From assembly GCF_947486615.1 (NCBI RefSeq), contig NZ_CANKUD010000004.1, positions 1 through 64,000 on the forward strand: a stretch of 64,000 nt of DNA, in the 5' to 3' direction. A program made the position numbers and the translations under genes. The stretch comes from an uncultured Modestobacter sp. GTDB lineage: Bacteria; Actinomycetota; Actinomycetes; Mycobacteriales; Geodermatophilaceae. Under the pieces are notes generated by a model, which saw nothing but the letters and a program-made list of their open reading frames with translations, did not search any database and was not told the DNA's origin. Shown in pieces: positions 1-64,000 of this stretch. Positions within the stretch are counted from its first letter, which is position 1; each line of letters opens with the position of its first letter.

Positions 1-1
1 A

Positions 2-124
2 GGGGTGTACCTGCAGGGCTACACCTCTGGCTCGGCGACCGGCCCGCAGGTCATCGTCGCCGACCAGCTCCACGTGGATGCACCGGGGAGCACGCCGGCC
101 CCCGCACCCGTCCCGGCGGGCTGA
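2..124 (+). CDS. C-terminal end of an unidentified protein (partial)
   Basis: An open frame enters from the left edge and stops at TGA 122-124, giving the last 40 residues of a protein whose start lies outside the window. The visible tail has Gly/Ser/Thr-rich beta-strand-like sequence (GVYLQGYTSGSATG near its start) and ends in a Pro/Ala-rich stretch (PAPAPVPAG). Such a tail is common in secreted or surface proteins, but there is no recognisable domain. It reads in the same direction as the polysaccharide genes that follow and may belong to that locus. No function is assigned. Confidence 0.5.
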   Translation, partial: GVYLQGYTSGSATGPQVIVADQLHVDAPGSTPAPAPVPAG

Positions 125-306
125 ACCGGCGGGCGGGGGTGGCCGGACCAGTGCCCACCCCCGCCGCGGCAGCTGCTCCGGGTCGCCGCACGAGTCACCC
201 ACTCCGGGGGATGTGCGGCGCCCGGAGCTGGGCTGAGATGGCAGGACACGCTCCGCGCGCCTGCCTCCGGCACCGCGCGCCCCCGCACGACGATCGAGAG
301 CTGGAC

Positions 307-1185
307 ATGTCCTCTGCACCGGACCGCGGGGCGGTCATCGCCTACAACGGCTACGACTCCGGGCTCGGGAACCGGGTGCGCGTCGTCCTCGGCGCCCAGA
401 GCCTGGCCGAGCTGGAGGGCCGCTCCTTCGCCTACGTCTGGCCCACCGGCCCGCTGTTCGGGCCGGCGTTCTCCGACCTGTGGGACTTCCGTGGCCGCAC
501 CGTGCCCCGGGCGGTCTCCCGGCTGCTGGCGTACCGCTGGCCCTACGAGGACGCCTCACTGAGCTGGCTGGACGACCGCAAGCGCCGGGAACGCCTGTGG
601 CAGATCCGCACCGGCTCGGAGCTGCAGTTGCCGCCGGGGGCCCGGCCGTGGGCCGACGCCTACCGCGCGCTCACCCCGGTCGACGCGATCGCCGAGCGGG
701 TGACCCGGCTCTTCGACGACCAACTCCGCGGGGAGCCCTACGTCGGGGTGCAGATCCGCGCGCACGCGGTCTCCCACGCCGAGACCCGGGCGACCTCCCC
801 GGTGGAGTGGTTCGAGCGCCGCATGCAGCGGATCGCCGCGGAGCGGCCGGGCACCCGGTTCTTCGTCTCCTGCGACGTTCCCGAGGTCCAGGAGCGCATC
901 TGTGCGACCGTGCCGGGCTGCACCGGGCAGATCGACAAGGGCGCCTACAACTCCGTCGAGGGGGTGCGCTCCGCCGTGGTGGACCTCTACCTGCTGGCCG
1001 GCTCCGGCTACCTGCTCGGGCCGCACTGGTCCAGCTTCCTGCACCTGGCCCAGCACCTCGCCGACGACCAGGTCCCGGTGGAGACCGCGGTCAAGGACGA
1101 GCCAGACGCCGTCGACCCCGCCGCGCTGGGTGTCGCCGTCGACCCGCTGCGCCCCGCCGTCCGGCGACTGGGCACGCCGTCGTGA
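307..1185 (+). CDS. fucosyltransferase-like glycosyltransferase
   Basis: A 292-residue soluble protein. It carries a GLGNR loop (residues 19-23) inside YNGYDSGLGNR and a VGVQIRAH strand (147-154). Both resemble the nucleotide-sugar-binding motifs of the NodZ / alpha-1,6-fucosyltransferase / O-FucT superfamily. A C-terminal GSGYLLGPHWSSF segment fits the last conserved region. The start is placed at ATG 307 because the coding pattern and similarity begin there; the frame stays open back to 139, but that extension is Ala/Pro/Arg-rich. It is the first complete gene of an exopolysaccharide cluster and probably adds a deoxysugar to the lipid-linked repeat unit. The donor sugar cannot be read from sequence, so fucose is only a family-level guess. 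Confidence 0.6.
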   Translation: MSSAPDRGAVIAYNGYDSGLGNRVRVVLGAQSLAELEGRSFAYVWPTGPLFGPAFSDLWDFRGRTVPRAVSRLLAYRWPYEDASLSWLDDRKRRERLWQIRTGSELQLPPGARPWADAYRALTPVDAIAERVTRLFDDQLRGEPYVGVQIRAHAVSHAETRATSPVEWFERRMQRIAAERPGTRFFVSCDVPEVQERICATVPGCTGQIDKGAYNSVEGVRSAVVDLYLLAGSGYLLGPHWSSFLHLAQHLADDQVPVETAVKDEPDAVDPAALGVAVDPLRPAVRRLGTPS

Positions 1186-1218
1186 CCCCCCGCCCCGTGG
1201 TGCGGGCAGCGCGGACCC

Positions 1219-3306
1219 GTGTCGGCCGCTGACCCGGCCAGCCCGGGCGGACTGCTCGGGGTGGTCGTCGTCAACTACGGGTCCTCCCGGCTGCTCGCCG
1301 CCAACCTGCTGGCGGCCGCCGACCTGGGACCCGACGTGCGGGTCGTGGTGGTGGACAACCTGAGCACCGCCGCGGAGCGCGCCGCGGTGGGCGTCCTGGC
1401 CGCCGAGCGCGGCTGGGAGCTCGTCGGGCTCCCGGACAACCGCGGGTTCGGTGCGGCCAGCAACGAGGGCGTGCGGCAGGCCCGGGCACTGGGCTGTGTC
1501 ACGTTCCTCCTGCTCAACCCGGATGCCGTGATCACCCCGGACGTCCTCGCGGAGCTCCGGGACCACAGCCTCCGCGCCCCGCAGGAGCTGATCAGCCCGC
1601 TGATCACCGACTCCACCGGGGCGGCGGTGTTCCGTGGCTCGCGACTGTCGCTGCGAGACGGCCGGATCCGCGGCGACCGGCCCGGCCGGCCGGCGCTGCC
1701 GGACAGCGAGGAGTGGCTGACCGGCGCCTGCTTGGTCGTGCACGCCGAGGTCTGGGACCGGATCGGCGGCTTCACCGAGGGCTACTTCCTCTACTGGGAG
1801 GACGTCGACCTCAGCCACCGCGCCCTGGCCGCCGGCGCCCGGCTGACCGTGCGCCGTGACCTCCGCGTCGTCCACGACGAGGGCGGCACCCAGGGCACCC
1901 GGCGAGGCCGCGGTCACTCGCCGTTGTACTACCGCTGGAACTGCCGCAACCGGCTGGTGTTCGCTGCCCGCAACCTGCCACGCCGGTCGGTCCTGCGCTG
2001 GCTGGTCAGCACCCCTGCGGTCAGCCGGGAGATCCTGCTGCGCGGCGGCCGGCGGCAGCTGCTGCAGTCGCCCCGCCCGCTGTGGTCCGCGGTGCGCGGC
2101 ACGGTCGAGGGCGTGGGCGCGGCGCTGGCCGCGCTGGTGTCGCCGGCCCGACCCAGGCCGGCCGGGAGGCAGAGGCGGGTGCTGCTCGCCCATCCGGGGG
2201 CGGAGCTCTACGGCTCCGACCGGGTCTTCCTGGAGACGGTCGCGGCCCTCGTGGGCGAGGACCGGGTGACCGTCGCCCTCCCCGCGCCGGGGCCGCTGGC
2301 CGACGCCGTGCAGGAGCTGGGCGCCGAGGTCGTGCACTGCCCGATGCCGGTGATCCGCAAGAGCGCCCTGCGCCCGGCGGGGGCCCTGCGCCTGCTCGGC
2401 GACGCGGCGCGCGGCCTGGCACCGGCGGCGCGGCTGCTGTGCACCGCGGGCCGGGACGGCGTCTACGTCAGCACCCTCACCATCCCGATGTGGATCGCGC
2501 TGGGCCGGCTGCTGGGACGGCGGGTGGTCTGCCACGTGCACGAGGCCGAGCGCGGCGCGCCCGCACCGGTCCGCCGGCTGCTGGCGCTGCCCGTCTCCTG
2601 GGCCACCGCGGTGGTGGTCAACAGCCGGTTCAGCCTCGGGGTGCTGGCCGGGTCGGCGCCGGGCGTCGAGCGCCGCGCCACCGTCGTCCACAACGGCATC
2701 CCCTCGCCGGCGAGCGTGCCGCCGCCCCGGGAGAGGCTGGACGGCGGCGTCCGGCTGCTCTTCCTCGGCAGGCTGTCGGCCCGCAAGGGCCCACAGGTCG
2801 CCGTGGCCGCGCTGGCCGAGCTCCGCGACCGGGGCGTGCCGGCCTGCCTCGACCTGCTGGGCGGGGTGTTCCCCGGCTACGAGTGGTTCGAGGCCGAGCT
2901 GCGGTCGGCGGTCTCCACCGCTGGGCTGGACGGGCAGGTCACCTTCCGCGGTTTCGCGACCGACGTCTGGCCGGTGCTCGCGCAGGCCGACGTCGTGCTG
3001 GTCCCGTCCGTGGTCGACGAGCCGTTCGGCAACACCGCGGTCGAGGCGGTCCTGGCCGCCCGCCCGCTGGTGGTCAGTGACAGCAGCGGCCTCCGGGAGG
3101 CCGCGGAGGGCTATGCCTCGGCCCGGTCGGTGACCCCGGACCGGCCGGGGGCCTGGGCGGACGCCGTCGTGCAGCTCGTCGAGCAGTGGCCGGCCATCCG
3201 TCGGCAGGCCGTCGACGACGCGGCACTGGCCCGCCGGCGGCACGACCCGCTGACCTACCGCGCCGAGGTGGCGGGTCTGCTGCGGCGCAGCTGGGCCCCC
3301 CGGTGA
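1219..3306 (+). CDS. bifunctional GT2-GT4 fusion glycosyltransferase
   Basis: A 695-residue protein made of two glycosyltransferases. Residues about 12-290 are a GT2 (GT-A fold, rhamnosyltransferase-like) domain, with VVVDN (43-47), LLLNPDA (97-103, the acidic nucleotide-sugar site) and WEDVDLSHR (193-201, catalytic-base region). Residues about 320-690 are a GT4 (GT-B fold) domain, with HVHEAE (439-444), FLGRLSARKG (515-524) and the EX7E-type segment DEPFGNTAVEA (600-610). No membrane span is evident, so it is probably cytoplasmic. GTG 1219 starts the GT2 domain. The next gene overlaps it by 4 bp (GTGA), indicating translational coupling. It may add two successive sugars to one acceptor; the linkages are unknown. 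Confidence 0.8.
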   Translation: MSAADPASPGGLLGVVVVNYGSSRLLAANLLAAADLGPDVRVVVVDNLSTAAERAAVGVLAAERGWELVGLPDNRGFGAASNEGVRQARALGCVTFLLLNPDAVITPDVLAELRDHSLRAPQELISPLITDSTGAAVFRGSRLSLRDGRIRGDRPGRPALPDSEEWLTGACLVVHAEVWDRIGGFTEGYFLYWEDVDLSHRALAAGARLTVRRDLRVVHDEGGTQGTRRGRGHSPLYYRWNCRNRLVFAARNLPRRSVLRWLVSTPAVSREILLRGGRRQLLQSPRPLWSAVRGTVEGVGAALAALVSPARPRPAGRQRRVLLAHPGAELYGSDRVFLETVAALVGEDRVTVALPAPGPLADAVQELGAEVVHCPMPVIRKSALRPAGALRLLGDAARGLAPAARLLCTAGRDGVYVSTLTIPMWIALGRLLGRRVVCHVHEAERGAPAPVRRLLALPVSWATAVVVNSRFSLGVLAGSAPGVERRATVVHNGIPSPASVPPPRERLDGGVRLLFLGRLSARKGPQVAVAALAELRDRGVPACLDLLGGVFPGYEWFEAELRSAVSTAGLDGQVTFRGFATDVWPVLAQADVVLVPSVVDEPFGNTAVEAVLAARPLVVSDSSGLREAAEGYASARSVTPDRPGAWADAVVQLVEQWPAIRRQAVDDAALARRRHDPLTYRAEVAGLLRRSWAPR

Positions 3307-4244
3307 CCGGGCAGCCGCCCGTCACCGTCGCCGTCCTGACGTTCCGGCGCCCGGAGACCCTCGCCGCCCTCCTCCCGGAGCTGGTCGCGCAGGCCGCCGA
3401 CGTCTCCTGCGGCGCGCGCGTGCTGGTCGTGGACAACGACCCCGCGGGCAGCGGCCGCCGCACGGTGGCGGACGCCCGGCCGTCGTCCGAGGTGCGGGTC
3501 GACTACGTGCACGAGCCGACGCCGGGGATCGCCGCTGGCCGCAACCGCGCGCTCGCGGAGTCCGCGGACGGCGACCTCCTGGTCTTCATCGACGACGACG
3601 AGCTGCCGCACCCTGGCTGGCTGGCGCACCTGCTGGCCACCCAGGCCGCCACCGGGGCAGCAGCGGTGGCCGGCACGGTCACCTCCCGCTTCCCGGCACC
3701 ATTGCCGCCCTGGATCGAGGCGGGCGGCTTCTTCGACCGCCGGCGGCTGCCGACCGGCACCCCGATCGAGGTGGCGGCGACGAACAACCTGCTGCTGCAC
3801 CTGCCTCAGGTGCAGGCGGCCGGTGTGCGCTTCGACCCGGCCTTCGGGCTGAGCGGGGGAGAGGACACCCTGTTCACCCGGCAGCTCGTCGCTGCGGGCG
3901 GCCGGATGGTCTGGTGCGCGGAAGCCGTCGTCACTGACGTCGTGCCGCCCGAGCGGGCCACCCGGGCGTGGGTCCTCCGACGCGCCTTCAGCTCCGGCAA
4001 CTCGGTCAGCCGGGTGGCGCTGGCGCTCGCCGGCTCCCCGTTGCGCCGGGTGGTGGCCCGGGCCGAGGGATGGAGCCGGGGCGTCGGCCGGGTGCTCGCC
4101 GGTGCCGCCCGCTGGCTGCTCGGGGTGCTGACCGGCGACGTCCGGCACCGGGCTCGCGGTGCCCGCAGCGCCGCCCGCGGTGCCGGCATGCTGGCCGGCA
4201 CGGCCGGCCACGTCTACCAGGAGTACGGGACCGCCCATGGCTGA
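3303..4244 (+). CDS. GT2 family glycosyltransferase
   Basis: A 313-residue GT-A fold glycosyltransferase. The N-terminus VTVAVLTFRRP is the usual first strand, LVVDND (41-46) binds the nucleotide, and IDDDE (96-100) is the DXD-type metal site. SGGEDTLFTRQL is the catalytic-base region. The C-terminal 70 residues are basic and hydrophobic and may sit on the membrane. The start is GTG 3303, which overlaps the previous stop in a GTGA arrangement, so it is co-translated with the GT2-GT4 fusion. It presumably extends the same lipid-linked oligosaccharide; sugar specificity cannot be inferred. Confidence 0.82.
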   Translation: MTGQPPVTVAVLTFRRPETLAALLPELVAQAADVSCGARVLVVDNDPAGSGRRTVADARPSSEVRVDYVHEPTPGIAAGRNRALAESADGDLLVFIDDDELPHPGWLAHLLATQAATGAAAVAGTVTSRFPAPLPPWIEAGGFFDRRRLPTGTPIEVAATNNLLLHLPQVQAAGVRFDPAFGLSGGEDTLFTRQLVAAGGRMVWCAEAVVTDVVPPERATRAWVLRRAFSSGNSVSRVALALAGSPLRRVVARAEGWSRGVGRVLAGAARWLLGVLTGDVRHRARGARSAARGAGMLAGTAGHVYQEYGTAHG

Positions 4245-5391
4245 CCGGAGCACCCCCCGTACGCGCCCGTGCCGATCCGCGCCTCGGCTGCAGGACTACC
4301 CCGCTCGGCACAACAGTCTCAACGCGCTGAGGCTGTTCCTCGCCGTGGTCGTCATCGTGGCGCACGCCTGGCCCATCGGCGGCTTCGGCGAGACCCCGCA
4401 CGTCGGCGACGTGTCGCTGGGCACCCTGGCCGTGGCCGGCTTCTTCGCCGTCTCCGGCTGGCTCATCACGGCCAGCCGGCTGACCTCGGAGCTGCCGGGC
4501 TTCGCCTGGCGCCGGTTCCTGCGGATCTACCCCGGCTACCTGGCGTCCTTGCTGGTCGTCGCCTTCGTCGTGGCCCCGGTCGGCAGCGCCCTCGGGGCCG
4601 GGCCCTACGCCGTCGGCGACGGCGTCGGGCACCTCCTGGCGAACCTGACCCTGGAGGTCCACGAGTACGCCGTGGGCGCCACACCGACCGGGGTGCCCTA
4701 CGCCGGGGTCTGGAACGGGTCGCTCTGGACGCTCTGGTACGAGGCGTTGTGCTATGTCGCCGTCAGCCTGCTGCTCACCGTCGTGCCGCGCCGGTGGGCC
4801 CGTCCGGCGGTCGTCGCCGCGTGGGCCGTGGTCACGGTGCTCGCCGTCGCCGAGCGGTCCCTGGGCCTGGAGATCCGCTACGACGTGGACACGTTCCTCG
4901 AGCTGGCGCCGTTCTTCTTCGCCGGCGCGGTGCTGTTCTTGCTCCGCGACCGGGTGGCGCTGCACGGCCTGCCGGCCGCGATCAGCGCCGGCTGGGTCGC
5001 CGTGGTCGTCGTCCTCGATCTCGGTCCGGCACCGGCGGCCCTGCCGATCGCCTACCTGCTGCTCTGGCTGGGCGCGGTGCTCCCGTTGCAGCGGGTGGGC
5101 CGGCGCAACGACGTCTCGTACGGCATGTACGTCTACGCCTTCCCGGTCCAGCAGCTGCTGGTGCTGCTCGGTGCGCACTCGGCCGGCATCGTGCCCTACG
5201 TCGTGCTCAGCACGCTGGCCACCGCGCCCCTGGCACTGGCGAGCTGGCTGCTGGTCGAACGTCCCGCCCAGCGGCTGCGCCACGTGGCCGATCGCTTCCC
5301 GTTGGTCCGCACCGGCACCGGCGTGCGGCGGCGGCCACCGCGACCCAGCGACGAGACCCCTGGCAGGACGGCCGCGCCGGCCGGCCGCTGA
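4237..5391 (+). CDS. acyltransferase family 3 membrane protein
   Basis: A 384-residue polytopic protein of the OafA/YrhL acyltransferase-3 family. It has about ten hydrophobic segments, the N-terminal NSLNALRLFLAVVVIVAHAW motif with the conserved histidine near residue 43, and an SGWLI segment after the second helix. Members move acyl groups (often acetyl) onto sugars of surface polysaccharides at the membrane. ATG 4237 follows a GGAG sequence and overlaps the upstream glycosyltransferase by 8 bp, so the two are probably coupled. It is the likely O-acylation enzyme for the polymer made here. It converges on the next gene with only 10 bp between the stops. Confidence 0.85.
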   Translation: MADRSTPRTRPCRSAPRLQDYPARHNSLNALRLFLAVVVIVAHAWPIGGFGETPHVGDVSLGTLAVAGFFAVSGWLITASRLTSELPGFAWRRFLRIYPGYLASLLVVAFVVAPVGSALGAGPYAVGDGVGHLLANLTLEVHEYAVGATPTGVPYAGVWNGSLWTLWYEALCYVAVSLLLTVVPRRWARPAVVAAWAVVTVLAVAERSLGLEIRYDVDTFLELAPFFFAGAVLFLLRDRVALHGLPAAISAGWVAVVVVLDLGPAPAALPIAYLLLWLGAVLPLQRVGRRNDVSYGMYVYAFPVQQLLVLLGAHSAGIVPYVVLSTLATAPLALASWLLVERPAQRLRHVADRFPLVRTGTGVRRRPPRPSDETPGRTAAPAGR

Positions 5392-5401
5392 CCGTGCCGG
5401 G

Positions 5402-6436
5402 TCAGCCGCGGGCGATCGCCACGGCACGCCGGTAGGCGGCCAGGTGCAGACGCCCGGCGGTGTCCCAGTCGCGGGCCGACAGGTCCGGCGGCGGGACGTC
5501 GCCGCGGGCGCGCAGCGCGAGCAGCGTCCCGGTCAGGTCCTCGGGTGCCAGCTCGCCGGAGTAGGTCCACACCCATCCCGGGCCGACCTCCGTGGCCAGC
5601 GCACGGTTGACCTCGTTGTCCGGCAGCAGCACGGGCCGGTCCAGCGAGAGCGCGGTCAGCGCGCCGCCGGAGTTGTGCATCTCCCGGTAGGGGAGGACCA
5701 CCAGCTCCGCGGCGCTGACCTCCGCGACGAGCTCCGGGTCGTCGAGGAACTGCAGGCGCAGGGTGATCCGCGGGTCGGCCGCCGCCGCTGCCTCGAGCGT
5801 GGCGACCAGGTCGTCGGAGGAGGGCTTGCCGGCGACGTGCAGGCTCAGCCCGCCCGGGACGGCGGAGTCCGGCGTCTGGGCGAACACGGTGGCCAGCGCG
5901 TCGACCCCCTTGTAGCGGCGGACCAGTCCGAAGAAGGTGACCCGGCCGGGCACCTGCTCGGCACGGGGCAGGTCGGCGAACCAGTCCCGGTAGTGGCCGT
6001 GCACCACCAGGTCCGAGGGCTGCTCGGCCGGCAGCCGGGTGTGGTCGTTGAGGCGGATCCGCAGCGTCGTCCAGCGGTCGGCCAGGCGCAGCAGGGCGAC
6101 CTCGCGGCGGCCGATGCCCTGCGGCAGCTCCAGGTTGTGCACGGTGCGCACCAGCGGGGTCCGGGTCAGCCGCAGCCGCAGCAGCAGCAGCAGGAACAGC
6201 AGCTGGCGCACGAGCTTGCGCGGCGCGGTGCGGCCGGTCACCAGGATCTCCGGCCAGTGCGCGTGGAAGACGTCGGCGCGCTGCAGCAGCGCACGACGCC
6301 AGCTGAAGGTGCGCAGCTCCACGCCCGGCAGCGCCGCGATGCTGCGGCCCAGCATCACGATGTAGGGATTCGTGGTCGGGCGCGGTTCCGGGAACGACTG
6401 CTGGACGACGAACCTGGCCTGCGTCGGACTGGGCAC
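5402..6436 (-). CDS. glycosyltransferase (GT-B fold), divergently oriented
   Basis: A 344-residue glycosyltransferase, the only minus-strand gene of the polysaccharide locus. Visible features are NPYIVMLGRSI near the N-terminus, FHAHWPE, VRTVHNLE, VTFFGLVRRYKG (start of the second Rossmann half) and LVVLPYREMHNSGGALTALS (donor-binding segment). This layout recalls the GumI / GDP-mannose:glycolipid mannosyltransferase group, but that is a weak resemblance. GTG 6436 was chosen because AGGAG lies 9 bases upstream and the residues before it are Pro/Arg-rich. The gene diverges from the pyruvyl transferase across a 220-bp gap that must hold both promoters. Confidence 0.72.
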   Translation of the reverse strand: MPSPTQARFVVQQSFPEPRPTTNPYIVMLGRSIAALPGVELRTFSWRRALLQRADVFHAHWPEILVTGRTAPRKLVRQLLFLLLLLRLRLTRTPLVRTVHNLELPQGIGRREVALLRLADRWTTLRIRLNDHTRLPAEQPSDLVVHGHYRDWFADLPRAEQVPGRVTFFGLVRRYKGVDALATVFAQTPDSAVPGGLSLHVAGKPSSDDLVATLEAAAAADPRITLRLQFLDDPELVAEVSAAELVVLPYREMHNSGGALTALSLDRPVLLPDNEVNRALATEVGPGWVWTYSGELAPEDLTGTLLALRARGDVPPPDLSARDWDTAGRLHLAAYRRAVAIARG

Positions 6437-6656
6437 CTGGGTCAGCTCCTGGGGACGTGCAGGGGCCTGCGCCCTGACCCGTTCGAGGGTAGGGCGCCGC
6501 GGACGTCCTCCCTTCGAGTGGGTGCTGACCTGGGCAGACGCCGTCCGGCGACTAACGTCGCGGGAGATCCGAGCCCCACCGGTCCGGAGAACCCGACCGA
6601 CGACGCGGGCGCGACGCAGCGCCCTCCCGTCGTCCCCCGCTGAGGAGCCACGAAGC
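6437..6656. promoter_or_regulatory. divergent intergenic region of the polysaccharide locus
   Basis: A 220-bp non-coding gap between the minus-strand glycosyltransferase and the plus-strand pyruvyl transferase. It is the only place where promoters for the two transcription units can lie. On the plus strand a CTAACGTCG element (TAACGT at 6553-6558) resembles an actinobacterial -10 box, and the same nine bases recur at 12903-12911 upstream of the cytidylyltransferase. No convincing -35 box is seen at normal spacing, so promoter placement is tentative. Confidence 0.35.
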
Positions 6657-7736
6657 ATGCGAGCCCTCGTCCTCTGGGCCGATGAGCAGTCCCCGAACCT
6701 GGGCGTCCGGGCACTGGCCGAGGGCACCGCGGCGCTCGCCGACCGGGTCTGGCCCGGCGTCGAGGTGGTGACCCAGAACTACGGCTCGTCGGTCGCGCCG
6801 GTGCGCTTCGGCGACCCGCGTGCGCTGGCCCGGGAGTGGGTGACCCGGCGAGAGGGCATGGCCGCCTGGCTGCGGGAGTTCGACGTCGTGCTGGACACCC
6901 GGTCCGGTGACAGCTTCGCCGACATCTACGGCCTCATGCGGCTGTTCGTGATGTCGTGGGCGGGGGAGTACGTGCACCGCGCCGCCGGCGTTCCGCTGGT
7001 GCTCGGCCCGCAGACGATCGGCCCGTTCGGCGGTCGCCGGGCGAGGACCCTGGCTCGTGCCAGCATGCGGTCGGCGACCCTGACGATGGCCCGGGACCAC
7101 CTCAGCGCCGAGCACGCCGCCTCGCTGGGCCGGCCGGTCGACGTCCTCACCACCGACGTCGTCTTCGCCCTCGACGTGCCCGAGCGGGTGCCCACCCACG
7201 ACGTGCTGCTCAACGTCTCCGGCCTGTTGTGGCGCTCCGGTGAGCACGTCGACTCCGCCGGTTACCGGGCGACCGTGCAGGAGCTGTACGACGGCCTGGT
7301 CGCCCGCGGACGCCGGGTGACGCTGCTGGCGCACGTGCTGGACTCGCCGTCGGAGGACAACGACGTGCGCGCCGCGCGCGAGTTCGCCGCTGCCCAGGAC
7401 GAGCCACCGGCGCTGCTCACGCCCACCTCGCTGGCCGAGGTGCGGCAGCAGGTCGCCGGTGCGGAGCTGGTCATCGGCAGCCGGATGCACGCCTGCCTCA
7501 ACGCGCTGTCCGTCGGCACCCCGGCCATCCCGCTGGCCTACTCGCGCAAGTTCGAGCCGCTGCTGGAGAGCCTGGCCTGGGACCACCTGATCGACCTGCG
7601 GCGGGACCCCGCAGCGGCGCGGACCGCGCTGGCCCTCACGGATCTCGGCGGCCTCCGGGAGCGGGCCGGCGGCGTCCGGGACCGCGCCCAGGAGCTGCTC
7701 GTGCCCGCCGAGACGGCCCTGCGGCGGTTGGGGTGA
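6657..7736 (+). CDS. polysaccharide pyruvyl transferase family protein
   Basis: A 359-residue cytoplasmic enzyme of the polysaccharide pyruvyl transferase family. LVLGPQTIGPF (114-124) and IGSRMHACLNALSVGTPAI (273-291) are the most characteristic segments; the SRMH histidine lies in the GT-B-like active site. Members transfer pyruvate from phosphoenolpyruvate to a sugar as a ketal, giving negative charge, though some have other acceptors. ATG 6657 follows a GAGGAG-like sequence (tgaggagcca), and the frame upstream is not protein-like. The flippase gene overlaps its stop by 4 bp, so pyruvylation and export of the repeat unit are probably co-expressed. Confidence 0.85.
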   Translation: MRALVLWADEQSPNLGVRALAEGTAALADRVWPGVEVVTQNYGSSVAPVRFGDPRALAREWVTRREGMAAWLREFDVVLDTRSGDSFADIYGLMRLFVMSWAGEYVHRAAGVPLVLGPQTIGPFGGRRARTLARASMRSATLTMARDHLSAEHAASLGRPVDVLTTDVVFALDVPERVPTHDVLLNVSGLLWRSGEHVDSAGYRATVQELYDGLVARGRRVTLLAHVLDSPSEDNDVRAAREFAAAQDEPPALLTPTSLAEVRQQVAGAELVIGSRMHACLNALSVGTPAIPLAYSRKFEPLLESLAWDHLIDLRRDPAAARTALALTDLGGLRERAGGVRDRAQELLVPAETALRRLG

Positions 7737-9298
7737 GCACCGGGGCCCCCGTCGACGACGCGGTGGCGGGGTCCCCGTCGGCCGACGCCCCGGGCACGCC
7801 GGCCCCACCACGGCTGGCCGACCGGGCCGCGCGTGGCGTCCTGGTCTCCCTGGGCGGTCAGGGTCTGCGCATCGTGGTGCAGGTCCTGTCCGTCGTCGTG
7901 CTCTCCCGGCTGCTGGAGCCCTCGGACTACGGCCTGCTGGCGATGACCACGGCGGTCATCGGGGTGGCCGACATCTTCCGCGACCTGGGCCTGTCGACCG
8001 CCGCCGTCCAGGCCCGGCACCTGTCGGCCGCCCAGCGCAGCAACCTGTTCTGGCTCAACACCGCGATCGGGCTGGGCCTGGCGCTGCTGGTCTTCGCCGG
8101 CGCGCCGCTGCTGGCCGCGGTGTACGGCCACGACGAGCTGACCGGGCTCGCCCAGGTGCTGTGCTGGACCTTCCTGCTCAACGGCATCGCCACCCAGTAC
8201 CGCGCCGACCTGACCCGCCGGCTGCTGTTCCTGCGCCTGGCCGTCGCCGACACCCTCTCGCCCGTCCTCGGGCTGGCCGCCGCGATCGCGGTCGCCCTGG
8301 CCGGCGGTGGCTACTGGGCCCTGGCCGTGCAGCAGCTGGTGCAGTACGGCGTCATGATGACCGTGGTCCTGGCCGCCGGCCGGTGGCTGCCCGGCCGTCC
8401 GGACCGGCGCGAGCCGATGGGCGGGCTGCTGCGGTTCGGCTGGAACATGGTCGGCACCCAGCTGATCGGATACGCCGGCAACAACGTCGACTCACTGGTG
8501 ATCGGCCTGCGCTTCGGCGCGGCTCCCCTGGGCCTGTACAACCGTGCCTTCCAGCTGCTGATGACCCCGCTGAACCAGCTGCGCGGACCGACCACCCAGG
8601 TGGCGCTCCCGGTGCTGGCCCGTCTCCAGGAGGACGGTGCGGGCTTCGGCGCCTTCCTGCGTCGCGGGCAGCTGGCTCTCGGGCACACCCTGGTGGTCGG
8701 CCTGGCGGTGGTCGTCGGCGCAGCCGAGCCGGTCACCGAGGTCTTCCTCGGCGACCGGTGGTCGTCGCTGTCGCCGCTGCTGCGGCTTCTCGCTGCGGCT
8801 GCGGTGTTCCAGACCCTGGCGCTGGTCAGCTACTGGGTCTACCTGGCCCACGCGCTGACCCGGCACCTGCTGCACTGGTCGATGGTGCAGGTCGTGGTGA
8901 AGGTGGCGTGCGTCCTGATCGGCAGCACCGGTGGGCTGGTCGGCGTGGCCGTCGGCTACGCGGCCGCGCCGGCCCTGTGCTGGCCGCTGTCGTTCTGGTG
9001 GTTGTCCCGCCGGGCGGCGATCCCGGTGGCCGACCTGGTCCGGGGTGCCTCCCGGGTGCTGGTCGTCGCGGTGGTCGTCGCCGGGGCCTCGTGGGCGGGC
9101 GCGACGGCGACGGCGAGTGCGCCGGCCGCGGTCTCCTTGCTGGTCGCCGTGGTCGCCGGGGCGGCCGGGTACCTCGCCGTCGTCGCGCCGGTCGCGCCGC
9201 TGCGCCGTGACTCCCTCGCCGTCCTGGACGTCCTCCGCCGGGCCGTGCGGTCACCGCGCCGGCCGAGGGCCCGGGCGACGTCCGGCGGACAGGGCTGA
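7733..9298 (+). CDS. polysaccharide flippase (Wzx/PST family)
   Basis: A 521-residue protein of the MOP/PST exporter family with about 12-14 hydrophobic helices. It starts with a 35-residue Pro/Ala-rich cytoplasmic tail followed by RAARGVLVSLGGQGLRIV, typical of these transporters. The LLEPSDYGLLAM motif is the usual signature after helix 2. It would flip the undecaprenyl-linked repeat unit across the membrane. GTG 7733 overlaps the pyruvyl transferase stop (GTGA), and the polymerase starts 3 bp downstream of its own stop. The trio PPT-Wzx-Wzy looks like one operon. Confidence 0.87.
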   Translation: MSTGAPVDDAVAGSPSADAPGTPAPPRLADRAARGVLVSLGGQGLRIVVQVLSVVVLSRLLEPSDYGLLAMTTAVIGVADIFRDLGLSTAAVQARHLSAAQRSNLFWLNTAIGLGLALLVFAGAPLLAAVYGHDELTGLAQVLCWTFLLNGIATQYRADLTRRLLFLRLAVADTLSPVLGLAAAIAVALAGGGYWALAVQQLVQYGVMMTVVLAAGRWLPGRPDRREPMGGLLRFGWNMVGTQLIGYAGNNVDSLVIGLRFGAAPLGLYNRAFQLLMTPLNQLRGPTTQVALPVLARLQEDGAGFGAFLRRGQLALGHTLVVGLAVVVGAAEPVTEVFLGDRWSSLSPLLRLLAAAAVFQTLALVSYWVYLAHALTRHLLHWSMVQVVVKVACVLIGSTGGLVGVAVGYAAAPALCWPLSFWWLSRRAAIPVADLVRGASRVLVVAVVVAGASWAGATATASAPAAVSLLVAVVAGAAGYLAVVAPVAPLRRDSLAVLDVLRRAVRSPRRPRARATSGGQG

Positions 9299-9301
9299 CC
9301 C

Positions 9302-10615
9302 ATGGGGACGGTCGACCCGCGGCTGCTGGCCGCCACTGCGCTCGCCCTCGGCGCGCTGGTCTTCCTCGGGCTGCGCCGCGCGCCGCGGGGGGCGTTCGCC
9401 GCGTGGCTGGTGGTGCTGTGCCTGGTGCCGGTCTGGGCCGGCGTGCAGCTGGTGGTGTTCTTTCAGCCGCAGGTGCTGGCCGGCCTGGCGGTGCTGGCTG
9501 CGCTCGTGCCGCTGCGGCGGACGGTGCGGCTGACCGCAGCCGACCTGGTGATGGTGGCGTTCCTGGTGTGCGCGCTGCTCCCGGTCGCACTGGGCGGGGC
9601 CACCGTCCCAGCGGTCTTCGTGCTCGTCGCCCAGTGGGGCGGTGCCTTCCTGCTGGGTCGGCTGCTGCTCCACCGGTTGTCCGCGGGCTGGGTGTACGGC
9701 GCCGTTGCCGTGGCCTTCACCGTCGTCGCCGTGGTCGCGATCGTCGAGTCGGTCACCGGGTGGAACCCCTTCGTCGCGGTGCCCGGGGGCGGTGACCTGC
9801 ACGCCACCTGGTCGACGCTCCAGCTGCGCGGTGGCTCGCTGCGCGCCGAGGGTGCCTTCGGCCACTCCATCGCGCTGGGCGGCAGCCTGGCCCTGGCCAT
9901 CCCGCTCGCCCTGGCCGCGCCCCTGCCCAGCGCCGTCCGCCTGCCGATGGTGCTGCTGATGGGGGTCGCCTGCGTGCTGACCATCAGCCGGATCGGGCTG
10001 GGCACCGCGGCGCTGGGCATCGTGCTGACCCTGCTGTTCGGCCGTACCGGGCTGACCACCCGGCTGCGGGTGGGGCTCGCCGTGGCCTGCACAGCCGCGA
10101 CCGTGGCGGTGCTGCCCTTCCTCAGCGGTGTGTTCGCCGCCGCCGGTGACGAGGCCGCCGACAGCGCCTCCTACCGCGGTGACCTGCTCAGCCTGGTCGG
10201 CCGGATGGCGCCGCTCGGGCTGTCCGACAGCCAGTACCGGTCGCCCACCGGTGAGGTGTTCTTCGGGTCCTTCAAGTCCATCGACAGCGCGCTGGTGCTT
10301 TTGGGGCTGACCTACGGCGCCATCCCGCTGGTCCTGGTGCTCCTGGGTGCTCTGCTGGCCTGCGGCACGGTCCTCCGACGCAGGGCCACTCCGCCCACCC
10401 TGGCGTTGGTCGCCCAGCTGCCGGCCTTCGCCACGGTCGCCCTGATCACCCAGTACGCCACCTGGGCGTGGTTCATCGCCGGGCTGGCGGTCGCCACGCA
10501 AGCGCTGCGCGGGGCCGAGCCGCCGTCTCCCGCCGACGGCGCACCGGACCACCCCGGCGAGACACCCTCTCCGGACGGGCGACGATCGTCACCCCTCGTG
10601 GTGACAGGCCGGTGA
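9302..10615 (+). CDS. O-antigen polymerase/ligase-like membrane protein (Wzy-like)
   Basis: A 437-residue protein with about ten to twelve membrane helices and one larger extracytoplasmic loop (about residues 280-340, including SYRGDLLSLVGRMAPLGLSD). Sequence between helices, such as RAEGAFGHSIALGGSLALA, matches the Wzy/WaaL (O-antigen ligase) superfamily, in which an Arg and His-containing loop acts in sugar-chain transfer. Beside a Wzx flippase it is best read as the polymerase that joins repeat units. It starts at ATG 9302. The C-terminal 40 residues are polar and cytoplasmic. Confidence 0.8.
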   Translation: MGTVDPRLLAATALALGALVFLGLRRAPRGAFAAWLVVLCLVPVWAGVQLVVFFQPQVLAGLAVLAALVPLRRTVRLTAADLVMVAFLVCALLPVALGGATVPAVFVLVAQWGGAFLLGRLLLHRLSAGWVYGAVAVAFTVVAVVAIVESVTGWNPFVAVPGGGDLHATWSTLQLRGGSLRAEGAFGHSIALGGSLALAIPLALAAPLPSAVRLPMVLLMGVACVLTISRIGLGTAALGIVLTLLFGRTGLTTRLRVGLAVACTAATVAVLPFLSGVFAAAGDEAADSASYRGDLLSLVGRMAPLGLSDSQYRSPTGEVFFGSFKSIDSALVLLGLTYGAIPLVLVLLGALLACGTVLRRRATPPTLALVAQLPAFATVALITQYATWAWFIAGLAVATQALRGAEPPSPADGAPDHPGETPSPDGRRSSPLVVTGR

Positions 10616-10682
10616 GAAGCGCCGACCAGGCGGTTACGTTCGTAGCTCACAGTGATCACATGATCCTCTCGAGGAGGCAGCG

Positions 10683-12212
10683 ATGGAGTTGCGCCGGTTC
10701 CTGACGCTGCTGCGCCACCATCTGGTCGGCATCGTCATCAGCCTCGTCGTCTGTGGGGTGGCCGCCTTCGCGCTCAGCTCCTCGACGACCCCCACCTACC
10801 GGTCGACCGCCGCCTTGTTCGTCTCGCTGCAGAACGGCGACAGCGCCAGTGACCTGGCCCAGGGCGCGAACTACACCCGGGACCAGATGGCCTCCTACGC
10901 CACGCTGGCCACCACACCCGCCGTGCTGCAGCCCGTCGTCGACGAGCTGGCACTGCCGGGGACGGCGCGCGACCTGGCACACCGGGTGACGGCCGTGGCC
11001 CCCAACGACACCGTCGTGCTCGAGGTGAGCGTCGCCGACCCCTCACCGGAGGCCGCCGCCCGGATCGCCGACGCCATCGCCGAGCAGCTGATCGTGGTGC
11101 TCGGGGACGTCGCACCGCGGGGTGAGTCCGGCGACGCGACCGTGCGGGTCAGCGAGGTGACCCCGGCAGAGGTGCCGCGTTTCCAGACCTCGCCGAACAC
11201 GAAGACGGACCTGGCCGTCGGGCTCCTGCTCGGCCTGGTCGTCGGGGTCCTCTACGCGGTGCTGCGGGAGACGCTCGACACCCGGGTGCGCGACGTGAGC
11301 CGGGTCGAGGCCGTCACCGACGCCCCGGTCCTCGGCGCCGTGCCCCGGCTCCCCGGGGAGTCCGGCCACCTGCTGGCCCTGGCCGACGACCCACGTGGTG
11401 GGCTGGCCGAGGTGTTCCGACAGCTGTCCACCAACGTGGAGTTCCTGCGCGTCGGCGACGCCCCGGTGAGCCTGCTCGTGACCTCTTCGCTGCCCGGAGA
11501 GGGCAAGTCGACCGTCGCCGCCAACCTCGCGCTCGCGCTGGCCGAGGTCGGCCATCGGGTCGTGCTGGTCGACGCCGACCTGCGCCGGCCGTCGGTGGCC
11601 CAGCGGCTCGGGCTGGAGGGCGAGGCCGGGCTGTCCACCGTCCTGCTAGGCCGGGTCGAGTACGAGGACGTCCGCCAGGAGTGGGGCGGGAGCGGGCTGC
11701 ACGTGCTCACCGCCGGCGCCATCCCGCCCAACCCGGTGCAGCTGCTCTCCTCCTCCCGGATGGCGGACCTGATGAGCACGCTGGAGTCCCGCTACGACGT
11801 CGTGGTCGTCGACTCCGCGCCGGTCCTGCCGGTCACCGACGCCCTCGTGCTCTCCCGGCACGCCACGGGGACGCTCCTGGTGGTCAACAGCCGCGCGCTG
11901 CGGCGCGCGCAGCTGACCGAGACGCTCCGGCGGCTGGACCACCCCGGCACCCGGTTGCTCGGCGTGGTGGTCAACCAGCTCAGCGACTGCAGCGCCGTGC
12001 ACGGGTACGACGCCTACCGGGCCGCCGACCAGGCCCCGGCACCCGGTCGCCGGTCCACGTGGTGGCGCGTGCCCGGGTGGGTGCGGTCCCCGCGCCGGTC
12101 CGCCGACGGCACACCCGTCGCGCCCGCCTCGGAGACGTCCGGGCCCGCCCCGACCGGCAGGACCACGACCGGCGCGATGTCCCCGGCCGACCGGGGTGCC
12201 CCGGTCCGATGA
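10683..12212 (+). CDS. Wzz / BY-kinase-like chain-length determinant ATPase
   Basis: A 509-residue fusion of a Wzz-type co-polymerase and a CpsD/BY-kinase-like ATPase. Helices lie at about 14-32 and 176-194, flanking an extracytoplasmic loop. The cytoplasmic half carries Walker A SLPGEGKST (269-277), Walker A' VLVDADL (294-300) and Walker B VVVVDSAP (373-380). The C-terminus has only Tyr442 and Tyr445 (GYDAYR) and then a Pro/Ser/Arg tail, so the tyrosine cluster typical of BY-kinases is absent. ATG 10683 follows a GAGGAGG ribosome site. Its stop overlaps the start of the tyrosine phosphatase gene, the usual kinase/phosphatase pair controlling exopolysaccharide assembly. Confidence 0.86.
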   Translation: MELRRFLTLLRHHLVGIVISLVVCGVAAFALSSSTTPTYRSTAALFVSLQNGDSASDLAQGANYTRDQMASYATLATTPAVLQPVVDELALPGTARDLAHRVTAVAPNDTVVLEVSVADPSPEAAARIADAIAEQLIVVLGDVAPRGESGDATVRVSEVTPAEVPRFQTSPNTKTDLAVGLLLGLVVGVLYAVLRETLDTRVRDVSRVEAVTDAPVLGAVPRLPGESGHLLALADDPRGGLAEVFRQLSTNVEFLRVGDAPVSLLVTSSLPGEGKSTVAANLALALAEVGHRVVLVDADLRRPSVAQRLGLEGEAGLSTVLLGRVEYEDVRQEWGGSGLHVLTAGAIPPNPVQLLSSSRMADLMSTLESRYDVVVVDSAPVLPVTDALVLSRHATGTLLVVNSRALRRAQLTETLRRLDHPGTRLLGVVVNQLSDCSAVHGYDAYRAADQAPAPGRRSTWWRVPGWVRSPRRSADGTPVAPASETSGPAPTGRTTTGAMSPADRGAPVR

Positions 12213-12820
12213 CGGCAGGCCCGTCCGCGGCCGGGCGCGGGGCCGGAGCCGAGGTGCTGGTCGTCTGCACGGGCAACGTCTGCCGCTCCCCGGCGGCCGA
12301 GCGCCTGCTCCGTCACCGGCTGCCCGCCGAGTCGGGCATCCGCGTCTCCAGCGCCGGCACCCGGGCGCTCGTCGGGCGGCCCATGGACCCACCGATGGCC
12401 GCCCTGGTCGGGCAGGCCGGCGCCGGCAGCGGCGAGTTCACCGCCCGGGCCATGAGCCCCGTCCTCGTCCGGGACGCCGACCTGGTCCTGGTGATGATGC
12501 GGGCCCAGCGGTCCGTGGTGGTGGCTGCCGAGCCCCGGGCGGTCCGGCGCACCTTCCTGCTGACCGAGCTGGCCGTGCTCGCCGACCTGGTGGCAGCCGC
12601 CGGCTGGCCCGTCGACGTCGGCGCCGATCCGGCGGACCGGCTCCGCGCCCTGCCCGCCCTGGCGCCGGCCCACCGTGCGGCGCTGCAGCGGACGGAGCTG
12701 CCCGGCGGTGGCGCCGACCCCGACGTCGTCGACCCGTTCGGCCGGCCGGCCGAGGTCTACGAGCGGTCCATGGCGACGATCTCCGCAGCCGTCGACCTGT
12801 TGGTCGCGGCCCTCGCCTGA
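12209..12820 (+). CDS. low-molecular-weight protein tyrosine phosphatase
   Basis: A 203-residue phosphatase, somewhat longer than the usual 150-165. The CX5R(S) loop is CTGNVCRS at residues 20-27 (nucleophile Cys20, Arg26). The general acid is probably Asp175 in DPFG; DPYG/DPFG is the family form. It would dephosphorylate the partner BY-kinase-like protein and so tune polymer export. ATG 12209 overlaps the kinase stop (ATGA). About 45 extra residues between the core and the acid loop (VAAAGWPVDVGADPADRL onward) account for the added length. Confidence 0.87.
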   Translation: MTAGPSAAGRGAGAEVLVVCTGNVCRSPAAERLLRHRLPAESGIRVSSAGTRALVGRPMDPPMAALVGQAGAGSGEFTARAMSPVLVRDADLVLVMMRAQRSVVVAAEPRAVRRTFLLTELAVLADLVAAAGWPVDVGADPADRLRALPALAPAHRAALQRTELPGGGADPDVVDPFGRPAEVYERSMATISAAVDLLVAALA

Positions 12821-12877
12821 ACCCGTCACCCGGCCGGGTGGTGCTGCTCTCCCGTGCAGGTGAACCGGAGCCGGATC

Positions 12878-12909
12878 GCTCACGCTCAGTGAGCTGGCCG
12901 CCCTAACGT
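12878..12909 (+). promoter_or_regulatory. candidate promoter with inverted repeat before the cytidylyltransferase
   Basis: A 203-bp gap (12821-13023) precedes the next gene. It contains an inverted repeat, GCTCAC and GTGAGC around a 5-base centre (12878-12894), then TAACGT (12904-12909), a plausible -10 box. The inverted repeat would overlap the -35 position, which fits an operator. The CTAACGTCG string here also occurs at 6552-6560 in the divergent promoter region of the same locus. There is no direct evidence of promoter activity. Confidence 0.3.
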
Positions 12910-13023
12910 CGAGGTCGGACATCGACGACCGGACGACCCCAGCGCCGTCCGGTCACCCTGCGTGAACAGTCGGCCGACCGGACGTCCGTCCGCGGCCCGC
13001 GTTCGCCGGACCTGGAGGTACGA

Positions 13024-13482
13024 GTGACCGTTGTCGGCTACGCGCCCGGCGCGTACGACCTGTTCCACATCGGGCACCTGAACATCCTCAAGCACGCCGC
13101 GGACCACTGCGACCACCTCATCGCCGGGGTGGTGTCGGACGAGATGCTGCTGCAGAGCAAGGGCCGGCTCCCGGTGGTCCCGCTGGCCGAGCGGATGGAG
13201 ATCGTGCGCAACCTGCGGTTCGTCGACCAGGTGCACGCCGAGGTCGTCCCGGACAAGCTCGACACCTGGCGCGTGCAGCCCTTCGACGTGATCTTCAAGG
13301 GCGATGACTGGCGGGGGACGCCCAAGGGCGAGAAGCTCGAACGGGACTTCCAGGCCGTGGGCGTGCGGGTGCACTACTTCCCCTACACGATGCACACCTC
13401 CAGCACGCTGCTCCGCAAGGCGCTGGCCGCGATCGACGCCGAGGAGCCGGTGGGCCGGGTCGCCCGGTCGCTCACGAACTGA
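13024..13482 (+). CDS. adenylyl/cytidylyltransferase family protein (TagD-like)
   Basis: A 152-residue nucleotidyltransferase. GAYDLFHIGHLNIL (9-22) contains the HIGH motif, a variant of the usual G-T-F-D-x-x-H-x-G-H signature. FKGDDWRG and the late HTSSTLLRK take the places of the family's D-W and R/H-T-x-S-S/T motifs. Relatives include glycerol-3-phosphate cytidylyltransferase and ethanolamine-phosphate cytidylyltransferase, so a CDP-activated alcohol for decorating the polymer or membrane lipid is possible. The substrate is not predictable. GTG 13024 follows GGAGG (tggaggtacga). It stands alone between the polysaccharide genes and mfd. Confidence 0.75.
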   Translation: MTVVGYAPGAYDLFHIGHLNILKHAADHCDHLIAGVVSDEMLLQSKGRLPVVPLAERMEIVRNLRFVDQVHAEVVPDKLDTWRVQPFDVIFKGDDWRGTPKGEKLERDFQAVGVRVHYFPYTMHTSSTLLRKALAAIDAEEPVGRVARSLTN

Positions 13483-13599
13483 CCGGGTCGCGCCGGCCGC
13501 AGGCGGTCTAACCTGGGCAACCGGCCCCCGCGCGCACCCGGCGCGCGCTCCGCTGACCGGCGGACGAGGTGCGGCCACCAGGAACCAGGAGTGACCTCC

Positions 13600-16500
13600 G
13601 TGAGCTTGCGCGGCGTGCTCGACGTCGTCCTGACCGACGCCGGCGTGTCCTCGGTGGTGCAGAAGGCGGGCACCGCCGAGCTGGCGGTCACCGCGCCGCC
13701 GCCGGTCCAGCCGCTGGTCGCCGCGGCGCTCGCGGCGCCCGCCCCGGGCGCCGGGGTGCCGGTGCTCGTGGTGACGGCGGGGGAGCGGGACGCCGACGCG
13801 CTGGCCGCGGTGCTCCGCTGCTTCGTCCCCGACAAGCGGGTGGAGGTCTTCCCGGCCTGGGAGACGTTGCCGCACGAGCGGCTCAGCCCCCGCGCGGACA
13901 CCGTCGGCCGCCGGCTGGCCGTGCTGCGCGACCTGACCCACCCCGGGGAGAACGGCACGGTCGACGTGCTGGTCGCCCCGGTGCGCAGCGTGCTCCAGCC
14001 GCTGGCCCCCGGGCTGGGTGACCTGGTTCCCGTGAAGCTGGCACCCGGCCAGAGCGCCGAGCTGGACTCGGTGGCCCAGGCCCTGTCCGACGCCGCGTAC
14101 TCCCGGGTCGAGCTGGTGGAGAAGCGCGGTGAGTTCGCCGTCCGCGGTGGCCTGCTCGACGTGTTCCCGCCGACCGAGCCGCACCCGGTCCGCGTGGAGT
14201 TCTGGGGCGACGAGGTCGACGAGCTGCGGTACTTCTCCGCCGCCGACCAGCGCTCGCTGGACGAGCGGCCCGAGCGGCTCTGGGCACCGCCGTGCCGGGA
14301 GCTGCTGCTCACCGACGACGTCCGGGCCCGGGCCGCGCAGCTGGCCGTCGACCACCCGGAGCTGGCCGAGGTCGCCGGCAAGCTGGCCGAGGGCATCGCC
14401 GTGGAGGGGATGGAGTCGCTGATCCCCGCGCTCATCGGCGGCCACCAGATGCAGCTGCTGACCGACCTGGTCGCGCCGGGCACGCACGTGCTGGTCTGCG
14501 ACCCCGAGCGGGTGCGCAGCCGGTCGGCGGACCTGGTGCGCACCGCCGAGGAGTTCCTCGCCGCGTCCTGGCAGACCGCCGCCGAGGCCGGCCAGGCGCC
14601 GATCGACCTGGGCGCCTCCTCCTTCCAGGACCTCACCGACGTGGAGTCCGCCGCCCGCCGCCGGGGACTGCCCTGGTGGACGACGGGCGCCTTCACCCTC
14701 TCCCCGGACGACGACGACCAGCACGTGACCCTGGACGCCACCGGGGTCGAGCGGTTCCACGGCGACCAGCAGCGGGCGATCGAGCAGCTGCGCGGCTGGA
14801 CCCGGGACGGCTGGCGGGTGGCGCTGACCTTCGCCGGCCCCGGTCCCGCGCAGCGCGCCGCCGACCAGCTGACCGAGGCCGACCTGGGCGCCCGTCTGGT
14901 GCCCGGCATCGAGACCGTCCCGGAGCCCGGCGCGCCCTTCGTCACCCAGGGCAACCTGGAGGCGGGCTTCGCCTTCCCGGCGGTCGGGCTCGCCCTGGTC
15001 ACCGAGAGCGACCTGACCGGCCAGCGCGGCACGTCGATGAAGGACGCCACCAAGATGCCGGCCCGGCGGCGCAACGCCGTGGACCTGGTGCAGCTGCAGC
15101 CCGGTGACCTCGTGGTGCACGAGCAGCACGGTGTCGGCCGGTACGTGGAGATGGTCAGCCGCACCGTGCACGGCGGCCAGCGCGACTACCTGATCGTGGA
15201 GTACGCGCCGGGCAAGCGGAACCAGCCGCCGGACCGGCTGTTCGTGCCCACCGACTCCCTGGACCAGCTGACCCGCTACGTGGGCGGCGAGGCGCCGGCG
15301 CTGTCCAAGCTCGGCGGCGCCGACTGGCAGAAGACGAAGAACCAGGCCCGCAAGGCGGTCAAGCAGATCGCCGCGGAGCTGATCCGGCTGTACTCCGCCC
15401 GGATGGCCACCAAGGGCCACGCCTTCGGCCCGGACACCGTCTGGCAGCGGGAGCTGGAGGACGCCTTCCCGTTCACCGAGACCCCCGACCAGCTCGCCGC
15501 GATCGATGAGGTCAAGGCGGACATGATGAACCCGGTCCCGATGGACCGGATCATCTGCGGCGACGTGGGCTACGGGAAGACCGAGATCGCCGTCCGGGCG
15601 GCGTTCAAGGCGGTGCAGGACGGCAAGCAGGTCGCCGTCCTGGTGCCCACGACGCTGCTGGCCAACCAGCACTACAAGACCTTCGCCGAGCGGTTCGCCC
15701 AGTTCCCGGTGACGGTCGCCGTCCTCTCCCGGTTCCAGTCGACGGCCGAGTCGAACGAGACGCTGCGCAAGCTGGCCGACGGCGAGATCGACGTGCTGGT
15801 CGGCACCCACCGGCTGCTGCAGCCGACCACCCGGTTCAAGGAGCTGGGCCTGGTGATCGTCGACGAGGAGCAGCGCTTCGGCGTCGAGCACAAGGAGTAC
15901 CTGAAGACGATGCGGACGGCGGTCGACGTGCTGTCGATGTCGGCGACGCCGATCCCGCGCACCCTGGAGATGTCGTTGACCGGCATCCGGGAGATGTCGA
16001 CGATCCTCACCCCGCCCGAGGAGCGGCACCCGGTGCTGACCTACGTGGGCGCCTGGGACGACAAGCAGATGGCCGCCGCGATCCGCCGCGAGCTGCTCCG
16101 CGACGGCCAGGTGTTCGTGATCCACAACCGGGTGCAGTCGATCGACAAGGCGGCGGCGAAGATCCGCGGGCTGGTGCCCGAGGCCCGGGTGGCGGTGGGC
16201 CACGGGCAGATGAAGGAGCACGAGCTCGAGCGGATCATGGTCGGCTTCTGGGAGAAGGAGTACGACGTCCTGGTCGCCACCACGATCGTCGAGTCCGGGC
16301 TGGACATCCCCAACGCCAACACCCTGATCGTCGACCGGGCCGACACCTTCGGCCTCTCCCAGCTGCACCAGATCCGCGGCCGGGTCGGCCGTGGCCGCGA
16401 GCGGGCCTACGCCTACTTCACCTACGACCCCTCGCGCCCGCTGACCGAGACCTCGGTCGACCGGCTGACCACCATCGCGCACAACACCGACCTCGGGGCC

Positions 16501-17145
16501 GGCATGGCGGTGGCGATGAAGGACCTGGAGATCCGCGGCTCGGGCAACCTGCTCGGCGGCGAGCAGTCCGGGCACATCGCCGGCGTCGGCTTCGACCTCT
16601 ACGTCCGGCTGGTCGGTGAGGCGGTCAGCGACTACCGGGCCCAGGCGACCGGGGAGTCCCCGGCGGTGGAGCCGGCCGAGGTCCGGGTCGACCTGCCGGT
16701 CGACGCGCACCTGCCGCACGACTACGTGCCCGGCGAGCGGCTGCGGATGGAGGCCTACCGCAAGGTCGCCGGCGTGCAGGACGACGACCAGGCCCAGGCC
16801 GTGCTCGACGAGCTCACCGACCGCTACGGCCCGGCGCCGGCCCCGGTGCTCAACCTGCTGGCGGTCGCCCGGTTCCGGGCGGCGATGCGGGCGCTGGGCG
16901 TCACCGAGGTGTCCTTGCAGGGCCGCAACGTCCGGGTCGGCCCGGTGGAGCTGCGCGAGTCCCAGGTGATGAAGCTGTCCCGGCTCGCCGAGGGCGCCAC
17001 CTACAAGGAGGCGGTCCGCACGGTGTCGATCAAGGTGCCGGTCGGGCCGGACCGGCGCACCCCGCTGCGGGACGTCGCGCTGCTGGAGAAGCTGCACGTG
17101 CTGCTGTCCGCCGTCCTCGCGCAACCGGTCGCCGTCGCCTCCTGA
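13600..17145 (+). CDS. mfd: transcription-repair coupling factor Mfd
   Basis: An approximately 1180-residue Mfd, the DNA translocase that removes RNA polymerase stalled at lesions and recruits UvrA. The order is: UvrB-like N-terminus (FPAWETLPHERLSPRADTVG), UvrA-binding region, the RNA-polymerase-interaction segment (GDLVVHEQHGVGRYVEM), then a RecG-like helicase core. The core has Walker A GDVGYGKTE near residue 654 and a DEEQRFG box near 755. TRCF signatures include HQIRGRVGRGRERAYAYF. GTG 13600 has AGGAG eight bases upstream; GTG 13591, three codons earlier, is in frame but badly placed relative to it. A stem-loop terminator follows the stop. Confidence 0.96.
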   Translation: MSLRGVLDVVLTDAGVSSVVQKAGTAELAVTAPPPVQPLVAAALAAPAPGAGVPVLVVTAGERDADALAAVLRCFVPDKRVEVFPAWETLPHERLSPRADTVGRRLAVLRDLTHPGENGTVDVLVAPVRSVLQPLAPGLGDLVPVKLAPGQSAELDSVAQALSDAAYSRVELVEKRGEFAVRGGLLDVFPPTEPHPVRVEFWGDEVDELRYFSAADQRSLDERPERLWAPPCRELLLTDDVRARAAQLAVDHPELAEVAGKLAEGIAVEGMESLIPALIGGHQMQLLTDLVAPGTHVLVCDPERVRSRSADLVRTAEEFLAASWQTAAEAGQAPIDLGASSFQDLTDVESAARRRGLPWWTTGAFTLSPDDDDQHVTLDATGVERFHGDQQRAIEQLRGWTRDGWRVALTFAGPGPAQRAADQLTEADLGARLVPGIETVPEPGAPFVTQGNLEAGFAFPAVGLALVTESDLTGQRGTSMKDATKMPARRRNAVDLVQLQPGDLVVHEQHGVGRYVEMVSRTVHGGQRDYLIVEYAPGKRNQPPDRLFVPTDSLDQLTRYVGGEAPALSKLGGADWQKTKNQARKAVKQIAAELIRLYSARMATKGHAFGPDTVWQRELEDAFPFTETPDQLAAIDEVKADMMNPVPMDRIICGDVGYGKTEIAVRAAFKAVQDGKQVAVLVPTTLLANQHYKTFAERFAQFPVTVAVLSRFQSTAESNETLRKLADGEIDVLVGTHRLLQPTTRFKELGLVIVDEEQRFGVEHKEYLKTMRTAVDVLSMSATPIPRTLEMSLTGIREMSTILTPPEERHPVLTYVGAWDDKQMAAAIRRELLRDGQVFVIHNRVQSIDKAAAKIRGLVPEARVAVGHGQMKEHELERIMVGFWEKEYDVLVATTIVESGLDIPNANTLIVDRADTFGLSQLHQIRGRVGRGRERAYAYFTYDPSRPLTETSVDRLTTIAHNTDLGAGMAVAMKDLEIRGSGNLLGGEQSGHIAGVGFDLYVRLVGEAVSDYRAQATGESPAVEPAEVRVDLPVDAHLPHDYVPGERLRMEAYRKVAGVQDDDQAQAVLDELTDRYGPAPAPVLNLLAVARFRAAMRALGVTEVSLQGRNVRVGPVELRESQVMKLSRLAEGATYKEAVRTVSIKVPVGPDRRTPLRDVALLEKLHVLLSAVLAQPVAVAS

Positions 17146-17150
17146 GGGGC

Positions 17151-17181
17151 GGTCCTCCGCACCGGCGCGGTGCGGAGGACC
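17151..17181 (+). terminator. stem-loop terminator after mfd
   Basis: A perfect 13-bp inverted repeat (GGTCCTCCGCACC and its complement) with a GGCGC loop starts 5 bases after the mfd stop codon. It has no U-tract, as is usual for intrinsic terminators in high-GC actinobacteria. Confidence 0.7.
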
Positions 17182-17250
17182 AGGTGACGTGCCGCGCCGG
17201 GCCAGGCGCGGGGGGCGACGCAGGTCACATCGCTGTGGCACGCTGCCGCC

Positions 17251-18234
17251 GTGTCGCGCCGCAGAGTGCTCGCCGTCCTGCTCGTCGGTGCCGCCGGGCT
17301 GGGTGGCCTGGCCGGCTGCCGCACGGCGCCGTCCGTGGCCGCCTACGTGGGCCAGACGCAGGTGAGCGTCGCCGAGCTGGACGACGCGGTCGCCCGGCGG
17401 CTCGCCGACCCCGACATCGCCGCCTTCGTCGGGGACGGCGAGGCGGCGTTCACCCGTCAGGTCCTCTCCCTGCAGGTGACCGAGGCGGTGCACGACGCCG
17501 CTGCCCAGCGCCTGGACGTCGAGGTGACCGACGCCGACGTGCGGGACCGGATCGGGCAGCTGCTGGACGGCAGCGACCCGGCCGCGGTGTTCGCGCAGGT
17601 CGCCCGGCAGCAGGGGGCCAGTGAGGCCGACGTGGTGGAGAACGTGCGCCAGCAGCTGATCCGGCAGCGGCTGGCGGCGGCCGTGGGAGAGGCCGACCTG
17701 TCCGAGGCGGGCCTGCGCGCCCGCTACGAGCAGGTGCGGGAGAGCCTGGGCCAGGTGGAGCTCGGCCTGGTGACGGTGCCCGACCAGGCCGCCGCCGACG
17801 CGGTGCTGGCCCGGCTCACCGCCGACCCGGCCGCCTACCCGGCGGTCGCGGCGCAGTACGCGGGGCCGAACACCCTGCCGCAGATCGAGGCGCGGCCCCC
17901 GGCCGACCTGCCCCAGGTGCTCGCCGCCGAGGTCGCCCGGACCGCCCCCGGCCAGGGCTTCACCCTGGCGGTGCCCCAGGCCGGCGGGGTGGTGGTGGGG
18001 TTCGTGCGCGCGGTGGTCCGGCCGACGTTCGAGGAGGTGCGGGACGAGCTCGCGGAGCAGGCCCTCGCCGACGCCGACGCGGTGGGCCAGCAGCTGGTGT
18101 CCGCCGTCCGGGACGACCTGGACGTCGTGGTCAACCCGCGTTACGGGGAGCTGACGGAGGGGCAGGTGGTCCCCGCCGACGGCGGGGTCGTGCAGCTGCT
18201 GGCCGACGCGGGTGCCGCACCTGCCGGAGACTGA
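17251..18234 (+). CDS. SurA N-terminal domain-like lipoprotein
   Basis: A 327-residue exported lipoprotein. An N-terminal signal with basic MSRRR and a hydrophobic core ends in a lipobox LAGC, predicting acylation at Cys23. Residues about 35-150 resemble the SurA N-terminal chaperone domain (helical; ELDDAVARRL and RQQLIRQRLAAAV). Residues 165-275 resemble a parvulin-like PPIase region, but without convincing catalytic residues. It probably acts as an extracytoplasmic folding chaperone anchored in the membrane. GTG 17251 gives the signal peptide directly. mazG starts 4 bp after its stop, so they may be one transcript. Confidence 0.75.
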   Translation: MSRRRVLAVLLVGAAGLGGLAGCRTAPSVAAYVGQTQVSVAELDDAVARRLADPDIAAFVGDGEAAFTRQVLSLQVTEAVHDAAAQRLDVEVTDADVRDRIGQLLDGSDPAAVFAQVARQQGASEADVVENVRQQLIRQRLAAAVGEADLSEAGLRARYEQVRESLGQVELGLVTVPDQAAADAVLARLTADPAAYPAVAAQYAGPNTLPQIEARPPADLPQVLAAEVARTAPGQGFTLAVPQAGGVVVGFVRAVVRPTFEEVRDELAEQALADADAVGQQLVSAVRDDLDVVVNPRYGELTEGQVVPADGGVVQLLADAGAAPAGD

Positions 18235-18238
18235 GCGG

Positions 18239-19156
18239 GTGCCCGTCGCGCTCCTCGTCACCGTCAGCCCCCGCCTGCCCGGCCTGCTCGCCCCCGCCGG
18301 CTGGCGGGCGGTCACCGCCGCGCCCGCCGTGCTCGCCCTGCCCGGGGCCGCCGCCACCGCGACCGCGCTCCGCGCCGAGGGCATCGCGGTCATCGACGTC
18401 ACCGGCGCCGCACAGGCCGACGCAGGGGCCCCTGGCGCCGTCCTGCTGGCCACTCCGGAGGAGGCGGCCGGCTGGGACCGCGTCCGCCGGGTGGCCGGCG
18501 CCCCCGAGCCGCCCGGTGCCCGGTTGCTGGACGTCGTCACCGTGATGGACCGGCTGCGCTCGCCCGGCGGCTGCCCCTGGGACGCCGAGCAGACCCACGC
18601 CTCGCTGCGCGGCTACCTGCTGGAAGAGGCGCACGAGGCCTACGACGCGATCGTGGACGAGGACCCGGTGGCCATGCGCGAGGAGCTGGGCGACGTGCTG
18701 CTGCAGGTCGCCTTCCACGCCCGGGTCGCCGCCGAGGCCGAGCCCGGCTTCGACGTCGACGACGTGGCCGGTGACCTGGTCGACAAGCTCGTACGCCGGC
18801 ACCCGCACGTGTTCGCCGACGCCGGCCCCCGGGACGTCGCCGCGGTGGAACGCGGCTGGGACGAGATCAAGAAGACCGAGAAGCAGCGGCGCTCGCCGAC
18901 CGAGGGGGTGTCCCGCTCACAGCCGGCCACCTCCTGGGCCACCGCGCTCACCGGGCGCGCCGAGCGGGCCGGCCTGCCCACCCCGCCGGCCGGTGAGCTG
19001 GCCGCCCGGGACGCCGACGAGCTCGGGCAGCTGCTGCTGGGGCTGGTCGTGGCCGCCCGCCGCCGTGGCTGGGACGCCGAGGACGCCCTGCGCACCGCCG
19101 TCCGCCGGTACGCCGACGAGCTGGACGCCGCCGCGCACGCCCGCACCGACGGCTGA
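18239..19156 (+). CDS. mazG: nucleoside triphosphate pyrophosphohydrolase MazG
   Basis: A 305-residue protein. The first 95 residues are an Ala/Pro-rich extension found in several actinobacterial MazG proteins. The MazG domain follows with its metal-binding pattern: EEAHE (from residue 129) and EELGD (from 148), within SPGGCPWDAEQTHASL and VRRHPHVF. It hydrolyses non-canonical (d)NTPs to monophosphates. GTG 18239, 4 bp after the lipoprotein stop, has GGAG at a suitable distance; GTG 18212 is an alternative that would overlap the previous gene by 23 bp. Position between mfd and eno matches the arrangement recalled from mycobacteria. Confidence 0.9.
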   Translation: MPVALLVTVSPRLPGLLAPAGWRAVTAAPAVLALPGAAATATALRAEGIAVIDVTGAAQADAGAPGAVLLATPEEAAGWDRVRRVAGAPEPPGARLLDVVTVMDRLRSPGGCPWDAEQTHASLRGYLLEEAHEAYDAIVDEDPVAMREELGDVLLQVAFHARVAAEAEPGFDVDDVAGDLVDKLVRRHPHVFADAGPRDVAAVERGWDEIKKTEKQRRSPTEGVSRSQPATSWATALTGRAERAGLPTPPAGELAARDADELGQLLLGLVVAARRRGWDAEDALRTAVRRYADELDAAAHARTDG

Positions 19157-19289
19157 GCTGCCCGCGGCTGTGGGTCATCGCACGGCGGACCGCCCGGCTC
19201 GGCACAGCTGCTGCCCCTAGCGTGGGTGGACGACCGGCCGACGAGGTGCCCGGTCGTCCACCGTCCCCGCTGGGAGGAGCAACACCCGC

Positions 19290-20564
19290 GTGCCTGCGCA
19301 CCCTGACCTCGAGGTCCTGTCCGCCGCCGACGACAGGGTCTCCGGGGTGCTGCCCGACAGCACCTGGGCGCTGCTGCTGGTGGTCGCCGGCGCCGCGCTG
19401 GTGGCCTGGCTGGCGGCCGTCGTGATCGGCCTGGTGGTCTCCCGCTTCGTCGGTCGATCGGCCGCCGTCGCCGACCTGTCCCGGCGCGGGCGGCGACCGC
19501 TGCGCCTGTTCCTCGTGCTGCTGGCGGTCACGGTCGTGCTGGACGCGGCGCCCGGGGTGGGGGAGTGGCGCGACGTCGTCGTCCGGGTGCTCGGGCTGCT
19601 GCTGATCGCCGCGGTCGCCTGGCTGATCGCGGTCGCCGCGTTCGTCGTCGAGGATCTCGCGCTGGCCCGCTACGACGTCGACGTGGCCGACAACCGGCAC
19701 GCCCGCCGGGTGCGCACCCAGGTCTCGCTGATCCGCCGGCTGACCGTGGCGGTGATCGCCGTGCTGGCCATCGCCGGGATGCTGCTGACCTTCCCCTCCG
19801 CCCGCGCGGCCGGCACGAGCATCCTGGCCAGCGCCGGGGTGCTGTCCGTGGTGGCCGGTCTGGCCGCCCAGACCTCGCTGGCCAACGTCTTCGCCGGTCT
19901 GCAGCTGGCGTTCACCGACGCGATCCGGGTCGACGACGTGGTGGTCATCGAGGACGAGTGGGGCCGGATCGAGGAGATCACCCTCACCTACGTGGTCGTG
20001 CACGTCTGGGACGACCGCCGGCTGGTGCTGCCCTCGACCTACTTCACCACCACCCCGTTCCAGAACTGGACCCGCAAGGAGTCCGCCGTGCTGGGCTCGG
20101 TGGAGATGGACGTCGACTGGACGGTGCCCTTCGACGAGATGCGCGGCGAGCTCGACCGGCTGCTGGCGGGCGACGACCTCTGGGACCAGCGGGTCAAGGT
20201 GCTGCAGGTGACCGACGCGGTCGGCGCGCTCGTCCGGGTGCGGGTGCTGGTCAGCGCCAAGGACGGGCCGACGTTGTTCGACCTGCGCTGCCACGTCCGC
20301 GAGGGGCTGGTGGTCTGGCTGCAGCGCACCCACCCCACCGGGCTGCCGAAGGTGCGCAACGAGGGCACCGCCGGACCCGACGTCGTCGCACCGGGTCGCC
20401 GTCCGGGGGCGGTGGACGGCGACGCCCGACCGGCCGGGCCGCAGGCCGGGCTGTTCACCGGCAGCGAGGAGGCCCGCGAGCGGTCCCGGGCCTTCACCGG
20501 GCCCAGCGAGGAGGAGTTGGCCGCCCGCGCCCGCACCGACGCGGAGGCCGAGCCGACCGCCTGA
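19290..20564 (+). CDS. MscS-family mechanosensitive channel
   Basis: A 424-residue membrane protein. There are four or so hydrophobic segments in residues 25-190. The MscS pore helix and beta domain follow: SAGVLSVVAGLAAQTSLANV, then DAIRVDDVVVI and WGRIEEITLTYVVV, which are diagnostic. VLPSTYFTTTPFQNWTR ends the beta domain. A cytoplasmic alpha/beta region and a charged 70-residue tail (SEEARERSRAF) complete it. It would open under membrane tension to release solutes. GTG 19290 has GGGAGGAG about ten bases upstream. It converges on the next gene with 9 bp between stops. Confidence 0.9.
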   Translation: MPAHPDLEVLSAADDRVSGVLPDSTWALLLVVAGAALVAWLAAVVIGLVVSRFVGRSAAVADLSRRGRRPLRLFLVLLAVTVVLDAAPGVGEWRDVVVRVLGLLLIAAVAWLIAVAAFVVEDLALARYDVDVADNRHARRVRTQVSLIRRLTVAVIAVLAIAGMLLTFPSARAAGTSILASAGVLSVVAGLAAQTSLANVFAGLQLAFTDAIRVDDVVVIEDEWGRIEEITLTYVVVHVWDDRRLVLPSTYFTTTPFQNWTRKESAVLGSVEMDVDWTVPFDEMRGELDRLLAGDDLWDQRVKVLQVTDAVGALVRVRVLVSAKDGPTLFDLRCHVREGLVVWLQRTHPTGLPKVRNEGTAGPDVVAPGRRPGAVDGDARPAGPQAGLFTGSEEARERSRAFTGPSEEELAARARTDAEAEPTA

Positions 20565-20573
20565 CGTGCCCGG

Positions 20574-22945
<2,372 letters not shown>

Positions 22946-22955
22946 CCCGGCGCCC

Positions 22956-23005
22956 CGAACGGGCCCGTCCCGGCCGTGAGCACGGCGCCGGGGCGGGCCC
23001 GTTCG
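22956..23005 (+). terminator. stem-loop terminator after eno
   Basis: Two 19-base arms (CGAACGGGCCCGTCCCGGC and its near-perfect complement with one G-T pair) flank a 12-base loop, 10 bases after the eno stop. It ends 23 bp before the next start codon. Confidence 0.7.
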
Positions 23006-23028
23006 AGCACTGACAGCGAGGAGAACCA

Positions 23029-23577
23029 GTGAGCACCGGTCCCACCCGTCGCGGCCGGTCCGGTGGCGGCCGTCGCCGGACCCCGTCGCGACCGGTGCGG
23101 GCCGGTGCCCGCGGTGCGGCGGACAGCCGGCCGGGCCGCCGCACCACCCGCCGCCCGACCCGGGGGACCGCACCCCGGCGCGGTCCGCGGTTCACCGGTC
23201 GCGCCGTCCTCCTCACCGCTCTGGTGCTGCTGCTGGCGCTCACCCTGGCCGGCCCGCTGCGCCAGTACGTCGCCGGCCGGCAGCAGCTCGCCCAGCTGGC
23301 GGCCGAGGAGGCCGCCCTCACCCAGCGGGCGGCCGAGCTGCAGGCCCGGCTGGACCAGCAGGCCGACCCGGCCTACGTCGAGCAGCAGGCGCGCGAGCGG
23401 CTGACCCTCGTCCCGCCGGGCAGCCGGCTGGTCATCGTGGGCGACGCCGGCGACCCGGGAGACACCGCCGACGCACCGCCCGGGGCGACGGACCCCAGCG
23501 CACCGGTGCCCTGGTACGAGGGCCTGCTCGGCTCGATCGCCACCGCCGACGGCGAGCCCGCGACGGACGGCGACTGA
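23029..23577 (+). CDS. FtsB/DivIC-like septum formation initiator
   Basis: A 182-residue single-pass protein. A basic, Arg/Pro-rich cytoplasmic N-terminus of about 55 residues precedes one membrane helix (about 60-82). A short coiled coil rich in Gln/Leu/Ala (QQLAQLAAEEAALTQRAAEL) follows, then the family motif YVEQQARERLTLVPPGS. Such proteins form the FtsQLB-type complex that activates septal cell-wall synthesis. GTG 23029 has GAGGAG upstream. The position between eno and DUF501 is the conserved actinobacterial context. The C-terminal tail is acidic and Pro-rich. Confidence 0.85.
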   Translation: MSTGPTRRGRSGGGRRRTPSRPVRAGARGAADSRPGRRTTRRPTRGTAPRRGPRFTGRAVLLTALVLLLALTLAGPLRQYVAGRQQLAQLAAEEAALTQRAAELQARLDQQADPAYVEQQARERLTLVPPGSRLVIVGDAGDPGDTADAPPGATDPSAPVPWYEGLLGSIATADGEPATDGD

Positions 23578-23673
23578 GCGAGGTCTCCGACGACCTGCCC
23601 CGACACCAGCTCGCGTCGGGTGCCGGGAGGGGGCCGTGCGCGACGGGTCGAGGCGCTGCCGGAGACTCTTGGG

Positions 23674-24261
23674 GTGTCCAGTCCCGACCCCGCCCAGGTC
23701 TCGCCGCCGGTCACGCCGGACGAGCGCGCCGTCATCGCCCGCCAGCTCGGCCGCCCGCCCCGCGCCCTGGTCGGCGTCGCGCACCGCTGCCCGTGCGGCC
23801 AGCCCGACGTCGTGGAGACCTCGCCCCGGCTGGAGGACGGCACCCCGTTCCCGACGCTCTACTACCTGACCTGCCCGCGGGCGACGGCGGCGGCGAGCCG
23901 GCTGGAGTCCGCCGGCCGGATGCGCGAGTGGCAGGACGAGCTGGCCACCGACCCTGAGCTGGCCGCGGCCTACCTCGCGGCGCACGAGGCGTTCCTGGCC
24001 ACCCGCGACGCGCGGGACGTGCTGCCGACCCGGGCCACCGCCGGCGGCATGCCCGACCGGGTGAAGTGCCTGCACGCGCTGGCCGGCCACGCCCTGGCCG
24101 CCGGCCCCGGGGTCAACCCGATCGGCGACCGGGCGGTGGCCGAGATGGGGGAGTGGTGGTCGGCCGGGCCGTGCGCCCAGCCGTCCCCCCAGGACCCGGC
24201 GGACGTGCGCTCCCCGGACGCTGCGGACCTGCGCTCCCCGGACGCGGGGGGACGGGCGTGA
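23674..24261 (+). CDS. DUF501 domain-containing protein
   Basis: A 195-residue cytoplasmic protein of the DUF501 family. Conserved segments are LGRPPRALVGVAHRCPCGQPDVVET, with two cysteines, PFPTLYYLTCPRA and GMPDRVKCLHALAGHALA with INPIGD-like VNPIGDRAV. The Cys/His content suggests possible metal binding, but the function is unknown. GTG 23674 is preferred because the 18 upstream codons are not family-like. The C-terminus carries a 24-bp in-frame tandem duplication encoding ADVRSPDA then ADLRSPDA. It overlaps the ppx gene by 4 bp (GTGA). Confidence 0.82.
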   Translation: MSSPDPAQVSPPVTPDERAVIARQLGRPPRALVGVAHRCPCGQPDVVETSPRLEDGTPFPTLYYLTCPRATAAASRLESAGRMREWQDELATDPELAAAYLAAHEAFLATRDARDVLPTRATAGGMPDRVKCLHALAGHALAAGPGVNPIGDRAVAEMGEWWSAGPCAQPSPQDPADVRSPDAADLRSPDAGGRA

Positions 24262-25208
24262 CCCGGGTCGCCGCCATCGACTGCGGCACCAACTCCATCC
24301 GGCTCCTGGTGGCCGACGTCCCGGCCGAGGGGGCGCACACCGACCTGCTGCGCCGGATGGAGGTCGTCCGGCTCGGGCAGGGGGTGGACGCCACCGGCCG
24401 GCTGGCCCCGGAGGCGATCGAGCGCACCCGTGTGGTGCTGGCCGAGTACGCCGCCCAGGCCCGCGAGCTGGGGGCCGAGCGGGTGCGGATGGTCGCCACG
24501 AGTGCCAGCCGGGACGCCGCCAACCGGGACGAGTTCGAGGCGATGGTGGTCGCCACCCTCGGCCAGCTGCCCGACGTGGTGCCCGGGGTGGAGGAGGCCG
24601 AGCTGTCCTTCCTGGGGGCGACCGCGTCCCTGGCGGCGGCAGCGCAGGCGCACGGTCAGGCGGCGCCCCGCCCGCCGTACCTGGTCGTCGACATCGGCGG
24701 CGGCTCGACCGAGTTCGTGCTCGGCGACGCGGCCGGGGTGCGCGCGGCCCGGTCGGTGGACGTCGGCTGCGTGCGGCTCACCGAGCGGCACCTGCGCAGT
24801 GACCCCCCGCCGCCGGACGAGGTGCAGGCCGCCGAGGCCGACGTCCGCGCGGCGCTGGACCTGGTGGCCGCCGAGGTCCCGGTGGGGGAGGCCGCCACCC
24901 TGGTGGGCCTGGCCGGCTCGGTGACCACGGTCGCCGCACTGGCGCTGGGCCTGACCGCCTACGACCCGGCCGCCATCCACGGCTCCCGCATCCCGGTCGG
25001 CGCCGTCCGCTCGGTCACCGCCGGGCTGCTCACCGCCACCCGGGCCCGGCGGGCGGCCTCGCCGGTCATGCACCCGGGCCGGGTCGACGTCATCGGCGCC
25101 GGCGCCCTCGTGCTGCGGGTGATCATGGACGCCTTCGAACTCGAGGACGTCGTGGTCAGCGAGCACGACATCCTCGACGGCATCGCCCTCCGCCTCGCGC
25201 GCTCCTGA
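24258..25208 (+). CDS. Ppx/GppA exopolyphosphatase family protein
   Basis: A 316-residue protein of the ASKHA superfamily. Phosphate-1 motif IDCGTNSIRLLVAD lies at 7-20, DIGGGSTEFVLG is phosphate-2 and VGLAGSVTTVAAL the adenosine-type motif. It is the short form without the C-terminal HD domain of E. coli GppA, like the two short mycobacterial enzymes. It probably removes terminal phosphate from polyphosphate or acts on pppGpp. GTG 24258 overlaps the DUF501 stop, so the two are coupled. A terminator and then a hairpin repeat follow. Confidence 0.9.
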   Translation: MTRVAAIDCGTNSIRLLVADVPAEGAHTDLLRRMEVVRLGQGVDATGRLAPEAIERTRVVLAEYAAQARELGAERVRMVATSASRDAANRDEFEAMVVATLGQLPDVVPGVEEAELSFLGATASLAAAAQAHGQAAPRPPYLVVDIGGGSTEFVLGDAAGVRAARSVDVGCVRLTERHLRSDPPPPDEVQAAEADVRAALDLVAAEVPVGEAATLVGLAGSVTTVAALALGLTAYDPAAIHGSRIPVGAVRSVTAGLLTATRARRAASPVMHPGRVDVIGAGALVLRVIMDAFELEDVVVSEHDILDGIALRLARS

Positions 25209-25213
25209 CGCCG

Positions 25214-25240
25214 CGGGACGGGCCCGCAGGGCCCGTCCCG
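25214..25240 (+). terminator. stem-loop terminator after ppx
   Basis: A perfect 12-bp inverted repeat (CGGGACGGGCCC and its complement) with a GCA loop, 5 bases after the ppx stop. It abuts the hairpin repeat belonging to the convergent DUF4235 gene. Confidence 0.7.
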
Positions 25241-25242
25241 TC

Positions 25243-25302
25243 GGCCCCCCTGCAGGGGCCCGCGCCGAGCGTGCGAGGCGTGGGGGGCAGGGGGGTCCTT
25301 TC
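25243..25302 (-). repeat. stop-codon-adjacent hairpin repeat, copy 1
   Basis: Read on the minus strand it begins immediately after the DUF4235 stop codon with GAAAGGACCCCCC. It forms an outer stem (CCCCCCTGC paired with GCAGGGGGG) and an inner stem (CCCGCGCC paired with GGCGTGGG) closed by the loop GAGCGTGCGA (25267-25276). The loop is the reverse complement of TCGCACGCTC and is shared with copies at 27452 (one base different) and 62926. It could be a transcription terminator for the DUF4235 gene. Confidence 0.75.
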
Positions 25303-25608
25303 TCAGGCGGCGCTGTCGGCGTTGACGCCGGGGGGCAGGTTGCCGGTGACCTTCTGGTAGACGGTCGCGGCCGCGTTGGCGGCGACCAGCCGGCCGGCGG
25401 CGTAGAGCGCGCCGGAGACCGCGGCCCAGGCCAGTGCGTCGGGCCAGGTGACGCCGGGGGCGGCGGGGTTCTTCGGCGGCGGGTAGCCCCGCACCTTCTC
25501 CCACGTCGTGTCGGCCACCTTCTTGACCACGATCCCGGCCGGGATCGCCATCGCCGGGCCGAGCAGCTTGTACAACAACGGGGTCTTCACCTTCTGCTTC
25601 TTCGCCAC
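25303..25608 (-). CDS. DUF4235 small membrane protein
   Basis: A 101-residue protein matching the DUF4235 pattern. After a Lys-rich start (VAKKQKVKTPLLYKLLG) comes a first hydrophobic segment AMAIPAGIVVKKVADTTWEKV, a Pro/Lys loop, and a second segment WAAVSGALYAAGRLVAANAA. Two membrane helices are likely. GTG 25608 was chosen because the residues further upstream (His/Arg-rich) overlap the divergent uracil-DNA glycosylase start region and do not look like the family. Function is unknown. Confidence 0.78.
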   Translation of the reverse strand: MAKKQKVKTPLLYKLLGPAMAIPAGIVVKKVADTTWEKVRGYPPPKNPAAPGVTWPDALAWAAVSGALYAAGRLVAANAAATVYQKVTGNLPPGVNADSAA

Positions 25609-25667
25609 CCCACGATCATGCCGGGGGTGGCTGCGGCGCGCTCCCGGAGCAGTGCTGTGCTGTCGGC

Positions 25668-26429
25668 ATGGCACGTGACGCCGACGGCTTCCCCGTCACC
25701 CGCAGCGCCGCCGGGGTCCGGCGCGGCGCGGCCGGCAGCCGCGACCTGGTGCTGCTCGACGAGCGGGTCTCCGGCTGCCGGGCCTGCCCGCGGCTGGTGG
25801 CCTGGCGGGAGGAGGTCGCCCACGTCAAGCGGGCGTCCTTCCGGGACGAGGACTACTGGGGCCGCCCGGTGCCCGGGCTCGGGCCGGCGGATGCGCGGAT
25901 CGCCGTCGTCGGGCTGGCGCCGGCCGCCCACGGCGGCAACCGCACCGGCCGGGTGTTCACCGGTGACCGCAGCGGTGACTGGATCTTCGCCGCGCTCTGG
26001 CGGGCCGGGCTGGCGAACCAGCCGACGTCGGTGCACGCCGACGACGGTCTGGAGCTCACCGACGTCCGGGTGTGCGCCGCCGTCCGGTGCGCGCCGCCGG
26101 CGAACGCCCCGACGCCGGAGGAGCGGGACACCTGCTCGCCGTGGCTGGCCCGTGAGCTCGCGCTGCTGCCGCGGCTGCGGGTGGTCGTCGTCCTGGGCGG
26201 GTTCGGCTGGACGGCGCTGTGGCCGGTGCTGGCCGGCGCCGGGGTGACGCTGCCGCGGCCACGGCCGGCGTTCGGGCACGGCGTGGAGGTCACCCTGGCC
26301 GGTCCGCACGGCCCGCTGACCCTGCTGGGCAGCTACCACGTCAGCCAGCAGAACACCTTCACCGGCAAGCTGACCGAACCGATGCTGGACGCCGTGCTCG
26401 CCCGCGCGACGGAGCTGGCAAGCTCCTGA
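25668..26429 (+). CDS. family 5 uracil-DNA glycosylase (UdgB-type)
   Basis: A 253-residue base-excision repair enzyme. Motif A is GLAPAAHGGNRTGRVFTGD (82-100), characteristic of family 5 (UDGb), which uses no Asn/Asp catalyst at the usual position. Motif B is SYHVSQQNTFTG (222-233, His224). Cysteines 37, 40, 141 and 156 have the spacing expected of a 4Fe-4S cluster. It would excise uracil, and possibly hypoxanthine, from DNA. ATG 25668 is the first sensible start. A tRNA gene begins 10 bp after its stop. Confidence 0.92.
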   Translation: MARDADGFPVTRSAAGVRRGAAGSRDLVLLDERVSGCRACPRLVAWREEVAHVKRASFRDEDYWGRPVPGLGPADARIAVVGLAPAAHGGNRTGRVFTGDRSGDWIFAALWRAGLANQPTSVHADDGLELTDVRVCAAVRCAPPANAPTPEERDTCSPWLARELALLPRLRVVVVLGGFGWTALWPVLAGAGVTLPRPRPAFGHGVEVTLAGPHGPLTLLGSYHVSQQNTFTGKLTEPMLDAVLARATELASS

Positions 26430-26438
26430 GCGCTGGAC

Positions 26439-26512
26439 GCCCCCGTAGCCCAATCGGCAGAGGCAGGCCCCTTAAAAGGGTCCCGGTGTCGGTTCGAACC
26501 CGACCGGGGGCA
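26439..26512 (+). tRNA. tRNA with UAA anticodon (tRNA-Leu by anticodon), short variable loop
   Basis: A 74-base cloverleaf. The acceptor is GCCCCCG (26439-26445) paired with CGGGGGC (26505-26511), with discriminator A26512 and no encoded CCA. The D arm is GCC/GGC. The anticodon stem is GGCCC/GGGTC around loop CTTAAAA (26471-26477), giving anticodon TAA at 26473-26475. The variable loop is only 5 bases (CCGGT) and the T arm is GTCGG-TTCGAAC-CCGAC. The anticodon reads UUA (leucine), yet the short variable loop is class I, whereas bacterial leucine tRNAs normally have a long variable arm. The charging identity is therefore uncertain. Confidence 0.88.
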
Positions 26513-26629
26513 CCCGTCCGAGTGGTGCCGGGAGAGTGGGAACTCGCCGGGCTGACCTGGCGTTGGAACAGGCAGCGTGGGGTGCACCGACTGCCTCACG
26601 GTCCGACCAGTCACCTCGAGGAGATGACG

Positions 26630-27451
26630 ATGCCCAGCAGCAACCCGGCCTTCAGCCGGGGGTTCCCCGCGGCCGGCACCGGCCAGAACGCCGGCTGGGG
26701 CACCGCCCCGCAGCAGACGTACGGCGGGGCTCCCACCCAGCAGGACCCCTACGCCGCACCGTCGCCGTACGCGGCCACCGGTCGCGCCTACCTGACGATG
26801 GACGACGTCGTCACCAAGACCGGCATCACCTTCCTGGTGACCGTCCTGGCCGCCGCCGCGACCTGGGCGCTTCCGGGCACCTCCGCCGCGGCCTTCGCGC
26901 TGCCGGCGGTGCTGATCGCCTTCGTGATCGCGATGGTGATCTCGTTCAAGCAGATCGCCAACCCCGGGGCCACGCTGGCCTTCGCGGCCCTCGAGGGCAT
27001 CGCACTGGGTGCGATCAGCGAGCTCTACGCCCTGCAGTTCGGCGGCAACATCATCATGCAGGCGGTGATCGGCACCTTCGGTGTCTTCGTCGGCATGCTG
27101 GTGGTCTACAAGACCGGCGCGATCCGGGTCACCCCGAAGCTGACCCGCTGGATCGTCGGCGCGATGTTCGGTGTGCTGGCCCTGGTGCTGGTCAACCTGG
27201 TCGCGAGCTTCTTCACCCCCGGCGGCCTCGGCCTGCGTGACGGTGGCACGTTCGCCATCATCTTCAGCCTGGTGGTCATCGGTGTCGCGGCGTTCTCGCT
27301 GCTGCTCGACTTCGACATGGCCGACGAGGCGATCCGCCGCGGTGCCGAGCCGAAGTTCGCCTGGTACATCGCCTTCGGCCTCCTGGTGACGGTCGTCTGG
27401 CTGTACCTGGAGATCCTGCGTCTGCTGAGCTACCTGCAGTCCAGCGACTGA
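26630..27451 (+). CDS. Bax inhibitor-1/YccA family membrane protein
   Basis: A 273-residue protein with a polar N-terminus of about 55 residues rich in Gly/Gln/Pro/Tyr, then seven membrane helices. LTMDDVVTKTGITFLVTVLAA opens the first helix, and EGIALGAISELY and LDFDMADEAI are typical of the actinobacterial Bax1-I group. Family members act as membrane pH-sensitive leak or stress proteins; the bacterial role is not settled. ATG 26630 has GAGGAG six bases upstream. ATG 26624, two codons earlier, directly abuts that sequence and is unlikely. Confidence 0.88.
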   Translation: MPSSNPAFSRGFPAAGTGQNAGWGTAPQQTYGGAPTQQDPYAAPSPYAATGRAYLTMDDVVTKTGITFLVTVLAAAATWALPGTSAAAFALPAVLIAFVIAMVISFKQIANPGATLAFAALEGIALGAISELYALQFGGNIIMQAVIGTFGVFVGMLVVYKTGAIRVTPKLTRWIVGAMFGVLALVLVNLVASFFTPGGLGLRDGGTFAIIFSLVVIGVAAFSLLLDFDMADEAIRRGAEPKFAWYIAFGLLVTVVWLYLEILRLLSYLQSSD

Positions 27452-27510
27452 TGAAGGGCCTCCTTCTCCTCACCCCTTGCACGCTCGGGGCGAGCCTCTG
27501 AAGGGGCCTG
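27452..27510 (+). repeat. stop-codon-adjacent hairpin repeat, copy 2
   Basis: It starts directly after the TGA of the Bax1-like gene with TGAAGGGCC. An outer stem pairs GGCCTCCTTC with GAAGGGGCC (loosely), and an inner stem pairs CTCACCCC with GGGGCGAG around the loop TTGCACGCTC (27477-27486). The loop is one base different from TCGCACGCTC and in the same orientation as the gene. Confidence 0.7.
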
Positions 27511-27515
27511 ACAAC

Positions 27516-27555
27516 GACAGTGGCCCGGTCCCCGCGAGGGGGCCGGGCCACTGTC
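27516..27555. terminator. bidirectional stem-loop terminator
   Basis: An 18-bp inverted repeat (GACAGTGGCCCGGTCCCC with its complement, one G-T pair) closed by a GCGA tetraloop. It lies between the convergent Bax1-like and thiolase genes, so it can serve both strands. Confidence 0.78.
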
Positions 27556-27558
27556 ATG

Positions 27559-27617
27559 AGAAGGACCCCGTCCCCGGGCCCACGACACGCTCCGCGCGCC
27601 GCGGGCCCGGGGACGGA
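27559..27617 (+). repeat. hairpin repeat, copy 3 (variant loop)
   Basis: It begins AGAAGGACCCCGTCC and forms a perfect 14-bp stem (CCGTCCCCGGGCCC with its complement, 27568-27581 and 27603-27616) around a 21-base loop that includes CACGCTC. It ends 4 bp before the thiolase stop codon, in the opposite orientation to that gene. It shares the AAGGACCCC edge with the other copies but, unlike them, does not begin next to a stop codon. Confidence 0.6.
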
Positions 27618-27621
27618 ACTG

Positions 27622-28842
27622 CTAGCTCAGGCGCTCGAGCACCATCGCCATGCCCTGGCCGCCACCGACGCACATGGTCTCCAGGCCGAACTGGCCGTCC
27701 CGGGCGCGCAGGCCGTTGAGCAGGGTGCCGGTGATCCGGGCGCCGGTCATGCCGAAGGGGTGCCCGACGGCGATCGCGCCGCCGTGCACGTTCAGCTTGT
27801 CGATGTCGATGCCCAGGTCGCGGTAGCTGGGGATGACCTGCGCGGCGAACGCCTCGTTGATCTCCACCAGGTCCATGTCCGAGATGGACATCCCGGCGCG
27901 GGCCAGCGCCTGCTGCGAGGCGGCGACCGGGCCGTAGCCCATGATCTCCGGCGAGAGCCCGGTGACGCCGGTGGAGACGATCCGGGCCAGCGGGGTGATG
28001 CCCAGCTCGGCGGCCTTGGTGTCGCTCATGACCACCAGGGCGGCGGCGCCGTCGTTGAGCGGGCAGGCGTTGCCGGCGGTGACCCGGCCCTCGGGGCGGA
28101 AGACCGGCTTCAGGCCGGAGATGCCCTCGATCGTGGTGCCGGCGCGCGGGCCGTCGTCCGTGGTCACCACGGTGCCGTCGGGGGTGGTGACCGGGGTGAT
28201 CTCCCGCTCCCAGAAGCCGCTGGCGATGGCCTGCTCGGCCAGGTTCTGGCTGCGGACGGCGAACTCGTCCATCTCGGCGCGGGAGACGTCCTTGAGCAGC
28301 GCGAGGTTCTCCGCCGTCTGGCCCATGGCGATGTAGGCGTCGGGCAGGTCGCCGTCCTCGCGCGGGTCGTGCCAGGAGTCGGCCCCGCTCTCGGCGGCCT
28401 TCGCGACCTTGGCCTGGGCGGCCTCGAACCGCGGGTTCTGGGTGTCCGGGATGGCGTCGGAGTTGCCCTTGACGAAGCGGGACACCATCTCCACGCCCGC
28501 GGAGATGAACACGTCGCCCTCGCCGGCCTTGATCGCGTGCAGCGCCATCCGGGTGGTCTGCAGCGAGGAGGAGCAGTAGCGGGTGATCGTCGTCCCGGGC
28601 AGGTGGTCCATGCCCATCAGGACGGCGACGACGCGGCCCATGTTGAAGCCCTGCTCACCGCCGGGCAGGCCGCAGCCGAGCATCAGGTCGTCGATGTCGG
28701 TCGGGTCCAGCTGCGGCACCTGGTCCAGCGCGGCCCGGGTGATCGTGGCGGCCAGGTCGTCGGGGCGGAAGTCCTTGAGCGACCCCTTGAACGCGCGGCC
28801 GATGGGGGAGCGGGCGGCGGCGACGATGACGGCTTCGGGCAT
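27622..28842 (-). CDS. acetyl-CoA C-acyltransferase (thiolase)
   Basis: A 406-residue thiolase. The acyl-accepting cysteine is Cys90 in [29 protein letters not shown] (catalytic His361) and MCVGGGQG (proton-transfer Cys391) are the other active-site loops. It would carry out thiolytic cleavage in fatty-acid beta-oxidation or the reverse condensation; chain-length preference cannot be read. ATG 28842 follows GGAGGA. It faces the Bax1-like gene tail to tail across three hairpins. No beta-oxidation partner gene lies next to it. Confidence 0.93.
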
Positions 28843-28934
28843 GGGTCCTCCACGATGAGGCGCGCCGCCCCGGCGGGCGGCGACGGACGTCTGTCGCCTC
28901 GAACCTACTCCCGGGTACGGAGCGGCACCCGACC

Positions 28935-29954
28935 TCAGGACGACGCGGCGGCGGAGACGGCGTCGTCGGCCCGCTCGGCGGTCGGGATGTCCGGCGGGCG
29001 CCGGCGGCGCAGCCGGGCCCAGGGGCCCCGCGGCCCGGTCTCCTGGCCGCGGACGGCGGTCGGCTGGACCTCGGTGCCGGGGCGCCCGGCGGCGCGGGCG
29101 GCCGCCTGGGCGATCGGGCGCACGGTGTCCCGGCGCAACCGGAGGCCGCGGTCGGCGGCGGCCGGCCACACGCCCAGCGCGTCGGCGACCGAGGGCAGCA
29201 GCGACGCCGCGGCGGCGGCGTAGCCGGCGGCCGAGGGGTGGAACTCGTCGTTGCTGAACAGCCCACGGTCGGTGGCGAACGACGGGCCGAGCACCGAGCC
29301 CAGGGAGACGGTGCGCCCGCCCTCGGCAACCACGGCGATGGTCTGTGCCGCGGCGAGCTGGCGGCTCCAGCGCCGGGCCAGCAGCCGCAGCGGCTGGCTG
29401 ATCGGCCGGATCGTGCCGAGGTCGGGGCAGGTGCCGACGACGACCTGGCAGTCGGCGGCGATCAGCCGGCGGACCGCCTCGGCCAGCGCCCGCACCGAGT
29501 CCGCTGGCCGGGCCCGGCTGGTCACGTCGTTGGCGCCGATCATGATCACGGCGACGTCCGGGTGCTCGTCCAGCGCCAGGTCGACCTGGGCGGCGAGGTC
29601 CTTGGAGACGGCACCGGACCGGGCGAACTTGGCCAGCCGGACCGGCCGCTCGGCGAGCTCGGTGAGGGCGGCGGCGATGAGCACGCCCGGCGTCTCGCCC
29701 GGGTCGTCCACGCCGAGCCCGACGGCGCTGGAGTCACCCAGCACGGTCAGGACCAGGGGCTTGCCGCGGCCGCGGCCGTAGACGCCGTTGCCGGTCGGCG
29801 GGTCGGCGGTGGCCGTGCCGGCGGTGATCCTGCGCCGGGCCGCGCGGGCCTCCTCGCGCAGCAGCGTCACCAGTGCGGCGCCGGCCAGTCCGACCCCGCC
29901 GCCGCCGTACACCGCGCCGGTCGCCAGTCGCCGCGCCCTGCTCGCTCGCGTCAC
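28935..29954 (-). CDS. SGNH/GDSL hydrolase family protein
   Basis: A 339-residue protein with an N-terminal hydrophobic segment (about 12-32, VYGGGGVGLAGAALVTLL) that is either a signal anchor or membrane helix. The SGNH blocks are LGDSSAVGLG (catalytic Ser75), GAND (140-143) and DEFHPS (Asp236, His239). It probably acts as an extracytoplasmic esterase or lipase; the substrate is unknown. A basic, Arg/Pro-rich tail of about 80 residues follows the domain. GTG 29954 is the first start giving the hydrophobic segment. It is divergent from the DUF2252 gene with 87 bp between them. Confidence 0.85.
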   Translation of the reverse strand: MTRASRARRLATGAVYGGGGVGLAGAALVTLLREEARAARRRITAGTATADPPTGNGVYGRGRGKPLVLTVLGDSSAVGLGVDDPGETPGVLIAAALTELAERPVRLAKFARSGAVSKDLAAQVDLALDEHPDVAVIMIGANDVTSRARPADSVRALAEAVRRLIAADCQVVVGTCPDLGTIRPISQPLRLLARRWSRQLAAAQTIAVVAEGGRTVSLGSVLGPSFATDRGLFSNDEFHPSAAGYAAAAASLLPSVADALGVWPAAADRGLRLRRDTVRPIAQAAARAAGRPGTEVQPTAVRGQETGPRGPWARLRRRRPPDIPTAERADDAVSAAASS

Positions 29955-30041
29955 CCGGCCCGTCCTCTCTCCCGGCTCCTCCGCCGCGTCCTGCGGTCGG
30001 GAGCGCTGATCACCAGGCTAGCCACCGCCTACGGTGGGGCC

Positions 30042-31394
30042 GTGGCCGACCACGCTGACCTCACCCCTGCGGACGACGACCGTCAGCAGCAGATCATCGA
30101 CGTCCTCGTCGACGCCTTCGCCGACCTGATGGCCGCCGACGCGGACGCCTTCCGGACCAAGTTCCGCAAGATGGCCGCCGACCCGTTCGCCTTCTACCGC
30201 GGCTCGGCGTGCCTGTTCTACGCCGACATGGCGACGCTGTCGGATCGCTGGTGCGACGAGCGGACGTCGCGGGTGTGGATCCAGGGTGACCTGCACGCGG
30301 AGAACTTCGGCACCTACATGGACGGTCAGGGCCGGATCGTCTTCGACGTCAACGACTTCGACGAGGCCTACCTCGGCCACGTCAGCTGGGACCTGCGCCG
30401 GTTCGCCGCCAGCTTCGCGCTGCTGGCCTGGCGCAAGGCCCTCGGCGACGACGCGATCGACGCCGTGCTGCGCCGCTTCCTGGAGTCCTACCTCGACCAG
30501 GTACAGGCCTTCGTGGCCGCCGACGACGACCGCTCGTTCGCGCTCCGCCGGGAGAACACCGAGGGCGCGGTGCACGAGCTGGTGCTCAGCACCACCGAGC
30601 GCACCCGGATCGGCCTGCTGGAGCGGATGACGGTGATCGAGCGCCACCAGCGGCGCTTCGCCGACGGCCCGCGCACCCGCCGGCTGGACGACGCGGAGCA
30701 CGCGGTGGTGCTGGCCGCCGTCGAGCGCTACCGGGAGACGTTGCCCGAGGGCCAGCGCCGTCGGGAGGTGACCTACGACGTGAAGGACGTCGTGGCCACC
30801 GGCGGCTTCGGCATCGGCAGCGCCGGGCTGCCCGCCTACAACGTGCTGATCGAGGGCTACGACCAGGCGCTGGAGAACGACGTCGTCCTGTCGATCAAGC
30901 AGGGCGGGGTGTCCGCGGTCAGCCGCGTGGTCACCGACCCGGCCATCCGCCGGCACTTCGAGCACGAGGGCCACCGGACGGCGATGAGCCAGCGGGCGCT
31001 GCAGTCGCATGCCTCGCCGTTCCTGGGGCACACCGAGATCGACGGGGTGGGGTTCGTCGTCGCCGAGCTGTCGCCCTACGAGCTGGACCTGGACTGGGAC
31101 GACCTGACCGAGCCCGAGGAGATCCTCCCGGTGGTCACCCAGCTGGGCCGGGCCACGGCCAAGATGCACTGCGTCGGGGACGCCGACAGCGACCACGAGC
31201 TGGTGGACTTCCAGACCGAGGACGCGATCACCGCGATGGTCGGCGACCGGCGCGAGGAGCTGATCGCCGACCTGACCGCCTTCGCCCACTCCTACGCCCA
31301 GCGCACCCGGGACGACCACCGGCTGTTCGTGGACGCCTTCCGGGCCGGGCAGATCCCGGGGATCAGCTCCAGCGGGGCGCACCCGCTGCGCTGA
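30042..31394 (+). CDS. DUF2252 family protein (kinase-like fold)
   Basis: A 450-residue protein of the DUF2252 family. IQGDLHAENFGTY (GDLHAEN at 82-88) and FDVNDFDEAYLGH (DVNDFDE at 102-108) look like the catalytic and metal loops of aminoglycoside-phosphotransferase/protein-kinase-like folds. VVATGGFGIGSAGLPAYNVLI follows at about 248-268 and resembles a nucleotide loop displaced C-terminal to the catalytic loops, an order reported for permuted families. GTG 30042 is chosen because upstream frame overlaps the divergent SGNH gene. No experimental function is known to me. It converges on the acetyltransferase. Confidence 0.82.
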   Translation: MADHADLTPADDDRQQQIIDVLVDAFADLMAADADAFRTKFRKMAADPFAFYRGSACLFYADMATLSDRWCDERTSRVWIQGDLHAENFGTYMDGQGRIVFDVNDFDEAYLGHVSWDLRRFAASFALLAWRKALGDDAIDAVLRRFLESYLDQVQAFVAADDDRSFALRRENTEGAVHELVLSTTERTRIGLLERMTVIERHQRRFADGPRTRRLDDAEHAVVLAAVERYRETLPEGQRRREVTYDVKDVVATGGFGIGSAGLPAYNVLIEGYDQALENDVVLSIKQGGVSAVSRVVTDPAIRRHFEHEGHRTAMSQRALQSHASPFLGHTEIDGVGFVVAELSPYELDLDWDDLTEPEEILPVVTQLGRATAKMHCVGDADSDHELVDFQTEDAITAMVGDRREELIADLTAFAHSYAQRTRDDHRLFVDAFRAGQIPGISSSGAHPLR

Positions 31395-31406
31395 CCGCGT
31401 GCGGGT

Positions 31407-31877
31407 TCAGCGGATCGGCAGCTCGATCAGCATGCCGCGGTGCGGGCCGACCGGGCGCAGGTCGTACTCCTCGGTGACGGTGCTGAAGCCGATCCGCTCG
31501 TAGAAGCCGACGGCGCTGGCGCGGGCGTCGCACCAGACCAGCTGCCCTCCGCGGGCCGCGACCCGGGTGAGCCCCGCGGCGACCAGCGCCCGGCCGGCGC
31601 CCAGCCCGCGCACCCGCGGGTCGGTGGCCATGCCGCGCAGCTGCCAGGAGCCCTCGCCCTCCCGCCACGGGCAGTCCCGCGGGTGGAAGCGGACCACCCC
31701 GACCACCTCGCCGCCGTCGACCCGGGCTGCCAGGTGGAGGGTGTACGGGGCGTCGTCCTCGTCGATCTCCAGCGGCCGGCCCTGGCGGAGCTCCTGGGCG
31801 CGCAGCGGGTAGGTCGTCGCTGCGTCGACCTGCTCGATGGTGATCGTGCCGGTGCGGGCCGCGGACTCGGTGCTCAC
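31407..31877 (-). CDS. GNAT family N-acetyltransferase
   Basis: A 156-residue acetyltransferase. Motif A, the acetyl-CoA pyrophosphate loop, is LRGMATDPRVRGLGAGRALV (Q/R-x-x-G-x-G/A form). Motif B is VGFYERIGF with the usual tyrosine. The N-terminal half has the arm with DAATTYPLRAQELRQG seen in small actinobacterial GNAT proteins. The acceptor is unknown. GTG 31877 starts the reading frame. The stop codons of this gene and DUF2252 are 12 bp apart. Confidence 0.85.
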   Translation of the reverse strand: MSTESAARTGTITIEQVDAATTYPLRAQELRQGRPLEIDEDDAPYTLHLAARVDGGEVVGVVRFHPRDCPWREGEGSWQLRGMATDPRVRGLGAGRALVAAGLTRVAARGGQLVWCDARASAVGFYERIGFSTVTEEYDLRPVGPHRGMLIELPIR

Positions 31878-31913
31878 GCCTCCAGTCTCCCCGACCTCCT
31901 CGATGCGCCGGTG

Positions 31914-31947
31914 CGCCCCGCTGGGCGATGGGCAGCGGGGTCCTCCC
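31914..31947 (-). repeat. stop-codon-adjacent hairpin repeat, copy 4 (short)
   Basis: On the minus strand it starts immediately after the TGA of the VWA gene with GGGAGGACCCC. Only the outer stem is present, CCCCGCTG paired with CAGCGGGG (31916-31923 and 31933-31940), with a 9-base loop. The inner stem and the TCGCACGCTC loop are missing, so this looks like a shortened member. Confidence 0.55.
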
Positions 31948-33942
31948 TCAGCGGCGACCGCGTCCCCGGCGGGCGCGCAGGTAGTCGGCGACCACGTACT
32001 CGCCGAGCCGCTCGCTGTCGGGCTGGAAGACCCGCCCGCCGGCCCGCGCGGTGATGTCGTGCACGAACTCGATCAGCCCGGGCTCGGGGTCCAGTGCGAA
32101 CACGTTGAGCGTCGCGCCCGAGCGGGCCACCCGTTCCACCTCGGCCACGGTGCGGGCGATCGTCTCGGGCATCGGCGGCCAGCAGAAGTACGGCGTCCCG
32201 TCGTCCTCGAGGTGGGCGGTGGGCTCGCCGTCGGTGACCACCAGCACCACCGGCTCGGCGTCCCGGTGCCGGGCCAGGAAGCGGCGGGCCAGCATCAGGC
32301 CGTGCTGCAGGTTGGTGCCCTGCAGGGTGTCCACGGAGAGCTCGGCGAGGGTCTCCGGGCGCAGCACCTGCGCGGTGGAGGAGAAGCCGATGATCTCGAT
32401 GGCGTCCTGCGGGAACTGGGTGGTCACCAGCGAGTGCAGCGCCATCGCGGTCGACTTGGCCGCGCCCCAGGTGCCGCGCAGCGCCATCGAGTAGGAGAGG
32501 TCGACCAGCAGCGCCACGGCGGCCCCGGTGCGCCGTTCGGTCTCCACCACCTCGAAGTCCTCGACGGCGATCTGCACCCGGCGCGCGCCCTCCTGCCGCG
32601 GCGTGCCGGCGCTGCGCAGCACGGCGTTGCGCACCGTGCGGACGACGTCCAGCGGCTGCTCGTCGCCGAACCGCCACTCCCGCGACGCCCCGGTCAGCTC
32701 GCCGGCGGCACCGGCGTCGGCGACGTCGTGCTCGCCGCGGCCGGTCGCCGACAGCTGGGCGAACACCCGGCGCAGCGCGGTGGCGCCCAGCCGGCGCACC
32801 GCCTTGGGGGAGAGCTGCAGCGCGCCCTCCGACCGGTTCAGCCAGCCCTGCCGCTCCAGCTCGCGCTCCAGCCGGCGCAGCGCGGCCAGGTCGTCGACGG
32901 CCGAACGGCCCAGCGCCTGTTCCAGCAGCTCCTCGTCCACGTCGGCGAGCGAGGCGCCGGCGTAGCCCTGGGACAGCTGCTGGGACAGCGACTCGAGGTC
33001 GGCCAGCTCGGCGACCGCGGTCGTCGCGTCGCCCAGGCCGAGGCCCTGCTCGCCGTCCGGCACCGGACCGCGCTGGCCCCACGGCAGGTCGGGGCGGGCC
33101 TGGCGCAGCGCGTCGGACAGGTGCGCCATCTCGCTCTGCAGCCCGAGGTCGCCCATCGCCTGGCCCATCAGGTCCTGCAGCTCGGCCCGCTGCTCGGCCG
33201 ACAGTCCGGCCATCATCCGCTCCTGGGCCGCGGCCCGGCGGGCGAGGGAGTCGATCAGCTCCTCCACCGACTGCGGGTCGTCGGGGAAGAACTGCCCGTG
33301 CTTGCTCATGAAGTCGGCGAACTGGGCGTCGGTGTCCTCGCCGCGGTTGTGCGCGTCGACCAGTGCGGACAGGTCGGCGACCATGTCCTTGACCGCCTGC
33401 ATCGCGGCGCCGTCGCCGTCGGCCATCTGCTGCAGGGCCTGCTTCATCCCCTGGAAGGAGCTGTCCAGCACCTCCTGCCGGAGCAGGTCCTCGATCTCCC
33501 GGTAGGCCTGCGCGGCCTCGGGCGAGCGCCAGGCGCGGTCCTTGAGCGCCCGGACGGCGCCGGCGGTGTCCTGGGGCAGCGCGTCCAGCTCGGCCTCGGC
33601 CAGCCGGGCGCCGTCGTCCGGGTCGGGGAACAGTGCCGTCCGCTCGGCCTCCACCGCGCGGTCCAGCAGCTCGCGCACTTGTTCCAGCGTGCCGTCCAGC
33701 CGGCCGGCCTGCCGGGCCTTGCGCAGCCGGTCGCGGACGTCGCGGCGGAGCTGGTCCAGCCCGCGCCGTCCGTCCGCCCCGCGGCGCAGCAGGTCGCGCA
33801 TCGCCTCCCGGACGCCGCTGCCGGCCAGCACCTGGTCGCCGATCTCGTCGACCGCGGAGGCGACGTCGTAGGGCGGGGCGAGCGGATCGGGCCCGCCCCG
33901 CCACTTGCCGTACCGGTACCCGCCGTGCCGTCGCTGGGGCAT
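31948..33942 (-). CDS. VWA domain protein (CoxE/BchD-like partner of AAA+ ATPase)
   Basis: A 664-residue protein. Residues 1-440 are mostly helical and charged, with no named domain. The C-terminal von Willebrand A domain begins near 478: MIDAS residues DLSYS (Asp481, Ser483, Ser485), the Thr in LQGTN (about 543) and TDGEP (Asp571). Such proteins work with a MoxR/BchI-type ATPase in metal insertion or protein remodelling. The ATPase gene lies 1 bp upstream, so they form a two-gene unit. ATG 33942 gives the conserved MPQRRHGGYRYGKWRGG start. A short hairpin repeat follows the stop. Confidence 0.85.
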   Translation of the reverse strand: MPQRRHGGYRYGKWRGGPDPLAPPYDVASAVDEIGDQVLAGSGVREAMRDLLRRGADGRRGLDQLRRDVRDRLRKARQAGRLDGTLEQVRELLDRAVEAERTALFPDPDDGARLAEAELDALPQDTAGAVRALKDRAWRSPEAAQAYREIEDLLRQEVLDSSFQGMKQALQQMADGDGAAMQAVKDMVADLSALVDAHNRGEDTDAQFADFMSKHGQFFPDDPQSVEELIDSLARRAAAQERMMAGLSAEQRAELQDLMGQAMGDLGLQSEMAHLSDALRQARPDLPWGQRGPVPDGEQGLGLGDATTAVAELADLESLSQQLSQGYAGASLADVDEELLEQALGRSAVDDLAALRRLERELERQGWLNRSEGALQLSPKAVRRLGATALRRVFAQLSATGRGEHDVADAGAAGELTGASREWRFGDEQPLDVVRTVRNAVLRSAGTPRQEGARRVQIAVEDFEVVETERRTGAAVALLVDLSYSMALRGTWGAAKSTAMALHSLVTTQFPQDAIEIIGFSSTAQVLRPETLAELSVDTLQGTNLQHGLMLARRFLARHRDAEPVVLVVTDGEPTAHLEDDGTPYFCWPPMPETIARTVAEVERVARSGATLNVFALDPEPGLIEFVHDITARAGGRVFQPDSERLGEYVVADYLRARRGRGRR

Positions 33943-33943
33943 G

Positions 33944-35425
33944 TCAGGCCCCGTAGACCGTGCGGGAGCCGTCGGTGTCCTTGGCCAGCCGGCGGGTGAG
34001 CCAGAGCCCCTCGAGCGCGAACTCCACCGCCGCGGCGGCCTGCTCGGCGGACTGCTCGCCCTCGGGCACCCCGAGCCGGCCCAGCAGCTGGGCCAGGTGC
34101 GGGATGGTGCCGAGCTGCCCGAGCAGGGCGGCGGCCGGCACCAGGTCGCCGGACTCGACGGTGTCGCCGCCGGTGAAGTGCTCCTGCAGGCCGGTCAGGT
34201 CCAGGCCGCCGCAGCGGGCCCGGAACGTCTGCGCGGTCGCCTGCCGGAGCAGGTGCTCCAGCACCTCGAGGTCACGGTCGTCGTCGGCGTCGCTGCCGGC
34301 GTCGGCGAACTCGACCTTGCCCCGGCTGGCCGGCACGATGCTGGGCAGGTCGACCACCCGCGCCACCGGCCGGGTCTCCCCGGCGACCGCGGCCCGCCGG
34401 ACGGCGGAGGCGGCGACGGTCTCCAGCCCGGCGATGGCGAACCGGGCGCTGACCCCGGAGCGCTGGTCGACGTGGCTGGACTCGCGGACCAGGCGGGTGA
34501 ACCGGGCGACGATCTCCACCAGGTGCTCGGGCACCAGCGGGGCGTCCAGGCCGTTGCCGGTCAGCCAGCCGGTCTGCGCCTCCTGGTGCAGCAGCCGGAT
34601 CTCATCGGCGAGCTCGATGGGGTAGTGGGTGCGCACCTCGGCGCCGAACCGGTCCTTGAGCGGGGTGATGATCCGGCCCCGGTTCGTGTAGTCCTCCGGG
34701 TTCGCGCTGGCCACCAGCAGCAGGTCCAGCGGCAACCGCACCCGGTAGCCGCGGATCTGGATGTCCCGCTCCTCCAGCACGTTCAGCAGCGCCACCTGGA
34801 TCCGCTCGGCCAGGTCGGGCAGCTCGTTGACGCTGAAGATGCCGCGGTTGGTGCGTGGCACCAGCCCGTAGTGCACCGTCTCCGGGTCGCCCAGGGTGCG
34901 GCCCTCGGCCACCTTGATCGGGTCGACGTCGCCGATCAGGTCACCCACGCTGGTGTCGGGGGTGGCCAGCTTCTCGCCGAACCGCTCGCTGCGGTGCAGC
35001 CAGCCGACCGGGGTGGCGTCGCCGTGCTCGGCGACCTGCCGGTGCCCCCAGACGCTGATCGGGGCCAGCGGGTGCTCGTTGAGCTCGCTGCCGACCAGCA
35101 CCGGCGTCCACTCGTCGAGCAGGCCGACCAGGGTGCGGATCAGCCGGGTCTTGCCCTGGCCGCGCTCGCCGAGCAGCACCAGGTCGTGCCCGGCGATCAG
35201 GGCGCGCTCGACCTCGGGGACGACGGTCTCCTCGAAGCCGACGATCCCGGGCAGGGAGGGCTGCCCGGCGGCGAGGCGGGCGAGCAGGTTGTCGCGGATC
35301 TCGGCCTTGACCGGCCGCGGGGTGGCGCCGCTGGCGCGGAGCTCGCCCAGCGTCGTCGGAGCAGGGGCCTCGGGAGCGGGAAGGGTGGGGGACTGCGAGG
35401 TCCCCGTCGGTGCGGCGTCCGTCAC
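33944..35425 (-). CDS. AAA+ ATPase, magnesium chelatase/MoxR-like
   Basis: A 493-residue ATPase. Walker A is GERGQGKT (86-93). The Walker B position reads GIFSVNELPDL (195-205), with Asn-Glu in place of Asp-Glu. SANPEDYTNRGRIITPLKDRF supplies sensor 1 and the arginine-finger region, as in BchI/ChlI. A helical lid and C-terminal extension follow. It probably powers the VWA partner encoded downstream. GTG 35425 was selected because the open frame further upstream runs antisense into ilvA. Cargo is unknown; magnesium-chelatase activity itself is unlikely because no BchH-like subunit is nearby. Confidence 0.85.
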   Translation of the reverse strand: MTDAAPTGTSQSPTLPAPEAPAPTTLGELRASGATPRPVKAEIRDNLLARLAAGQPSLPGIVGFEETVVPEVERALIAGHDLVLLGERGQGKTRLIRTLVGLLDEWTPVLVGSELNEHPLAPISVWGHRQVAEHGDATPVGWLHRSERFGEKLATPDTSVGDLIGDVDPIKVAEGRTLGDPETVHYGLVPRTNRGIFSVNELPDLAERIQVALLNVLEERDIQIRGYRVRLPLDLLLVASANPEDYTNRGRIITPLKDRFGAEVRTHYPIELADEIRLLHQEAQTGWLTGNGLDAPLVPEHLVEIVARFTRLVRESSHVDQRSGVSARFAIAGLETVAASAVRRAAVAGETRPVARVVDLPSIVPASRGKVEFADAGSDADDDRDLEVLEHLLRQATAQTFRARCGGLDLTGLQEHFTGGDTVESGDLVPAAALLGQLGTIPHLAQLLGRLGVPEGEQSAEQAAAAVEFALEGLWLTRRLAKDTDGSRTVYGA

Positions 35426-35503
35426 CTCGACCACGGTACGACGGACCGGTGACACCCGGGTGTCCGTCGGTCCGCCCACCTGCGGGCTGGGAGGATCGGC
35501 GGC

Positions 35504-36730
35504 GTGTCCGTCCCCGGTGCAGTTCCCATGATCAGCGGCGCCGACGTCGAGGCGGCCGCCCAGCTGCTGGACGGCGTCGTCCGGCGCACGCCGCTGGAGC
35601 ACTCCCGCGCCCTCGCCGAGCGGGTGGGCGGACCGGTCTGGCTCAAGTGCGAGAACCTGCAGCGCACCGGCTCGTTCAAGATCCGCGGCGCCTACACCCG
35701 GATCGCCCGGCTGACCGACGAGGAACGGGCCCGCGGGGTGGTCGCCGCCAGCGCCGGGAACCACGCCCAGGGGGTCGCGCTGGCCGCCCGGGAGCTGGGT
35801 GCTGCGGCGACGGTCTTCATGCCGGAGAGCGCGCCGTTGCCCAAGGTGGCCGCCACCCGCGGGTACGGCGCGGAGGCGAGGCTGGGCGGGGCGACCCTCA
35901 CCGAGGCGATGGTGTCGGCCGTCGAGCACGCCGCCGCGACCGGGTCGGTGTTCATCCACCCCTTCGACCACCCGGACGTGATCGCCGGGCAGGGCACGGT
36001 CGGGCTCGAGGTGCTCGAGCAGTGCCCCGACGTGGCGACCGTCGTGGTGTGCACCGGCGGTGGGGGGCTGGTCTCCGGGATCGCCGCAGCGGTCAAGGCC
36101 CGCCGTCCCGACGTCCGGGTGGTCGCCGTGCAGGCGGCCGCGGCCGCGGCGTTCCCGGCCTCGCTGGCCGCCGGCCGGCCGGTGCCGCTGACCGCGATGA
36201 GCACGATGGCCGACGGGATCGCCGTGGCCGCCCCCGGCGACCTGACCCTGGCGCACGTGGCCGGGCTGGTCGACGAGGTGGTCACCGTGACCGAGGGCGA
36301 CCTCTCCCGCGCGCTGCTGTTCTGCGTGGAGCGGGCCAAGCTCGTCGTCGAGCCGGCCGGGGTGGCCGCGGTGGCCGCGCTGCTGGCCGACCCGGCCGCC
36401 TTCGCACCGCCCGTGGTGGCCGTCGTCTCCGGCGGCAACATCGACCCGGTGCTGATGATGAAGGTCGTCCAGCACGGCATGGCCGCGGCCGGGCGGTACC
36501 TGTCGCTGCGGGTGACCGCCCCCGACCGCCCCGGCTCGCTGGCCCGGCTGCTGCACGAGCTCGCCGGGCTGGCGGCCAACGTGCTGTCGGTCGAGCACGA
36601 GCGGACGACGCCGCGGCTGGACCTCGGCGAGGTCGAGATCGGCGTGCACCTGGAGACCCGCGGCCCCGACCACGCCCGGGACGTGGTGGCGGCGCTGGCC
36701 GCCGCCGGCTATGCGCCGCAGGTCGACTGA
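35504..36730 (+). CDS. ilvA: threonine ammonia-lyase (threonine dehydratase)
   Basis: A 408-residue PLP enzyme. The PLP lysine is Lys59 in RTGSFKIRGAY, SAGNHAQGVA binds the substrate carboxylate, and VCTGGGGLVSGIAAA is the phosphate loop. The last 75 residues (LSLRVTAPDRPGSLARLLHEL) form one ACT domain, as in the shorter, catabolic-like or feedback-regulated forms. It converts threonine to 2-oxobutyrate, feeding isoleucine synthesis. GTG 35504 has GGGAGG about ten bases upstream; ATG 35528 is a possible alternative. The final codons are duplicated in the DNA after the stop. Confidence 0.93.
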   Translation: MSVPGAVPMISGADVEAAAQLLDGVVRRTPLEHSRALAERVGGPVWLKCENLQRTGSFKIRGAYTRIARLTDEERARGVVAASAGNHAQGVALAARELGAAATVFMPESAPLPKVAATRGYGAEARLGGATLTEAMVSAVEHAAATGSVFIHPFDHPDVIAGQGTVGLEVLEQCPDVATVVVCTGGGGLVSGIAAAVKARRPDVRVVAVQAAAAAAFPASLAAGRPVPLTAMSTMADGIAVAAPGDLTLAHVAGLVDEVVTVTEGDLSRALLFCVERAKLVVEPAGVAAVAALLADPAAFAPPVVAVVSGGNIDPVLMMKVVQHGMAAAGRYLSLRVTAPDRPGSLARLLHELAGLAANVLSVEHERTTPRLDLGEVEIGVHLETRGPDHARDVVAALAAAGYAPQVD

Positions 36731-36753
36731 GGTGCCCCGCAGGTCGACTGAGG
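36718..36753 (+). repeat. 21-bp-period tandem duplication covering the ilvA stop codon
   Basis: GCAGGTCGACTGAGG occurs at 36718-36732 and again at 36739-36753. The period of 21 bp keeps the reading frame, so the duplicated TGA (36749-36751) is in frame with the real stop (36728-36730). Confidence 0.85.
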
Positions 36754-36799
36754 CCGGATGGATGAGTTCTCCGGCCGGGAAGGGTCTTCTGCACGGCTG

Positions 36800-36821
36800 A
36801 CCCTCCGTCGCGGCGGAGGGT
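36800..36821 (+). terminator. short stem-loop after ilvA
   Basis: An 8-bp stem (ACCCTCCG and CGGAGGGT) with a 6-base loop sits 70 bp after the ilvA stop, in the 186-bp gap before the ABC transporter. It is a plausible but weak terminator. Confidence 0.4.
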
Positions 36822-36916
36822 TCCACCGTCGTCGGAGGAGTGTTCATGCAACGGACCCGTGGGGTCGCCGGGAGCTTGCGCCGGGAATGTCGGGGGGTGC
36901 CTCTACCGTGCCGGGC

Positions 36917-37918
36917 ATGACCAACGCCGTCGTCGTCGAGGGGCTCGTCAAGCGCTTCGGGGAGCACACCGCCCTCGATGGGGTCGACCTCACCGTGGCC
37001 GAGGGCACCGTCCTCGGGTTGTTGGGCCCCAATGGGGCTGGCAAGACCACCGTGGTGCGCATCCTCAGCACCCTGCTGCAGCCCGACGCGGGGCGTGCTG
37101 AGGTCGCCGGCCTCGACGTGGTCGCCCAGGCCGACCAGGTGCGCGCCACCATCGGGTTGACCGGGCAGTACGCCGCGGTCGACGAGCACCTGACCGGTGC
37201 GGAGAACCTGGAGATGGTCGGCCGGCTGTACCGGCTGGGCAAGCGGGAGGCCCGCGCGCGCGGCGGCCAACTGCTGGAGCGGTTCGACCTCACCGGCGCG
37301 GCGAACCGCCCGGCGAAGACCTACTCCGGCGGGATGCGCCGGCGGCTGGACATCGCCGCGTCGCTGATCGCCCGGCCCAAGGTGGTGTTCCTCGACGAGC
37401 CGACCACCGGCCTCGACCCGCGCAGCCGGCTGGGGATGTGGGAGTTCATCGCCGACCTGGTCGGCGAGGGGACGACGATCCTGCTCACCACCCAGTACCT
37501 GGAGGAGGCCGACCGGCTCGCCGACCGGATGGTGGTGATCGACCGCGGCAAGGTGATCGCCCGCGGCACCGCCGACGAGCTGAAGGCGCAGGTGGGCGGG
37601 GAGCGGCTGGAGCTCACCGTGGCCACCGTCGAGCAGCTCGCCGTGGTCACCGACGCCCTGCGCCCGCTCGCCCACGGCGAGCCGCACGCCGACCAGCAGA
37701 CCCGCCGGCTCTCGGTGCCGGTCACCGGCGGCACCGACACGCTGGCCGAGGCGCTGCGCCGGCTGGCCGGCACCGGCGCCGAGGTGCTGGACGTCGGGCT
37801 GCGCCGGCCCGATCTGGACGACGTCTTCCTGACCCTCACCGGTCGCCCCACCGAGGAGACCGAGAGCTCCGCGACCGCCGAGTCGACCACCGCCGCCAGT
37901 GCAGGAGCCCAGTCGTGA
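36917..37918 (+). CDS. ABC transporter ATP-binding protein (DrrA-like)
   Basis: A 333-residue ATPase of the DrrA/daunorubicin-resistance family. Walker A is GPNGAGKTT (37-45). TYSGGMRRRLDIAASL is the signature and VVFLDEPTTGLDP is Walker B. A C-terminal DUF4162-like region (LRRPDLDDVFLTLTG) follows, as in DrrA. It energises export of a hydrophobic compound by the permease encoded next. ATG 36917 is used; GTG 36908 is possible. Its stop overlaps the permease start (GTGA). No regulator lies beside it. Confidence 0.93.
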   Translation: MTNAVVVEGLVKRFGEHTALDGVDLTVAEGTVLGLLGPNGAGKTTVVRILSTLLQPDAGRAEVAGLDVVAQADQVRATIGLTGQYAAVDEHLTGAENLEMVGRLYRLGKREARARGGQLLERFDLTGAANRPAKTYSGGMRRRLDIAASLIARPKVVFLDEPTTGLDPRSRLGMWEFIADLVGEGTTILLTTQYLEEADRLADRMVVIDRGKVIARGTADELKAQVGGERLELTVATVEQLAVVTDALRPLAHGEPHADQQTRRLSVPVTGGTDTLAEALRRLAGTGAEVLDVGLRRPDLDDVFLTLTGRPTEETESSATAESTTAASAGAQS

Positions 37919-38724
37919 CCACAGTGGCCCAGACCATCTCCGACAGCGCGGTCATCACCCGGCGCAACCTGATCAAGGTCAAGCGGGTGCCCGACCTGAT
38001 CGTCTTCGCGACGCTGTCGCCGATCATGTTCGTGCTGCTCTTCCGCTATGTCTTCGGCGGTGCCATCCAGGGGCTCCCGCCGGGCGTCAGCTACGCGGAG
38101 TTCCTGCTGCCGGGGATCTTCGCCCAGACCATCGTCCTCGGGTCCACCACCACCGGCGCCAGCATCGCCGAGGACCTGCAGAAGGGGCTGATCGACCGGT
38201 TCCGGTCGCTGCCGATGTCCCGCTCGGCCGTGCTGATCGGCCGCACCGTTGCCGACCTGGGCCTCAACGCCATCTCCATCGTGGTGATGGCGCTGACCGG
38301 GCTGGTCGTGGGGTGGCGGATCAACAGCTCGGTGCCCGAGGCGATCGCCGGGTTCCTCCTGCTGCTTGCCTTCGCCTTCGCCATCAGCTGGATGATGGCG
38401 CTGGTCGGTCTGCTCGTGCGGACGCCCGAGGTGGTCAACAACGCCAGCTTCATCGTGATCTTCCCGCTGACCTTCGTGGCCAACACGTTCGTGCCGCTGG
38501 AGACCTTCCCGACGGTGCTGCGGGTCTTCGCGGAGTGGAACCCGGTGTCCGCGGTCGTGCAGGCCGCCCGTCAGCTGTTCGGCAACCTGCCCGAGGGCTT
38601 CCCCGCGCCCGACGCGTGGTCCTTGCAGAACCCCGTGCTCTACACGCTGCTGTGGGTGCTGCTGTTCCTGGCCATCTTCGTGCCGCTGGCGGTGCGGGCC
38701 TACCTGCGCACCGCCAGCCGCTGA
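37915..38724 (+). CDS. ABC-2 type transporter permease (DrrB-like)
   Basis: A 269-residue membrane protein with six helices, matching the ABC-2 permease family. RRNLIKVKRVPDLIVFATLSPIMFVLLF opens the first helix, and FLLPGIFAQTIVLGS and LQKGLIDRFRSLPMSRSAVL are the conserved cytoplasmic-coupling region. LTFVANTFVPLETFP precedes the last helices. With the ATPase encoded upstream it forms a two-gene drug or lipid exporter; the substrate is unknown. GTG 37915 overlaps the ATPase stop. A hairpin repeat begins right at its own stop. Confidence 0.92.
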   Translation: MTTVAQTISDSAVITRRNLIKVKRVPDLIVFATLSPIMFVLLFRYVFGGAIQGLPPGVSYAEFLLPGIFAQTIVLGSTTTGASIAEDLQKGLIDRFRSLPMSRSAVLIGRTVADLGLNAISIVVMALTGLVVGWRINSSVPEAIAGFLLLLAFAFAISWMMALVGLLVRTPEVVNNASFIVIFPLTFVANTFVPLETFPTVLRVFAEWNPVSAVVQAARQLFGNLPEGFPAPDAWSLQNPVLYTLLWVLLFLAIFVPLAVRAYLRTASR

Positions 38725-38783
38725 TGAAGGACCCCGTCCTCCTCATCCTTCGCAAGCTCAGGGCGAGCCTCTGGACGGGGCCG
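38725..38783 (+). repeat. stop-codon-adjacent hairpin repeat, copy 5
   Basis: It begins TGAAGGACCCC directly after the permease TGA. The outer stem pairs GACCCCGTCC with GGACGGGGCC, and the inner stem pairs CTCATCCT with AGGGCGAG around loop TCGCAAGCTC (38750-38759). Compared with copy 2, both arms of the stems have changed together, so pairing is retained. Confidence 0.75.
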
Positions 38784-38807
38784 ACGGGAGGACCCGGCAG
38801 CGGGGCC

Positions 38808-38879
38808 GGGACCAGGGCGGGGCCGGGGCTGGGACCAGGGCGGGGCTGGGACCAGGGCGGGGCCGGAGCTGGGACCAGG
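38808..38879 (+). repeat. GC-rich tandem repeat before the M3 peptidase gene
   Basis: GGGACCAGGGCGGGGC-based units of 23, 17 and 23 bp followed by a partial unit (GGGACCAGG), starting at 38808, 38831, 38848 and 38871. They lie within the 224-bp gap between the ABC permease and the peptidase gene. No gene or clear promoter was seen in the rest of that gap apart from hairpin repeat copy 5. Confidence 0.8.
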
Positions 38880-38948
38880 AAGGGAACTGCAGGGCGGTCG
38901 TGACCGGGTGGTCGTCCAGGTGACGGCCGGTCGGGGGGCGGGGCGAAG

Positions 38949-41039
38949 ATGGGGGCGATGAGCACCGCTGCACCGACCTCCGCGTCGGATCCCGCGCCCC
39001 TGTCCGCCTCGAACCCGCTGGCCGCGCCGTCCGCGCTGCCGTACGAGCTGCCGCCGTTCGCCGACATCTCCCTGGAGCACTGCCGGGAGGCGCTGCTGGC
39101 CGGCATGGCCGCGCAGCGGGCGGAGGTCGCCGCGCTGTTGGCCGACCCGGCCGAGCCGACCTTCGACAACACCGTCGTCGCGCTGGAGCGCTCGGGCCAG
39201 CTGCTCGGCCGGGCCGAGGCGGTCTTCTGGAACCTCGCGTCCTCGCTGGCCACCGACCGGCTGCGGGAGATCGAGCGGGAGGTCGCTCCGCTCTCGGCGG
39301 CCCACTCCGACGCGCTGCGGCTGGACCCGGCGCTGTTCGCCCGGATCGACGCGGTGCACGCCGGCCGGCTCGACGCCGGCCTGGACGCCGAGTCGCTGCG
39401 CCTGGTCGAGCGCTACCACCTGGACTTCGTGCTCGCCGGCGCCGGCCTGGACGAGGCCGGGCGCGAGCAGCTGCGAGACCTCAACCAGCGCCTCTCCGAG
39501 CTGTCCACGACCTTCGGGCAGAACCTGGTGGTGGCCACCGAGGCCGCGGCGGTGCTGGTCAGCGACGAGGCCGAGCTGGACGGGCTGAGCCCCGCCGAGG
39601 TGCAGGCCGCCGCCGGCGCCGCGTCCGAGCGGGGTCACGAGGGCGGGCACCTGCTCACCCTGGTGCTGCCCAGCGGTCAGCCGGCCCTGGCGAAGCTGCG
39701 CAACCGCGAGCTGCGCCGCCGGCTGCACGAGGCGTCGCTGACCCGCGCGTCGGCCGGGGAGCACGACAACGGCCCGATCGCCGCGGAGATGGCCCACCTG
39801 CGCGCGGTGCGCGCCCGGCTGCTGGGCTTCGACACCCACGCCGACCTGATCGCCGCCGACCAGACCGCGCAGACCTCCGCCGCCGTCGACGAGCTGCTCG
39901 GCGCCCTCGTGCCGCCGGCGATGGCCAACGCGAAGGCCGAGGCGGAGGTGCTCGCCGAGGTGGCCGCCGCCGACGGGGTGCAGCTGGCCGCCTGGGACTG
40001 GGCCTTCTACTCCGAGCGGGTGCGGGCCGAGCGCTATGCCGTCGACAGCGCGGCCCTGCGCCCGTGGTTCGAGCTGGACCGGGTGCTCGTCGACGGCGTC
40101 TTCCGCGCCGCCGAGCTGCTCTACGGCCTCACCTTCACCCCGCGCCCGGACCTGCAGGGCTACCACCCCGACGTCCGGGTGTGGGAGGTCTTCGCCGACG
40201 AGCAGCCCGTCGGGCTCTACCTGGGTGACTTCTTCGCCCGCGAGGGCAAGCGCGGCGGGGCGTGGATGAGCTCGTTCGTGCACCAGTCGGGCCTGCTGGA
40301 CACCCGCCCCGTGGTGTTCAACTGCCTCAACGTCACCCGGCCGGCGGCCGGGCAGCCGACCCTGCTGACCCTCGACGAGGTCACCACGCTGTTCCACGAG
40401 TTCGGGCACGCGCTGCACGGGCTGTCCTCGGCGGTGACCTACCCGCGGTTCTCCGGCACCAGCGTGCCGCGGGACTTCGTCGAGTTCCCCAGTCAGGTCA
40501 ACGAGATGTGGGCGCTGTGGCCCGAGGTGCTGGCCCACTACGCCAAGCACGTCGAGACCGGTGAGCCGCTGGCCCAGACGACCGTCGACGCGATCGAGGC
40601 CGCCGCCCTGTGGGGCGAGGGGTTCGCCACCGTCGAGTACCTGGGCGCCACGCTGCTGGACCAGGCCTGGCACCGGATCGGGCCGGACACGCAGGTCCCC
40701 GACCCCCAGGCGTTCGAGGCCCGGGCCCTGGCCGACGCCGGTGTCGCGTTCGAACTGGTGCCGCCGCGGTACCGGACGACGTACTTCCAGCACGTCTTCG
40801 CCGGCGGCTACTCGGCCGGCTACTACTCCTACATCTGGTCGGAGGTGCTGGACGCCGACACGGTGGAGTGGTTCAAGGAGAACGGTGGGCTGCGCCGGGC
40901 GAACGGTGACGTCTTCCGCGAGCGGCTGCTCTCCCGCGGTGGCTCGGTCGACCCCCTGGGTGCCTTCGCGGCCGTCCGCGGCCGCACCGCCGACACCGGC
41001 CCGCTGCTCCGCCGCCGCGGTCTGGCCCCGGCCGCCTGA
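38949..41039 (+). CDS. M3 family oligopeptidase (zinc metallopeptidase)
   Basis: An approximately 696-residue M3A-type peptidase (oligopeptidase A / peptidyl-dipeptidase Dcp group). The zinc motif HEFGH lies at 483-487 in TLFHEFGHALHGL, and the third ligand glutamate is in the following FVEFPSQVNEMW region. The N-terminal two thirds are helical, as usual. There is no signal peptide, so it probably degrades peptides in the cytoplasm. ATG 38949 and ATG 38958 are both possible starts; neither has a strong ribosome site. A strong bidirectional hairpin follows the stop. Confidence 0.92.
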   Translation: MGAMSTAAPTSASDPAPLSASNPLAAPSALPYELPPFADISLEHCREALLAGMAAQRAEVAALLADPAEPTFDNTVVALERSGQLLGRAEAVFWNLASSLATDRLREIEREVAPLSAAHSDALRLDPALFARIDAVHAGRLDAGLDAESLRLVERYHLDFVLAGAGLDEAGREQLRDLNQRLSELSTTFGQNLVVATEAAAVLVSDEAELDGLSPAEVQAAAGAASERGHEGGHLLTLVLPSGQPALAKLRNRELRRRLHEASLTRASAGEHDNGPIAAEMAHLRAVRARLLGFDTHADLIAADQTAQTSAAVDELLGALVPPAMANAKAEAEVLAEVAAADGVQLAAWDWAFYSERVRAERYAVDSAALRPWFELDRVLVDGVFRAAELLYGLTFTPRPDLQGYHPDVRVWEVFADEQPVGLYLGDFFAREGKRGGAWMSSFVHQSGLLDTRPVVFNCLNVTRPAAGQPTLLTLDEVTTLFHEFGHALHGLSSAVTYPRFSGTSVPRDFVEFPSQVNEMWALWPEVLAHYAKHVETGEPLAQTTVDAIEAAALWGEGFATVEYLGATLLDQAWHRIGPDTQVPDPQAFEARALADAGVAFELVPPRYRTTYFQHVFAGGYSAGYYSYIWSEVLDADTVEWFKENGGLRRANGDVFRERLLSRGGSVDPLGAFAAVRGRTADTGPLLRRRGLAPAA

Positions 41040-41051
41040 TCCAGCCAAGCG

Positions 41052-41087
41052 GAACGGCCCCACGGACGTGTGTCCGTGGGGCCGTTC
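41052..41087. terminator. bidirectional stem-loop terminator
   Basis: A perfect 16-bp inverted repeat (GAACGGCCCCACGGAC and its complement) with a GTGT loop, 12 bases after the M3 peptidase stop and 28 bases from the stop of the convergent RNHCP gene. Confidence 0.8.
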
Positions 41088-41115
41088 GGTCTCCGCCCGC
41101 GGTGGGCGGATCGGG

Positions 41116-41460
41116 TCAGAGCCAGGGGAGCTGGAGCACCAGGTCGAGGTCGTCGGGGGCGGCGCCGTCCCGGACCAGCCGGTTGGGCTGCCGGTGGCCG
41201 CAGGTGGTGCACCGGTGCACCACCTGCCAGCCCTTGCCCGACTTCTCCACCAGGCCGATCGGCTCCATCAGCGCCCGGCACTCGCTCGCCCGGTCGCCGG
41301 GCAGCTCGTCGACGTGCAGCGACCACAGGCACCAGGGGCAGTGGTTGCGGTAGTGCCCGTCGGTGTTGGCGGGCACCAGGGTCTCGCAGTGCCCGCAGAC
41401 GAAGGTGGTGTTCTCCGCCCGCCGGCCCCGCGTGTGCCCGCCGTCCACCGTGCTGGTCAT
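41116..41460 (-). CDS. RNHCP domain zinc-ribbon protein
   Basis: A 114-residue protein of the RNHCP family, named after the RNHCP string seen at residues 38-42. Cysteine pairs FVCGHC (22, 25), CPWC (41, 44) and RCTTC (84, 87) suggest one or two zinc ribbons. Function is unknown; the family is common in actinobacteria. ATG 41460 starts 8 bp after the greA stop, so it may be co-transcribed with greA. Confidence 0.85.
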   Translation of the reverse strand: MTSTVDGGHTRGRRAENTTFVCGHCETLVPANTDGHYRNHCPWCLWSLHVDELPGDRASECRALMEPIGLVEKSGKGWQVVHRCTTCGHRQPNRLVRDGAAPDDLDLVLQLPWL

Positions 41461-41468
41461 GCGGCCGG

Positions 41469-41975
41469 TCAGGGGACGAACGGCTCGACGGCCAGGACCT
41501 TCACGGAGATGTCCTTGCCGTTGGGTGCCTGGTAGGTGACCGTCGACCCCGGCTCGGCGCCGACGATCGCGGAGCCCAGCGCCGACTCGGGGGAGTAGAC
41601 GGTGAGCTCGGTGGTGCCGGCGATCTCGCGGGAACCGAGGAGGAACTTCTCGGTGTCGTCCTCGTCGCCGTCGAAGGCGATGGTGATGACCGTGCCGAGG
41701 GCCGCGTTGGTCGCGGTGGTCGGCGCGTCGCCGACGCGGGCCTTGCGCAGCAGGTCGGTGAGCTGGCGGATCCGGCCCTCCTGCTTGCCCTGCTCCTCGC
41801 GGGCAGCGTGGTAGCCGCCGTTCTCCTTGAGGTCACCCTCCTCGCGGCGGTCGTTGATCTCCTTGGCCATGGCCGGACGGTTCGCCACCAGCTGGTCGAG
41901 CTCGGCGCGCAGCCGGTCGTGGGCCTCCTGCGTCAGCCAGGTGCCCTGGTCCTGCTCGTCAGTGGGGGTGGACAC
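41469..41975 (-). CDS. greA: transcription elongation factor GreA
   Basis: A 168-residue GreA. The N-terminal coiled coil is TWLTQEAHDRLRAELDQLV through RREEGDLKENGGYHAAREEQ, with the acidic tip (EEGDLKEN) that enters the RNA polymerase channel and stimulates transcript cleavage. The C-terminal globular part ends in GKDISVKVLAVEPFVP. GTG 41975 has GGGAG seven bases upstream. It diverges from mca across 280 bp, an arrangement I recall in mycobacteria (greA beside mca). Confidence 0.95.
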   Translation of the reverse strand: MSTPTDEQDQGTWLTQEAHDRLRAELDQLVANRPAMAKEINDRREEGDLKENGGYHAAREEQGKQEGRIRQLTDLLRKARVGDAPTTATNAALGTVITIAFDGDEDDTEKFLLGSREIAGTTELTVYSPESALGSAIVGAEPGSTVTYQAPNGKDISVKVLAVEPFVP

Positions 41976-42255
41976 GTAGTGCTCCCGGTGCTCGATTGGT
42001 GACCCTCCGCTCCGAGGGCCACCGGTGGTCAATCCGAGCAACCTAACACCGGAGCCTGCCCTCGCGCAGTGCTCGGCGGAACCGGTCCGGCCGCTGGCCG
42101 AGGTCGCGGGGAGTGGCGCGGCGCACACCCGGTGCTCCCCGGGGGGCGTGCCAGGACGCGGATCCGAGTGGGACGATGGCCGGTGTGGCCGAGTGGGCCA
42201 GGCCATCAGGCAGCACCGTCGGGCACGGGTTCGACGAGCCGAGCGAGGAGAGACC
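41976..42255. promoter_or_regulatory. greA-mca divergent intergenic region
   Basis: A 280-bp non-coding gap holding the promoters of greA (leftward) and mca (rightward). TAGGTT on the minus strand (42040-42045) could be a greA -10 box. A tRNA-like string (GGTGTGGCCGAGTGG, from 42183) lies in the mca leader but does not fold as a tRNA. GAGGAG at 42245-42250 is the mca ribosome site. Confidence 0.35.
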
Positions 42256-43143
42256 GTGACCGAACCGGACCAGCTGCGGCTGCTCGCGGTGCACGCGCAC
42301 CCCGACGACGAGTCGAGCAAGGGCGCCGCGACCATGGCGAAGTACGTCGCCGAGGGCGTCCAGGTGCTGGTGGCCACCTGCACCGGCGGCGAGCGCGGCT
42401 CGGTGCTGAACCCGGCCATGGACCGTCCCGAGGTGTGGGAGCGGATGGCGGAGATCCGCACCGAGGAGATGGCCCGGGCCCGCGAGATCCTCGGCGTGGA
42501 GCAGGAGTTCCTCGGCTTCGTCGACTCGGGGCTGCCCGAGGGCGATCCGCTGCCGCCGCTGCCCGAGGGCTGCTTCGCCCTCGTCCCCGTCGAGGAGGCC
42601 GCGGCCCCGCTGGTCGCGCTGATCCGCCGGTTCAAGCCGCAGGTGATGACCACCTACGACGAGCGGGGCGGCTACCCGCACCCCGACCACATCAAGACCC
42701 ACGACATCTCCGTGCACGCGTTCGAGGCGGCCGGCGACCCCGACCGTTACCCCGAGCTCGGTGAGCCCTGGCAGGTCAGCAAGCTCTACTACCACATGGG
42801 CTTCACGCTGCCCCGCACGAAGGCGCTGCACGAGGCGATGCTCGCCACCGGCGCCGAGTCGCCCTACACGGAGTGGCTGGCGAGCTGGGACCCGGCCAAC
42901 GACATCTCCCACCGGGTGACCACCCGGGTGCCCTGCGCGGAGTACTTCCCGGTGCGCGACGCGGCGCTCATCGCCCACGCCACCCAGATCGACCCGACCG
43001 GGCGCTGGTTCTCCGTCCCGCTGGACCTGCAGACCCGCACGTGGCCGACCGAGGACTACGAGCTGGCCCGCTCGCTGGTCGACTCGACCACCCCGGAGGA
43101 CGACCTGTTCGCCGGCGTCCGCACCTCCGCGGACGTCTCGTGA
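42256..43143 (+). CDS. mca: mycothiol S-conjugate amidase
   Basis: A 295-residue zinc amidase of the LmbE/PIG-L family. The metal motif AHPDDE lies at 14-19, and [15 protein letters not shown] supplies the other zinc histidine. It cleaves mycothiol-toxin conjugates to a mercapturic acid and GlcN-Ins. The shorter length and the sequence [18 protein letters not shown] favour Mca over the related deacetylase MshB. GTG 42256 follows GAGGAG. The stop overlaps the next small gene (GTGA). Its presence implies the organism makes mycothiol, an actinobacterial hallmark. Confidence 0.9.
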
Positions 43144-43460
43144 ACGCCACCTTGACGCTGCTGGCCGTCCAGGAGCAGCAGCTCCCCGAGGACGTCGGCA
43201 AGGCCGGCCCGGTCGGGCTGTTCCTGATCGTGGTGCTGCTGATCGCGGTGATCCTGCTCGGCCGGTCGATGGGCCGGCACCTCAAGCGGGTGCCGCGCAG
43301 CTTCGACCCGGCCGACCGGGTGCCCGACAGCCCCGCCGAGCTGGTCGACGACCCGGCCCCGGGTCAGGAGCTGCTGGACACCCTGCGCCGGGCGCCGCTG
43401 GCGATCGAGCCGCCGCGTCGCAGCGGTGACCCGCACGAGGGACGTCCGCCCGCGTCCTGA
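43140..43460 (+). CDS. small single-pass membrane protein coupled to mca
   Basis: A 106-residue protein with one clear membrane helix at about 25-45 ([21 protein letters not shown]) followed by a basic stretch and a Pro/Asp-rich tail. GTG 43140 overlaps the mca stop by 4 bp. A short membrane protein in the same place after mca is known from mycobacteria, so the pairing seems conserved. No function can be assigned. Confidence 0.75.
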
Positions 43461-43495
43461 TCCCCGCAGGGGTCGCCGGCGGCCATGATCGCCGG

Positions 43496-44014
43496 ATGGC
43501 GACCCAGCGGGCCCGGCGCGACCCCGAGCAGCAGGACGACGAACGGCCCGGCCTGGGCCGGTTCGGCACCCGGGCGCTCGAGGTCGGCGAGAACCTCGTC
43601 TACGCCGGCATCGCCCTGTTCCTGGTCGTCAGCGCCTTCCTGCTGCTCATCGTGGCCGGGAAGACCACCTGGGGGATGGTCGATGACTTCTCCCAGACAC
43701 CGGTGCTCGAGCTCCTCGACGTCCTGCTGCTCGTGTTCATCGTGGTCGAGCTGCTGTTCGCCGTCCGCACCACGGTCGAGCGCCGCGAGCTGATCGCCGA
43801 GCCGTTCCTGCTGGTCGGGATCATCGCCTCGATCAAGGAGATCGTCGTCCTCTCGGTCGAGGCGGCGAGCGCCCTGGGCAAGGGCCCGGCCTTCGACGAC
43901 CGGATCACCGAGATCGCCGTCCTGGGGGTGCTGGTCGTGCTGCTCGGTGCGACGGCCTGGCTGCTGCGCCGCAAGGAGCGGGAGCCGGACGAGGGCCAGA
44001 TCCCGCCGGACTGA
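43496..44014 (+). CDS. PsiE family (phosphate-starvation-inducible) membrane protein
   Basis: A 172-residue protein with four membrane helices (about 33-55, 69-88, 103-120, 135-157). The pattern EVGENLVYAGIALFLVVSAF, then VLLLVFIVVELLFAVRTTV and RELIAEPFLLVGIIASIKEIV, matches the PsiE family. The molecular role is unknown. ATG 43496 is the obvious start, 35 bp after the previous stop. It converges on the secreted protein gene with 15 bp between stops. Confidence 0.85.
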   Translation: MATQRARRDPEQQDDERPGLGRFGTRALEVGENLVYAGIALFLVVSAFLLLIVAGKTTWGMVDDFSQTPVLELLDVLLLVFIVVELLFAVRTTVERRELIAEPFLLVGIIASIKEIVVLSVEAASALGKGPAFDDRITEIAVLGVLVVLLGATAWLLRRKEREPDEGQIPPD

Positions 44015-44029
44015 CCAGGCCCGCCGGAC

Positions 44030-44608
44030 TCACCAACGGTGGGCGACGTCCAGCACGAGGCGGGCGCCGTCGGCGGTGCCCGGAGCGCCGTCCAGTACGA
44101 AGACCCGGAACGGCAGCCGGGCCCGGGTGCCGACGGCGAGGGACGTCTGCCCCTCGAAGGAGCCGGCCCAGGCGACCTGTTGCAGGGTGCGGGCGCCGCC
44201 GACGGCGACGACCTCGGTCGGGTCGGTCGGCTGGTACGTCGGCCGGTAGGCGTCGTCGTACGCGGGTGCCTGCACGATGACCTGCAGCACGGCGCCACCC
44301 CGGGCGGGCACCGGTGTGCCCGATCCCTGGGCTCCGACCTGCTCGACGTACCGGACGGCGTACCCGCTGGTCCCGCCGGCGTCCTGGAGGTCCACCACCA
44401 GCCGGTCGAAGCACGGGTGCTGCCCGGCCCGGACGTCGGCGACCGTGCCGGGGGAGTACGCCGGCGGCGCGGCCTCGGGCAGTGAGCCCCAGCGGATGCC
44501 GCAGTACGGGTCGCTGCCGGCGTGAGCCGGCAGCGCGCCGCCCAGCAGGGCGACGGTGGCGAGCAGCACGACGGCGAGCACCCGCGGGCGGGTTCGGGTC
44601 CGGTCCAT
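44030..44608 (-). CDS. secreted AMIN-like domain protein
   Basis: A 192-residue exported protein. The N-terminus (basic MDRTRTRPR, hydrophobic core, ALPAHA cleavage site near residue 30) is a Sec signal peptide with no lipobox. The mature part has Cys36 and Cys65, probably a disulfide, and beta-rich AMIN-like features: HPCFDRLVVDLQDAG, YAVRYVEQVG and RLPFRVFVLDG. Such domains are expected to bind surface glycans; no catalytic residue is apparent. ATG 44608 is separated from the divergent regulator gene by 203 bp. Confidence 0.75.
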   Translation of the reverse strand: MDRTRTRPRVLAVVLLATVALLGGALPAHAGSDPYCGIRWGSLPEAAPPAYSPGTVADVRAGQHPCFDRLVVDLQDAGGTSGYAVRYVEQVGAQGSGTPVPARGGAVLQVIVQAPAYDDAYRPTYQPTDPTEVVAVGGARTLQQVAWAGSFEGQTSLAVGTRARLPFRVFVLDGAPGTADGARLVLDVAHRW

Positions 44609-44763
44609 GACGACCTCCTCGGTGTCGTCGAGGAGGTGCCCGGTGGGCGGTCCGGTGAACGTGACGATCGGGTGACGAGGGCTCCGGACCGGTGCCGCGG
44701 TCCTCGGTGGACGGGTGGCGGCCCTGTCCGCTGTCAGCGCAGCGACGAGGCCGCCAGACCCTC

Positions 44764-44778
44764 GATTACATGATTACA
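44764..44778 (+). promoter_or_regulatory. GATTACA direct repeat, candidate operator
   Basis: GATTACA occurs twice (44764-44770 and 44772-44778) with an 8-bp period, in a very GC-rich region where such AT-rich words stand out. It lies 34 bp before the start of a ribbon-helix-helix protein gene. Arc/MetJ-type proteins bind tandem half-sites spaced near 8 bp, so autoregulation is plausible. The remaining 203-bp gap has an AGGAGG ribosome site and nothing else recognised. Confidence 0.45.
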
Positions 44779-44811
44779 GTCCGAGGAGTCCGTCCGTCCT
44801 AGGAGGCACTC

Positions 44812-45399
44812 GTGTTCACCCACCACCACCGTTTCCCGCCTGAGGGCTTCCCCGGCCGGGGTCGCGCCCGCGGCCGGGGAGCCGACACCAGCCCACCGGT
44901 CGAGCGCGCGGAGGTCGCCGGCTGGTTCGCCGGCCGGCTCCCCGACGAGTGGTTCACCGGCCCGGTCGAGCTGGTCATCGACCGCGACGAGATCACCGTC
45001 ATCGGCGCCGTCCCCGAGCCCGACGCGGGGGAGGGCGACCCGGCAGCGGCCCGGGCCGGGCGGATCGCCCGCTTCCGGGAGCAGACCCGAGGGCAGCGGA
45101 TGGCGATCGCCGACGCCGCGCAGGAGCGCTACGGCCGCTCGGTGGCCTGGGGGGCGTCCTGCGGCGACGCCCGGGAGCTGTTCACCACGCTCTCGGTCCC
45201 GGTGATGACCCGGCTGCGCCAGCCCGAGCGGCTGGTGCTGGACACCCTGGTCGACGCGGGGGTGGCGCGCAGCCGCTCCGAGGCGCTGGTCTGGGCGGTA
45301 CGGCTGGTCGGGCAGCACACCGACGACTGGCTGGCCGAGCTGCGGACGGCGATGGCCGGCGTCGAGGAGGTCCGTTCGCGGGGGCCGAACGTCGGCTGA
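44812..45399 (+). CDS. ribbon-helix-helix domain protein, putative regulator
   Basis: A 195-residue protein. It begins with a His/Phe/Arg-rich stretch (MFTHHHRFPPEGF) and has a central alpha/beta region of unknown type (50-125). Residues 128-168 read as a ribbon-helix-helix: strand SVPVMTRLRQ, helix ERLVLDTLVDAG, turn with VARSRSEALVWAVRLV. A DNA-binding or antitoxin-like role is inferred, but no toxin gene lies beside it. GTG 44812 has a strong AGGAGG. A GATTACA direct repeat sits just upstream. The next gene starts 24 bp downstream. Confidence 0.6.
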   Translation: MFTHHHRFPPEGFPGRGRARGRGADTSPPVERAEVAGWFAGRLPDEWFTGPVELVIDRDEITVIGAVPEPDAGEGDPAAARAGRIARFREQTRGQRMAIADAAQERYGRSVAWGASCGDARELFTTLSVPVMTRLRQPERLVLDTLVDAGVARSRSEALVWAVRLVGQHTDDWLAELRTAMAGVEEVRSRGPNVG

Positions 45400-45423
45400 G
45401 GCCCGGGCGAGGACACTGGGCCG

Positions 45424-46674
45424 GTGACCACCAGCGTCGAGCCGACCGAGACCGACGTCCTGGTGGTCGGGGCCGGCCCCGCGGGATCGGCTGCCGCGGC
45501 CTGGGCCGCGCGGGGCGGTGCCGACGTCGTCCTCGCCGATGCCGCCGTCTTCCCCCGCGACAAGACGTGCGGCGACGGGCTCACCCCCCGGGCGATCGCC
45601 GAGCTCGACCAGCTGGGGCTCGGTGACTGGGTGCGCTCACACGGCCGCAACCGCGGTCTGCGGGCCGCCGGGTTCGGCCAGGAGCTGCTGCTGCCGTGGC
45701 CGGGGGGCTCGCTGCCCGACCACGGCGGCGCCGTCCCGCGCACCGAGCTCGACGCCCGGATCCGGGAGGTCGCCCTGGAGGCCGGGGCCACTCCGGTCGA
45801 GGGCGCCCGCGCCGTGGACGTCGAGCGGGACGGCGACCGGGTGGCCGGGGTGGTGTTCCGCCGTCCCGACGACTCGACGACGACGGTGCGGTGCCGCCGG
45901 CTGGTCGTGGCCGACGGTGTCCGCTCGCCGCTGGGGCGGGTGCTGGGCCGGGAGTGGCACAAGGACACCGCCTACGGCGTGGCCGCGCGCGGGTACGTGA
46001 CCTCGGGTCGCAGCGACGACGAGTGGATCTCCTCGCACCTGGAGCTGCGTGGCGCCGAGGGTGACCTGCTCTCCGGCTACGGCTGGGTGTTCCCGCTGGG
46101 CGCGGACGCCGGGGAGGTCAACATCGGGGTCGGGACGCTGGCCACCGAGCGCCGCCCGGCCGACGTCCGGCTGCGCAGCCTGCTGGAGCTCTACACCGAC
46201 CAGCGGCGCGAGGAGTGGCAGATCGAGGGCGCCGTCCGGGCTCCGGCGAGCGCGCTGCTGCCGATGGGCGGGGCGGTGTCGGGGGTCGCGGGGCGCAACT
46301 GGGCACTGGTCGGCGACGCCGCGGGCTGCGTGAACCCGCTGAACGGCGAGGGCATCGACTACGGCCTGGAGACCGGTCGCAGCGTGGTCGAGCTGTTCGC
46401 CGACGACGACTGGTCACGGGCCTGGCCGGAGACGCTGCGCCGCCACTACGGCGAGGCCTTCTCCATCGCCCGCCGCCTGGCCGGCCTGCTCACCGTGCCC
46501 CGCCTGCTCCCCGCCGCCGGCCCGATCGGCATGCGCTCCCGCGCCCTGATGACCGTGGCCCTCCGCGTCATGGGCAACCTCGTCACCGACGCCGACCGCG
46601 ACGTCACAGCCCGCGCCTGGCGCCTGGCCGGCCGAGCCTCCCTCAAGCTGGACCACCGGGTCCCGTTCAGCTGA
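45424..46674 (+). CDS. geranylgeranyl reductase family FAD oxidoreductase
   Basis: A 416-residue flavoprotein. The FAD-binding GAGPAGSAAA lies at 16-25, FPRDKTCGDGLTPRAI is typical of geranylgeranyl reductases, and LVGDAAGCVNPLNGEGIDYG is the second FAD motif (GD box). It reduces isoprenoid double bonds, for example menaquinone side chains or polyprenols; the substrate is not determined. GTG 45424 is the first start before the FAD motif. It could cooperate with the isoprenyl transferase encoded 1.2 kb downstream. Confidence 0.88.
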   Translation: MTTSVEPTETDVLVVGAGPAGSAAAAWAARGGADVVLADAAVFPRDKTCGDGLTPRAIAELDQLGLGDWVRSHGRNRGLRAAGFGQELLLPWPGGSLPDHGGAVPRTELDARIREVALEAGATPVEGARAVDVERDGDRVAGVVFRRPDDSTTTVRCRRLVVADGVRSPLGRVLGREWHKDTAYGVAARGYVTSGRSDDEWISSHLELRGAEGDLLSGYGWVFPLGADAGEVNIGVGTLATERRPADVRLRSLLELYTDQRREEWQIEGAVRAPASALLPMGGAVSGVAGRNWALVGDAAGCVNPLNGEGIDYGLETGRSVVELFADDDWSRAWPETLRRHYGEAFSIARRLAGLLTVPRLLPAAGPIGMRSRALMTVALRVMGNLVTDADRDVTARAWRLAGRASLKLDHRVPFS

Positions 46675-46704
46675 GCCACCCCGGCCGCAGGCCGTCCGCC
46701 CGAG

Positions 46705-46883
46705 CGGGGGCCCGGAGGGTCCCCCGAGAGCGGACTCGATCGGCGGCCGACATGGACGGACCGCGGACCGGAGGTCCGCAGTGCGACGACGTCGCGGGGC
46801 CGCAGGCTCCCGACGCCGTCGCACGAAACGGCTCAGCGACCCCGGGGCACGGCTCGTGGCCGCGGTGTGATCCGGAGGATCAC
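46705..46883. repeat. three short hairpins with CGGAGG centres
   Basis: The 205-bp gap between convergent genes holds three inverted repeats: CGGGGG/CCCCCG (46705-46726), GCGGACC/GGTCCGC around GGA (46763-46779) and GTGATCC/GGATCAC around GGA (46867-46883). Each has CGGAGG at its centre. The last overlaps the hemolysin III stop codon. They may terminate one or both transcripts. Confidence 0.5.
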
Positions 46884-47710
46884 GATATGAACGGCGAGTT
46901 GTACAGGGCGAAGTACACCGCGATGTAGTGGCAGGTAGCGGCCACGATGGTCATCGCGTGGAACACCTCGTGGTAGCCGAACGTGCCCGGCCAGGGGTTG
47001 GGGCGCTTGCTGGCGTAGGCGAGGGCGCCGACGCTGTAGAGCACGCCGCCGACGGCCATCAGCACCAGCACGGTCACCCCGACCAACTGCAGGATGTCGA
47101 CCAGCACGAAGACCGCAGCCCAGCCGAGCGCCAGGTAGATCGGCACGCCGAGCCAGCGCGGTGCGGTCGGCCAGACCATCTTGAGCGCGACGCCGAGGGC
47201 GGCGCCCAGCCAGACCGTGCCCAGCAGCCACCAGCCGGTGGGTTCCGGCACGGCGAGGAGCGCGAACGGCGTGTAGGTGCCGGCGATGAAGATGAAGATC
47301 ATCGAGTGGTCGGCGCGCTTCATCAGCTTCCAGCCGCGCGGTGACCACCGGCGCCGGTGGTAGGCCGCGCTGATCCCGAACAGGCCGAGGATGGTCAGGC
47401 AGTAGACGGTGACCGACCAGCCGGCCCGCGGGCTCTCGACGAAGGCCAGCGGGATGAGCACCGCGGCGGCCACGATCGAGCCGAAGAAGGCGAACAGGTG
47501 CAGCCAGCCGCGCATCCGCGGCCGGGTGTCGGGGTGGGTGAAGTCGGAGTCGCCGTAGTCGGCGAGGGCCCAGTCGCCGTCCCGCTCCACCGCCTGGACG
47601 TGCTCGCCCTCGGCGTGGACCGCGTCGACGCCCTCCCGGGCGGGAGCCTGCAGCTCGGCGCCGTCGGCGGTGATGCGGACGTGGTCCTCGCGGTCTGAGG
47701 AGACGCTCAT
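46880..47710 (-). CDS. hemolysin III family membrane protein
   Basis: A 276-residue seven-helix protein of the hemolysin III/YqfA (PAQR-like) family. A polar N-terminal stretch of about 65 residues precedes the helices. Family motifs include SAAYHRRRWSP with KLMKRADHSMIFIFIAGTYTPF (conserved His, Ser, Asp) and a C-terminal HEVFHAMTIVAATCHY. The metal-site His/Asp residues suggest a zinc-dependent hydrolase fold; the biological role is unclear. ATG 47710 lies 125 bp from the divergent isoprenyl transferase gene, a neighbourhood I recall from mycobacteria. Confidence 0.9.
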   Translation of the reverse strand: MSVSSDREDHVRITADGAELQAPAREGVDAVHAEGEHVQAVERDGDWALADYGDSDFTHPDTRPRMRGWLHLFAFFGSIVAAAVLIPLAFVESPRAGWSVTVYCLTILGLFGISAAYHRRRWSPRGWKLMKRADHSMIFIFIAGTYTPFALLAVPEPTGWWLLGTVWLGAALGVALKMVWPTAPRWLGVPIYLALGWAAVFVLVDILQLVGVTVLVLMAVGGVLYSVGALAYASKRPNPWPGTFGYHEVFHAMTIVAATCHYIAVYFALYNSPFIS

Positions 47711-47835
47711 GGACCGAGGTTACGGAGGCGTAGGTACCGCCGTCACCCGGAACCGGCTGTGAGGTTGCCGCCGAGTCCGCGACGCGGTCGGCGCCGCAGC
47801 CAGCCGGTCGGTGGCTGGGCACCTAGGGTGACGGC

Positions 47836-48615
47836 GTGGGGGTGCGCGCGCGGGTCCGGGACGCACTGACCGTCCTCTACGAGCGCCGGCTGGCCCGAGG
47901 GCTGGTGGGTGCCGACACGCCGCGCCACGTGGGCGTGATCATCGACGGCAACCGGCGCTGGGCGAAGGCGATCGGGCTGGAGGACGTCAGCGAGGGGCAC
48001 CGGCGCGGGGCGGACAAGATCGCCGACCTGCTGTCCTGGTGTGACGAGGCCGGGGTGGAGGTGGTCACCCTCTTCCTGCTGTCCACCGACAACCTGACCC
48101 GGCCCGAGCCGGAGCTGACCCCGTTGCTGCGGATCATCGAGGGCGTGGCCTGCGACCTGGCCGGCCCGGACCGGCGCTGGCACCTGCGGGCGGTCGGCGC
48201 ACTGGAGCTGCTGCCCGAGGAGACGGTCGCCGTGCTGACCCGGGCCGAGCGGGACACCCGGGACCGTCCTGGTGCGACGGTGAACCTGGCGGTCGGCTAC
48301 GGCGGCCGGCGGGAGATCGCCGACGCCGTCCGGTCGCTGCTGACCGAGCACGTCGAGCGGGGCACGACGCTGCCGGAGCTGATCGAGGTGCTGGACGTGG
48401 AGCACATCGCCGAGCACCTCTACACCCGCGGGCAGCCCGACCCCGACCTGGTGATCCGGACCAGCGGCGAGCAGCGGCTGTCGGGCTTCCTCACCTGGCA
48501 GACGGCGCACTCGGAGTTCTACTTCACCGACGTGTACTGGCCGGAGTTCCGCCGGGTCGACTTCCTGCGGGCGCTGCGCGCCTACGCCGCCCGGCACCGT
48601 CGCTTCGGCAGCTGA
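47836..48615 (+). CDS. cis-isoprenyl diphosphate synthase (UppS family, short-chain type likely)
   Basis: A 259-residue cis-prenyltransferase. HVGVIIDGNRRWAK places the catalytic Asp at residue 37. GHRRGADKIADLL, the FFLLST-type LFLLSTDN, RTSGEQRLSGF and AHSEFYFTDVYWPEF are the remaining conserved regions. It condenses isopentenyl diphosphate in Z configuration. The genomic setting beside hemolysin III matches the mycobacterial short-chain Z-farnesyl diphosphate synthase rather than the main undecaprenyl enzyme, but chain length is an inference. GTG 47836 is used. Confidence 0.88.
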   Translation: MGVRARVRDALTVLYERRLARGLVGADTPRHVGVIIDGNRRWAKAIGLEDVSEGHRRGADKIADLLSWCDEAGVEVVTLFLLSTDNLTRPEPELTPLLRIIEGVACDLAGPDRRWHLRAVGALELLPEETVAVLTRAERDTRDRPGATVNLAVGYGGRREIADAVRSLLTEHVERGTTLPELIEVLDVEHIAEHLYTRGQPDPDLVIRTSGEQRLSGFLTWQTAHSEFYFTDVYWPEFRRVDFLRALRAYAARHRRFGS

Positions 48616-48636
48616 CCGCCGACCGGCGGACCAGCA

Positions 48637-48735
48637 GAACGGCGGCCATGTTGGCGAACATGGCCGCTGAGGGACGGTGGAACGGCGGCCATGTTGGCGA
48701 ACATGGCCGCTGGGGGACGGCGGAACGGCGGCTGG
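48637..48735 (+). repeat. 43-bp tandem repeat containing a perfect hairpin
   Basis: Units begin with GAACGGCGG at 48637, 48680 and 48723 (period 43). The first two are complete and each contains 11-bp arms GCGGCCATGTT and AACATGGCCGC around a GGCG loop (48642-48667 and 48685-48710). The third is cut after GAACGGCGGC and runs into the ribosome site of the DUF885 gene. It occupies most of the 132-bp gap and may act as tandem terminators for the upstream gene. Confidence 0.88.
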
Positions 48736-48747
48736 GAGACTGCGGGC

Positions 48748-49965
48748 ATGGCAGCCGGCGCGGTCGACGTCCCCCTGGAGTACGTGCGGCTGGGGCTGCG
48801 CTTCGACCGGCTGGAGCCCGGTTTCGTCGACGCCTACACCGGCGATCCGCGGCTGCGGGCACAGGTCGCCGACGAGCCGGCGCCGAGCCCGCAGCGGCTG
48901 CGGGACCAGGCGCGCGGCCTGCTCGCCGAGCTCGACTCGGCGTCCCTGCCGGCCGACCGCACCGCCTACCTGCGCGGTCAGCTGACCGGTCTGGAGTGCA
49001 GCGCCCGCAAGCTGGGTGGCGAGCCGGTCGGGTTCATCGCGGAGGTGGAGGCCTACTTCCAGGTGTCGGTGACCCTGGGCGACCCGGCCGAGTACGCCGC
49101 CGCGCACGCGGAGCTCGACCGGCTGCTGCCCGGCAGCGGCACGCTGGCCGAGCGCTATGCGGTGCACCGGCGCCGGGAGGAGTGCCCGCCGCAGCGGCTG
49201 GAGGCCGCGGTGCACGCGCTGTCCTCGGCGCTGCGCGACCGGGTGCGCGGGCAGTACGGCCTGCCGGAGGTCGAGACGGTGCGGTACGAGGTGGTCACCG
49301 ACAAGCCGTGGTCGGGGTTCAACTACTACGAGGGCGCCTACCGGTCGCGGGTGGCGATCAACGCCGACCTGCCGCACCGGCTCGGTCAGCTGCCGCACCT
49401 GGTGGCGCACGAGTCCTACCCCGGGCACCACACCGAGCACTGCCGCAAGGAGCGGGGGCTGGTCGAGCGCGACCAGCACCTGGAGCACACCGTGTTCCTG
49501 GTGAACACCCCGGAGTGCCTGATGGCCGAGGGGCTGGCCGACCTCGGCGTGGAGGCGTCGATCGGCGCCGGGTGGGGGCCGTGGGCGGCCGACGTCCTCG
49601 GTGACCTCGGGCTGCGGTTCGACGGGCACCTGGCCGAGCGGATCGCCGCGGCCGCGGCACCGCTGAACCGGGTGCGCCAGGACGCCGCGATCCTGCTGCA
49701 CGACCGCGGCGCCGACCCCGACGTGGTCATCGCCCACCTGCAGCGCTGGGGGCTGGTCAGCCACGACCGGGCCGTGCAGCAGCTGCGCTTCCTCACCGAC
49801 CCGCTGTGGCGGGCCTACATCTCCACCTACGTCGAGGGCTTCGACCTGCTCGCTGCCTGGCTCGCCGCGCGGCCGGCCGAGCAGTCGGTGGCCGACCGCT
49901 TCCTCCGCCTGCTGGACGAGCCGCTGACCCCGGCGGTGGTCACCGCCGAGCTCGCCGGCGCCTGA
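48748..49965 (+). CDS. DUF885 family putative metallo-carboxypeptidase
   Basis: A 405-residue protein. [11 protein letters not shown] (from His221) is the DUF885 hallmark, an HExxxGHH variation on zinc-peptidase motifs. The surrounding [21 protein letters not shown] is also typical. No signal peptide is present. ATG 48748 follows GGGAG; an in-frame ATG 57 bp earlier lies inside the hairpin repeat and is rejected. Total length is shorter than the 550-600 of secreted members because the N-terminal region is reduced. Activity is inferred from the family only. Confidence 0.82.
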
Positions 49966-49968
49966 CCC

Positions 49969-50166
49969 GTGCCGGACGACGGGACGCCGGACGAGCGGCG
50001 GCTGCTGGGCCTGTGGACGGCGGGCTGGCTGGCGGTGCTGCTGCTGGTCGGTCTGCTGTGGTTGGGTGACCTCTCCCTGCAGTGGCCCGTGCTGCTGGTG
50101 CCGCTGGTCTGGGCGCTGGTGGCTGCCCGCCGCCGCCCCCGGGAGCGGCCGCCGGCCGGCAGCTGA
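49969..50166 (+). CDS. small two-helix membrane protein
   Basis: A 65-residue protein starting GTG 49969, only 3 bp after the DUF885 stop. A polar start ([11 protein letters not shown]) leads into two hydrophobic helices (about 14-34 and 36-53) and a basic tail (RRRPRERPP). Close coupling and normal codon pattern support it as a real gene. No function is known. A stem-loop follows its stop. Confidence 0.6.
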
Positions 50167-50172
50167 CGCGGT

Positions 50173-50199
50173 CGGCCCCGTCGCGCGACGACGGGGCCG
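50173..50199 (+). terminator. stem-loop terminator
   Basis: An 11-bp perfect inverted repeat (CGGCCCCGTCG and its complement) with a CGCGA loop, 6 bases after the stop of the small membrane protein gene. Confidence 0.7.
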
Positions 50200-50473
50200 C
50201 TCGTCCGGGGCGCGACGTTTCCGGCAGGAGTCCAGCTGGCGAACGGCGCACCACTGGTCACCCGATCGCGTGTCGGACGCGTGCTTTCGTCGGTGGGGCG
50301 GCCTAGCGTCCGAGGTGGAGGACGGGCTCACCCCGCCCTCCACGGGAGGCCCGGTTGGTGCGACGGAGATCGTTCACCAAGGGGGCCGCGTCCTGGCCCC
50401 AGCGCCGGGACCCGGCCACCTTCGAACCGGGGCGCGCCCTGTCACCAGGGTGTGGCCCCTTGGGAGCCGACTC
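50200..50473 (+). promoter_or_regulatory. long upstream region of phoH2
   Basis: A 274-bp non-coding stretch. CTAGCGT at 50303-50309 could be a -10 box, which would leave a leader of about 155 bases before phoH2. A similar CTAGCGT precedes the MscS gene at 19217-19223. No riboswitch-like fold was recognised by eye. Confidence 0.3.
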
Positions 50474-51769
50474 GTGAGCACTCGCCGTACCTACGTCCTC
50501 GACACCTCCGTGCTCCTCTCCGACCCCGGCGCGCTGCTGCGCTTCGACGAGCACGACGTGGTCGTCCCGCTCGTCGTCATCGGTGAGCTCGAGGACAAGC
50601 GCGACCACCCGGAACTGGGCTGGTTCGCCCGGCAGACCCTCCGCAAGCTCGACGACCTGCGGATCGAGCACGGCCGGCTCGACGCCCCGGTGCCGGTCGG
50701 TGACCAGGGCGGCACGCTGCACGTCGAGCTGAACCACAGCGACCCGTCGGTGCTGCCGGCCGGCTTCCGCAACGACAGCAACGACAGCCGGATCATGGTC
50801 GTCGCGCTGAACCTGCGCGCGGAGGGCCGCGACGTCTGCCTGGTGACCAAGGACGTGCCGCTGCGGGTGAAGGCGGCCGCGATCGGCCTGGCGACCGACG
50901 AGTACCGCGGACTGGGCGTGGTCGACGCCGGCTGGACCGGGATGACCGAGCTGTCGCTGGAGGACGAGGAGATCCGCGAGCTCTACGACGCCGGGACGGC
51001 GTTCCTGCCCGCCGCGGCCGAGCTGCCCACGCACACCGGGCTGGTGCTGCTGTCCTCCCGCGGGTCGGCGCTGGGCCGGGTGACGCCGGACAAGCACGTG
51101 CGGCTGGTCCGCGGTGACCGGGACGCCTTCGGCCTGCACGGCCGCTCCGCCGAGCAGCGCATCGCCCTGGACCTGCTGCTCGACCCCGAGATCGGCATCG
51201 TCTCCATGGGCGGCCGGGCGGGCACCGGCAAGTCGGCGCTGGCGCTGTGCGCGGGGCTGGAGTCGGTGATGGAGCGCCGGGCGCACAAGAAGGTCGTGAT
51301 CTTCCGGCCGCTGTACGCCGTGGGTGGCCAGGAGCTCGGCTACCTGCCCGGCAGCGAGGGCGAGAAGATGGCGCCCTGGGCACAGGCGGTCTTCGACACC
51401 CTCGGCGCCCTGGTCTCCTCCGACGTGCTCGAGGAGATCATCGCCCGCGGCCTGATCGAGGTGCTGCCGCTGACCCACATCCGGGGGCGCTCGCTGCACG
51501 ACTCGTTCGTGATCGTCGACGAGGCGCAGTCCCTGGAGCGGGGCGTCCTGCTCACCGTGCTCTCGCGGCTGGGCACCAACTCCCGGGTCGTGCTGACCCA
51601 CGACGTCGCGCAGCGGGACAACCTGCGGGTCGGCCGGCACGACGGGGTGACCGCGGTGATCGAGGCGCTCAAGGGCCACCCGCTGTTCGCCCACGTCACG
51701 CTGACCCGCTCCGAGCGGTCGCCGATCGCGGCGCTGGTCACCGAGATGCTGGAGGACCTGCCGCTCTGA
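50474..51769 (+). CDS. PhoH2: PIN domain fused to PhoH ATPase
   Basis: A 431-residue fusion. Residues 1-140 form a PIN ribonuclease domain ([12 protein letters not shown] with a first acidic residue, and [22 protein letters not shown]). Residues about 225-431 are a PhoH-type RNA helicase/ATPase with Walker A GRAGTGKS (247-254) and Walker [11 protein letters not shown]. The PIN-PhoH arrangement is that of PhoH2, described as a sequence-guided RNA-unwinding ribonuclease. GTG 50474 has GGGAG upstream. A strong terminator follows its stop. It is convergent with the flagellar operon. Confidence 0.93.
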
Positions 51770-51812
51770 CCGGCGTGCGCCCAGGGGCGCGCGTCCCGCA
51801 GCACTGAACGAC

Positions 51813-51848
51813 CAGGGCCCCGCCGTCCAGCTGGACGGCGGGGCCCTG
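51813..51848. terminator. bidirectional stem-loop terminator between phoH2 and the flagellar operon
   Basis: A perfect 16-bp inverted repeat (CAGGGCCCCGCCGTCC and its complement) with an AGCT loop, 43 bases after the phoH2 stop and 34 bases beyond the end of the convergent operon. Confidence 0.8.
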
Positions 51849-51893
51849 TCGGTCAGGAGGTGGTCGGTCAGGAGGTGGTCGGTCAGGAACTGC
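51849..51893 (-). repeat. 15-bp tandem repeat (three units) with in-frame stop codons
   Basis: TCGGTCAGGAGGTGG occurs at 51849-51863 and 51864-51878, followed by a diverged third unit from 51879. Each unit has a TCA, which on the minus strand is a stop codon in the frame of the small membrane protein; the real stop is the one at 51883-51885. Confidence 0.85.
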
Positions 51894-52131
51894 TCGGCTG
51901 GCCGGCGGGTTCCGTCGGGTCCGTCGCCGCCGGGGTGGCGGTCGGCTGCGGCTTCGGGGGCGTGCTGGCCCAGCGGATCAGCGCGACCGCCGCCCAGCCG
52001 GCGGCCAGACACCACGGCAGCCGGGTGATCACCTCGTCCGCGGTGAGGTCACCGCGCAGCGCCAGCAGGAACAGCGGCACCGCCAGCACGAAGGCGGTCA
52101 GCACGACGTCCCGGCGGAACGGGCTGGTCAC
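51883..52131 (-). CDS. small membrane protein at the end of the flagellar operon
   Basis: An 82-residue protein with two hydrophobic helices (about 8-26, [17 protein letters not shown], and 38-54, [17 protein letters not shown]) and a Pro/Thr/Ala-rich C-terminal tail. GTG 52131 overlaps the stop of the FlhF-like gene (GTGA), so it is translationally coupled to the flagellar genes. It matches no named flagellar protein. A role with the FlhF-like protein is possible by position only. Confidence 0.65.
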
Positions 52132-55100
52132 GCGTCCATCTCCTCCAGGCGCTCACAGAGCAGCGACGCCCAGCGGTGGGCGGTGGCCCGGGCGCCGTCG
52201 ACGAGGGCGACCGGCACCGACACGTGTCCGAGCACGGCGGCGGGGTCGGCGGTGGAGTCGGTGTCCTGGACGACGACCGCGTCCAGCCGGGGCAGCGCGT
52301 CCAGCCACGGGACGAGGTCCTCGGGCTTGCGGGTGGAGTCCATGACCGCCCACACGGCCGCCGGGGTCCAGACCGAGAGCATGTGCTCCAGCCACGGCCC
52401 ACCGGCGGTGCGCAGCGGCGCGTCGACGGCGACGATGGTGATCGTGCCGCGGGAGCCGCTGGTGCGGCGTCGCTCGGCGGCGGTCTCCAGCGAGGTGATC
52501 CGGCTGCTCTCCGGAGCCAGCCCGGCCAGTGCACCGGAGGCGGCCCACTGGACGTCCTCGGGCTCCAGCCGGAGCGAGAAGGCCAGCGACCGGGCGGCGG
52601 CCAGGGTCTCGGCGCCGGGGCCGACGACCATGAGCACCTCGCCGGCCTCGGCGGGCACCTCCGGCGCCGCCGGCAGACGCTCGGCCAGCGTCCGGGTCAG
52701 GGCCGCGTAGACCCCCCGGCCGGCGGCGTCCATGGCGAAGTCGGCGTCCAGCAGCGAGTGGGGGAGGCCCAGGGTGAGCAGCTGACCGACGAGCTCCTCG
52801 GGACCGGTCACCGGGTAGGGCGCCAGCTCCTTGGACGGTGCCGGGACCAGCCGGGTGACCGTGGCCAGCCGGGTGCCGGTCTCGGCGGCGGCCGGCAGCG
52901 CGCTGGGCGCCGGCGCGGCGGCCACCGGCAGCGGGGCGACCCGCGGGCGGCCGGTCAGCGGGGGACGGCTGGCCGGCACCGGCGGCCGCGACCGGCGGAC
53001 CGGCGGGACACCCGGGCGCGTGGCGAGCAGCGGGGGCAGGCCGTTCGCCGTGCCGAACCGCGACGGCGGCATCAGCGACAGCGGCGGCAGGACGGTCGTG
53101 GCGTCCATCGGCAGGGGGGCGGGGTCGCTGGCGGTGCGGGCCAGGGCGGGCGCGACCGACCTGGGCAGCACGAAGCGCTCGGCCGGTGCCTCGACCGGGC
53201 GCGGGGCCACGCGCCGGAGGTCCTCGGCCGGGGCGTCGTCCACGAGGACGGCGTCCACCACGAGGTCCTGCGCGGCAGCCACCTGCGCCGCGCGCTGGGC
53301 GACCCGCGCGTCGGCGCCGAGGACGTCGATGCGGTGGGCGCCGGTGTCGTAGGCACTGGGCTGCGACCCGGTGGCCGCGTAGGCCCAGGGGCGCGGCACG
53401 TCGCGGACCTGGTTCACGACCGAGGGGATGGCGGGGGCCGCGGGCCCGGCGGCAGCGGCGCCGACGACCGCACCGGCGGTCACGCCGGCGACGGTGTCCT
53501 GGTCGTCCTGCGCGCCGGCCTCGGGGAAGCGGTGCCGGCCACGACCGGTCCCGTTGGCTGCCAGCACCTCCTCGAGCAGGTCGGCGAGCTCCTCGTCGGC
53601 GGAACGGACCGACTCGACCATGGACAGCGCCGGCACGTCGTCGACCGGCTCGGCGGCGGCGGCCGGCTCGGTCTCGGCGGCAGCGGCCTCAGCGGTGATC
53701 CGCTCGGCCTCAGCGGTGATCCGCTCGGCCTCGGCGGTGATCCGCCGGGCCTCCCGGCGCTCTGCCTCGGCCTGGGCAGCCTTGACCCGCTCTGCCTCGA
53801 CCCGCTCTGCCTCGACCCGGGCGGCAGCGGCCTCGGCGGCGATCCGCTCGGCTGCCGCGGCGATGCGCTCGGCCTCCAGACGCTCGGCCTCCAGGCGCTC
53901 GGCCTCGATCCGGGCCGCCTCGACCCGGGCGGCCTCGGCAGCAGCGGCGGCGGCCTCGACGGCGACGCGTTCGGCTTCGAGGCGGGCGGCCTCGACCCGG
54001 GCGGCCTCGACCCGGGCGGCCTCAGCGGCGACTCGCGCAGCCTCGGCAGCCGCGGCCTCAGCCGCGACGCGGGCGGCCTCGGCGCGGGCGGCCTCAGCGG
54101 CGACTCGCGCAGCCTCGGTAGCCGCGGCCTCAGCCGCGATGCGCTCGGCTTCGATGCGCTCGGCTTCGATGCGCTCGGCTTCGATGCGGGCGGCCTCGGC
54201 GGCGATTCGCGCAGCCTCGGTAGCCGCGGCCTCGGCGGCGATGCGCTCGGCTTCGATGCGCTCGGCTTCGATGCGCTCGGCCTCGATGCGCTCTGCCTCG
54301 AGCCGCGCAGCCTCCTGACGCGCGGCCTCGACCTGCTCGGCCTCGATGCGGGCAGCCTCGGCGGCGGCCGCGGCCTCGGCTGCGGCCTGGATCCGGGCGG
54401 CCTGGGTGCGGGCGGCCTGGGCCCGGGCGGCCTCGGCGGCGGCCGCGTCGATCCGCGCTGCGGCGAGCCGGGCGGCGTCGGCGGCAGCAGCCTCGACCGC
54501 CGCGGCCTGGTCGGCGGCAGCGTCCGCGGCGGCCGCGTCGGCAGCGGCCGCCTCGGCGGCCGCGTCCTCGGCCGCGGCGTCGGCGGCGGCCTGGACCGGG
54601 CTGGAGCTCACCATGCGGGTGAGTGCAGCGGCGAACGGGGACGGGGAGGCCGGCTCGTCCGCGGCCGGCTCGTCGGCGGTGGTGCGGGGGGCGTGCAGCT
54701 CGTCCGCCGACAGCATCAGCGTGTGCCGGGCCGGGGTGAACGGCTTCGCCGCGGTGCCCCGCGGTCCGGCCGGGGCGGCCGCCGGGCGTGCGGTCCGGGG
54801 GGCGGCGGCGATCCGGGCGGCCGCGGCGGCGGCGGAGTGCGTGGGGACCGACTCGCGGGGCGATGCGGCGGACCGCGCCGGGGCAGCGGCCGCGCGGGCG
54901 GTGGCCCTGCGGACGGGGGCTGCGCTGCGCACGGGCGCCTCGTCGTCGGCGAGGAGGGACCGCGCGGGCGTGGCCCGGCCGTACATCTCCACGTCCGGCG
55001 TCGGCTGGCCGGCGGCGCCGAGCAGGTCGGCGAGCTCCTGCATGCGGTCGTCGAGCGACGGGGCGGCGGGCGCGGCGGCTCCGGCGGCCTTCAGCACACC

Positions 55101-55325
55101 GGCTCCGGCGTCCTTCAGCCCGGCACCGCCGGTGCTGCCGGTCGGTGCCGCGGTGCCGGCCGGCACCTCGACCTCGGCGATGAACCGCTCGTTGGTGAAG
55201 AAGCCGAACATGCCGCCGGAGCGGATGCGGCGGACCCCGACGACCCGGGCGGTGGGACCGAACTGCTCGCGTGCGGCGGCGATCGCCTCGTCACGCGTGG
55301 CGGCCTCAACGGATTGCGACGGCAC
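52128..55325 (-). CDS. FlhF-like protein with degenerate GTPase domain and long Ala-rich helical repeat
   Basis: A 1065-residue protein in the flhF position after flhA, overlapping it by 20 bp. Residues 1-55 match the FlhF N-terminus ([22 protein letters not shown], then GGMFGFF). Residues about 242-562 are Ala/Glu/Arg/Ile repeats including ERIEA pentads. The last 220 residues follow the SRP-GTPase/FlhF NG layout, but the P-loop reads [15 protein letters not shown] (near 897) instead of the usual GxxGxGKT. The DTAGR box reads VDAPLR and the TKxD box reads VQDTDS. GTP binding is therefore unlikely. It is far larger than usual FlhF (about 400 residues). It may be a pseudo-GTPase scaffold for flagellar placement. 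Confidence 0.75.
53680..54595 (-). repeat. internal coding repeats of the FlhF-like gene
   Basis: The DNA is built from 15-bp units such as GCGCTCGGCTTCGAT (encoding ERIEA on the minus strand) and larger blocks. The string CGACTCGCGCAGCCTCGG recurs at 54029, 54101 and, with one change, 54203 (spacings 72 and 102 bp, both multiples of three). The repeats keep the reading frame throughout, which implies selection for a helical protein product and makes the gene prone to length variation. Confidence 0.85.
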
Positions 55326-57351
55326 CGCTCACCACTCCCAGGGACTCGATCTGTGCCGTGCGGGACACCTCGTTGTAGGAGATGACCGGCAGGCGGGGCA
55401 GGACCTGGCGGACCAGGCGGGACAGGGCGGCTCGCACCTGCGGCGAGCAGACGAGCACGGGGGAGAGGTTCAGCCGTTCGGCGTCCTCGAGGATGTCGGT
55501 GCAGCCGCGGACCAGCAGGTCGACGGTGTGCCCGTCGAGGGCCAGCACCTGGCCCCCCTCGGTCTGCCGGACGGACTCCAGCAGCCGCTGCTCGAACGAG
55601 GGCTCGAGGGTGATGACGTGCAGCCGCTCGTCGTCGGTGACGTGCGGGTGGCTGATCGCGGCACCGAGGGCGGCGCGGGCCGCCTCCACCAGGCCGTCGA
55701 GGTCGGTGGAGACCTTGGCGCGCAGCGACAGGGCCTCGAAGATGCGCACCAGGTCGCGGATGGAGACGCCCTCGTCGAGCAGCGCCTGCAGCACCTGCTG
55801 CACCTGGCCCAGGCTGAGCAGCGTCGGGGTCAGCTCCTCGACCACCGCCGGGTGCGAGCGCCGGACCATCTCGACCAGCACCTTGACGTCCTCGCGGCCC
55901 AGCAGCGCGGAGGCGTTCTGCCGGACGACCTCGGCCAGGTGCGTGGTGATCACCGAGGAACGGTCGACCACGGTCGCGCCGGCCATCTCGGCCTGCCGCT
56001 GCAGCTCGGCGGGCACCCACTTGGCGGCCAGGCCGAAGACCGGCTCGCGGGTGGCCTTGCCGGGCAGCCCGTCGAGGTGGTCACCGATCGCCAGCACCGT
56101 CCCGGCCGGGGAGGTGCCCTTGGCGGCGGGGACGCCGTTGAGCCAGATGACGTACTGCGAAGCGGGCAGGTCGAGGTTGTCGCGGGTGCGCACCAGCGGG
56201 ATGACCAGACCGGTCTCCATGGCGACCTTGCGGCGCAGGGCCTTCACCCGGTCCAGCAGGTCGCCGCCGCGGGCGGTGTCGACCAGCTCGACGAGGTCGA
56301 AGGCGACCTCCAGCTCCAGCGGGTCCACCCGCATCCGGTCGGCGATCGCCTCCGGGGAGTCCGGCTGCGGTTCGGCGGCGGTCAGCTGGGCGGCGGGGCT
56401 GTCGTCGTCGTCCTCCTCGACCCGGTCGGTGAGCCGGGTGGAGATGAACAGGGTCAGACCACCGATGAGCAGGAACGGCAGCTTGGGCAGGCCGGGGATC
56501 AGGCACAGCGCGAGCGCGGCGATGCCGGCGATCCGCACCGGCTGCTTGTTCCGGGACAGCTGGCTGATCAGGTCCGAGCCCATGTCGCCCTGGGAGGCGG
56601 AGCGGGTGACGATCAGGCCGGTCGCGGTGGAGATCAGCAGGGCCGGGATCTGCGAGACCAGGCCATCGCCGACCGACAGCAGCGAGTAGGTGGAGATCGC
56701 CTCGGCCGGGGCCATGCCCTTCTGCATCATGCCGATCGCGAAGCCACCGATCAGGTTGATCAGCGTCACGATGATCGCGGCGATGGCGTCGCCCTTGACG
56801 AACTTGCTGGCGCCGTCCATCGAGCCGTAGAAGTCGGCCTCGGAGGTGACCTCCTGGCGCCGCTTGCGGGCCTGCTTCTCGTTGATCAGACCGGCGTTCA
56901 GGTCGGCGTCGATGGCCATCTGCTTGCCGGGCATCGCGTCGAGGGTGAAGCGGGCGCCGACCTCGGCGACGCGGCCGGCACCGTTGGTGATGACGACGAA
57001 CTGGATGATCGTGAGGATCACGAAGATCACCAGGCCGACGATCAGCGAGCCGCCGATGACGAAGTGGCCGAACGCCTCGATGACCTTGCCGGCGTATCCG
57101 TCGGTGAGCACCAGCCGGGTCGAGGAGACGTTCAGCGCCAGCCGCATCAGCGTCGCGATCAGCACCAGGGACGGGAAGATCGCGAAGTCCAGCGGTCGCT
57201 TGATGTTCATCGAGACCAGCAGGATCAGCAGCGACCCGACGATGTTCAGGGCGAGCAGCACGTCCAGCACGGGCGCCGGCAGCGGCACGACGAGCATCAG
57301 GACGATGGACACGACCCCGATGGGGACGGCGGCCTTCGTCAGCTTTCCCAC
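55306..57351 (-). CDS. flhA: flagellar export apparatus protein FlhA
   Basis: A 681-residue FlhA. The N-terminal half has about eight membrane helices with the signatures [31 protein letters not shown] and [21 protein letters not shown]. The acidic linker ([12 protein letters not shown]) and the cytoplasmic docking domain (about 350-681) follow. It is the export-gate component that binds chaperone-substrate complexes and uses proton motive force. ATG 57351 is the conserved [14 protein letters not shown] start. The gene order flhB-flhA-flhF is the usual one. Confidence 0.97.
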
Positions 57352-57546
57352 GGGCCCTCGTTCCTGTGCGGTCGTCCTCCGGCGGTGCGCCGGGGCGCTC
57401 CCTCAGGGACCTTCTCGGCAGCCCGGGGAACGGTCCGTACCGCGGCGGGGACGACGGCAGCCCGCCAGCCCCGTCCGTCACAACAGCTCCGGCCGCCCCG
57501 TCAGCGGGGGGTCGGAGTGGACGGCGGGGTCGGTGGGGAGCAGGGA
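57352..57546 (-). other. flhB-flhA spacer
   Basis: A 195-bp non-coding gap inside an otherwise compact operon. It has a small stem-loop, CCCCG/CGGGG around TCAG (57496-57509), extended by imperfect pairing to about 57487-57519. No gene or clear promoter was seen; an internal promoter for flhA cannot be excluded. Confidence 0.4.
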
Positions 57547-58680
57547 TCAGCGGCGCCGACCCGCCTTGGGGAGCCCGTCGAGGGCGGGCGCCTCGAAGCC
57601 CGGCCGGTGCATGCCGCCGCGGACGCCGCGGGCGGACAGGTGCATGACGAAGGCCAGCACCCGGGCGACGGCGGTGAACAGCTGGGCGGGCACCTCCTGG
57701 CCGATCTCGCAGGAGCCGTGCAGCGCACGGGCCAGCGGGATGTCCTGGACCATCGGGACCCGGCACTCCTCGGCCCGGGAGCGCAGCTTCGCCGCCACCT
57801 CGCCGGCGCCCTTGGCGACCACCCGGGGGGCGCCCTTCATCGGGTCGTACTTCAGCGCGACGGCGACGTGGGTGGGGTTGACCAGCAGGACGTCGGCGTC
57901 GGCGATCTCGGACATCATCCGGTTGCGCGACATCGCCATCTGGGTGGCCCGGCGCTGGGCCTTCATGTGCGGGTCGCCCTCGGACTGCTTGTGCTCCTGC
58001 TTGATCTCGTACTGGCTCATCTTGAGCTGCTTCATCATCTTGTGCCGGACCACCAGGTAGTCGGCGATGGCGATGACCAGTCCGGTGATGCCGACGACCC
58101 GGAACATCAGCACCGCGGAGTCGGTGAAGGCGCGGGTCACCTCGCCCAGGGGCATGGCGCCGGAGGCGGCGACCAGTTCCTGGGCCTTGCCGGAGGTGAC
58201 GATGATGACCGCGGCGAGCGCGACGGTCTTGATGATCGCCTTGGTCGCCTCCCAGAGGCCCTGGGTGCCGAACATCCGCTTGATGCCGGGGAAGGGGTTG
58301 AGCTTCTTCAGCGTCGGCTTCATCGCCTTCGTGGCGAGGGTGACCCCGCCCTGACCGGCCGAGGCCAGGGTGCCGATCAGCATCATGGCCAGCGCCATCG
58401 GCAGCAGGACCGTCATGAAGGCCATCAACGCCTGGCCCAGCAGCGCGGACAGGATCGCCGGCTCCGGGTTGTCGGCGACGCTCCCGATCTGGATGAACAG
58501 CTGCTGGATCTCCTCGAACGCGTTGCCGACCAGCATCGGCAGCAGCACGCTCGCGGCAGCCGCGCCCAGCCAGGTGCCCAGCTCCTGGGTCCGCGGGATC
58601 TGGCCTTCCTTGCGGGCCTTCTTGAGCTTCTGCGGTGTCGGCTTCTCGGTCTTCTCCCCGCCGGGACCGTCCTTCGCCAT
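57547..58680 (-). CDS. flhB: flagellar export apparatus protein FlhB
   Basis: A 377-residue FlhB with four membrane helices in residues 30-210 and a C-terminal cytoplasmic domain. The autocleavage motif NPTH is present near residues 267-270 (LLVNPTHVAVALKYDP), so substrate-specificity switching should work as in other species. The N-terminus GEKTEKPTPQKLKKARKEGQIP is diagnostic. The tail is longer than typical by about 25 residues (MHRPGFEAPALDGLPK). ATG 58680 begins 24 bp after the fliR stop. Confidence 0.96.
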   Translation of the reverse strand: MAKDGPGGEKTEKPTPQKLKKARKEGQIPRTQELGTWLGAAAASVLLPMLVGNAFEEIQQLFIQIGSVADNPEPAILSALLGQALMAFMTVLLPMALAMMLIGTLASAGQGGVTLATKAMKPTLKKLNPFPGIKRMFGTQGLWEATKAIIKTVALAAVIIVTSGKAQELVAASGAMPLGEVTRAFTDSAVLMFRVVGITGLVIAIADYLVVRHKMMKQLKMSQYEIKQEHKQSEGDPHMKAQRRATQMAMSRNRMMSEIADADVLLVNPTHVAVALKYDPMKGAPRVVAKGAGEVAAKLRSRAEECRVPMVQDIPLARALHGSCEIGQEVPAQLFTAVARVLAFVMHLSARGVRGGMHRPGFEAPALDGLPKAGRRR

Positions 58681-58704
58681 CAGTCACCTCCTCCCGTGGG
58701 CACG

Positions 58705-59469
58705 TCAGCCGCTCCGCAACGAGGTGATCGCGTCCAGCGCGGTGTCCATCAGCGAGTCCACCGCCGCCGGCAGCAGCGGGAACGTCAGGCCCAGCAGGGT
58801 CAGGGTGATCATGATCTTGACCGGGAAGCCGATCGCGAAGATGTTCAGCGCGGGCGCGGCCTTCGACAGCAGGGCCAGGGCCACGTCGGCCAGGAGCAGC
58901 ACGGCCACCATCGGCCCGGCGATCTGGATCGCGGCCAGGAACATCATCGAGAAGGCCGTCATGAGGGTGGAGGCCACCTGGTCGGTCGGCAGCGCGCCGC
59001 CCACCGGCAGCCCCTCGTAGGAGGTCACGAAACCCCGCACCAGCAGCAGGTGGCCGCCGCTGGTGAACAGCAGCGTGGTGGCGAGCAGGTAGTGCAGCCT
59101 GCCGATCACGCCGCTGGTGGTCAGCGACATCGGGTCGTAGGCCGGCTGCAGCGAGAAGCCGCCGGCGAGGTCGATGACGTCACCGGCCAGCTGGACGGCG
59201 GCGAACAGCACCTGGACGATGAAGCCCAGCGCCGCGCCGATGATCGCCTCGGTGACCGCCCCGACGATCAGGAACCCCGCGGTGATCTCCGGCATCAGCC
59301 CGGTGATGTGCGGGAACGCGACCAGCGCGAGGGCCAGCGCCAGCGCGCCCTTGACCGCCCGGGGAATGCCGTTGGAGTTGAACGGCGGCGCCAGGACGAT
59401 GAACCCGGTGGCCCGCGTGCTGGCCAGCAGCAGCGCCGCCAGCGTCGCCGAGGGGACATCGAGGTCCAT
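58705..59469 (-). CDS. fliR: flagellar export apparatus protein FliR
   Basis: A 254-residue protein with about six membrane helices. FIVLAPPFNSNGIPRAVKGALALALAL and GAALGFIVQVLFAAVQLAGDVIDLAGGFS are conserved FliR regions. FliR forms the core export channel with FliP and FliQ. ATG 59469 lies 6 bp after the fliQ stop. Confidence 0.95.
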   Translation of the reverse strand: MDLDVPSATLAALLLASTRATGFIVLAPPFNSNGIPRAVKGALALALALVAFPHITGLMPEITAGFLIVGAVTEAIIGAALGFIVQVLFAAVQLAGDVIDLAGGFSLQPAYDPMSLTTSGVIGRLHYLLATTLLFTSGGHLLLVRGFVTSYEGLPVGGALPTDQVASTLMTAFSMMFLAAIQIAGPMVAVLLLADVALALLSKAAPALNIFAIGFPVKIMITLTLLGLTFPLLPAAVDSLMDTALDAITSLRSG

Positions 59470-59475
59470 GCCGGC

Positions 59476-59751
59476 TCAGGCCTTGCCGAGCAATCGCGGC
59501 AGCGACGCGAACAGCTGGTCGGTGAAGGAGACGAGCTCCGAGAGCACCCAGTTGCCGGTCACCAGCAGCGCGATCGCCACCGCGATCATCTTCGGCACGA
59601 AGGAGAGCGTGGGCTCCTGGATCTGGGTCGCCGCCTGGAACAGCGAGATCATGAAGCCGACCAGCAGGGCGGTCAGCAGGATCGGGGCGGCCACCTTGGC
59701 CCCCACGATCATCGTCTGCGTCGCGATGTCCGTGACGTCTGCGTCGCTCAT
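59476..59751 (-). CDS. fliQ: flagellar export apparatus protein FliQ
   Basis: A 91-residue protein, the standard FliQ length, with two helices (about 15-35 and 50-72). The core AAPILLTALLVGFMISLFQAATQIQEPTLSFVPKM is unmistakable. ATG 59751 overlaps the fliP stop (ATGA), so the two are coupled. Four copies are expected to join the FliP5-FliR1 gate. Confidence 0.95.
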   Translation of the reverse strand: MSDADVTDIATQTMIVGAKVAAPILLTALLVGFMISLFQAATQIQEPTLSFVPKMIAVAIALLVTGNWVLSELVSFTDQLFASLPRLLGKA

Positions 59752-60581
59752 CCGTACGACCCCACCAGCGCGGTCGTGATGAGTGCCCAACCGTCGACGA
59801 CCACGAAGAGCAGCAGCTTGAAGGGCAGCGACACGACGGTCGGCGGCACCATCATCATGCCCATCGCCATCAGCGCGGCGCTGACCAGCATGTCCAGCAC
59901 CAGGAACGGGATGAACACGACCAGGCCGATGATGAAGGCGCTCTTGAGCTCGGAGAGCACGAACGCCGGCACCAGGGTCAGCATGCTCACCGACTGGGCG
60001 TCCGCCGGCGCTTCCTCCCCGGACAGCCCGATCATCAGCTTCAGCTCGTCGTCCCGGGTGTTGTCCAGCAGGAACGTCTTGAGCGGCTCGACGCCGGAGT
60101 CGTAGGCCGCCGAGGCGGTGATCGCGCCGTCCAGGTAGGGCTGGACGGCGACCTCGTTGATGTCACCGAACACCGGGCCCATCACGAAGATGGTCAGGAA
60201 CAGCGCGATGCCGGTGAGCACCTGGTTGGGCGGTGAGGTGGGCAGGCCCAGCGCGTTCCGGGTCAGCGCCAGCACGATGAGGATCTTGGTGAACGAGGTC
60301 ACCAGCAGCAGTGCCGACGGCGCAATCGACAGCACGGTGATCGCCAGGATCAGCGTGACCGCGGTGCTCGGGCTGTCCCCACCGATGGAGATGTCCAGTC
60401 CGCCGTCGTCCACCACGGGCGCGGTGGGGTCGGTCGGTGCGATGGGGGCGGTCGGCGCGGCCGAGGCGGGGCCGGCCAGCAGCACCATCGCGACGACGGC
60501 ACCGAGCAGCACGAGCAGCAGCAGGGCCGACCGCTGCGCGGTCGACCGGCCGCGGGTGGCCGGCGCAGGCAGGGTGGTCAC
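59748..60581 (-). CDS. fliP: flagellar export apparatus protein FliP
   Basis: A 277-residue FliP. An N-terminal cleavable signal (SALLLLVLLGAVVAMVLLAGPASA) is followed by a Pro/Thr/Asp spacer and four helices. Diagnostic segments are SFTKILIVLALTRNALGLPTSPPNQVL and LVVFIPFLVLDMLVSAALMAMGMMMVPP. GTG 60581 overlaps the fliO stop (GTGA), and the fliP stop overlaps fliQ. It builds the pentameric channel ring. Confidence 0.96.
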   Translation of the reverse strand: MTTLPAPATRGRSTAQRSALLLLVLLGAVVAMVLLAGPASAAPTAPIAPTDPTAPVVDDGGLDISIGGDSPSTAVTLILAITVLSIAPSALLLVTSFTKILIVLALTRNALGLPTSPPNQVLTGIALFLTIFVMGPVFGDINEVAVQPYLDGAITASAAYDSGVEPLKTFLLDNTRDDELKLMIGLSGEEAPADAQSVSMLTLVPAFVLSELKSAFIIGLVVFIPFLVLDMLVSAALMAMGMMMVPPTVVSLPFKLLLFVVVDGWALITTALVGSYG

Positions 60582-61012
60582 GACCGTCGCACCGTCCGCT
60601 CGCGCAGCTCCTGCACGACCGTCGTCCAGGTGCCGCGGTCGAGCACGGACCCGGCCAGGGCGGGGGAGCCGACGCGGGCCGGAGGGCGCGGGGCGGGTAC
60701 GCCGTCCAGGTCGCCGGCGGTGCCGGTGACGGCCGGGCGCACCTGGGCCGTGGCCAGCGCGGTCCGCAGTTCCTCGTCCTCCACCTCGGCGAGCAGGGTG
60801 ACGTGCTCCTCGGTGGAGCCGACCACGAGCACCCGGCCGGCGACCCGCAGCACCGAGACGCTGCTCGCCCGGCCCATGCGCTGGCGGGCGACGACCTCGA
60901 TCACGCCGGTGGTGCCACCGAGCCCGCGCTTGGCGGCCAGCCGGCTGGCGAACAGCAGCACCGCCGCGATGAAGCCCAGGCACAGCACCAGGCGGATGAT
61001 CATCCACGTCAT
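60578..61012 (-). CDS. fliO: flagellar biosynthesis protein FliO
   Basis: A 144-residue protein with one N-terminal helix (IIRLVLCLGFIAAVLLFASRL) and a small cytoplasmic beta domain (IEVVARQRMGRASSVSVLRVAGRVLVVGSTEEHVTLL), the FliO pattern. It helps assemble the FliP ring. The C-terminal 60 residues are Pro/Arg-rich. ATG 61012 is chosen at the helix; the 21 in-frame residues upstream are read through the spacer and lack similarity. Confidence 0.85.
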   Translation of the reverse strand: MTWMIIRLVLCLGFIAAVLLFASRLAAKRGLGGTTGVIEVVARQRMGRASSVSVLRVAGRVLVVGSTEEHVTLLAEVEDEELRTALATAQVRPAVTGTAGDLDGVPAPRPPARVGSPALAGSVLDRGTWTTVVQELRERTVRRS

Positions 61013-61088
61013 CGCTCGACTCCGAACTCGTTCCGCTCCTCGGTCGCTGGCGCTCCCTGCGATGCTCGCTCGCACGTCGTCTTCGGGG
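61013..61088 (-). other. fliN-fliO spacer
   Basis: A 76-bp gap in a series of genes that otherwise overlap (fliM-fliN, fliO-fliP, fliP-fliQ). The sequence includes GGTCGCTGGCGCTCCCTGCG and CGATGCTCGCTCGCAC, which look like low-complexity intergenic filler. No hairpin stronger than a few base pairs was seen. Confidence 0.35.
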
Positions 61089-61826
61089 TCACGGGGCCGC
61101 CGTCCCCGGGTCGGCGTCGGTCACGATCTCGCTGATCCGCAGGCCGAAGTCCTCGTCGACGACGACGATCTCGCCGCGGGCGATCAGGGTGCCGTTGACC
61201 AGCAGGTCGGCCGGTGCGCCGGCGGCGCGGTCGAGCTCGACGACCTCACCGGGGTGCAGGGAGAGCAGCTCGGAGACCGTCATCCGGGTCCGGCCGATCT
61301 CGACGGTGACCTCCATGGCCACGTTGCGCAGCAGGTCCAGGCTGCCGCGCCGTTCACGCCGCTGCGGCAGGGTGACCTGCAGGGCCAGCGTCGCGGCGAT
61401 CTCGCTGCCGTTGACCAGGGGGACGGCGAGGAAGACGCCCTTGTCACGCAGGCCGTCCAGCGCGGGGACGACCTCCTCGACGCGCTCGGCGGCCACCCGG
61501 ACCCGGCCCAGGGCCGCGGCGGCGGCCTCCAGCGCGGGGCGCAGCGCAGTGGCGACGTCCATCGGGCCGACCGGGGAGTTGGTCAGCGCGCTGACGATCT
61601 CCTCGGAGAGCACCAGCACGATGTCGCCGCTGACCTCACCGCCGAGGGCTGCGGTGACGGCCGCCCCCGGGGTCGCCGGGAGGGGGACCGACTCGGGGTC
61701 GGCCACCGTCTCCCCGGCGCGCAGGTCCAGCTCGGCCGGCAGCGCGGCCGCGGCGGCCTGGGCGGCGGCCGCGACGGCGGTGGCGATGGTCTCGGAGTCC
61801 GAGGAGGTGCCGAAGGCGGTGGTCAT
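61089..61826 (-). CDS. fliN: flagellar motor switch protein FliN/FliY
   Basis: A 245-residue protein. The C-terminal 75 residues form the FliN/SpoA domain (DLLRNVAMEVTVEIGRTRMTVSELLSLHPGEVVELDR, LVNGTLIARGEIVVVDEDFGLRISEI). The N-terminal 150 residues carry a CheC-like segment (GEVSGDIVLVLSEEIVSAL), so it is closer to FliY than to the short FliN. An N-terminal FliM-like CheY-binding peptide is not visible. ATG 61826 overlaps the fliM stop. It forms the lower C-ring. Confidence 0.92.
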   Translation of the reverse strand: MTTAFGTSSDSETIATAVAAAAQAAAAALPAELDLRAGETVADPESVPLPATPGAAVTAALGGEVSGDIVLVLSEEIVSALTNSPVGPMDVATALRPALEAAAAALGRVRVAAERVEEVVPALDGLRDKGVFLAVPLVNGSEIAATLALQVTLPQRRERRGSLDLLRNVAMEVTVEIGRTRMTVSELLSLHPGEVVELDRAAGAPADLLVNGTLIARGEIVVVDEDFGLRISEIVTDADPGTAAP

Positions 61827-62800
61827 GGGTGGTCCTTTGCGACGGTCGCGACGATGTCGGGGACGATCTCGGCGGCCAGGCGGCGCCGGTGGTTGCTCGG
61901 CAGGGCGTGGGCGAAGGTCACGTCGTTGGTGGTGACCTCGAGCGGGCTGTCCTGGGTGTGCCGCAGCAGCAGCACGTCGCCGACGGCGAGGGACAGCAGG
62001 TCGCCGGAGGGGACCTCGATCGGGTTGAACCGGACGCTGACGTCGACCGGCACGTCGTTGAGCCGCTCGGTCAGCGCCTCGTGGGCCCGCTGCCGCTTGA
62101 CCCGCGCGGACTCCGACAGCTGCGGGGAGGCCGCGTTGTTCAGCGCCCCGACGAAGGCGGAGAACGGCAGCACCAGCGTGGCCTCGGGCTCCCGGGTGCC
62201 GATCCGCATGCTGTAGGTGGAGACCATCACGGTCTCCGAGCCCGACGCCGCCTGGGCCAGCTGCGGGTTGTACTCGACGCCGTCCAGGGCCGGCTGCAGC
62301 GCGGTGATGTGCGCGAAGGCCTCGGCGAACTGCTCGAGCAGCTGCTGCAGCAGGTGGCCGGTGATGCTGCTCTCCATGCCGGTCATCGGCCGGTTGGGCT
62401 GGTCGCCGGCGCCGGCGCCGCCCAGCATGTGGTCGACCATCGCCATCGCGGTGTCCAGCGGGTAGGCCAGCAGGCCCTTGCCGGGCAGCGGCTCCAGCGT
62501 GAAGACCGCCAGGAAGTACGACGGCGGCAGCGTGGCGACGTAGTCGTCGTAGGAGAACTGCTCGATGCCGACCAGTTCCATCCGCGCCCCGGTGCGCAGC
62601 GCCGAGGTCAGCGTCGTCGTCGCCTGGCGGGCGAAGTTCTCCTGGGCGATCTGCAGGATCCGGACGTGCTCGCGGGAGAGCTTCGTGGGGCGACGGAAGT
62701 CGTAGGTGCGCGGTTCCCGTCGCCGGGCACGCCCCTGCCCGTCGGGGTTCCGGGGGGCGGGGACGCTGGGCGCCTCGGCCACGGTGTCGGACAGGCTCAC
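61823..62800 (-). CDS. fliM: flagellar motor switch protein FliM
   Basis: A 325-residue FliM. YDFRRPTKLSREHVRILQIAQENFARQ, the GGAGAGDQPNRPMTGMESSI loop and the C-terminal SpoA domain (LNDVPVDVSVRFNPIEVPSGDLLSLAVGDVLLL) are clear. The first 30 residues (SLSDTVAEAPSVPAPRNPDG) lack the LSQxEIDALL-type motif to which CheY-P binds in other bacteria. GTG 62800 has GAGGA six bases upstream; ATG 62812 in frame is an alternative that does not restore the motif. It forms the middle of the C-ring. Confidence 0.93.
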   Translation of the reverse strand: MSLSDTVAEAPSVPAPRNPDGQGRARRREPRTYDFRRPTKLSREHVRILQIAQENFARQATTTLTSALRTGARMELVGIEQFSYDDYVATLPPSYFLAVFTLEPLPGKGLLAYPLDTAMAMVDHMLGGAGAGDQPNRPMTGMESSITGHLLQQLLEQFAEAFAHITALQPALDGVEYNPQLAQAASGSETVMVSTYSMRIGTREPEATLVLPFSAFVGALNNAASPQLSESARVKRQRAHEALTERLNDVPVDVSVRFNPIEVPSGDLLSLAVGDVLLLRHTQDSPLEVTTNDVTFAHALPSNHRRRLAAEIVPDIVATVAKDHP

Positions 62801-62845
62801 GCATGTCCTCATCGGCGGTGGGGTGGTCGACCCTGACCGCCGGGG

Positions 62846-62879
62846 ACCAGCCGGTACCGGTTCTCCGGTACCGGCTGGT
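62846..62879. terminator. strong stem-loop in the fliL-fliM gap
   Basis: A perfect 15-bp inverted repeat (ACCAGCCGGTACCGG and its complement) with a TTCT loop, in the 186-bp gap between fliL and fliM. Together with hairpin repeat copy 6 it could end or attenuate transcription within the flagellar operon. Being a perfect palindrome it has no strand preference. Confidence 0.6.
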
Positions 62880-62925
62880 GCCGGTGCGTCCCTCTGGGGG
62901 AGGAGCGTCTGGTGTGGTGCTGGTC

Positions 62926-62986
62926 GGCCCCCTCGCAGGGCCCCGGCACGAGCGTGCGAGTGCCGGGGGGCGAGGGGGTCCTTCGA
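62926..62986 (-). repeat. stop-codon-adjacent hairpin repeat, copy 6
   Basis: On the minus strand it starts right after the fliL stop with TCGAAGGACCCCC. It has an outer stem CCCCCTCGC/GCGAGGGGG and an inner stem CCCCGGCAC/GTGCCGGGG, and the loop GAGCGTGCGA (62950-62959), identical to copy 1. Confidence 0.75.
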
Positions 62987-63466
62987 CTACTGGGTGACGT
63001 ACTCCGTGTACCAGAGCTCGTACACGTCGCCGTGGTAGGCCTCGACGACCGCTGCCTCGAAGGCGGCCTTCATCGCCTCGCGGTTGGTCTGCACGTCCGA
63101 CAGTGCGGCGCCGGAGAACTGCGAGATGGCGATGTCCATGGCCTTGGAGCCGTCCGGCGTGGCCCCGCCGCCGTGCCCGCCGCCGCCGGCGTGCTCGTCG
63201 TAGGCGAGGGAGAACTGCAGCGTGAAGCCGAGCTTCAGGTAGCTGCCGCCGGCCAGGTTGATGGCCACCGAGTCGACGGGCAGGACGACCGCGCCGGCCT
63301 CGGGTGCCGGCTCCGCCTCGGCCTCGCCGCTCCCGCCGAACATGAAGAAGTACGCCGCGGCGCCGAGCGCCAGGACGGCGACCAGCCCGATGATCAGCAG
63401 CTTCTTCTTCCCGCCGCCCGCGGCGTCCTCGTCCTCGGGCGTCTCCTTCTTGGTCTTCTTGCTCAT
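62987..63466 (-). CDS. fliL: flagellar basal body-associated protein FliL
   Basis: A 159-residue single-pass protein. A Lys/Asp-rich cytoplasmic start leads to a helix (KKLLIIGLVAVLALGAAAYFF, about 22-42), and the periplasmic/extracytoplasmic domain follows (VAINLAGGSYLKLGFTLQFSL, ending YELWYTEYVTQ). A Gly/His-rich insert (HAGGGGHGGG) sits in the middle of that domain. FliL rings stators. ATG 63466 lies 84 bp after the motB stop. Confidence 0.9.
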   Translation of the reverse strand: MSKKTKKETPEDEDAAGGGKKKLLIIGLVAVLALGAAAYFFMFGGSGEAEAEPAPEAGAVVLPVDSVAINLAGGSYLKLGFTLQFSLAYDEHAGGGGHGGGATPDGSKAMDIAISQFSGAALSDVQTNREAMKAAFEAAVVEAYHGDVYELWYTEYVTQ

Positions 63467-63550
63467 CCGTGGCCTCCCTCGGAGTTCGGTGCCCGCGTGG
63501 CTGTGGGTGCGCGCGGTGCGTCGGTGGTGCGGGTCGGTGGGACCGACCGG

Positions 63551-64000
63551 CTACTGGGCTGCGGCCTCGAGGCCGGGCAGCAGGGCGTTGGCGCTCGCCG
63601 AGGCGTCGGACAGGACGACGACGTCGACCCGCCGGTTGACCGTGACGTAGCTGGGGTCGCTGTCGGGCACGAGCGGCCGGGTGCTGCCGTAGCCCGCCGC
63701 GGACATCCGGGTGTCGGGGATGCCGTCGGTCTCGGCGAGGTGCCGCAACACGGTCGTGGCACGGATCGCCGACAGCTCCCAGTTGGACGGCCACGGGCCA
63801 CCCGCGGTCACCGGCAGGGAGTTGGCGTGGCCCTCGACCTCGATCTGGTTGGGCAGGCCGAGCAGCGTCGGGGCCAGTGCGTCGAGGACGACCGTGCCCT
63901 GTGGCTGCAGTGTCGCCGACTCGGGCGCGAAGAGCACCGGGTCGGACACCACGTGGATGACCAGGCCGCGCTCGTCGATGACGAACTCGGCCGCGCCGGA
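63551..64000 (-). CDS. motB: MotB stator protein, C-terminal OmpA-like part (partial)
   Basis: The last 149 residues of a protein that continues past the right edge. The OmpA/MotB peptidoglycan-binding domain shows IEVEGHANSLPVTAG, SNWELSAIRATTVLRHL and RMSAAGYGSTRPL. The SNWELSxxRA string separates MotB from other OmpA-like proteins. The plug and membrane helix lie outside. It stops at TAG 63551-63553. With MotA it would form the proton- or sodium-driven stator anchored to peptidoglycan. It heads the visible part of the flagellar operon. Confidence 0.92.
   Translation of the reverse strand, partial: SGAAEFVIDERGLVIHVVSDPVLFAPESATLQPQGTVVLDALAPTLLGLPNQIEVEGHANSLPVTAGGPWPSNWELSAIRATTVLRHLAETDGIPDTRMSAAGYGSTRPLVPDSDPSYVTVNRRVDVVVLSDASASANALLPGLEAAAQ

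Follow-up and report, generated by a model that had tools for sequence, protein, structure and literature searches.

According to our analysis, the 64,000-nt stretch of Modestobacter DNA considered here (the window) carries on its minus strand an uninterrupted frame of 1065 codons in the ORF listing, which runs from a GTG start at 55325 down to 52128, stop included, and which, in the light of its relatives, encodes an FlhF-derived protein without nucleotide motifs. The gene is the last of a fliM...flhA cluster and overlaps by 20 nt the end of flhA (55306..57351, minus strand; FHIPEP, E 1.7e-258), which lies immediately upstream. It thus occupies the place directly 3' of flhA that is typical of the FlhF family, and the initial annotation, which had described a full-length 1065-codon gene at the flhF position, was correct in this respect. 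Further upstream, and all in the same direction, are flhB (57547..58680; PF01312, E 6.7e-112), fliR (58705..59469; PF01311, E 7.7e-61), fliP (PF00813, E 6.7e-74, over the scanned stretch 59751..60626 of a longer listed frame, 59748-61007), fliO (60578..61075; PF04347, E 9.1e-11), and fliM (61823..62812; PF02154, E 4.8e-39), all on the minus strand. The same contig of the 4.70-Mb host genome also encodes, further along, fliG, fliF, fliH, the export ATPase, the hook protein, flagellin, motA, and motB, and a plus-strand PhoH-family gene faces the FlhF-like gene. Plus-strand frames of 1069 and 1919 aa, the latter at 54346-60105, run over the same bases and are probably shadows of the GC-rich minus-strand genes rather than genes. 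Elsewhere in the window, at 48648-48740, two near-identical starts (MLANMAA...) lie 43 nt apart and form a short direct repeat at a gene start, the second of them opening a 424-aa frame with no Pfam match.

FlhF is an SRP-type GTPase that works as a GTP-driven switch setting where flagella form, and FlhG activates its GTPase. In Shewanella, the N-terminal domain of FlhF binds FliG. The window protein resembles FlhF (TIGR03499; solved for Shewanella putrefaciens as 8r9r, with 2px0 also solved) in combining a FliG-interaction domain (FID) or B-domain, a linker, and an NG fold, as well as in the position of its gene directly after flhA. Residues 1-57 (55155..55325, minus strand) are predicted to form the core of the B-domain, or FID-like domain. 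Alone, the N terminus of the window protein matches the FlhF model NF009366 weakly (E 0.0079), and the assignment draws mainly on the profiles of its relatives, of which 10 out of 16 match TIGR03499 at E <= 1 (best 2.9e-7). Profile-profile comparison of the domain with the N termini of canonical FlhF and of the P-loop-bearing bridge forms described below gave P 6.3e-15, and the AlphaFold2 (AF2) model shows a strand-helix-strand-strand order, in agreement with the FlhF N terminus that had been noted as preserved. When the N-terminal profile was run against the PDB, the solved FlhF FID (9en1) came fifth, behind chance matches, at E 0.19.

At the other end, residues 851-1065 (52131..52775, minus strand) are deemed to form an NG domain of the SRP-GTPase fold. 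A Foldseek search with the AF2 model of residues 816-1065, which is of middling confidence (64-70 in four of the five models and 41 in the fifth), ranked the solved FlhF 8r9r first, while in VIA-align FlhF is not the top row and ties with other SRP GTPases; profile-profile comparison likewise points to an SRP-type NG fold. Sequence searches were less telling, as neither the window NG domain alone nor the family profile found anything of SRP type in Pfam or among PDB sequences, and 30 family members run against Pfam gave weak unrelated families alone (best E 0.0029). Two further profile searches of the PDB sequences were not significant, profile A3 reaching SRP54 at E 0.028 and profile A5 no SRP protein; against genomes, profile A3 recovered canonical FlhF in G363 and missed it in G361. 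The window protein scores below both curated FlhF cut-offs, TIGR03499 at 174.15 bits and NF009366 at 585 bits, the latter being a cut-off that was reached in none of 14 control genomes either. The initial annotation had placed the domain among the SRP GTPases and had named an unrelated fold as the outcome that would speak against this, and no such fold appeared in the AF2 and Foldseek analysis.

A canonical FlhF elsewhere in the genome, together with a lack of conservation of the present gene, had also been named in advance as an adverse outcome, and neither was encountered. In the host genome, PF00448 gave three matches, of which the two strong ones are taken to be Ffh and FtsY, and the third, weak one is a 661-aa protein also matching AAA_31 (E values of whole-genome searches are per genome). 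No FlhF model scored above its cut-off anywhere in this genome, and a second, canonical FlhF was rejected on these results. From Ffh and FtsY themselves, for which the genome has these two other strong SRP54 matches, the window protein differs in lacking nucleotide motifs and in its FlhF-like N-terminal domain.

The standard motifs of such GTPases are named G1, G3, G4, G5, and I-box. In the window protein, the place of the P-loop (G1; 52599..52622, minus strand) reads GPGAETLA, not GxxGxGKT, that of G3 (52410..52424, minus strand) DAPLR, not DTAGR, and that of G4 (52257..52268, minus strand) QDTD, within VVQDTDS, not TKxD, exactly as in the initial annotation. We inspected 97 sequences, comprising the window and 43 family, 30 order, and 23 class loci, some of them cut by contig ends and two interrupted. 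None of the 97 contains [GA]xxxxGK[ST] anywhere or GK[ST], TKxD, or DT[AP]G in its last 225 residues, and the set of G1 (GxxxxGK[ST]), G3 (DTAG), and G4 (TKxD) by which the FlhF family is recognized is found in 0/97. The protein thus lacks a defining feature of the FlhF GTPase family, although it keeps the FlhF build, and, judged by its motifs, it is not a GTPase. Loss of the P-loop is hence general among the sequences of the class, and two genomes of another class likewise lack it; a loss common to many flagellated relatives, which was beyond the view of the initial annotation, is the larger finding. When 40 motif-less, 2 bridge, and 7 canonical forms were aligned together, nearly all of the 40 proved to have lost the G5 loop and the segment of the I-box, with counts that hinge on gap placement. 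A VDATRKxxD motif has become strong (D in 29, A in 35, T in 29, R in 32, K in 36, and the last D in 36 of the 40). The conserved motif and the predicted fold would suit a remaining, noncanonical binding of a nucleotide, or of some other small ligand, by the NG domain; however, with G1, G3, and G4 missing from all 97 sequences and two further elements deleted from nearly all of the aligned ones, we consider such binding improbable.

The two ends are joined by a linker of variable length, residues 58-850 (about 790 residues; 52776..55154, minus strand), which includes a Pro/Gly-free Ala/Glu/Arg run at residues 244-553 (53667..54596, minus strand) built of imperfect tandem repeats with periods of 15, 21, 30, and 36 nt and longer. 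The run counts 310 residues and would measure about 46.5 nm if it were one continuous helix; the figures of about 320 residues and 48 nm given in the initial annotation therefore need a small correction, while the run itself is real. Single alpha-helix (SAH) domains are recognized by opposite charges at i+3/i+4 and by the absence of a heptad repeat. For the run of the window protein, the only one scored, the net i+3/i+4 opposite-charge score per residue is 0.142, none of 1000 shuffled versions exceeding 0.074, and a heptad signal is absent. The run resembles SAH domains in being long and E/R-bearing, but it is very Ala-rich, confined to some lineages, and unstable in length.

These properties invite the view of the run as a ruler, or a spacer whose length is set, in which one stiff alpha-helix about 46 nm long measures a distance, and the initial annotation had indeed named a giant helical insert and suggested a ruler, tether, or scaffold. 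The insert as a defining part of the protein is not supported. A ruler should keep its length, however, and since that of the run varies, a ruler is not supported. Within the genus of the window, the Pro/Gly-free run spans 179-424 residues in 12 other proteins and 50 in one more (L054); elsewhere it spans 124-258 in six proteins from two additional genera of the family, <= 64 in the remaining family members, and <= 78 in the rest of the sample; in six of the eight other genera sampled, Pro or Gly interrupts the linker every <= 64 residues. Moreover, the linkers of 11 family pairs differ by 11-194 gap columns, whereas the ends are free of gaps except for two columns in one NG pair. A fixed-length ruler was therefore rejected and is, in our estimate, most improbable, and the Ala/Glu/Arg run is real yet optional. 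The sequences fit, instead, a linker serving as a flexible or extensible spacer with no fixed length. L106 and L107, two loci from a distant family within the order, have a Pro/Gly-free Ala/Glu/Arg run of their own, of 245-248 residues, which was perhaps gained independently. Full protein length is 700-1659 aa (median 989, n = 40) in the family, 320-1058 aa (median 511, n = 24) in the order, and 339-621 aa (median 446.5, n = 22) in the class, where sequences cut by contigs or interrupted are omitted and the non-family lengths are stop-to-stop frames, i.e., upper bounds.

When we inspected related genomes for the C-terminal 200 aa, we detected them in 98 of 112 family genomes, the window's included, and in 90 of the 96 of good quality; in named genomes the true relatives are 11, namely, 10 Modestobacter and one Geodermatophilaceae bacterium, on which basis the window is assigned to the Geodermatophilaceae. 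In the order sample (298 genomes), flhA was found in 88 genomes and the domain in 81, one match being spurious, and 80 of the 88 carry both. Among the eight with flhA only, which were read except for G215, G225, G266, and G268, G120 and G160 have N-terminus-like genes, G044 has an N terminus at a contig edge, and G294 gave a weak match (30.5 bits) taken to be spurious. For the 14 family genomes without a C-terminal match, flhA was looked up in those that also belong to the order sample, and one of them, G044, has it. Of the 31 order matches beyond the family, 30 were kept, all but L131, which reads as an aldolase by eye and was dropped as unrelated. In the class sample (345 genomes), 43 have flhA, and 24 of these, including the window's genome, also have the domain. 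Seventeen of the 19 class genomes with flhA only (all but G799 and G937) were read by motif scan and by eye, and 13 were without a recognizable copy; L195 and L205, the latter at a contig end, are divergent N-terminus-like genes. At L191 and L204, short frames of 278 and 250 aa follow flhA and hold the FlhF N-terminal domain alone, with no NG domain.

Eight further class genomes gave a weak domain match alone (E 1.8e-5 or worse), six of which were inspected, G695 and G928 lying outside the set: L176 to L179 were read as Ffh, L180 is unrelated, and L181 gave nothing, so that 23 of the 29 class loci examined (L153 to L175) were kept. Outside the class, the motif-less form recurs in two genomes of one family, G396 and G515, again after flhA, in a set that leaves out the second match of G396 as well as G454 and G462. 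A match in Desulfosporosinus, L015, was dropped, since the 964-aa protein in which it lies is of a different type. In the phylum sample (296 genomes), 14 have an FlhF that scores above the TIGR03499 cut-off, and none of these belongs to the class.

Both ends of the protein are under purifying selection, and the gene is more than a chance frame. By a simple counting method, comparison of the window with 11 relatives of its genus gave dN/dS values of 0.20-0.31 for the NG domain and 0.04-0.23 for the N-terminal domain; in seven closer pairs, the NG values were 0.10-0.27, and the N-terminal ones were noisy, ranging from 0 to 0.52 with one undefined. In 30 family sequences, 47 NG alignment columns are invariant. 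At two of the 43 family loci, L053 and L060, the frame is broken between the N- and C-terminal parts, through either sequencing error or decay.

These data bear on the interpretation of the protein as a decaying vestige, whose GTPase was lost after FlhG and which persists through a small N-terminal job or merely through slow loss. The forms can be arranged in a graded series accordingly, from canonical FlhF with FlhG, through bridge forms that keep the P-loop but with which FlhG was not found and full-length motif-less forms, to the N-terminus-only frames L191 and L204 and to absence, and the two interrupted family loci are in line with decay. On the other hand, selection on both ends, the 47 invariant columns, and retention of the C-terminal domain in 98/112 family genomes are not expected of a vestige, nor is a median protein length of 989 aa in the family against 446.5 aa in the class at large, and we regard decay as rather unlikely. 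The protein is dispensable, since only 24 of the 43 class genomes with flhA have the domain and, of the 17 inspected without it, 2 keep the N-terminal domain only and 13 nothing recognizable.

The bridge forms, L146 (in G433) and L147 (in G560), belong to two other families outside the class. Their P-loops are intact (GQSGVGKT and GASGVGKT), and they carry the GGxxGFF N-terminal motif that is also seen in motif-less forms, so they are likely intermediates between canonical and motif-less FlhF. By using as the query the FlhG encoded beside the canonical flhF of G363, we identified FlhG beside flhF in all four canonical-FlhF genomes searched, G363 among them (E 6.6e-95 or better), and in none of 45 other genomes, including both bridges, where the best matches (1.2e-14 or worse) are taken to be general ParA/MinD kin and where a very divergent FlhG might escape such a search. 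The gene after the bridge flhF of L146 (at about 2747-3853) reads by eye like a PilZ-domain protein, not FlhG. Since the bridges keep the P-loop and FlhG was not found with them, FlhG appears to have been lost before the P-loop. In the tree, a branch supported at 100/100 separates the motif-less forms from the others, which is compatible with a single loss of the motifs, within the limits set by long end branches, an uneven letter make-up, and a midpoint root that leaves the long-branched L168 on the canonical side. Set against the species order available from a published study (PMC10746217), the loss would fall near the ancestor of the later actinobacterial classes.

For the function of the protein, a tether or scaffold seems the best reading. 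We lean, with modest confidence, towards an FlhF descendant that lost the nucleotide switch, kept its two docking ends, and would act constitutively as an adaptor or tether when flagella are initiated. By analogy with the Shewanella FID, its N-terminal domain would bind FliG in the forming basal body, the long, length-variable linker would let the two ends lie far apart, and the C-terminal domain would engage a partner at a cell site. Such an adaptor between the basal body and that site would be independent of nucleotide in the cell, with no GTP cycle and no reset by FlhG, and may influence flagellar number or place. As the C-terminal partner, DivIVA, a pole protein of actinobacteria, would be a mere guess. 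In Pseudomonas aeruginosa, assembly needs the B-domain of FlhF, whereas polar placement needs its G domain, and the contact that FlhF makes with FliG in its GTP-bound state is weakened by hydrolysis (PMC12713375), so that a form unable to bind GTP may not hold FliG likewise. The adaptor also has to be weighed against the presence of the domain in only 24/43 class flhA genomes, the 2/43 interrupted family loci, the weak match of the window N terminus alone, the want of a Pfam or PDB match for the NG domain alone, the nonsignificant profile searches of the PDB, and the canonical FlhF of G361 missed by profile A3. The tight linkage and overlap with flhA might suggest, alternatively, a protein with a new role in flagellar export or regulation that has kept only the fold of FlhF and acts on FlhA or secretion, not FliG. 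However, canonical and bridge loci show the same flhA-flhF order, and the linkage therefore needs no new role; with an N-terminal domain that resembles the FlhF FID, we think it hardly probable that the protein acts in this way.

A comparative study lists FlhF, by class, among the parts absent from the later actinobacterial classes (PMC10746217). The searches reported there combined BLASTP and PSI-BLAST with further checks, and its main text is without the words Geodermatoph- or Modestobacter; our guess is that they missed the divergent motif-less FlhF. From a review of the FlhF-FlhG switch, the term "actino" is absent (PMC12826062). The literature considered further comprises PMC11236974, PMC9686282, and PMC3569393. 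Within the open-access PMC literature, no report of a motif-less FlhF was among the matches listed. The motif-less FlhF beside flhA differs from the known protein in lacking G1, G3, and G4, in scoring below the family cut-offs, and in that FlhG was not found with it; moreover, nearly all aligned motif-less forms have lost the G5 loop and the segment of the I-box, and the linker of the window protein reaches about 790 residues.

The genomes analyzed offer numerous natural FlhF descendants that lack nucleotide motifs and are encoded beside flhA, in 80 of the 88 order genomes and about half of the class genomes with flhA, which makes it testable which of the FlhF jobs, i.e., recruiting FliG, choosing the site, and counting, need the GTP cycle, while the bridge forms, with the P-loop kept and no recognizable FlhG, suggest an order of events. 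As a tentative proposal, one that we hold to be plausible but somewhat short of probable, the FlhF-FlhG switch was dismantled in an ancestor that several actinobacterial classes share, FlhG being lost first and then the GTPase, and what was kept is a switch-less tether that initiates flagella at a chosen site, its reach being set by an evolvable linker. If this is true, the published view of these classes as FlhF-free would be incorrect, and the core job of FlhF would prove to need no GTP cycle.
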